Positions 1 through 33,739 of a DNA stretch of 33,739 bases are shown here, one piece after another. A program made the translations under genes and the position numbers. Under the pieces are notes generated by a model. That model did not search any database, was not told the origin of the DNA, and was given only the letters and a program-made list of their open reading frames with translations. How positions within the stretch are numbered: the stretch's first letter is position 1; every line of letters begins with the position of its first letter. This DNA comes from an uncultured Pelagibacteraceae bacterium (GTDB lineage: Bacteria > Pseudomonadota > Alphaproteobacteria > Pelagibacterales > Pelagibacteraceae): NCBI GenBank assembly GCA_902607215.1, contig CACLJJ010000007.1, positions 1 to 33,739 on the forward strand. Reading direction: 5' to 3'.

Positions 1-1
1 T

Positions 2-181
2 GGTGAAATATTTACTTCTCCATTAAGAAAAATTAATAGTTTAATCAAAGTTGTGAAAAAAAATAAAGAGATCATATCTTTAAATAAGACTGAAGTAGAT
101 TTGATTAAAAAGTATTTTTTAAATAGTAATAAAAAATTAGACAAAAATTTTAAAAAATTAAAGCAGTATAATTACCTATAA
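2..181 (+). CDS. C-terminal fragment of an unidentified protein, truncated by window start
   Basis: Open frame from position 2 to TAA at 179-181: ...GEIFTSPLRKINSLIKVVKKNKEIISLNKTEVDLIKKYFLNSNKKLDKNFKKLKQYNYL*. No recognisable family. Confidence 0.4.
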   Translation, partial: GEIFTSPLRKINSLIKVVKKNKEIISLNKTEVDLIKKYFLNSNKKLDKNFKKLKQYNYL

Positions 182-285
182 AATGCAAATATTATTCATT
201 TGTTGATTTTTTTAATCAATATTTAATAAATATTTTGCAATATATATTATAGATTGTATTATTCAGTCCGGAATTTTTAAAAAAA

Positions 286-1875
286 ATGGCAAATAAAGAA
301 AGAGTTTATATTTTTGACACAACGATGCGAGATGGCGAGCAATCGCCAGGTGCATCAATGAGCTTGGAAGAAAAAATTCAAATCGCAAGAGTATTTGATG
401 AACTTGGGATTGATATTATTGAAGCTGGTTTTCCAATAGCATCGCCTGGAGATTTTGAAGCAGTAACCGAGGTAAGCAAAGTTCTAAAAAATTCTATTCC
501 CGCTGGTCTTTCTAGACATTCAAAAAAAGATATAGACAGATGTTATGAAGCTTTAAAACATGCACCAAGATTTAGAATTCACACTTTTATCTCAACAAGC
601 CCACTACACATGAAACATAAATTAAATAAGTCTCCAGAAGAAGTTTACGAATCTATCAAAGAGCATGTTACCTATGCAAGAAAATTTACTGATGACGTTG
701 AATGGTCTTGTGAAGATGGAACAAGAACAGATATGGATTATATGTGCAAGACAGTTGAGCTTGCAATTAAATGTGGTGCAAAGACAATAAATATACCTGA
801 TACCGTTGGGTACACGGTACCATCTGAATTTACAAAAATTATTCAAACATTGTTAAATAAAGTACCAAATATTGATAAAGCAATATTATCAACACATTGT
901 CACAATGATTTAGGTTTAGCAGTTGCAAATTCACTAGCCGGAGTTCAGGCGGGTGCAAGACAAATAGAATGTACTATTAATGGTATTGGCGAAAGAGCTG
1001 GTAATGCAGCACTTGAAGAAGTTGTAATGGCAATGAAAACAAGAAATGATCTGATGCCTTACGAGACAGGAATTAACACTACACTTCTTAGCAAAGCTTC
1101 AAAAATAGTTTCTAATGCGACAGGATTTCCTGTTCAGTTTAATAAAGCTATAGTTGGAAAAAATGCTTTTGCTCATGAAGCTGGAATCCACCAAGATGGA
1201 ATGCTTAAAAATAGAAATACTTACGAAATCATGACTCCCGAAAGTGTTGGGGTTAAACAAACTTCATTAGTTATGGGCAAACACTCTGGAAGACATGCTT
1301 TTAAAGATAAATTAACCAGCTTAGGCTATGTTGATGTAACCGATGATGTAATAGAAAATGCTTTTGGTAAGTTTAAGGTTTTAGCAGATAAAAAGAAACA
1401 CGTTTATGATGAAGATATTCTAGCACTTGTAGATGATAGTTTAATCACTGATAATAAAATTAATGCATTAAGTTTAAAATCTTTGAAAGTTTTTGCAGGA
1501 ACTGGAGAACCTCAAAGAGCAGAGATGACTTTAGATGTATATGGAGATGTTAAAAATGCAATAGAAATTGGCGATGGTCCTGTTGATGCTACATTTAAAT
1601 GTATAAAGAAACTTTATCCTCACGATGTAAATTTACAGCTTTATCAAGTTCATGCTGTTACAGAAGGAACTGATGCTCAGGCTACAGTAAGTGTTCGAAT
1701 TGATGAAAATGGCAAAACAACTGTTGGACAAGCGGCAGATACTGATACTTTGGTTGCCTCAGCAAATGCCTATATAAACGCTTTGAACAAAATGATTATA
1801 AAAAGAAACAAAACTGCTCCGGAAAGCTTGGGAAATCAAAAGAATTATGAATCTAAAAAAATGAAAGGAATATAA
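286..1875 (+). CDS. leuA: 2-isopropylmalate synthase
   Basis: N-terminus VYIFDTTMRDGEQSPGASM; LSTHCHNDLGLAVANSLAGVQAGARQIECTINGIGERAGNA; HEAGIHQDGMLKN; C-terminal LeuA allosteric-type domain. Confidence 0.96.
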   Translation: MANKERVYIFDTTMRDGEQSPGASMSLEEKIQIARVFDELGIDIIEAGFPIASPGDFEAVTEVSKVLKNSIPAGLSRHSKKDIDRCYEALKHAPRFRIHTFISTSPLHMKHKLNKSPEEVYESIKEHVTYARKFTDDVEWSCEDGTRTDMDYMCKTVELAIKCGAKTINIPDTVGYTVPSEFTKIIQTLLNKVPNIDKAILSTHCHNDLGLAVANSLAGVQAGARQIECTINGIGERAGNAALEEVVMAMKTRNDLMPYETGINTTLLSKASKIVSNATGFPVQFNKAIVGKNAFAHEAGIHQDGMLKNRNTYEIMTPESVGVKQTSLVMGKHSGRHAFKDKLTSLGYVDVTDDVIENAFGKFKVLADKKKHVYDEDILALVDDSLITDNKINALSLKSLKVFAGTGEPQRAEMTLDVYGDVKNAIEIGDGPVDATFKCIKKLYPHDVNLQLYQVHAVTEGTDAQATVSVRIDENGKTTVGQAADTDTLVASANAYINALNKMIIKRNKTAPESLGNQKNYESKKMKGI

Positions 1876-1877
1876 TT

Positions 1878-2912
1878 ATGGGTGTTATAGATAAATTAAC
1901 TTCGATGTGGAGCCAAGATATGGCAATCGATCTAGGAACTTCAAATACACTAGTTGTATTAAAAGGAAAAGGTGTGGTGCTTAATGAACCTTCGGTAGTA
2001 GCAGTAGTAGATAATAAAGGCAAAAAATCTGTTTTAGCAGTCGGAGATGAAGCTAAAACCATGTTAGGCAGAACTCCTGGAAACATCCAAGCTATTAGAC
2101 CATTAAGAGATGGTGTTATTTCAGATTTTATAGTTACAGAAGAAATGATTAAGCATTTTATTAAAAAAGTGCATAAGAGAAGTTCTTTTGCTAACCCAAG
2201 AATTTTGATTTGTATTCCAACTGGATCAACACCAGTTGAAAGAAAAGCGATACAAGATAGCGCTCTTGCAGCAGGTGCTAGAAGAGTTCAATTAATTGAG
2301 GAACCTATCGCTGCAGCAATTGGCGCTAACCTTCCCATCTCTGAGGCAACTGGCTCTATGGTAATTGATATAGGTGGCGGAACAACTGAGATAGCCGTCA
2401 TGTCATTGGGTGGAGTTGTTTACTCTAATTCTTTGAGAATAGCAGGAGATTCTATGGATCATGCTTTAATAAACTACATGAGAAAAGAATATAATTTGAT
2501 GATCGGTGATAGCTCTGCTGAAAAAATAAAAAAAGAAATTGGAACTGCGATTGCAACAAATAATAATACCTATGCCGTTAAGGGTAGAGACTTAAGATCT
2601 GGAACTCCTAAAGAAGTTAATATTAATGAGGAGGATACTGTAGAAGCATTAAATCCAATTTTAAGAGAAATGATAAACGGAATTAAAGATGCATTAGAGA
2701 ATACTCCACCAGAGTTATCAGCAGATTTGGTTGATATGGGTTTAACATTAACTGGTGGTGGTGCATTACTAAAAAATATTGATAAAAGATTATCTAAAGA
2801 AACAGGATTACCTGTTCATATTGCAGATGATCCTCTAGCTTGTGTGGCAATAGGAACTGGAAAAGCTTTAGATCAGGAAGAAACCTTCAATTCAATGCTT
2901 TCGGAGTACTAA
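1878..2912 (+). CDS. mreB: Rod shape-determining actin-like protein MreB
   Basis: DMAIDLGTSNTLVVLKGKGVVLNEPSVVA, IEEPIAAAIGANLP, MVIDIGGGTTEIAVMSLGG; followed by mreC/mreD/mrdA/rodA. Confidence 0.97.
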   Translation: MGVIDKLTSMWSQDMAIDLGTSNTLVVLKGKGVVLNEPSVVAVVDNKGKKSVLAVGDEAKTMLGRTPGNIQAIRPLRDGVISDFIVTEEMIKHFIKKVHKRSSFANPRILICIPTGSTPVERKAIQDSALAAGARRVQLIEEPIAAAIGANLPISEATGSMVIDIGGGTTEIAVMSLGGVVYSNSLRIAGDSMDHALINYMRKEYNLMIGDSSAEKIKKEIGTAIATNNNTYAVKGRDLRSGTPKEVNINEEDTVEALNPILREMINGIKDALENTPPELSADLVDMGLTLTGGGALLKNIDKRLSKETGLPVHIADDPLACVAIGTGKALDQEETFNSMLSEY

Positions 2913-2921
2913 TTTGAGAAG

Positions 2922-3770
2922 ATGCAAGCTAGTAGAGATGATTTTGTAATTGCAATTCGTTCGGCTTTCTTAAAGAAAGAAAACAAACAAAAATTTTCTC
3001 TTATTGCATTAATTTTATTAGCTTTAATCATATTAGCCTTTGAAAAATTTAATTTTAAAGCTGTTAGTTATTTAAAAATTTCATTAAAAGAAATAGCTTA
3101 TAGATCTAGCTTTATAGTATCTATACCAGAAAACTTAACTAAAAATTTTTATGAAAAAACTAAAAATCATTTTTTTGTTTATAATGAAAATATTCAATTA
3201 AAAAAGGATCTTAAAGATCAATTATCTAAAAACTATAATATAGAATTTATCTTATCAGAAAATGAAAGACTTAAATCGACAATTGATGATTTAGATTATT
3301 TTTCTGACGAAATTCTTGCAAAAGTTTTAATAGATAGACAAAGTCCTTTCCTAAAGTCAGTAATTGTTAACAAAGGCAGTAGAGATAAAGTTTCAATGGG
3401 AATGGCGGTTCTGGACGATGGTTATCTGGTTGGCAAAATAGTTGAAGTTACATACTCGACTTCAAGAGTACTACTCTTGTCCGATTTAAATAGTAAAATT
3501 CCAGTAGATATTATGCCTAGTAATCTTCAATCGATTTTATCTGGAACAGGGAAAGATTACGGAACCATTCAGTATATTAAAGACGAAAATATCATAGAAA
3601 ATGATAGTAGAGTTTTTACTTCTGGGTCTGGAAATATCTTTAAATCTGGAATACCTGTGGGAAAAATTGAAAAAAAACCTGGTAGCGCAGAGTTAAATGT
3701 AAATTTTTTCTCAGATTTTTTACAATTAAGATTTGTAAAACTAATTTCATTTAAAAAGGAAGAAAATTAA
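2922..3770 (+). CDS. mreC: Rod shape-determining protein MreC
   Basis: N-terminal TM, coiled coil, then VIVNKGSRDKVSMGMAVLDDGYLVGKIVEV; position between mreB and mreD. Confidence 0.93.
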   Translation: MQASRDDFVIAIRSAFLKKENKQKFSLIALILLALIILAFEKFNFKAVSYLKISLKEIAYRSSFIVSIPENLTKNFYEKTKNHFFVYNENIQLKKDLKDQLSKNYNIEFILSENERLKSTIDDLDYFSDEILAKVLIDRQSPFLKSVIVNKGSRDKVSMGMAVLDDGYLVGKIVEVTYSTSRVLLLSDLNSKIPVDIMPSNLQSILSGTGKDYGTIQYIKDENIIENDSRVFTSGSGNIFKSGIPVGKIEKKPGSAELNVNFFSDFLQLRFVKLISFKKEEN

Positions 3771-4288
3771 TGAGCGAAATAGGTAGACTTAATTATTTTA
3801 GAATAATTTTAGAAAAGGCTCCCATTATTTTACTAATCGTATCCGTATTAAATGAGTTCGATTTAAATTATTTAAATCTAAAATATTTTTCATTTAATTT
3901 TCCATTTATATTAATTTATTATTGGAGTTTAAAAAGATCAGGTAGCATTGGCTATGGTTTGATTTTTTTGAGCGGCCTATTTAATGATGTCGTAGTGGGC
4001 ATGCCAATTGGCGTCAGTGCATTGGCCTATTTATTAATATGTGGTTTTTCAGCATATTTAAGAAATATTACTTTACGTCCAAGCCTAGTTAAAGATTGGT
4101 TTTTCTTTGGATTTACAATTCTTGTTGTTAATTCGGTTATATATGTAGTTGTGAGTTTGTTTTTTCATATTCAAATTATATATGTAGACATTCTGGTAAA
4201 TATTTTATTTACTTTTTTGCTCTATGTAATTTTTAGCAACTTATTTGACTATTATCAGAGAATAGTTTTTGGAGTTGTAAATGTTTAG
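3770..4288 (+). CDS. mreD: Rod shape-determining protein MreD-like membrane protein
   Basis: Small multi-TM protein, GLFNDVVVGMPIGVSALAYL; 1-nt overlap with mreC (TAATGA), gene order. Confidence 0.85.
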   Translation: MSEIGRLNYFRIILEKAPIILLIVSVLNEFDLNYLNLKYFSFNFPFILIYYWSLKRSGSIGYGLIFLSGLFNDVVVGMPIGVSALAYLLICGFSAYLRNITLRPSLVKDWFFFGFTILVVNSVIYVVVSLFFHIQIIYVDILVNILFTFLLYVIFSNLFDYYQRIVFGVVNV

Positions 4289-6248
4289 TAGTGGGGAATC
4301 TAATGTTAGAAAATACAATACCGTTAATAGAAGAATTTTTATTTTATCTGTTGCAAAAGGAATTGTTTTTGCTGGTATTTTAACAAAACTATTCAGTTTG
4401 CAGATTAGTGAAAACAAAAAATATCTTACCCTTTCAGATAAAAACAGATTAAGAGAATGGCGATTACCACCCGTAAGAGGAGAATTCGAAGACTATTTTG
4501 GCAAAGTTATAGCTGGTAATACAAAAGCATATCAGCTTCATGTTGTTCCTGAGCAAGTTGAAGATTTTAAATATTTGATGGTAAGATTGAAAGCCATTTT
4601 ACCCTTGTCTGATAATAAATTTTCAAAAATAATAAAAAGAAAGAACCAACAAAAACCATGGGAAACTTTAATAATTTCTGAAAATTTAAGTTGGGATCAA
4701 TTTTCTAAAGTTAATTTTTATTTACACGAACTATCTGGAGCAAAACCTGTTTTATCAGTTGCAAGAAGCTATCCATATAAGGAAAATTATACCCATTTAT
4801 TAGGATATGTTGCTCAAGCAAGTAAAGAAGATTTAATTAATAATGAAAATATAAAAAATAAACATGTGCCAGGACTAAGAGTTGGCAAATCAGGATTAGA
4901 AAAAACTTTTGAAAATGACCTTATTGGCACAAATGGTGTGCAAAGATATGAAGTGAATGCTTATGGCAAAAGAATAAATCAAGTAGATTTTAAAGAAGGG
5001 CAAAAAGGCAAAAAGATTAGATTAACTGTAGATACCGAAATTCAAAAATTTTGCAATGAGTTATTAGGTGACAAAGCTGGCTCGATAAGTGTTATGGATA
5101 TTTTTACAGGTGAAATTATTGCAATGCACTCATCACCTTCATTTGATCCTAATTTATTTCTTTATGGTGTAAGTGTTAAAGATTGGAAATCAATTAGAGA
5201 AAATCCTTTAAAACCACTAATAAATAAAACAATATCTGGTTTATATTCACCCGGCTCAACAATTAAACCAATTGTAGCTTTGTCAGCTTTAGAAAATAAT
5301 GTGATTTCTCCAAATTTTAAAGTTCGATGCACTGGAAAAATTGAAATGTATGGACAAACTTATCATTGCTGGAAGGAAAAAGGTCATGGAGTTGTAGATT
5401 TAAGAACTGCAATTAAACGTTCCTGTGATTCTTATTTTTATGAAATGTCAAGAAGACTTGGAGTAGACAGACTTAATGTAACTGCAACTAGATTTGGTTT
5501 AGGTAATAAAGTTCTCAGTAATTATTATTTTGAGGAAAAAAAAGGTTTAGTTCCATCGACTAAATGGAAAAAAGATAATTTAGGCAGAGGATGGGTTTTA
5601 GGTGAAACTTTAATAACTGGCATTGGACAAGGCTATATTCTAACTACCCCATTGCAATTATGCATGATGACAGCCCAGCTTGCAAATGGTGGATTTAAAA
5701 TTTTTCCTAAAATAACAGTAAATAAAAAACAAGATAGTTTTGAAAAAATAAAATATAAAATGCTTGAAAGCCTAAATACTGTTGAGAAAAATGACTCATC
5801 AATTATTAGAACTGCTGAAAAATTTTTTAAGCCAGACGAAAAAAAATATAATAAATTATTTAGAAATCAGGAAAATGTAAAATTTGTATTAGATGCAATG
5901 TTTGCTTCTACAAACGAGTGGGGCGGAACTTCTTACAGTTCTAGAATAGATGATCCAAAATATCAGTTTGCTGGAAAAACTGGTACTGCTCAGGTTAAAA
6001 AAATTACAGAATTACAGAGAGAGTTAGATTTAGATATTGCACAAATACCTTACGAGGAAAGAGATCATGCATGGTATATTGCTTTTGGTCCTTACAAAAA
6101 CCCAAGATATGCCCTTAGTGTTTTTGTTGAGCACGGTGGTTCAGGAAGTTCTGTAGCAGCACCATTAGCAAAGAAATTAATTAAAAAAGTTATTGATCGT
6201 CATGAGGGAAGAGAAAAAATTAGAAAAAATAATTTAATAGAAATTTAA
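4281..6248 (+). CDS. mrdA: Penicillin-binding protein 2 (elongasome transpeptidase)
   Basis: N-terminal TM, YSPGSTIKPIVALSALE (SxxK), SCDSYFYEMSRRLG (SxN-type), FAGKTGTAQVKK (KTG). Overlaps mreD by 8 nt. Confidence 0.95.
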   Translation: MFSSGESNVRKYNTVNRRIFILSVAKGIVFAGILTKLFSLQISENKKYLTLSDKNRLREWRLPPVRGEFEDYFGKVIAGNTKAYQLHVVPEQVEDFKYLMVRLKAILPLSDNKFSKIIKRKNQQKPWETLIISENLSWDQFSKVNFYLHELSGAKPVLSVARSYPYKENYTHLLGYVAQASKEDLINNENIKNKHVPGLRVGKSGLEKTFENDLIGTNGVQRYEVNAYGKRINQVDFKEGQKGKKIRLTVDTEIQKFCNELLGDKAGSISVMDIFTGEIIAMHSSPSFDPNLFLYGVSVKDWKSIRENPLKPLINKTISGLYSPGSTIKPIVALSALENNVISPNFKVRCTGKIEMYGQTYHCWKEKGHGVVDLRTAIKRSCDSYFYEMSRRLGVDRLNVTATRFGLGNKVLSNYYFEEKKGLVPSTKWKKDNLGRGWVLGETLITGIGQGYILTTPLQLCMMTAQLANGGFKIFPKITVNKKQDSFEKIKYKMLESLNTVEKNDSSIIRTAEKFFKPDEKKYNKLFRNQENVKFVLDAMFASTNEWGGTSYSSRIDDPKYQFAGKTGTAQVKKITELQRELDLDIAQIPYEERDHAWYIAFGPYKNPRYALSVFVEHGGSGSSVAAPLAKKLIKKVIDRHEGREKIRKNNLIEI

Positions 6249-7373
6249 ATGTTAAAACAATCACCATATACAGACCAATTTACTTTTTTTCAAAAACTAA
6301 GATCTTTTGACTACATACTTTTGTTATGTATTTTGATTTTAGGTTTTATAAGCAACTTATCCATGTATTCTACTGATGGCGGTGAATTTTTATATCATTC
6401 AAAAAGTCATTTTATAAGATTTGTAGTTTTTTTTACTATGATGATTTTCTTATCGTTTATAAATCTAAGATTTTGGCACTCAACAGCTTACCTTTTTTAT
6501 ACAATAGTTTTAGGCTTTTTAATTTGGGCTTCTCTACATGGTGTTAGCGCGTCTGGATCACAAAGATGGATTAATTTATATTTTATTAACTTACAACCTT
6601 CTGAACTTATGAAAATTGCCATCATAGTTTTTTTTGCAAGATATTTTCATAGAACACAAATTACTAGCATCGGCAGTTTTAAAAACATGATTATTTCAGT
6701 TGTGATTTTAATTATGCCTATTGTTCTGGTATTGAGCCAACCAGATCTTGGTACATCAATATTGATTGGAATGAGCGGTATTGTTGTTTTGTGGTTAGCA
6801 GGTTTAAATATAAAATATTTTGTTTACTCAAGTTTAGCTTTATTAATTTCATTACCATTCATAATTTCTTTTTTAAAACCATATCAAAAAATAAGAGTTT
6901 TAAGTTTTTTTAATCCTGACAGAGATCCTTTGGGCTCTGGCTATCAAATTATACAATCAAAAATTGCCGTAGGGTCTGGAGGATTAATGGGCAAAGGTTT
7001 TTTAAAAGGAACTCAGAGTTATTTAGAATTTTTACCTGAAAAGCATACAGATTTTATATTCACGTTATTTTCAGAGGAACATGGATTTATTGGTTCAGTT
7101 TTTTTATTAATAGTTTATGCAATATTGATTTATAGAATTATTAAAATTGGCTCAATATCAAGAAGTTATTTCGGAAAACTTTTCTGTTATGGATTTGGCT
7201 CAGCTATTTTTATATATGTGACTGTAAATATGAGCATGGTATTAGGTTTACTACCTATAGTTGGCTCTCCACTTCCTATTATGTCTTATGGCGGATCATC
7301 AATGCTTGCAACAATGATTGGACTAAGCATTGTTATGAGTACTAAAATTCATCATAAACAAATTATCAACTAA
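6249..7373 (+). CDS. rodA: SEDS glycosyltransferase RodA
   Basis: Multi-TM, LQPSELMKIAIIVFFARYFH, SQPDLGTSILI, FLPEKHTDFIFTLFSEEHGFIGS, LPIMSYGGSSMLATMIGLSIVMS. Confidence 0.96.
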   Translation: MLKQSPYTDQFTFFQKLRSFDYILLLCILILGFISNLSMYSTDGGEFLYHSKSHFIRFVVFFTMMIFLSFINLRFWHSTAYLFYTIVLGFLIWASLHGVSASGSQRWINLYFINLQPSELMKIAIIVFFARYFHRTQITSIGSFKNMIISVVILIMPIVLVLSQPDLGTSILIGMSGIVVLWLAGLNIKYFVYSSLALLISLPFIISFLKPYQKIRVLSFFNPDRDPLGSGYQIIQSKIAVGSGGLMGKGFLKGTQSYLEFLPEKHTDFIFTLFSEEHGFIGSVFLLIVYAILIYRIIKIGSISRSYFGKLFCYGFGSAIFIYVTVNMSMVLGLLPIVGSPLPIMSYGGSSMLATMIGLSIVMSTKIHHKQIIN

Positions 7374-7438
7374 ATATCGTAATTTGATTATTTTGTCGCG
7401 ATAGCCAAGAATTAAAATTAATTATATGTTGATTTAAA

Positions 7439-8677
7439 ATGAAAAAAATTCGTATTGGAATTATAGGAGCGGGCATCCAAGGAGTTTGTAGTGCTCTCTT
7501 TCTTCAAAAAAAAGGTTACGAAATAACCTTGTTTGATAGAGAAGAGCCCGGTAGCTTCACAGCTTCATATGGAAATGCAGGACATTTTTCACCTTATGCT
7601 TCTATTCCTTTAAATAGACCAGATATTTTATCAGATATTCCTGCTATGCTTTTAAGTTCTACTGGACCATTGGCCTTAAAATGGAATTACGTTCCAAAAA
7701 TGATTCCTTGGTTTTTAAAATTTATAAAAAATTGTAGTAAAAAAAATATGATGCATACCGCTAAATATATGCACCAAATATTGGATTTAGCTTTGCCAGC
7801 ATATGACGAGTTATTTGAGGAAATTGATTTATCTGGACTAGTAGAAAATAAAGGCATTATGTACATTTGGAACGATCAAAATCTCAAAAGTAGAGAATTA
7901 GAAATTAAAATTAGAGATGAAATAGGGGCAGAGCAACAACTGCTTAACAAAAAAGAAATTCATGATTTGGAGCCAAATATTAAAAAAATTTATCATGCTG
8001 GAGTTTTTTATAAAAAAGCTAGACACGCAAAAGATCCAGGAAAAATTTGGTTAAAATTATTTGAAAATTTTGTAAAAAAAGGTGGAAAGTTTTTAAAATT
8101 AAATATTCAAAATTTAAATTTTGATGGCGATAACCCTGTTATAAGATCTGAAACTCAAAGATTTGTTTTTGACAAACTCGTAATTGCTTGTGGTGCTTTT
8201 TCAAAGAAATTAACTGACAAACTTCATGAAAGCATACCTTTGGATACTGAAAGAGGTTATCATATCCATTTTAAAGGTTGTGATCATTTAATTTCAAGAC
8301 CAGTTGTATTTCAGAATAGAGGTTTTGGAATGACACCTATGGAACAAGGATTAAGAGTAGTGGGAACGGTAGAATTTGGTGGATTAGAAAACCAGTTAAC
8401 CAAAAGTAGAATAAAAAATTTAATTAATAGTGCAAAATTTTTGTTAGATGGATTACCAGAACATGAAGATGAATGGCTAGGCTTTAGACCAACACTACCA
8501 GACTATTTGCCAGTTATTGGACCTTCTAAAAATTATAAAAATGTATTTTACTCTTTTGGACATCATCATTTAGGATGGACATTAGGAGCAATATCAGGGA
8601 AGATAATTTCAAAAATGATATCTAATGAAAAAACAAATTTGGCTTTAGATCCATATAGTTCTTTAAGGTTTAGTTAA
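7439..8677 (+). CDS. FAD-dependent oxidoreductase, D-amino-acid dehydrogenase (DadA)-like
   Basis: IGIIGAGIQGVCSALFLQKKGYEITLFDRE Rossmann motif, SYGNAGHFSPYA, terminal GHHHLGWTLGAISGKIISKMI. Confidence 0.85.
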   Translation: MKKIRIGIIGAGIQGVCSALFLQKKGYEITLFDREEPGSFTASYGNAGHFSPYASIPLNRPDILSDIPAMLLSSTGPLALKWNYVPKMIPWFLKFIKNCSKKNMMHTAKYMHQILDLALPAYDELFEEIDLSGLVENKGIMYIWNDQNLKSRELEIKIRDEIGAEQQLLNKKEIHDLEPNIKKIYHAGVFYKKARHAKDPGKIWLKLFENFVKKGGKFLKLNIQNLNFDGDNPVIRSETQRFVFDKLVIACGAFSKKLTDKLHESIPLDTERGYHIHFKGCDHLISRPVVFQNRGFGMTPMEQGLRVVGTVEFGGLENQLTKSRIKNLINSAKFLLDGLPEHEDEWLGFRPTLPDYLPVIGPSKNYKNVFYSFGHHHLGWTLGAISGKIISKMISNEKTNLALDPYSSLRFS

Positions 8678-9577
8678 GTGAATTTTAAAATAAATTTTGC
8701 ATATTTATTTCTATTTTTAGCAGTTCTTTTCTGGGCAGGTAATTTTATTGTTGGAAAATATGCAAGTTATCATCAAATACCTCCTTTTTCATTAAATTTT
8801 TATAGATGGTTTTTTGCCTGGCTAATACTTTTGCCTTTCACATTTGAGGAAATTATATCAAAAAAAAATTATATTTTAGAAAATTATAAGTTTTATATTT
8901 TATTAGGCATTACTAGTGTTACAATATTTAATTCTATTGTTTATTACTCATTGAATTTTACGCAAGTTATTAGTGGAGTTTTAATGATATCAACGATTCC
9001 AGTAATGATTATGTTTATTTCATCAATTTTAAAAATTGAAAAAACAAATATTTTTCAAATTTTTGGAGTTATTTGTTCTTTTGTTGGAGTCATGCTAATT
9101 ATAACTAAGGCAAATTTTGAATTGTTATTAAACTTAGATTTTAACAAAGGAGACTTAACAATGGTCATTGCGATGCTATCATGGGCGACATACTCTGCTT
9201 TGTTAAAAAAAAAAAAGCATAAACTATCACAACTATCATTACTTGAAGTTATTATTACCTTTGGGCTGATTTTTTTAATACCAATTTATATTATAGAATA
9301 TAACCTTGGATTTAAAATTAATCTTAACAAAACTTTTATACTTGTACTAATTTATGTAGTTTTATTTCCAGGTCTTGCATCTTTTATTTGTTGGATTAAA
9401 GGAATATCCTTGATAGGACCAAATAGATCAGGAGTCTTTCTTCATTTAATGCCCATACTAAGTGCATTTATGGCCATAATTATTTTTAAAGAAAAATTTA
9501 TGTTATATCATTTCTTAGGGGCAATTTTTATATTATCTGGAATAATTTTATCTAATAGAAAATCGACAAATGCTTAA
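8678..9577 (+). CDS. EamA/DMT-superfamily permease (GTG start)
   Basis: About 10 TM segments in two halves; WAGNFIVGKYAS ... PPFSLNFYRWFFAW; GLASFICWIKGISLIGPNRSGVFLHLMPILSAFMAIIIFKE. Confidence 0.85.
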   Translation: MNFKINFAYLFLFLAVLFWAGNFIVGKYASYHQIPPFSLNFYRWFFAWLILLPFTFEEIISKKNYILENYKFYILLGITSVTIFNSIVYYSLNFTQVISGVLMISTIPVMIMFISSILKIEKTNIFQIFGVICSFVGVMLIITKANFELLLNLDFNKGDLTMVIAMLSWATYSALLKKKKHKLSQLSLLEVIITFGLIFLIPIYIIEYNLGFKINLNKTFILVLIYVVLFPGLASFICWIKGISLIGPNRSGVFLHLMPILSAFMAIIIFKEKFMLYHFLGAIFILSGIILSNRKSTNA

Positions 9578-10520
9578 AGTAGCTATCTTAGACGATTATC
9601 AAAACATATCTCATCAGTTTGTAGATTTAAAAAAATTATCTGGAAAATATGAAATCAAAGTATTTAGTGAATCTTTTCAAAACGAGGGAGAGGCTATTGA
9701 AAATCTAAAAAATTTTGAAGCTTTGTTAATAATGAGAGAGAGAACAGCAATTACCAAAAATTTAATAAATAATCTCAAAAAATTAAAATTTATAATAACA
9801 AGTGGTATGAGAAATAAAGCGATAGATCTTAATGCTGCAAAAAAAAGAAAAATAATAGTTTCAGGCACTGAAATTAATGCTAACCCAAACTGTGAATTGA
9901 CTTGGGCATTAATTTTAGGTTTAGCAAGAAATATAAAGCTCGAAATAGATAATATGTTTCAAGGATATTGGCAGACAACTATTGGAGCTGAACTAAAAGG
10001 AAAAATTTTAGGTTTAATTGGACTTGGTAAAGTTGGTTCTCAAGTTGCGAAAATTGGAAAAGCTTTTGGTATGCAAGTTATGGCCTGGAGTGAAAATCTA
10101 GATTTAAATAAATGTAAAGAACTTGATGTATTGCCATCTTCAAAACAAGATCTAATTCAAAATTCAGATTTTATTTCTATACATGTTCAAGGAGGAGAAC
10201 GGTATAAAAATTGTTTTACCCTAAAAGAGTTTGATATAATGAAGAAAACTGCTTTTTTAATAAATACATCAAGAGGCTCAATTGTTAATGAAGATGATTT
10301 AATAATTGCACTTTCAACAAATGTTATTGCTGGTGCAGGAATTGATGTTTATGAAAAAGAACCTTTACCATCTGATCATAAACTGAGATTTGTTCCAAAT
10401 GCATTATTACTACCTCATATTGGTTATGTAACAGCGGAAAACTATTCTATATTTTATTCTCAAATGATTGAAAATCTTGAAGCGTGTGTTTTGGGCAAAC
10501 CTAAAAGAATTATCGAATAA
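9570..10520 (+). CDS. D-isomer-specific 2-hydroxyacid dehydrogenase family protein
   Basis: GKILGLIGLGKVGSQVAKIGKAFGMQVMAWS, FLINTSRGSIVNEDDL, GAGIDVYEKEPLP, LLLPHIGYVT. Overlaps the upstream permease by 8 nt. Confidence 0.9.
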   Translation: MLKVAILDDYQNISHQFVDLKKLSGKYEIKVFSESFQNEGEAIENLKNFEALLIMRERTAITKNLINNLKKLKFIITSGMRNKAIDLNAAKKRKIIVSGTEINANPNCELTWALILGLARNIKLEIDNMFQGYWQTTIGAELKGKILGLIGLGKVGSQVAKIGKAFGMQVMAWSENLDLNKCKELDVLPSSKQDLIQNSDFISIHVQGGERYKNCFTLKEFDIMKKTAFLINTSRGSIVNEDDLIIALSTNVIAGAGIDVYEKEPLPSDHKLRFVPNALLLPHIGYVTAENYSIFYSQMIENLEACVLGKPKRIIE

Positions 10521-10523
10521 TAA

Positions 10524-10892
10524 ATGAAAGAAAAAAATTCAAATTTAACTGCTGAACAAAAATTAGTTCTATTTGATGAAGGAACAGAACCACCTGGGTC
10601 TAGTAAATTGAATAATGAAAAAAGAGAGGGCAGTTATCATTGTGTAAATTGTGATACAAAACTTTTTGATTCAAAATCAAAATATGAAAGTGGATCAGGC
10701 TGGCCATCTTTTTTTGAGTCTTTGCCAAATGTTTTTGAGACAAAAGTTGATCATCACTTGGGATACGCAAGAACAGAATATCATTGCAAAATATGTGGTG
10801 GTCATCATGGTCATATTTTTGATGATGGCCCTCAACCTACAGGAAAAAGATTTTGCAATAACGGTATTTGCTTAATTTTTAAAGAAAAATGA
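10524..10892 (+). CDS. msrB: Peptide-methionine (R)-S-oxide reductase MsrB
   Basis: GTEPPGSSKLNNEKREGSYHCVNCDTKLF, SGSGWPSFFE, RTEYHCKICGGHHGHIFDDGPQPTGKRFCNNG; two CxxC zinc motifs. Confidence 0.92.
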   Translation: MKEKNSNLTAEQKLVLFDEGTEPPGSSKLNNEKREGSYHCVNCDTKLFDSKSKYESGSGWPSFFESLPNVFETKVDHHLGYARTEYHCKICGGHHGHIFDDGPQPTGKRFCNNGICLIFKEK

Positions 10893-10966
10893 ATATCTTG
10901 TTAGCTATTTTGCCCTGATTCTGATGTTTATAGTTTGTTTTTTAGAGGCTATTATAAAAAAATAAA

Positions 10967-11980
10967 ATGTTTGAAAAATTAGAAGAACTAGCAAAAAATA
11001 ATAAAAAGATTTCAGATTTCCATATTAGATCTGGCTCACCTCTTGCTTATAGACAAACTGGAGAAATATTTAAAGTAAAAGAAGTTGTTGTTAAGACACA
11101 AGATATTCAAGATCTTATTTCTACAAATTGCAATGAGATAGAAACTAAAAGATTTCAAGAGACTCATGAACTAGACTCTGCAGTAACAATAGCCGGATTA
11201 AGATTTAGAGCAAATTTTTATAAAACTATTAGGGGTCCGGCGGCCGTTCTTAGAAGAGTAGAAACTGTAATGCCTGAAATGTCACAATTTGATTTACCGC
11301 AAGTTCTTTATGATATTATTGATATGCACAAAGGATTAGTTTTAGTAACAGGACCAACAGGTTCTGGAAAATCAACAACACTTGCAGCAATTGTTAATGA
11401 GATAAATAAAACAAGAACTTCAAACATAATTACAGTTGAAGATCCAGTAGAGTTCATACATAAAGATATAAAGAGTATTGTATCTCATAGGGAAGTTGGA
11501 AAACAAACAAAGACTTTCGCAAGTGCTTTAAAAGCCGCACTAAGGGAAGACCCAGATGTAATCCTTGTTGGAGAGATGCGAGATTTAGAAACAGTCGGAC
11601 TTGCATTAACGGCAGCTGAGACAGGACACTTAGTTTTTGGAACACTACATACAAGTGGTGCTCCGAGTACAATAAATAGAATTATAGATGTATTTCCACC
11701 TGAACAACAAGCACAGATACGTGCACAAATTTCAACATCTTTAAAAATGGTAGTTACACAAAGATTGTTAAAAACAAAAGACGGCCAAGGTCGTGTTGGT
11801 GCTTTTGAAGTGATGAAGTGTACTGCTCCTATTCAAAATCTGATAAGAGAATCTAAAATTCATCAAATTCCAAGCATCATGCAGACTGCAGTTAAAGATG
11901 GTATGATAACTATGACAAAGTCATTAGAGGAACTTGTTAAAGCAGGTAAAATAGATGCGAGCGCTGGAAAAGAACATTAA
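10967..11980 (+). CDS. pilT: PilT-family type IV pilus retraction ATPase
   Basis: GPTGSGKSTTLAAIVN (Walker A), ALREDPDVILVGEMRDLETVGLALTAAETGHLVFGTLHTSGAPSTINRIIDVFPPEQQAQIRAQIS, C-terminal IQNLIRESKIHQIPSIMQT. Confidence 0.93.
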   Translation: MFEKLEELAKNNKKISDFHIRSGSPLAYRQTGEIFKVKEVVVKTQDIQDLISTNCNEIETKRFQETHELDSAVTIAGLRFRANFYKTIRGPAAVLRRVETVMPEMSQFDLPQVLYDIIDMHKGLVLVTGPTGSGKSTTLAAIVNEINKTRTSNIITVEDPVEFIHKDIKSIVSHREVGKQTKTFASALKAALREDPDVILVGEMRDLETVGLALTAAETGHLVFGTLHTSGAPSTINRIIDVFPPEQQAQIRAQISTSLKMVVTQRLLKTKDGQGRVGAFEVMKCTAPIQNLIRESKIHQIPSIMQTAVKDGMITMTKSLEELVKAGKIDASAGKEH

Positions 11981-12665
11981 AGGTTTTAACATAATCGAAC
12001 TTATTGCTGTTATTCTTATAGTAGGAATTATTTCTGCCGTAGCATATCCTAAATTTTCTGATTGGAAAAAAAAGAGAGAAATTAGAGATGCTTCTTTAAA
12101 GATAAAAAGTTTAATTTTAGGAATAAACGCACAAGTTCAAAGAGGATTATACGCATTTGTTCAAGTTTATGTAAATGTTAACGAAAATAATATAATTATT
12201 ATATCGAAAGGAATGAAATCAGATACGCTTGTTTCAAAAATAAATAATGGCGCACATGTTTGGAATACAGATCCTTCAACAAGGTGTAATATTATAAGCG
12301 ATACTTATTGGGATGACGATGGAGGAGCAGATAGCAATATGGTAAGTCAAGTACAAAAACTCGAACTAGACTCAAATAAATTTGCTAGTAATTTTTCAGG
12401 CGAAGCTGCTGTATGTTTTTCTAAAAATGCAAGATGGTATAGTGGAGCAGGTAATTTTGTAAGCGGCGTAGGAGGAGATATCAGTGTAGATCAAACAATG
12501 TTTTTATGTATAAAACTTTCAGATGTTCCAACATGTGCTATCGATGCAGGTAGCGGAGAACCAACCGTAGTTGTGGATAATGTATACTCAATTGATTGGA
12601 CGAGATTTGGAGAAGTAACCGTAGATAAGTGGAGTTCATTAACTGAAGAATGGGTACTACAATAA
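11955..12665 (+). CDS. Type IV prepilin-like protein (PilE/FimU-like), class III signal
   Basis: MRALEKNIKG|FNIIELIAVILIVGIISAVAYPKFSDWKKK; G-1, F+1, E+5. Overlaps pilT by 26 nt. Confidence 0.85.
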   Translation: MRALEKNIKGFNIIELIAVILIVGIISAVAYPKFSDWKKKREIRDASLKIKSLILGINAQVQRGLYAFVQVYVNVNENNIIIISKGMKSDTLVSKINNGAHVWNTDPSTRCNIISDTYWDDDGGADSNMVSQVQKLELDSNKFASNFSGEAAVCFSKNARWYSGAGNFVSGVGGDISVDQTMFLCIKLSDVPTCAIDAGSGEPTVVVDNVYSIDWTRFGEVTVDKWSSLTEEWVLQ

Positions 12666-12669
12666 TTAA

Positions 12670-13320
12670 ATGACAAAAAAAATTAAAAATATTTTAGGAT
12701 TAACAATTTTAGAAGCCGTTATATCAACGGCAATAGTAGGGATTGGCTTTATAGCAATTCTTCAAATGGTAAATTATTCAGTTCAATCAATTGATACTTC
12801 AGGAGAGAGAACCAAGGCTAACTATCTGGTAAGTATGATGGCAGAAGATGTTATTGGTCATAAAGATAGTATTTATGGTGTAAACACCAACACACAGGAT
12901 GTTGTTATTGGCATTGATGGTACCATCACCGTTGAAGGTGTAGAAAAAACAGATGCAAGAAAATTTTCAGATCATTTAGTAGAAGAAGAGTTTAGAGCAG
13001 GACCATGTGGTGCATCTACCGCCACAGATGATGGAACAATTAAAAGTATTTATGAAACTGAATTTGTTGATGCTCCTTCTAATAAAGAGGAAAAGTGGAT
13101 GAGAATATTTTCTCAAAATCGATATTTAAAATGCAGGGGAGAAAACGATGTAAAGAGAATGAAAGTTTACAAAATATGTAGATGGCCTGGTGTATGCCCT
13201 TTTCAAGACGCTTTAGTTACTGATGATGGAATGTACATTGGTAGAGTTCAAATTAATTTAAATGACGGTAAAAAAAGAAAATTTTTATATTTTCAAACAG
13301 ATTACAAAATTAGAAAATAA
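12670..13320 (+). CDS. Minor prepilin, PilV-like
   Basis: MTKKIKNILG|LTILEAVISTAIVGIGFIAILQMVNYSVQSIDTSGERTKANYL; order V-W-X-Y1. Confidence 0.78.
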   Translation: MTKKIKNILGLTILEAVISTAIVGIGFIAILQMVNYSVQSIDTSGERTKANYLVSMMAEDVIGHKDSIYGVNTNTQDVVIGIDGTITVEGVEKTDARKFSDHLVEEEFRAGPCGASTATDDGTIKSIYETEFVDAPSNKEEKWMRIFSQNRYLKCRGENDVKRMKVYKICRWPGVCPFQDALVTDDGMYIGRVQINLNDGKKRKFLYFQTDYKIRK

Positions 13321-14234
13321 TGAAAAAAAATTATTTAAAAAATATTTTAGGTTTTACTTTAATTGAGATACTTATCGGTGTTGTGATTTCTTCAATTATG
13401 ATGGCAGCAATGTATACTACTTATAGTGTTGTAAACAGAAGTTATTCTCAAGTTACAGACCGTGCAAAAATTAGCCGATCAGGAAGAGATATCGTAGAAA
13501 TGATGATGAGAGATATAAGAATGGCAGGGTTTAAGTATAGACTTGGAACAAATACACTAGACTTTCCAAATACAAGTTACTTACAATTTAATGGTGGAGA
13601 TACCACTATTGCTTTGAGCCATGATCCTATAATAATAGAAAAAGACGTATCGTTGGGTTTTTCTATAAGTGGAACAACAGGCGATCCAACTCCTAAACAT
13701 AGCGACGATGATAAGTGCTGTGATAGAATACATATTGTTTATGATGATTTTAATCAAAATAATGAAAATCAACCTTATAAGAGATATAAAATCACTTACT
13801 ATGCACTACCATTGAGTGAGGGAGGAGATGCAAGGTATGCTGCATACAAAACTGTACAAAGCTGGATTCAAAATTTAGATGAGGAAACAGGAGCATGGGT
13901 AAGCGATTGTTCTGAATGTTATGTTGGACAAAAAATTCGTGATCATATAGTCGATATGGAATTTATTCCACTTGATGCAGCAGGAAGAAAAATTTCTCCA
14001 CTTCCAAAACCAGGATCTGATACTACAGCTAGAGAAAATCTTTACAAAATAAGAGCAGTTGATGTGAGGTTAACGTTTAGATCGAAAAAAGAATTTTATA
14101 GATTTAATGCAAAAGCTGATACGCCAAGACTTGTAAAAGCACTTGGAGACAGAACGCAAGCATTTGTCGACAAATATTTAAGAGACTCTGTTGTTGTTAC
14201 AATTCATACAAGAAATATTGGGAGTGGAACATAA
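13320..14234 (+). CDS. Minor prepilin, PilW-like
   Basis: MKKNYLKNILG|FTLIEILIGVVISSIMMAAMYTTYS...GRDIVEMMMRDIRMAGF typical of PilW; 1-nt overlap with upstream gene. Confidence 0.85.
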   Translation: MKKNYLKNILGFTLIEILIGVVISSIMMAAMYTTYSVVNRSYSQVTDRAKISRSGRDIVEMMMRDIRMAGFKYRLGTNTLDFPNTSYLQFNGGDTTIALSHDPIIIEKDVSLGFSISGTTGDPTPKHSDDDKCCDRIHIVYDDFNQNNENQPYKRYKITYYALPLSEGGDARYAAYKTVQSWIQNLDEETGAWVSDCSECYVGQKIRDHIVDMEFIPLDAAGRKISPLPKPGSDTTARENLYKIRAVDVRLTFRSKKEFYRFNAKADTPRLVKALGDRTQAFVDKYLRDSVVVTIHTRNIGSGT

Positions 14235-14237
14235 ATC

Positions 14238-15002
14238 ATGAAGCATAAAAATGAAAAAGGCTTTGCTTTAATTCTTTCTCTTGTTCTTCTTATGGTAATG
14301 TCACTGATGGGAGGAGCTTTAATTGTAATTTCTTCAACGGATCATCAAAGTAATAATTCAAGCGATGAATACCAACAAGCTTTTTACGTAGCTGAGACCG
14401 CATTATTAGAAGCTGAGAAAAGTATAATAAATAATATGATGGGACCTTGGGTGAATGTTGATACAGCATTTACAGATGTTCCCACAGGTATGACGGAAGG
14501 TGAAAAAGAAGAATGGGATAGTATGGTAGAAAATATTACAAATGCAGCAGTTGGAGGTTTGGCAAGAAACACAGATAAGAGAGATTTACCCACAAACTTA
14601 ATTGCTGCTACGGTAACGCCTTGTTTTAACAGCTTTAGAAACATAGCCAGAACTGGTTTTTTGGTAACTGAACATCAAGTAAATAAAAATTTTGGAACTT
14701 TAATTCAGGCTGTTTTTACAGATGCAAACCTTGATGATTTGGCAAAACCCGAAGATATTGTAAGAGAAAAAGTATATATGGAAAGATTTAGATACGAATA
14801 TTTTATAACAAATATTGGTCCAGCAGAATACAGGGGTGCCGGTTCCAGTTTAAAAAAAACATCAACAAACGTTCAAACTTCTGGAACAGCATATAAAATC
14901 CACGGTTGTGGTTATATGATGCCGAGGGAAACCCCTCTTAGTGAGTTTGAAGATCCAGATATATTGGTTCCATTAGAAACTGTTGTTGTATTATCAAATT
15001 AG
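14238..15002 (+). CDS. Minor prepilin, PilX-like (no Glu5)
   Basis: MKHKNEKG|FALILSLVLLMVMSLMGGALIVISSTDHQSNNSSDEYQQAFYVAETALLEAEKSI; PilX/GspK-type N-terminus. Confidence 0.82.
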   Translation: MKHKNEKGFALILSLVLLMVMSLMGGALIVISSTDHQSNNSSDEYQQAFYVAETALLEAEKSIINNMMGPWVNVDTAFTDVPTGMTEGEKEEWDSMVENITNAAVGGLARNTDKRDLPTNLIAATVTPCFNSFRNIARTGFLVTEHQVNKNFGTLIQAVFTDANLDDLAKPEDIVREKVYMERFRYEYFITNIGPAEYRGAGSSLKKTSTNVQTSGTAYKIHGCGYMMPRETPLSEFEDPDILVPLETVVVLSN

Positions 15003-15072
15003 AATGCCCAGAATAGACATAAAACTTAAGGAAGAACCTTTAAAAACAGCAAGGACATTTTATAATAAAAAA

Positions 15073-15612
15073 ATGAAAAATTTTCTAAAATCGATGGTGT
15101 TAATTTTGACATTAGTCTTATTTAACAAAAGTGCATTTTCTTGTGATGCATTAAAAAATGTTCAGTTAGGTGAAGATTTTTCAAAATCTTCAGAAATTTT
15201 AGAATTTATCGATGCCCATCTCCCAGAAGATTATGATGACGGTGTAACTGCAGTGTACGAATCTAATACTGCCGATTACTGTCCTGATATGGGACTTGAT
15301 AATACGATATTAAAAGTTTTTATCTTCGAATCAAAAATAGCAGGGATTAGATTAGAAACATGGGATCTTGAAGCCCAAGAAAACGAAATTTATAAATTTG
15401 TGAAACATTATTATGGTAATATAGGCGAAGCGGCAAAAGAAAAAAATTGGACAGGTTATAAAGATATAAGTAGTGGTGGTAATAAATTATTTTATACAAA
15501 AATGATAGACAACAATGGAATTGTTGATGGAGTTATTGAAACTTTCGATATTACAACTGAAGAATTAGTGAATTATACTTTTTCGGAAGATATAGTTGAG
15601 GTTGGAGAATAA
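15073..15612 (+). CDS. Predicted secreted protein of unknown function between pilX and pilY1
   Basis: ORF track begins at 14983 but the ATG at 15073 gives a plausible signal peptide: MKNFLKSMVLILTLVLFNKSAFSCDALKNV. In the prepilin/pilY1 run. Confidence 0.7.
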   Translation: MKNFLKSMVLILTLVLFNKSAFSCDALKNVQLGEDFSKSSEILEFIDAHLPEDYDDGVTAVYESNTADYCPDMGLDNTILKVFIFESKIAGIRLETWDLEAQENEIYKFVKHYYGNIGEAAKEKNWTGYKDISSGGNKLFYTKMIDNNGIVDGVIETFDITTEELVNYTFSEDIVEVGE

Positions 15613-15615
15613 TTT

Positions 15616-18600
15616 ATGATGAAAATTTTGAAATATTTTTTATTTGCTTTTCTTTTTTTGAGTTTATATTCAGAAGTTCAAGTTCAAGCTAAACAGGTGC
15701 CACCAGGATCAGGAGAAGGTGATGTTCCTGCAAATATTTTATTTTTAATAGATAGTTCAGCAAGTATGAGCAGAAGAATCAATAATCGTGATGCAGTTTT
15801 TGGCGTCACAGGCGTAACTTACGATACTAATGGAGCTATTATTGCAGGACAAAGAAGAAACCTCGCAGTAGTAAAATTTGACGCCGATGGAACAAGAAAT
15901 AGAGAATTTGGTAATAATGCAGCAAGATGGACAGGACAATGGGGCGACACCTGTGAGGCAGGTCTTAGCTATGGATTTGGAGGTGGCACAGGATATGCTT
16001 CAACTACAAGAGATACGAGAACAAGAATTGGGTCAAAGGTTAGATTGGTTGCAAATATGAGCACTAACGATGGAACAATTAGTAACGAGGATATTGTTTT
16101 TTTTACATCTACTTCACGACCTCTTAGAGGGGATATAATTGGAATGTCTGAAGATGGAACAGACTGTAGATTCTATTTAAATCCAAGCAATATGAGAGTA
16201 CAGTCAATGGATATAGCTACAATAGGTGGTGAAGTTTATTTATTTGCTGTTGGTAAATGGGGAAGAAATTCTGCTTTTGTTTCTTATAATTTAACAAGAG
16301 GAATAATGGGTCCAATTTCTAATCTAGGAAGAGGTGGTAATGCAAATACACCTAGATATAATTTAAGACACACTTGGAGAATTGCAGTAAATAGCGATGC
16401 ATCAATTCTGTATGCTGGCAGGTATCATTTGTTTGGATTTGCATTAGAGAAAGCAGGAGATGTTTACCAACTTACAGGAGGTGGAAATGCTCTGTGCGTA
16501 AGATGCTATACAGCTACTAACTCAGGAAACCTAGATACTCAGTTAGTGCCCGTTTCTGGTGTTGATGTATCTCCTGATGATGACAATGTTCTATATATTA
16601 GCTCAAACTACAGACACGTTGTCCAAAAATTAAGTTTAGATGGAACTCAAACGGGATATACAGTTGTAGCAAGAGCTGGAACTGGTTCTCGTGAATACGG
16701 TATGAACACTGAAGATACAGGAGAGCTTGCCGCAAACAACGTCAGATTTAACTACCCAAATTCGATACATGTTACAGCTGATAAAATTTTAGTTGGATCT
16801 TCTTCCGGAACGATTGACGAATTTAATGAAAATCTTTTTACTGCAGCAAACAAAGACACAGCATGGCTTCAACAAATGGGTGGAGGAGCAGTCTCAAGAT
16901 GGACTGGAGTAAAACAAGCAATGGCTACCATTATAAGTGATACGACCTTAACAAGCGGCGCTCATTTTGGGTATGGTCACTGGAATGCAGGTGAAACTGG
17001 AGGACATAAAAGAAGAGGAAGAGGTGGAAGATTTTGTCATTTCAATAATTCATGTAATTATTATGGAGGATGGACTGGAACTCAAACAGATGGTCATTCT
17101 ACACTATGTAATAGAGACTCATGTTTAAATGTTGGTATTAGCTCTGAAGGATACACTAGGATCCTCGACCATTTATTACCTCAAAGACTTGCATGGGGAA
17201 CAGATTCAAGGGCATTTGCTCAAATAGCATATAAATATTTTTCAGGCGACTTTGAAGGTTATGATGCGACATCTGATTGTCAGCTAAATTATGTAATTGT
17301 TATTGGAGACGGAATGTTTATGAACAATAATGCTGCAGCTGACGAGATTGCTAAATTAAGAAGTTTGGAAAATCCAGTTGTAACATTATTTGTGGCTTAC
17401 GGTGGAGGTATTAACCCAGTTGGAATGAATAGATTTACCCAACTGGCTGTTGCAGGGTCTTGCCCAGGTGGCGACTCAACACATCCAGATTGTGAACCAG
17501 TTATAGAAGCAGCAACACCTGTACAATTAAAAACTCAACTAACAAGTAAAATTAGACAAATTCTTGCTGAAAAATTATCATTTACGGCACCATCAATTAC
17601 CGCAACGGTTCAAGAAGGTGGATCATTATATCAAGCTCAATTTGCTTACGAACAATATGGTGAATGGCATGGGACAATTTTAAGAAAAAAACTTAATGCA
17701 GACAATACAGTAGAACATGATACTGCTGCAGGAAACGCATTTGGAAATTGGGATGCTTCAAAAGAAGTGAGAAAACAGGCAGCTGCAGAAGGAGCAGCTG
17801 ACACAAGAAACATTTGGAGCGCAATACCTGATGCAAGTTATATAGGAAATTGGGATAATTTTAATACTGATAACTCAGATGCTATCATTGAGATGTTTGG
17901 GCTTTTAGAATACTCTGTCTTAGATTATCACAACACAACTTCACATTGTTCAACAAACGGCCACATTGGAGAAAATGGACATGAAGACGATGCCAAAGGT
18001 TTAATTAACTTCATGAAAGGAACTGATTATTTTGACTATGATGGTGATTGTAATGTTACCGAAAGAAGAGATCATGTCCTAGGAGACATATATCATTCTC
18101 AGTTAGTAGAAATAGGACCACCTGATGCAAGCACAGATTTTACAAGCAGTAATGAAGAAGCATATTTTAGATCTGCAAATAATTACCAAAGTTTTAAGAA
18201 GAATAACAGCACAAGAAGAAAAGTAATTTATGCTGGTTCAAACTCTGGAATGTTACATGCAATAAATGCTGAAACGGGAAAAGAAGAATGGGCTTTTATT
18301 CCACCATTTATAGCTGGCATTATGCCATCAATTATAAATACAGACCTAGATGGAGGGGTTGATGTTAGTTACGATGCTGATGGTAATAAAGTTGCTAAAG
18401 GAGGAACAAATGCAATTTTTGGTGTTGATGGATCACCAGTGGTTCACGATGTATATATGGCAGGTTATGATTCAGCTGGAAATTTAGACACTGCAAAAGC
18501 ATGGCGTACCATTTTAATGATACCTTACGGAAGAGGTGGTGCTGGATTTTCAGTGTTAGATGTAAGTAATCCAATATTAGTAGAAGGAAAAGGTCCAATA

Positions 18601-20463
18601 CATATGTATTCAATATTTAATGATGCAATAAACAATAAAGTTTTAGTTGCTGATCATGAAGGAGTTATAACAGAGTACCCTTACTCTTCAGGCTCTGCAA
18701 GTATAGGAGATTCTCTAGAAGCTAAACAGGCAACATCAAATTATAATGATGCTCGAGATGCTGATGACAAAGTATCAGAGAGTTGTGGTGAAACGGGCGA
18801 ACCAGCTTGTACTAATCAAGATGCTATTGCTACGTGTCAAACCAATGCTCAAGCAGGAGGTTCTTTTCATGTGGCTGGAACAGCTTCATGTTACCAGGGA
18901 AAATCATTTACTTTTGAAGGATTAACTCCACATGCACCTGATAATGTAAATGTTCCTAAAAGTAATTTAAAAATAACAGAAAGAGTAGATGGCACATTAA
19001 AAACTATAGATTTTGATAATGCAAAATATGTTAGTGGTCAGCTAGTTATTACCTTTGGTGCAGACAAAATTTATGCTGCCTCTGGAAGTGTATTAGAAAC
19101 TACCACTACTACTACTACTAATGAAGATGGTACTACTTCTACTACAACAGTAGAAACAGAAAAACCAACTAATGGTTTCAATGTTGCTACTTCTTGTACT
19201 TCTGCTCCTGGTATTGATCCTAAATACGACTATAGCCAATTAGGTGAAACGTGGTCAACACCAAGAATAGTTAGAGTTCCTTCTGAATTAGCTGGTCAAA
19301 GGAACAATTATAAAAAAGATACTTATGTAGCTGTTATGGGTGCTGGAATGGGCAATACAAATTTATGTGCTGGTTCTGCAGTTTATCTTGTTAATTTGGA
19401 AGATATGGACTACCCAGGATCAATTTTTGGTTCAGAGGCTAATGGAGGTCCAATTACTATAGTTGATACTGACCCATCTGGAATACTTACATCTGCTGGA
19501 GTTATGACAACACCAAATGGAAGTGATATAGGTAATTCACTGCCTTCATCTGCAGTTGTGATCACTCCTGACACTGCATACAACATTCCTTGGAGAGGAG
19601 CGATGGTATACTTCAATGACCTTGAAGGTAAAATTACAAAAATTAATTTAACAAGTTCAACTAAGAACGGCGCAGAATTATTCGATCAAACAACATTGTT
19701 TAGATTGAATGCCGATACTGACAATAGAAGATACAGTTATTTTTCAATGGATGCAGGAATTGGAGTAACAACACGTGATTTTTGGTTATTTGGTGGAACA
19801 GGAAATTTTGCAAACATAGGTGGAGGATCGAAACATATGGATAACATATTATATGGAATAAAAGATCCTCATTATCCGTACTTTAAACATCTTAATGGAG
19901 TACATATTCCACCTGAAACGAATGATACTTTTATAAAAATAGCACACGAAGGTGCTAATAGCGCCAAAGATATTGATAATGGTGTGGTATGCGTTAACAC
20001 AACTGGGAAAGTTACTTGTGACCATGGACCTGGCCCGGGTGATTTAGCGTGGGTAATACATTTAGACACACCAGATGGTTTAGCTCCTAATAATCCATCA
20101 ACAGTAAATACTTATAGAAAACTTTCTGCAACACCAACATTATTTAAGGGACAAGTGTATTTTCCAATTTACGAACCACCACCAGGTAGCAACCCATGTA
20201 ATATTGGAATGGCGTACATATGTGTAGCTGATGATGAATGTGGATCTAACAATTCTCACCTTTTAACCAGAGGTGGTGCAGCAAATGGCAAAAAATGCAA
20301 ACAAATAAGAGAAGGAATTTTATCTGAACTAGTAATTTTTGGTGACACACTTTTTGCTAACGTTGCTGGACCTAAAGAAGATGAAGATACATTGTATTCA
20401 GTTTTAGCAGCTGCAGGAGAAGTTCAATCTAATAGAGGAAGCTGGAGAGAAAGCGGTTTCTAG
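15616..20463 (+). CDS. pilY1: PilY1-like pilus-associated adhesin/assembly protein
   Basis: Signal peptide; VWA MIDAS ANILFLIDSSASMS and VIVIGDGMFM; C-terminal PilY1 propeller motifs DYDGDCNVTERRDHVLGDIYHSQLVEIGPP, RRKVIYAGSNSGMLHAINAETGKEEWAFIPP, PYGRGGAGFSVLDVSNP, AMVYFNDLEGKITKINL; downstream of minor pilins. Confidence 0.9.
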   Translation: MMKILKYFLFAFLFLSLYSEVQVQAKQVPPGSGEGDVPANILFLIDSSASMSRRINNRDAVFGVTGVTYDTNGAIIAGQRRNLAVVKFDADGTRNREFGNNAARWTGQWGDTCEAGLSYGFGGGTGYASTTRDTRTRIGSKVRLVANMSTNDGTISNEDIVFFTSTSRPLRGDIIGMSEDGTDCRFYLNPSNMRVQSMDIATIGGEVYLFAVGKWGRNSAFVSYNLTRGIMGPISNLGRGGNANTPRYNLRHTWRIAVNSDASILYAGRYHLFGFALEKAGDVYQLTGGGNALCVRCYTATNSGNLDTQLVPVSGVDVSPDDDNVLYISSNYRHVVQKLSLDGTQTGYTVVARAGTGSREYGMNTEDTGELAANNVRFNYPNSIHVTADKILVGSSSGTIDEFNENLFTAANKDTAWLQQMGGGAVSRWTGVKQAMATIISDTTLTSGAHFGYGHWNAGETGGHKRRGRGGRFCHFNNSCNYYGGWTGTQTDGHSTLCNRDSCLNVGISSEGYTRILDHLLPQRLAWGTDSRAFAQIAYKYFSGDFEGYDATSDCQLNYVIVIGDGMFMNNNAAADEIAKLRSLENPVVTLFVAYGGGINPVGMNRFTQLAVAGSCPGGDSTHPDCEPVIEAATPVQLKTQLTSKIRQILAEKLSFTAPSITATVQEGGSLYQAQFAYEQYGEWHGTILRKKLNADNTVEHDTAAGNAFGNWDASKEVRKQAAAEGAADTRNIWSAIPDASYIGNWDNFNTDNSDAIIEMFGLLEYSVLDYHNTTSHCSTNGHIGENGHEDDAKGLINFMKGTDYFDYDGDCNVTERRDHVLGDIYHSQLVEIGPPDASTDFTSSNEEAYFRSANNYQSFKKNNSTRRKVIYAGSNSGMLHAINAETGKEEWAFIPPFIAGIMPSIINTDLDGGVDVSYDADGNKVAKGGTNAIFGVDGSPVVHDVYMAGYDSAGNLDTAKAWRTILMIPYGRGGAGFSVLDVSNPILVEGKGPIHMYSIFNDAINNKVLVADHEGVITEYPYSSGSASIGDSLEAKQATSNYNDARDADDKVSESCGETGEPACTNQDAIATCQTNAQAGGSFHVAGTASCYQGKSFTFEGLTPHAPDNVNVPKSNLKITERVDGTLKTIDFDNAKYVSGQLVITFGADKIYAASGSVLETTTTTTTNEDGTTSTTTVETEKPTNGFNVATSCTSAPGIDPKYDYSQLGETWSTPRIVRVPSELAGQRNNYKKDTYVAVMGAGMGNTNLCAGSAVYLVNLEDMDYPGSIFGSEANGGPITIVDTDPSGILTSAGVMTTPNGSDIGNSLPSSAVVITPDTAYNIPWRGAMVYFNDLEGKITKINLTSSTKNGAELFDQTTLFRLNADTDNRRYSYFSMDAGIGVTTRDFWLFGGTGNFANIGGGSKHMDNILYGIKDPHYPYFKHLNGVHIPPETNDTFIKIAHEGANSAKDIDNGVVCVNTTGKVTCDHGPGPGDLAWVIHLDTPDGLAPNNPSTVNTYRKLSATPTLFKGQVYFPIYEPPPGSNPCNIGMAYICVADDECGSNNSHLLTRGGAANGKKCKQIREGILSELVIFGDTLFANVAGPKEDEDTLYSVLAAAGEVQSNRGSWRESGF

Positions 20464-20663
20464 TTAAATATTTTAAAGTAAAAATAAACAATCCATAAAA
20501 ACATTGTAAGCATAGTAACAAAAATTAATGCGAGTCCAACGAGCGTGTCTTGATTAACTTTCTTTCTCCATTTTTTTGGAAAAAAGTTTAAAGAATAAGC
20601 ATAAACAATAATAAAAACATTAAATGCCGAAACAGCGATGCTAAATAATAAAAATTTATCCAT
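20460..20663 (-). CDS. Small membrane protein (about 67 aa), unknown function
   Basis: ORF track gives 20460..20714, but the internal ATG at 20663 (MDKFLLFSIAVSAFNVFIIVYAYSLNFFPKKW...) fits a TAATG junction with the prepilin peptidase stop; two predicted TM segments. Confidence 0.6.
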   Translation of the reverse strand: MDKFLLFSIAVSAFNVFIIVYAYSLNFFPKKWRKKVNQDTLVGLALIFVTMLTMFLWIVYFYFKIFN

Positions 20664-21427
20664 TATAAAAACATATGTTTTATTTGATTTGCAAAAGACA
20701 CATAAATTATACATCCAATAATTATGTAGGGACCAAAAGGAATTTGAGTTGTCATGTCTCTAGTTTTTTTAAGCAAAGATGGAACTGCAAAAAATAAAGC
20801 AACAAACGATGAAATAAAAATTGTAAATGGAATGCTTACCCATCCAAACCAAAATCCAACCACAGCCATTAATTTTGCATCGCCAAGTCCCATTCCTTCT
20901 TTATTTCTAACTTTCTTATAAAAAAAAATAATTAACCAAATTATTAGATAACCAAAAACTCCGCCAATTAAGGAATTAATATAATTTGGAAATATTGTTT
21001 GATTTAAATTAGGCTCAAAGGATTTTGCAAAACCGATAAACATTAATGGAAAAGTTAATTCATTTGGAATTATAAAATATTTTAAATCAACAAAAAAAAT
21101 AATTATAAAAAATATAATTAAAATTATTAACAATAATGTTGTGATTGATATTCCGTATAGATGGTAGATAATTACAAAACTAATTGCCGAAATAAACTCA
21201 ACCAAAAAATATTGTGAGCTAATTTTGTTGCTACAGGTTCTGCATTTTCCTTTGAGAAATATAAATGATAAAAATGGAATGTTGTCATACCATTTTATTT
21301 GATTTTTACACGACGGACAAAAAGATCTTCCTTTGACAATATTTTGATTATTAGGCAGTCGGTAAATACAAACATTGCAAAAGCTACCCCAAATACTACC
21401 CAATACAAATGCTAGAAAATAAAACAC
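20663..21427 (-). CDS. pilD: Prepilin peptidase / leader peptidase
   Basis: SFCNVCIYRLPN, CPSCKNQIKWYDNIPFLSFIFLKGKCRTCSNKIS (Zn CxxC pairs), VDLKYFIIPNELTFPL and GMGLGDAKLMAVVGFWFGW (catalytic Asp motifs). Confidence 0.94.
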   Translation of the reverse strand: MFYFLAFVLGSIWGSFCNVCIYRLPNNQNIVKGRSFCPSCKNQIKWYDNIPFLSFIFLKGKCRTCSNKISSQYFLVEFISAISFVIIYHLYGISITTLLLIILIIFFIIIFFVDLKYFIIPNELTFPLMFIGFAKSFEPNLNQTIFPNYINSLIGGVFGYLIIWLIIFFYKKVRNKEGMGLGDAKLMAVVGFWFGWVSIPFTIFISSFVALFFAVPSLLKKTRDMTTQIPFGPYIIIGCIIYVSFANQIKHMFL

Positions 21428-21492
21428 GAATTATATTTTTATTTGAGTGGCTATTTGCAATATTCCATCAATACAATACTGAATAAAAACCA

Positions 21493-21511
21493 TTGCATCT
21501 TGAAGATGCAA
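21493..21511. repeat. Perfect inverted repeat TTGCATCT-tga-AGATGCAA
   Basis: 8-bp arms, 3-nt loop, in the divergent intergenic region between pilD (-) and the GAF/SpoIIE gene (+). Confidence 0.7.
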
Positions 21512-21546
21512 ATAAAAATTCGGTGAATGTATTATAATTTCCATTC

Positions 21547-21576
21547 TTGTTAAAATTATCAAAAAAGAGATAAAAT
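21547..21576 (+). promoter_or_regulatory. Candidate sigma70-type promoter for the GAF/SpoIIE phosphatase gene
   Basis: TTGTTA (21547-21552) and TAAAAT (21571-21576) with an 18-bp spacer, upstream of ATG 21592. AT-rich background weakens this call. Confidence 0.35.
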
Positions 21577-21591
21577 GCAAAATATAAAAAA

Positions 21592-22872
21592 ATGTTTTTT
21601 AAACCAAAAAAGCCCGAACCAGTAAAAGAAGACTCTAGAATTAAGGATTTGCAAATTATTACGCAAATGACTCAAGAGTTTGCCACATCTCTTGATTTAA
21701 ATGAAACACTTCAAAATGCTTTAGAAGTAATAATCAAAAGAATTAATGCACAAGCAGCAAACATATTTTTAATTGAAGAAAAAAAACAAGTCTTTCAATG
21801 CATTGCATCCAAACATCAGGCTTATCTCGAAGATTATGAAATTCCTATAACTCAAGGAGTGATGGGAAAAGCCATTCTACAAAAAAAATGTATTAGAGTT
21901 GGAGATGTTAGAAAAGATATAAGAGAAATTGCAGAGTTTTATTTTGATTTGGATAATAAAACAAACTTTACAACATACTCAGTTTTGTGTGCACCCCTTA
22001 TTGCCGCAAATGAATGTATTGGGGTAATTCACTGTCTAAATAAAAAGACAACAAATAAACTTTTTGAAGAGAGCGATAGAAAACTTTTAGAAACTCTTGC
22101 GGCACCAGCGGCACTTGCGATTAGAAATGCCCGAATGGCCAAAGAGCTTATTGATAAAAATAGGATGCAAAAGGAAATTGAAATTGTTGGAGAGATTCAA
22201 AAAAATTTACTATCAAAAAACAAAGAAGATCCTTTTCCAATAGCTGGAATAAATATTCCAGCAAAAATAGTATCTGGAGATTTTTATAATTTTTCTGATC
22301 TGGGAAATGGTAAATATGGATTTGGTGTTGCCGATGTATCAGGAAAAGGTATTAAGTCATCACTTTTGATGTCAAAGGCTTCAAGTCTTTATCGATGTTT
22401 AAGCAAAACAATGTATTCAGCATCAGACTTATTAAATTTATTAAATAAAGAAATTTGTGAAACAGCATCTAGAGGAATGTTTGTAACTATGTTGATTGGA
22501 ATATACGATAGCAATAAAAAAGAATTACTTATTTCGAATGCTGGTCATGAACCTCCTTTAATTTATTCAAAGGATGGAAAGTTTTCTGACCATACAGAGG
22601 CAGGCCCACCATTAGGTGTAATGCCGAAGATTACTTATAAAGAAACCACAATACCTTTTTCAGAAAGTTCAATGTATATTTTTACTGATGGAATTACAGA
22701 GATTAAAGATCCTAATGGTGAAATGTTAGGCGCAGAAGGTTTTCAAAATTATATTAAAAAATATCAATCCACACCAAATAACAGTAGATTAAAAACTATC
22801 ATTGAAGATATAGTTAAATCTGGAAAAATTCAAAAAGACGATTTAACAATAGTAGTAGTAGATGGAAAATAA
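21592..22872 (+). CDS. GAF domain + SpoIIE/PP2C-type serine phosphatase (RsbU-like)
   Basis: GAF region (LQNALEVIIKRINAQAANIFLIEEKKQVFQCIAS...GVMGKAILQKKCIRVGDV); SpoIIE motifs VSGDFYNFSDLGNGKYGFGVADVSGKGIKSSLLMS, NAGHEPPLIYS, FTDGITEIKD. Confidence 0.92.
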   Translation: MFFKPKKPEPVKEDSRIKDLQIITQMTQEFATSLDLNETLQNALEVIIKRINAQAANIFLIEEKKQVFQCIASKHQAYLEDYEIPITQGVMGKAILQKKCIRVGDVRKDIREIAEFYFDLDNKTNFTTYSVLCAPLIAANECIGVIHCLNKKTTNKLFEESDRKLLETLAAPAALAIRNARMAKELIDKNRMQKEIEIVGEIQKNLLSKNKEDPFPIAGINIPAKIVSGDFYNFSDLGNGKYGFGVADVSGKGIKSSLLMSKASSLYRCLSKTMYSASDLLNLLNKEICETASRGMFVTMLIGIYDSNKKELLISNAGHEPPLIYSKDGKFSDHTEAGPPLGVMPKITYKETTIPFSESSMYIFTDGITEIKDPNGEMLGAEGFQNYIKKYQSTPNNSRLKTIIEDIVKSGKIQKDDLTIVVVDGK

Positions 22873-22874
22873 AA

Positions 22875-23177
22875 ATGATAGGCATACCCAAAGTGATGAT
22901 ATTTTTTGCAATCATTATAAGCTCAATACTTTATTGGACTGCTTCAAATGTTTGTAGGTACAACTTTGCATTAGAAAAAAATACTAACTTAGTAAATATT
23001 GTTACAGAGGAAATTGATCCGACAATAGGAAATGCAAAATATTATGTATACAGAGAATTAAATTGTAATGATGTTGATTTAGATTGGGATGTTGAAAGAG
23101 TAATGGATAACTTAAGAACTATTTCAGTAATTGTTTACCAAGAACTTAATACCGATATAAGAGGCGATCCAAATTAA
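22875..23177 (+). CDS. Small membrane-anchored protein of unknown function
   Basis: 100 aa, N-terminal TM (MIGIPKVMIFFAIIISSILYWTA); starts 2 nt after the phosphatase stop. Confidence 0.6.
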   Translation: MIGIPKVMIFFAIIISSILYWTASNVCRYNFALEKNTNLVNIVTEEIDPTIGNAKYYVYRELNCNDVDLDWDVERVMDNLRTISVIVYQELNTDIRGDPN

Positions 23178-23199
23178 ATAAAAAACAGTTAAAAGAAAA

Positions 23200-24462
23200 A
23201 TGAATTTGAAAAATTTCAAATTAAGCAAGCTACAGTATTTTATTTTATATTTATTTCTTACATTTTGGCTATTTGCTAGGGGAGGTCTAAATATTGATGT
23301 AGGTGCTTTTAAGTATACTCATTATCTTTTTAATTATGAATATGAGTTTATTAAAAGAGGTTTTGTAGGAGAAATTTTAAGTTTTTTTTATGATCCCAAT
23401 TCTGTGAATTATGAAGCGGTCAATTATTTATCTCTAGTTTTTCTTATAATATTATCAGTATTTTTCTTTAATATTTTTGTAAGTAGTTTCAACAGAAAAA
23501 ATGATATTTCAAAATTAATTTTTTCCATCATGGTGTTTACGAGTCCATTAACAATGCAACATTTTATTTATGATGTGGGAAGATTTGACATACTAAATTT
23601 CGTTATTGCTTTTTTATGTTTTTTTATTATAGAAAAATTTTATAAAAAAATTTTATTTGTTTTTGTTTTGATTGGTCCTTTAATGTTTGTAATGATCTTA
23701 ATTCATGAAGCAGCATTTTTTATGTTTATACCAGTTATATTTGCTTACTGGTTTTTTAAAAATTCATATAAGTCGAGTGTTATTGTTCAGATAATTTTAT
23801 TTAGTCTTATAGTATTTTCAACATTTAAAATATCAACCATTGGAATAGGAACAGCGTTAACACCTGAAACACATTATCAATTGTTACAAGATAAAGAAAT
23901 ATATATTGGTGACGTGCTTATACCAAACCCTTATGTGAACAAATATTCTGTTCATGTACTTTACGGAGGCTTATATCAAAATTTTGATGAAGGAATTTTT
24001 AGCGCTTTGTTTGCGGATGCTATTAATGTAGGTCTATCAAAATGGTGGTTAATCCATAATTTTATTTTAATATTTGCATTGTCACCATTTTTTTACATTG
24101 TGTTTGTGATTTTTAAGGAATTTTTTTTCAAAAGCAAAATTCAAACTAAAATATTGTTGATATCGTGTTTTTCACCTCTTGGTTTATTTTTGTTTTCATA
24201 TGATCATATGAGATACTGGTCGTTGATAGTTACCAATTTATTTATTATTTTTTTTATACTATCCAAAGAAAACAATTTTTATAAAGAGATGCTGAAAAAA
24301 AATATAAAAAGATATAAAAAATTAACTATATTTTTAATACTTCTGGGCCTTGTATTAGGTCCTGTTGGAAATTATCGAAGTTTTACTCTTACAAACAAAA
24401 TTATTCCAAATACACTTGTGCTTGATTCAAGCAAATGGTTTAAAATAAAAATAAAAAACTAA
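23200..24462 (+). CDS. Multi-pass membrane protein, possibly EpsG/Wzy-type
   Basis: Many TM segments; FNYEYEFIKRGFVGEILSFF, FTSPLTMQHFIYDVGRFDILNF, LIHEAAFFMFIPVIFAYWF. Family assignment is a guess. Confidence 0.65.
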   Translation: MNLKNFKLSKLQYFILYLFLTFWLFARGGLNIDVGAFKYTHYLFNYEYEFIKRGFVGEILSFFYDPNSVNYEAVNYLSLVFLIILSVFFFNIFVSSFNRKNDISKLIFSIMVFTSPLTMQHFIYDVGRFDILNFVIAFLCFFIIEKFYKKILFVFVLIGPLMFVMILIHEAAFFMFIPVIFAYWFFKNSYKSSVIVQIILFSLIVFSTFKISTIGIGTALTPETHYQLLQDKEIYIGDVLIPNPYVNKYSVHVLYGGLYQNFDEGIFSALFADAINVGLSKWWLIHNFILIFALSPFFYIVFVIFKEFFFKSKIQTKILLISCFSPLGLFLFSYDHMRYWSLIVTNLFIIFFILSKENNFYKEMLKKNIKRYKKLTIFLILLGLVLGPVGNYRSFTLTNKIIPNTLVLDSSKWFKIKIKN

Positions 24463-25916
24463 GTTTTAGAAAAAAAATAAACATCTATTGTATCTTCAAA
24501 GTGTATGCGATCCTTTCGATGAAATAGTGGTGGTGTATCTGAAAAAAATACAAGTATATCTTCTTTGCCCATTCTTGATAAAAATTTAGAAACGCTATTA
24601 TTAAATAACATTTGATTATTATAAAGGTTACAGAATTGATCATTTAAATTCAAAGGATAATTTTTTTTGCAATCAATAAAAGATTTGTTAGAAGTCGGAT
24701 GAACAGGAATATGATTGTTTAAAGTTAAAAAAATAATGAAATTGTTATTAGTAGATTTTGTTATTTTTTCTAAATTTTCTAAGATTTTGTAATCACAAAT
24801 ACCAGCAAACTGAGCGGTCACAGATGTTTGATCCCCACAAATTTTAAAATTTAAAGCTTTTAACTCTTGTGCAAAATAAACTTCATCGAAGTAATTTTTG
24901 TATCTCTTTCTATTAAAGACAGAATCATAATATGAATGAATATAAATTAGATTTTTGTTTTTATAAGAATCAATCCAACATTTATTTTCAGAAATGAAAT
25001 TTCTAAAATCAATTTGTTTAAAACTCTTGTAATCTACTTTTTTGTTGCAAAAAAATTCGATCTCGGCTCCTTGCGTTGAATAACTTTTGTTCCATTTTTT
25101 TTTGTATCTTTCCACAGATAGATCTTTGTTACCTGCTACAATTTGATTAAACAAATTATCTTTTAAATATTTATCTTTAAAATTTGGATAGGACTCGTTA
25201 ATAACAACATAGATATTATTATAATTTTTTTTTCCAATAACATCTTCAAAATTATTGAAATTGTTTTCAGAGATTATTTTATTTGATTGATTTTTTGATA
25301 TGAAGGGAACACTTTTACTATAGATCATTGAAAATTTTAAAACTTCATACCAATTATCATTTCTAAAAAAATTATTCTTTATATGAGAGCTAAATTTATC
25401 TTTACGATAAAATAAATCTACTTCAGTCCAACTATTAGTTAAAAGTTTATATCTTAGTAATAGAGAATTGTGCGTAAGATTGGGATTGAAATTACTTAAA
25501 ATAAAAAGAATAAAAAATGAAGAAACATAAACTTTTTTTTTAAAATTAAAATTTTTCTTTATTGTATTAAAACTATAATTTTTTTTTTCTAAAAAAAACA
25601 AAATAGCCGAAGAGAATAATAGAAAGTAAAAAAAATTAATATTTTGAAAAATAATATATTTTACGAATTCATAATTTAAATTATTAAAATCATTTATTAT
25701 TAAAGTAAAAAAATTTATTTCTAGCCCATAGTAACCCAATAAGGAAAGTGCAGTTTCAAAAAGAATAAAGAAATATAATAAATAAATATTTAAAGAATAA
25801 AATAAAGATTGAATTGAAAAAAAACCATAGTCAAATGAAGTTGTATCTATTAAATAAAGTAAAGAAAAAAGGTTAACTACAATAAGTCTGACAAAATATT
25901 TTTTTATTTTATACAT
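24459..25916 (-). CDS. Membrane-anchored sulfatase/alkaline-phosphatase-fold protein (phosphoethanolamine- or phosphoglycerol-transferase-like)
   Basis: N-terminal TM segments, then NIYVVINESYPNF, WNKSYSTQGAEIEFFC, FIIFLTLNNHIPVHPTSNKSFIDC, LVFFSDTPPLFHRKD. 4-nt tail-to-tail overlap with preceding gene. Confidence 0.7.
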   Translation of the reverse strand: MYKIKKYFVRLIVVNLFSLLYLIDTTSFDYGFFSIQSLFYSLNIYLLYFFILFETALSLLGYYGLEINFFTLIINDFNNLNYEFVKYIIFQNINFFYFLLFSSAILFFLEKKNYSFNTIKKNFNFKKKVYVSSFFILFILSNFNPNLTHNSLLLRYKLLTNSWTEVDLFYRKDKFSSHIKNNFFRNDNWYEVLKFSMIYSKSVPFISKNQSNKIISENNFNNFEDVIGKKNYNNIYVVINESYPNFKDKYLKDNLFNQIVAGNKDLSVERYKKKWNKSYSTQGAEIEFFCNKKVDYKSFKQIDFRNFISENKCWIDSYKNKNLIYIHSYYDSVFNRKRYKNYFDEVYFAQELKALNFKICGDQTSVTAQFAGICDYKILENLEKITKSTNNNFIIFLTLNNHIPVHPTSNKSFIDCKKNYPLNLNDQFCNLYNNQMLFNNSVSKFLSRMGKEDILVFFSDTPPLFHRKDRIHFEDTIDVYFFSKT

Positions 25917-25935
25917 AAACTGTTATTATTTAATT

Positions 25936-28659
25936 TTATCTACGTGCAACTAATGAAACCATGCTAGCAGAAATTAATAACAGAACAGCAATAAAAATTA
26001 ACGACATAAGGTCTCTGCTTTGATTTTTTGTAATTTCTTTTTCTATTTGTTCAATTATTTTTTGGTTTTCATCCTCTAAAGCATTATTTTTAAATATTTC
26101 TTTTTCTAATTTTATTTTTTCATTTTCCTTTATTAATTCAACAATTAATCTCTTACTAGTTTCATTCTCTTTCAATAATTTTGTGCTTAATGTTTTTAGT
26201 TTTTCATTTTCGGCTTTTAATTTTTCATTTTTAATTTTTAAATCTTCATTTAAATCTTTAAGTTCACCAAATTCTAACAAATCTTTTAGATTAAATTTTT
26301 GTTCACCAAACTCTAATAAACCCGTATCTTCAGTAGTTTTTGTTTTTAGATCTTTTGTTTTTGATTCACCAAAAGATTTAGTTAAAGATACAGCTGCAAT
26401 TTGATTGATTAAACCATCTTCATTACCGTACATTAAATCTAGATCAAAGTTTAAATCTTTACTTGTTTTTGTAAAAGAAACACCTGTAAAATACCCAGTT
26501 GTTGTTTCATAGGCAGGAGATACATTCTTATTTTCTCCATCGGCTTTAATCTTTATAGAATTATTTAAGTTATTGTTAACATTCGCGCCAATATAAGGTT
26601 GAATAATAAAGCCATTACCAAGTCCTTCTGCATATCTTACTTCAAACCCCACACCAAGCACTTGTTCTATTGCTTCATCAACTGATAAATCGCCATCACT
26701 AAATTTTGATAGGTATTCCGGAAACCTTTGTAATCCAAGAGTTGACTGAACGCTTAAGTTTAACGAACCATCTTCACTTGTTTTTATTCCCTTTCCAAGT
26801 TTGGTATTAAATCCAGCAAATTCACTTAATAAATTAGTGCTTATTTTTGTTTTTGTATCCGTATCAAAATCAGTAACTGTCAGATCATTTAAACCAATCA
26901 TAGGTGTAAAGGATGCTTTAAATCCATTGTTCTCATAAACACTTTTTAAACCTAAAGCAAAGTTATCCCCTCCTAAGAATTCTCCATTGTCAAAGTCTCC
27001 ATCTTGCCTTGTATAGCCAAGAAAAATATTACTTCTTAAAGATCCCCAACCCATTGGACTTAACTGACCCACAACACCTGACATTTCTCCCTTATAAGTT
27101 CCTTCTCTTTTTTGCGCACTGTGAAAGATTTTGAAAAATTTATCTTCCGGAGCATGCCAGTTAATATAATTTGCAGCATCAAACAGTCCTCTAAGTTTTG
27201 TTAAAACATTTTCGCTTCTATATTTTGGATTGTTTTGTGCTATTTCAAGATCTTCGCCGTATACCCTTATATAGCCATTGGTTTCTGAATTATCAGTATC
27301 CGCATTTAAAGATGCATCAAGTATTTCATAAGTATCATTCCCGCAAAGATTGTTTGTAACAGTCATGCTGGTTTTGTTGTGAATCTCAATATCTAAATCT
27401 TCTGTTAAGGTACAAGATAAAGTTACTGTAGTTGCTGTACTGTTCATTTCAATTTCTCCTGTAAATGCAGCTTCTTCATCTACGACAATATTTGTTCCTG
27501 TTGTAGCTTCAGAAATTATTATGGAATTGTCTGTAGCTGAAATTGTTCCTTTATTTGTTATGGTTGCATTGTTATGTGTTCTGCTATCATCTGCCGTTTC
27601 CGTTCCAATTGCTATAGCGTCTCCGGCAGTTGCGGTAATCGTTCCCGAATTAGTTACAGTAGCTCCTGAGCCATTATCTTGGGTTGGCGAATATGCATTT
27701 CGCAAATCTAATGTTGCATCGGCTGCAGTAAGTGTTCCTGAATTAGTGAAAGTTAAATTAGTATGATTGCTGGCTTCAAGAGCGCCTTCGTCATCAGCAG
27801 TTATAGTTCCCGTGTTCGTTACAACAGCATTGTCAGTTATGCTTAAATTTAGTGCGCCATCTTCAGCACCTTCTATGGTTCCAGAATTTGTGATAGTAGA
27901 TACTCCAGTTGCATCTAGAAAATATATAGTATCTGAAATACCGTCTCTTGTATTTTTAATTGTGCCAGAATTTGTAAGAGTTGTACCCGCACAATCTGAT
28001 TCTACAGCATATAGAGTTACAACTTCTATTGTGCCTGCATTATCAAAAACACAATCACTCCCGGTAGCGTGAACCCCCCACTTATAACCTTTAATTTCTC
28101 CCCCGCTGTAATTATAAATTTTAGGACCTTGGTTTGCATCAGTTCCTCCCGCAATTGTTATAACTAATTGTTTTTCTACACCAGTTGCACCGCCATAAAT
28201 TTTTCCGTAATTATGTATTACTATACCGTCAGTCGCTTCTTGCGATTTAATGGTATTTGCATAAGTTGTATAAATTTTTCCTGTAGATTCATTGGTAAGA
28301 GTAAAGTTAGTTGCTGCACGAGGATAAATAACAGAAACTTGACCAAATATTGTTCCGCTATTTGTCATAGTACTATTTTCTGAGCTACGAAAACTTACTG
28401 GATAATTACCGTTACCAGAAATAGTTCCAGCATTATTTATAGTTAAATTATCATCGTTCAATCCGTCGATGGCAGTAGTAGTGGTACCTGCGGTACCTCC
28501 AACTTCAATAGTTCCGTCAGAAGTAATTGTTAATTCGTCATTAGCAGCACATGTAAGCTTAGAGGTAGTTGAAGACGAAATTGTAGTGTTGCAATCTCCA
28601 GCCCAAGCAAAGCTGCTATAAAAAAGTGAAACTAGAACTAAAATTAACAATCTTTTCAT
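25936..28659 (-). CDS. Autotransporter-like protein: signal peptide, beta-helix-type TNSGTI repeats, C-proximal beta-barrel, then coiled coil and C-terminal TM helix
   Basis: MKRLLILVLVSLFYSSFAWA signal; repeated TNSGTI/NNAGTI motifs; barrel region GWGSLRSNIFLGYTRQDGDF...INQIAAVSLTKSF; coiled coil KIKNEKLKAENEKLKTLSTKLLKENE; terminal LMSLIFIAVLLLISASMVSLVARR. Confidence 0.85.
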   Translation of the reverse strand: MKRLLILVLVSLFYSSFAWAGDCNTTISSSTTSKLTCAANDELTITSDGTIEVGGTAGTTTTAIDGLNDDNLTINNAGTISGNGNYPVSFRSSENSTMTNSGTIFGQVSVIYPRAATNFTLTNESTGKIYTTYANTIKSQEATDGIVIHNYGKIYGGATGVEKQLVITIAGGTDANQGPKIYNYSGGEIKGYKWGVHATGSDCVFDNAGTIEVVTLYAVESDCAGTTLTNSGTIKNTRDGISDTIYFLDATGVSTITNSGTIEGAEDGALNLSITDNAVVTNTGTITADDEGALEASNHTNLTFTNSGTLTAADATLDLRNAYSPTQDNGSGATVTNSGTITATAGDAIAIGTETADDSRTHNNATITNKGTISATDNSIIISEATTGTNIVVDEEAAFTGEIEMNSTATTVTLSCTLTEDLDIEIHNKTSMTVTNNLCGNDTYEILDASLNADTDNSETNGYIRVYGEDLEIAQNNPKYRSENVLTKLRGLFDAANYINWHAPEDKFFKIFHSAQKREGTYKGEMSGVVGQLSPMGWGSLRSNIFLGYTRQDGDFDNGEFLGGDNFALGLKSVYENNGFKASFTPMIGLNDLTVTDFDTDTKTKISTNLLSEFAGFNTKLGKGIKTSEDGSLNLSVQSTLGLQRFPEYLSKFSDGDLSVDEAIEQVLGVGFEVRYAEGLGNGFIIQPYIGANVNNNLNNSIKIKADGENKNVSPAYETTTGYFTGVSFTKTSKDLNFDLDLMYGNEDGLINQIAAVSLTKSFGESKTKDLKTKTTEDTGLLEFGEQKFNLKDLLEFGELKDLNEDLKIKNEKLKAENEKLKTLSTKLLKENETSKRLIVELIKENEKIKLEKEIFKNNALEDENQKIIEQIEKEITKNQSRDLMSLIFIAVLLLISASMVSLVARR

Positions 28660-28686
28660 AATTTTTAATAAGATTAGCTTAATAGA

Positions 28687-28753
28687 CCCATAATGGGGAA
28701 AAAGATTGATTATGCCTATTTTAGGCTGTACTCTACCTGGTATAGGGAGAGTA
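28687..28753. promoter_or_regulatory. Cluster of three inverted repeats in the divergent autotransporter/regulator region
   Basis: CCCAT-A-ATGGG (28687-28697), GCCTA-ttt-TAGGC (28714-28726), TACTCTACCT-ggtat-AGGGAGAGTA (28729-28753, one mismatch). Confidence 0.5.
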
Positions 28754-28762
28754 AAAACTACT

Positions 28763-29308
28763 ATGAGTGATCAAAAAACCACAATAGGGATTAATAAAGT
28801 CGTTTCTTTAGAGGAAGCATCAAATGAAATGGTTTTAAGAGAGCCGCTTTTTTCAAAGGGACTTTATCACTGGGTAATGTTCATTCTCTCTTTATATACA
28901 AGGGTACGTGAAAAATTAAACATGGACTACGAATCTTTTGTAATACTTCAAGTTGCCGTTAGTCATTCGCTTTATGAAATAAATAAATCAGGAAACAAAA
29001 CATTTGCAGAGCTTGAAGAACAAATGGCAAAGATAACACAAAAAAAAAGTATAAAGACTAGCAAATTAACTTTTGCAAGTATTGCAGAAGTTTTACAGCT
29101 TCCAAGAGAAACAGTTAGAAGAAAAGTAATTAGTTTAAGTAAGAAAGATATTTTAACTTTTAGTAGCTATGGTGGAATTAAACTTGGACCATTTTATAAA
29201 TCAATTTACAAAGATTTTGTAAGTCAAACTACTTTAGATTTAAGTTCTTTGATTAAGAAGTGGGAAAAGACTGGTGCTTTAAAAACATTATTGGAGTTAG
29301 ATAAATAA
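28763..29308 (+). CDS. Putative winged-HTH transcriptional regulator
   Basis: Track starts at TTG 28706; the ATG at 28763 (MSDQKTTIGINKVV...) is a more likely start. HTH-like segment LTFASIAEVLQLPRETVRRKVISLSKKDILTFSSYGGIKLG. Confidence 0.7.
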   Translation: MSDQKTTIGINKVVSLEEASNEMVLREPLFSKGLYHWVMFILSLYTRVREKLNMDYESFVILQVAVSHSLYEINKSGNKTFAELEEQMAKITQKKSIKTSKLTFASIAEVLQLPRETVRRKVISLSKKDILTFSSYGGIKLGPFYKSIYKDFVSQTTLDLSSLIKKWEKTGALKTLLELDK

Positions 29309-29310
29309 TT

Positions 29311-30540
29311 ATGAGCAAAATGTTTTATGGACTGTATGATCTAGCAAACTCTGCATACACAATGATCATTATAACATTTGTAACGTCAGCTTACTTTGCA
29401 AATCAAATTGTTGGCAACCCACAACTAGGCGCAGCCTATTGGCAATGGACTGCGGGACTTTGTGGAATTACAATTGCACTCACTGGACCTTTCATTGGAG
29501 CATGGGCAGACAAAAAACCAAAAGGAAAAATAAATTTCTTACAAATTTTTACATTACTTTGTATTTTAACAACTTGTTTGTTCTGGTTTGCCAAACCTAA
29601 TTCAAATTATATTTTATTTACTTTAATTATTTTTTTTATTTCAAACTACTGTTACGAAGTTGGAACAATATTTTACAATTCATTATTAAAAAAATGTTCA
29701 AATGAAAATAATATTGGAAAAACTTCTGGGTTTGCTTTTGCATTAGGTTACATTGGATCGGTACCAATACTATTATTAACATTGTATTTTTTTATTTTAC
29801 CCGAAACAATTCCTTTCGGTTTAGATAAAAATAATTTTGAACATATAAGATTCATTCCATTGATTGTTGCGCTTTGGTTTTTTATTTTTTCTTTACCAAT
29901 GATTTCTTATTTTAAAAATGAAATATCTTATGAAAAAAATAATGACTTAACACCAGTATCTAAAAAAATTTTTGAAATAATTTGGAAAAACAAATTTACA
30001 TCTGTTGGAAAATTTCTTTTAGCAAGAATGATTTACTCTGACGCGTTAATTGTATTGATCGCAGGTGGAGGTGTGTATGCTTCAGGTGTTTTTAATTTTA
30101 ACGCAAGCGATTTATTAACACTTGCAATCGCTGGAAACATTGTTGCATTCGTCGGAGTTTTAATTGGTGGACACTTAAATGATAAATTTTCTTCTAAAGC
30201 AATTATTTTATTTTGTATTGCGGTATTAACAGGCACAGTTATCTATGGATCGCTGATTGCCCAAACAAAAAGTGAATTTTTTTATAATGTTATGGTTATT
30301 TCTTTTTTTATCGGTTCTATTCAAAGTGCAAGCCGAGTAATGATGACAAAACTATTAAATAAAACCGATTTAGGAAAAGGTTTTGGTTTGTTTAGCTTTT
30401 CTGGAAGAGTTACTGCTTTTGCTGGACCATTAATGGTTGGAACTTTAACTTATTTATATTCTCAAAGAATTGGGTTCTTATCTGTATCGTTTTTTTTTGT
30501 TTTAGGATTTTTATTAATGATTTCAGTTAAAAATGTTTAA
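29311..30540 (+). CDS. MFS transporter, UMF1/Atg22-like
   Basis: FYGLYDLANSAYTMIIITFVTSAYFANQ, GPFIGAWADKKPKGK, IGSIQSASRVMMTKLLNKTDLGKGFGLFSFSGRVTAFAGPLMVG. Confidence 0.88.
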   Translation: MSKMFYGLYDLANSAYTMIIITFVTSAYFANQIVGNPQLGAAYWQWTAGLCGITIALTGPFIGAWADKKPKGKINFLQIFTLLCILTTCLFWFAKPNSNYILFTLIIFFISNYCYEVGTIFYNSLLKKCSNENNIGKTSGFAFALGYIGSVPILLLTLYFFILPETIPFGLDKNNFEHIRFIPLIVALWFFIFSLPMISYFKNEISYEKNNDLTPVSKKIFEIIWKNKFTSVGKFLLARMIYSDALIVLIAGGGVYASGVFNFNASDLLTLAIAGNIVAFVGVLIGGHLNDKFSSKAIILFCIAVLTGTVIYGSLIAQTKSEFFYNVMVISFFIGSIQSASRVMMTKLLNKTDLGKGFGLFSFSGRVTAFAGPLMVGTLTYLYSQRIGFLSVSFFFVLGFLLMISVKNV

Positions 30541-30543
30541 TTA

Positions 30544-30729
30544 TTAAAAAAAATAATATTTTTTATATTTTTCTATCAAGAATTGAATTTTATTAAAATT
30601 TTGTCTTAATTTTAATTTTTTGGTATACAACTTTAAGTATTTGTCAAATTTAGCACTCACAAAGGATAAAAATTTGTAATTTTTAGCTTGAAATTTCGTT
30701 TCTTTAAAAAATTTATTTAACTCTAACAC
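30544..30729 (-). CDS. Possible small basic protein (61 aa); may be spurious
   Basis: GTG-start ORF, 4 nt from the MFS stop on the other strand; start codon lies inside repeat copy 1. Low-complexity Lys/Phe-rich composition in AT-rich DNA. Confidence 0.25.
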   Translation of the reverse strand: MLELNKFFKETKFQAKNYKFLSFVSAKFDKYLKLYTKKLKLRQNFNKIQFLIEKYKKYYFF

Positions 30730-31047
30730 AATTATTATTTACTCTAACACAAATTATCTATTTAAGGTTGAAAAATTAAAAAACGCTGATTTCATTATGT
30801 TTTTAAAAAAAATATAAATTTTATAAGCTCTAACACAAACTCTAAAAATTTAAAAAAGTAAATTGTGTTAGAGATTCTGGAAAATTGATAAAAAAAAAGT
30901 TTTTTTCTCTAAATTTATTAAATTTGTTAAAAGTATTGATTTTATTGTTAAATTACACTTCTTAGCCTAATTTGGGCACACAACCTATAATTATGTGTTA
31001 GACAATTATACAATTTGTGTTAGAGATTTAAATGTTTTGTGTTAGAG
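30721..31047. repeat. Seven-copy dispersed repeat TTGTGTTAGAG / CTCTAACACAA
   Basis: CTCTAACACAA at 30721-30731, 30742-30752, 30828-30838; TTGTGTTAGAG at 30863-30873, 31015-31025, 31037-31047; variant ATGTGTTAGAC at 30993-31003. Left three point left, right four point right; adjacent copies are 21-22 bp apart. Confidence 0.93.
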
Positions 31048-31066
31048 AAATTATAATTTTATAAAA

Positions 31067-31795
31067 ATGGACGAAGAAGATAATAATAAAACGGATAAAG
31101 AGGGCAACGTTAAAGTTGATGAAAATCAACTTGAAGACGAAAATAAGCCTGTTGATCCTGAATCCAATGAAAGTTCTGGAATAACAACTGAAAATAAAGA
31201 GCAGTCACAATCAGAAGATGAATCTTCGCCTAATGTTGAGGAAAAAACTGAATCTTCTACAGAAATAGGTCAAGAAGCCCAGAAAAGTGATGAAGATAAG
31301 AAAGAACATAAAGTAATTCATAAAAAAGACGGTAGGCTACATATATATATAAGACAAGATAAGTATAAAGGCGAATTAAAATCAAAAAATTGGGTTGGTA
31401 GACTTTATATTGATGGAAAACAAAAGATTTCTTCATCAGGAACACCAAATGTTGAAGAAGCAATACCAATATTAGAGAAATGGTTTGATGATATTCAGAC
31501 AAATAAAGAAAAAGAGGCTGCAACTTCTCCAGAGACACCGGAAGTAACAAAAGAAGAACCTGTTCCAACGCCAGAAGCAACACCACCACCACCAGCTGCA
31601 GAAGCACCCAAGCAAACAGAAGCTGCACCCGTTGTACAGAAAGCACCAGAACCTGTTGTAACTCCAGTAGAAAGCAATAAAGCAACAGAAACAAAAACCA
31701 CTTCAAGTTTTTTAGATAAATTAAAAAATATTAAATTAAAAAAACCATCTTTTGCTAGTGATATTAACCCCCCCAAAAGTTTCTGCGCTCGGTAA
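31067..31795 (+). CDS. Acidic N-terminus + small alpha/beta segment + Pro/Ala/Glu-rich linker; likely N-terminal part of the following PilM-PilN protein
   Basis: Segment GRLHIYIRQDKYKGELKSKNWVGRLYIDGKQKISSSGTPNVEEAIPILEKWFDDIQ between an acidic tail and a PTPEATPPPPAAEAPKQTEAAP linker; overlaps next ORF at a C7 tract. Confidence 0.7.
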   Translation: MDEEDNNKTDKEGNVKVDENQLEDENKPVDPESNESSGITTENKEQSQSEDESSPNVEEKTESSTEIGQEAQKSDEDKKEHKVIHKKDGRLHIYIRQDKYKGELKSKNWVGRLYIDGKQKISSSGTPNVEEAIPILEKWFDDIQTNKEKEAATSPETPEVTKEEPVPTPEATPPPPAAEAPKQTEAAPVVQKAPEPVVTPVESNKATETKTTSSFLDKLKNIKLKKPSFASDINPPKSFCAR

Positions 31796-33440
31796 AGGTA
31801 ATTTTAAAAGTAAATTAGATAATTTTTTTAAATCTAAATTAGGCAAAGCTACAGCACAAGGAGAAGAAATACTTGGGATAGAGATTACAAACAAAGAAAT
31901 AAGATTAGCTCAAATATCAAGCAATAAAGCTAATCAGTGGGTATTAGAAAAATTTTTTATTCATAAAGTGGATTTACCAGATGATGCCGTTGTTTTAGAG
32001 AATGCAGATAAATTAGGAGAAGAGTTGTCGATTGCAATTCAAAAATCAAAAATCACAACTCCAAATGCAGCAATTGCTATTCCTGTAACAAGTGCAATTA
32101 TCAGAGTTGTTACAGCACCTTTAATGAAAGATGAAGAGTTGCAAAAAGCTATTGAAACAAATTCACTTTGGGAAAATTTAGTTCAATTAACAGACAACTT
32201 AGATGATTATTCAATATTTCACCAAGTAATAAATAGAAATCAAAAAGAAAATACGATGGATATTTTATTTGTTGCCTCAAAACTAGCAGACATAAATAGT
32301 TATACATCCATTATTAAGTCGAGCGGACTTAATGCTGTTATAATTGACGTAAAATGTTTTGCATTAAAGTCTGCAGTTGACCAAATAAATCAAATTTCAC
32401 AAAAATCAGAAGATACAAATTTAACTGCTGTTTTAGAATTTGGTCTCGATGAAAATTATCTTATGATTTTATATGATAATAACCCAATAATCACTGATAT
32501 TTTTTTAAGAGGCCAGGATAGACAAGTATTAAAGCAGTCACAAAATCAAGAGGAAAAAGAAGGATTGGTAAGAAGATTTGTTATACAAGTAAAACAAGCA
32601 GTTCAAGATTTTGAAACGAAATATGAAAAAAGAATTAGAAATATAAAAGTTGTTTCGGACTTAAATAACATTGAAGATTACTTATCAATTTTTAGAAAAG
32701 ATCTTGTAAATATTGGATTTAAAACATTTGACCCAATGGATGGTTTAAAAATTCCTCAACAGTTAGAAGAGCAAATAAATCTAACTAATAGATCATACCT
32801 TTCAACAGTTGTAGGACTTGCTTTTAGAAAATTAGATGTATTTGGATATTATAAATTTGTTACAGCAGTAAAAAACATAAACTTGTTACCAAATAGACAA
32901 GGAATGACTAAGCAAAAGAAAATGAAAGCAATTTCAAATTTTGCATTTAAAGGATTTGTTGGAGGAGTAGTTGGGATCTACCTTGTATTATTTGCATTAT
33001 CTTTTTGGAATATTCATTCATACAATCAAAAATTAAAAGAATATCCAAAAGTAATTAAAAATTATTCACTAAAAGTTAAAGAAAACAAAGCAATTACTAA
33101 AGAATTAAAAATAATAACAACCGCTTTACAATTAAGTAAAAGTTTAAAATCAAATAAAGATTTGAGTTACAGAATTTTAGCTCAAATTGCCTCAAGCGTT
33201 CCAAAGAGAGTAAGATTTGATGAAGTTAATTATAACGGAGGCACTAAAGTTACAATCCAAGGAGTTGCAGCTAACGACCAAGATATATTAAAATTTATAA
33301 AAAACTTAGGAAAACAGGCATATATTCAGCAAGCATCATTATCTTCGATGAAGCTTCCAAGAAAATCAAGATCAGGGATAACAATGAAAGGATTTAGAAT
33401 TTTTGTTGTGATTGATCCAAAAGGAAAAAGTAAAGGATAA
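31752..33440 (+). CDS. PilM-PilN fusion (actin-like pilus assembly ATPase joined to TM/periplasmic PilN)
   Basis: PilM: ILGIEITNKEIRLAQISSNKANQWVLEKFFIHKV...AAIAIPVTSAIIRVVTAPLMKDEELQKAIE; PilN: VKNINLLPNRQGMTKQKK, one TM (GVVGIYLVLFALSFW), SYRILAQIASSVPKRVRFDEVNYNGGTKVTIQGVAANDQDILKFIKNL. TTG start is poor. Confidence 0.88.
   Translation: MLVILTPPKVSALGKGNFKSKLDNFFKSKLGKATAQGEEILGIEITNKEIRLAQISSNKANQWVLEKFFIHKVDLPDDAVVLENADKLGEELSIAIQKSKITTPNAAIAIPVTSAIIRVVTAPLMKDEELQKAIETNSLWENLVQLTDNLDDYSIFHQVINRNQKENTMDILFVASKLADINSYTSIIKSSGLNAVIIDVKCFALKSAVDQINQISQKSEDTNLTAVLEFGLDENYLMILYDNNPIITDIFLRGQDRQVLKQSQNQEEKEGLVRRFVIQVKQAVQDFETKYEKRIRNIKVVSDLNNIEDYLSIFRKDLVNIGFKTFDPMDGLKIPQQLEEQINLTNRSYLSTVVGLAFRKLDVFGYYKFVTAVKNINLLPNRQGMTKQKKMKAISNFAFKGFVGGVVGIYLVLFALSFWNIHSYNQKLKEYPKVIKNYSLKVKENKAITKELKIITTALQLSKSLKSNKDLSYRILAQIASSVPKRVRFDEVNYNGGTKVTIQGVAANDQDILKFIKNLGKQAYIQQASLSSMKLPRKSRSGITMKGFRIFVVIDPKGKSKG
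31768..31774 (+). other. C7 homopolymer at the overlap of two out-of-frame ORFs
   Basis: GATATTAACCCCCCCAAAAGT; reading AAC CCC CCC AAA in the first ORF. Removing one C joins the two ORFs in frame. Confidence 0.9.
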
Positions 33441-33442
33441 AA

Positions 33443-33739
33443 ATGGATTTAAAAATTGATTTAAAAAATTTGAATGTTCAAGATATAAAGACGAAGTTTT
33501 TACAATTTGCTGACAAAAAGACTTTAATTAAAATTGGTATTTCACTTGGTGCAATAATTCTTTTTCTAATAATTTATTATTCTATTTTAAATCCTCTAGT
33601 TAATAAAAAGAAAGCTAAGCTAGATGAAATGAATAAAAAGAAACAAGAAACTACTAAATTTATAAACGAGATTAAATCTAAAAAAAACAAGATTAAAAAA
33701 CTTACACCTAACTACAAGAAATATTCTACATTGTTTCAT
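33443..33739 (+). CDS. pilO: PilO-like pilus assembly protein, truncated by window end
   Basis: MDLKIDLKNLNVQDIKTKFLQFADKKTLIKIGISLGAIILFLIIYYSILNPLVNKKKAKLDEMNKKKQETTKFINEIKSKKNKIKKLTPNYKKYSTLFH; N-terminal TM plus coiled coil directly after PilN. Confidence 0.75.
   Translation, partial: MDLKIDLKNLNVQDIKTKFLQFADKKTLIKIGISLGAIILFLIIYYSILNPLVNKKKAKLDEMNKKKQETTKFINEIKSKKNKIKKLTPNYKKYSTLFH

Follow-up and report, generated by a model that had tools for sequence, protein, structure and literature searches.

A conserved repeat array upstream of the SAR11 pilM operon and a candidate integrase-type DNA-binding domain on PilM

Results

Repeat array in the intergenic region upstream of pilM

The window analysed here is a stretch of 33,739 nucleotides from an uncultured Pelagibacteraceae bacterium, in which a 526-bp intergenic gap separates an MFS gene (29311-30540, co-directional with the pil genes and forming the upstream flank of the array) from the first pilus reading frame. 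Re-reading the window bears out an earlier sequence-only reading, which had described a repeat array at this place: 327 bp of the gap carry six exact TTGTGTTAGAG 11-mers and one two-mismatch copy, ATGTGTTAGAC, and 19 bp lie between the end of the last copy and the ATG. Three minus-strand sites are followed by four plus-strand sites, as listed below.

30721..30731 (-), left-arm site L2, exact TTGTGTTAGAG; position kept in relatives
30742..30752 (-), left-arm site L1, exact; 21 bp from L2
30828..30838 (-), central site; 86 bp from L1, a spacing (84-88 bp) that recurs in relatives
30863..30873 (+), central site, partner of the 30828 site in a divergent pair
30993..31003 (+), right-arm site R3, ATGTGTTAGAC; a weaker conserved site, last base characteristically C
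31015..31025 (+), right-arm site R2, exact
31037..31047 (+), right-arm site R1, exact; 19 bp short of the ATG at 31067

The two sites of the central divergent pair stand 35 bp apart in the window, compared with usually 24-26 bp in relatives. The seventh copy, R3, is genuine, as relatives keep a site there, typically TTGTGTTAGAC, and across 28 loci anchored on R3 the site at this position characteristically ends in C. A random frequency of the motif across the genome had been named beforehand as one observation that would refute the earlier reading, and its absence from this locus in related genomes as another; neither was borne out. A search of the whole assembly (751 kb, partial, ~60% complete) instead returned six exact occurrences, all six at the array, and a reversed control pattern occurred 0 times in the same 751 kb. 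A 61-aa minus-strand ORF, to which the sequence-only reading had also drawn attention, found no family match and is not retained as a meaningful detail.

Conservation and geometry of the array

Among 201 genomes of the same genus, many carry tight clusters of four to eight motif copies. Eighty loci were fetched, comprising the surroundings of PilM-PilN orthologues and other places with arrays, and over 280 sites TTGTGTTAGA is nearly invariant, whereas the flanks are not. Conservation of the array at pilM orthologues extends over three SAR11 genera: it is kept in those relatives whose PilM carries the N-terminal extension described below. Distances between sites of the same orientation cluster at steps of ~10.65 bp (64 distinct values, distances within one array not being independent of each other), and none of 2000 random sets was as periodic as the observed spacings. 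Spacer lengths such as 117, 128, 139 and 150 likewise differ by about one helical turn. This stepping points to proteins that all bind the same helix face. In a group of loci defined at 50% identity, some arrays run nearly all one way (L097, L095). At three loci (L105, L056 and L067) extra sites reach to about 890 bp upstream of pilM, as if the array had been duplicated.

The right arm lies close to the gene. Sites R3 to R1 are no more than about 75-95 bp away from the start codon; in nearly all relatives, the site closest to the gene begins about 22-54 bp ahead of the ATG. Conservation anchored on R3 in 28 loci also picks out an element immediately beside this site.

30965..30991 (+), conserved element beside R3, tentative core promoter

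Positions -27 to -15, counted from R3, show a conserved C/C/A...G..C, and the element includes TATAAT at 30986-30991, next to R3; a simple sigma-70 scan returned no plus-strand promoter match at the array region. The gene upstream of the array varies among relatives and is nearly always co-directional with pilM. Upstream gaps of extended pilM genes are mostly 300-860 bp, with varied but nearly always co-directional neighbours, while unextended pilM mostly faces a divergent pilT across 107-208 bp.

PilM carries an N-terminal extension that co-occurs with the array

Downstream of the array, PilM and PilN form one fused protein in the window's lineage, preceded by an N-terminal extension.

31067..31795 (+), PilM N-terminal extension: acidic linker, basic domain, Pro/Ala-rich linker
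31301..31513 (+), proposed integrase-type arm-binding domain and candidate array reader; 71 aa, pI 9.5
31752..33440 (+), PilM-PilN fusion; PilM_2 PF11104 (E = 6e-19), PilN PF05137 (E = 1.5e-10)
31768..31774 (+), C7 run, one base longer than in the two nearest relatives (L098 and L114)

The match to the PilM_2 profile places the protein in the PilM family. In the window the ORF at 31067-31795 stands in a frame of its own, and in relatives it continues in frame into the PilM-PilN fusion. Alignment attributes the split to the extra base of the C7 run, L098 and L114 both being in frame. The run stands in an AT-rich gene, and its extra base may reflect either a mistake in the assembly or genuine slippage. 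The linkers of the extension are acidic or proline-rich and highly variable, around a basic block of about 60 residues that is almost invariant.

A long PilM, with a frame of about 700-860 aa, follows closely on each array; in genomes without arrays the PilM frame is 570-600 aa. Counting loci with at least 120 bp of upstream sequence, extended PilM genes have 3-8 sites upstream in 52 of 52 cases, and unextended PilM genes 0-1 in 27 of 27. The PilM tree needs four label changes, at least three of which are forced by well-supported branches, with extension and sites changing together (one locus labelled unextended in this tree, L073, is cut off by a contig end). At L075 an extended PilM is nested in an unextended clade and the sites are still present, and two loci from two other genera (L253 and L254) have both extension and array. 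The array is thus tied to the downstream pilM gene.

Pfam returned nothing for the domain up to E = 10, and PHROGs gave only weak matches of unknown function. An AF2 model contains strands and a C-terminal helix (pLDDT 86.6); Foldseek with two models of the domain gave no significant match, and neither the domain nor the integrase described below had a relevant match when PDB sequences were searched. A scan of the genome collection with the domain returned almost only Pelagibacteraceae single-cell genomes. Partial matches in other SAR11 proteins (by eye, a histidine kinase and a CoA-transferase-like protein) were weak and chance-like, and were set aside.

The domain is shared with tyrosine integrases flanked by similar repeats

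The domain profile matches a 423-aa ORF of another SAR11 genome (L199) at E = 3.5e-30. This ORF is a phage-type tyrosine integrase (PF00589), and the matched block is its N-terminus, which is about 55% identical to the domain. A second PF00589 integrase, at L252, has the same N-terminal domain, so that both loci show the homology to tyrosine-recombinase N-termini that is expected of an arm-binding domain. In tyrosine recombinases of mobile elements this position is held by an arm-binding domain that binds arm sites (PMC8138268), and the N-terminal domain of lambda Int binds arm-type sites (PMC4880445). Searches of phage and plasmid records with the domain or the integrase gave no credible match.

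Both integrases adjoin tRNA-Leu, and their elements carry TTGTGTAAGAG repeats, one base off the TTGTGTTAGAG of the window. The pattern TTGTGTWAGAS occurs around them 7 times against 0.86 expected (L199) and 9 times against 0.96 expected (L252). This corresponds to 0.94-1.17 hits/kb, compared with 0.08/kb in the surroundings of 30 other recombinase genes, mostly Xer-sized. The same pattern lies upstream of every extended PilM, and both settings therefore have the repetition that arm sites would show. The L199 and L252 elements are themselves related and so amount to a single independent case. Both sequences (L199 1-5400, L252 1-5420) also encode a serine resolvase, and some of their TTGTGTAAGAG repeats stand in 11-bp tandem pairs. 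Outside SAR11, an integrase at L198 (G433) has a weakly similar N-terminal domain, about 30% identical to that of the window.

A viral version of the domain

Five IMG/VR contigs encode the same domain, as detected with a mixed alignment; neither the PilM-only alignment nor the integrase gave a match when viral contigs were scanned. On two of them (L227 4992-5339 and L230 4992-5342) the domain forms a protein of ~115 aa with a hydrophobic C-terminal stretch that, read by eye, is likely a membrane anchor. The L227 contig is related to the pelagimyophages Mosig and HTVC008M through its ribonucleotide reductase gene, and the isolated phages searched lack a domain protein of the L227/L230 type. The motif is not enriched in the five viral contigs (19 hits versus 17 for the control), and the viral protein may therefore, speculatively, act on host DNA.

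Discussion

A candidate autoregulatory operator

The array is conserved and gene-specific and most probably an operator, and the adjacent gene encodes a strong candidate for its reader. The sequence-only reading had proposed an operator for a cooperative regulator controlling divergent transcription. Its first half is favoured by the phasing, the conservation at pilM orthologues and the promoter-proximal layout; its second half has to be given up, since the MFS gene on the flank points the same way as the pil genes. Since no solved structure matches the extension domain by sequence or fold, its role is argued from homology to integrase N-termini and from co-occurrence with the array, and on these grounds the repeats are very probably its binding sites.

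We favour the explanation, with a probability of roughly two in three, that an integrase-type arm-binding domain captured by PilM binds the array and autoregulates the pilM operon, most likely by repression. The array would then be the operator of the pilM-N-O operon and its reader the operon's own first product, the PilM domain recognising TTGTGTTAGAG just as the integrases related to it probably recognise arm sites of the form TTGTGTAAGAG. The six to eight phased sites, grouped into a left arm, a centre and a right arm, could bind several PilM protomers together, which would wrap or loop about 300 bp. A precedent is the intS gene of prophage KplE1, where IntS represses its own gene when bound next to the -10 box (PMC2951348); together with the position of the right arm, it leads us to propose that PilM binds at its own operon and, most likely, acts there as a repressor. 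In the absence of a clear sigma-70 promoter the choice of repression over activation is inferred from position, the right-arm sites being near the start codon and beside the conserved promoter-like element. Occupancy of the sites would thereby make expression depend on how much PilM is present or on how far it is assembled. Binding may also hold the locus near sites of pilus assembly, as a by-product or second role, since PilM-PilN, as read from its sequence, sits at the inner membrane. That extension and PilM occupy different frames in the window counts against this explanation.

The last of these effects could instead be the main one, with the PilM domain binding the array chiefly to tether the locus to the membrane pilus machine and exerting little transcriptional control. 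The fusion of PilM to PilN, the multi-site array that is unique in the assembly and the apparently membrane-linked version of the domain on pelagimyophage-like contigs would all suit such a tether. A pure tether, however, has no need of sites that always lie near the start of pilM with the right arm beside a promoter-like element, and we consider it unlikely, though the strongest competitor. A separate transcription factor, rather than PilM, might bind the array and control the pil operon, phased direct repeats being typical of transcription-factor operators; this would leave unexplained both the strict co-inheritance of the array with the PilM extension and the near-identical repeats beside integrases bearing the same domain, and we rate it as rather improbable. 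Less credible still is a relic attachment site, in which an eroded integrase left its N-terminus on PilM and the array is now non-functional. Domain and motif do both have integrase-associated relatives, but the sites and the domain stay almost unchanged between diverged genomes in which flanks and linkers drift, and the spacings keep helical phase. Moreover, the central spacers share, by eye, no core sequence and no integrase adjoins the array in the window, so that the core site and adjacent integrase gene of an attP or attL are both missing.

The sequence-only reading had itself offered an iteron-like element or a structured RNA as alternatives, to which a cruciform and a DNA-uptake sequence may be added; we regard this whole group as having a negligible chance of being right. 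As RNA, the inverted repeats fold strongly (z = -5.3), a value we discount because any inverted repeats would give it and because orientation is not conserved. Nearly all sites share one orientation in the L097 and L095 arrays, so hairpins are not kept and a requirement for them is excluded; Rfam, in addition, gave no match at the array. As for an iteron origin, no replication initiator is present among the flanking genes searched (MFS, pil), and the layout follows extended pilM. An uptake sequence would be dispersed, but the motif is confined to the array locus in the 751-kb assembly. The sequence of the array thus lacks the marks of a DNA uptake sequence, an iteron origin and a structured regulatory RNA alike.

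Returning to autoregulation by PilM, a more elaborate version can be sketched, although we hold it only tentatively and think it more likely wrong than right. A part of the type IV pilus machine would have captured an integrase-type domain together with its matching sites, and assembled, presumably multivalent PilM would wrap the array at its own promoter, sensing its own assembly and holding its gene at the membrane. The domain proteins of pelagimyophage-like contigs may then act on the array and interfere with host pili.

Significance and comparison with known systems

SAR11 bacteria are among the most abundant in the ocean, and to our knowledge their pili and pilus regulation have been little studied; our literature search found nothing on the motif, on a DNA-binding extension of PilM or on the regulation of SAR11 pilM. 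If autoregulation by PilM is correct, a pilus assembly protein would be linked directly to its own promoter, apparently by means of a DNA-binding domain from a mobile element. It would suggest that proteins other than recombinases can put arm-binding domains to new use, and it points to a pelagiphage version of the domain. The predicted protein-DNA pair, TTGTGTTAGAG and the 71-aa domain, is testable in vitro without growing SAR11.

Regulators of the ToxR/CadC type are inner-membrane transcription regulators whose DNA-binding domain faces the cytoplasm. The system proposed here resembles them in that an inner-membrane protein would present a putative DNA-binding domain to the cytoplasm, although the domain is unrelated and the protein that bears it is a structural part of the pilus machine. 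Compared with the PilM and PilN of type IV pili (PF11104, PF05137), the core protein and the operon order pilM-N-O are alike, whereas here the two proteins are fused and carry a DNA-binding-type N-terminal extension that matches no Pfam family.

The likeness to the arm-binding domains of tyrosine recombinases such as lambda Int (PMC8138268, PMC4880445) lies in a small N-terminal domain and in short sites arranged in two arms over a few hundred bp. Here, by contrast, the domain is borne by PilM without a core-binding or catalytic domain, and the array stands at the presumed promoter of a pilus operon with no recognisable core site. In intS of prophage KplE1 (PMC2951348), as here, a protein of the type that binds arm sites is encoded directly downstream of sites near its own promoter, a tentative one in our case. 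The regulation predicted here would instead be that of a host pilus assembly gene, with a membrane-linked part of the machine as the proposed regulator.
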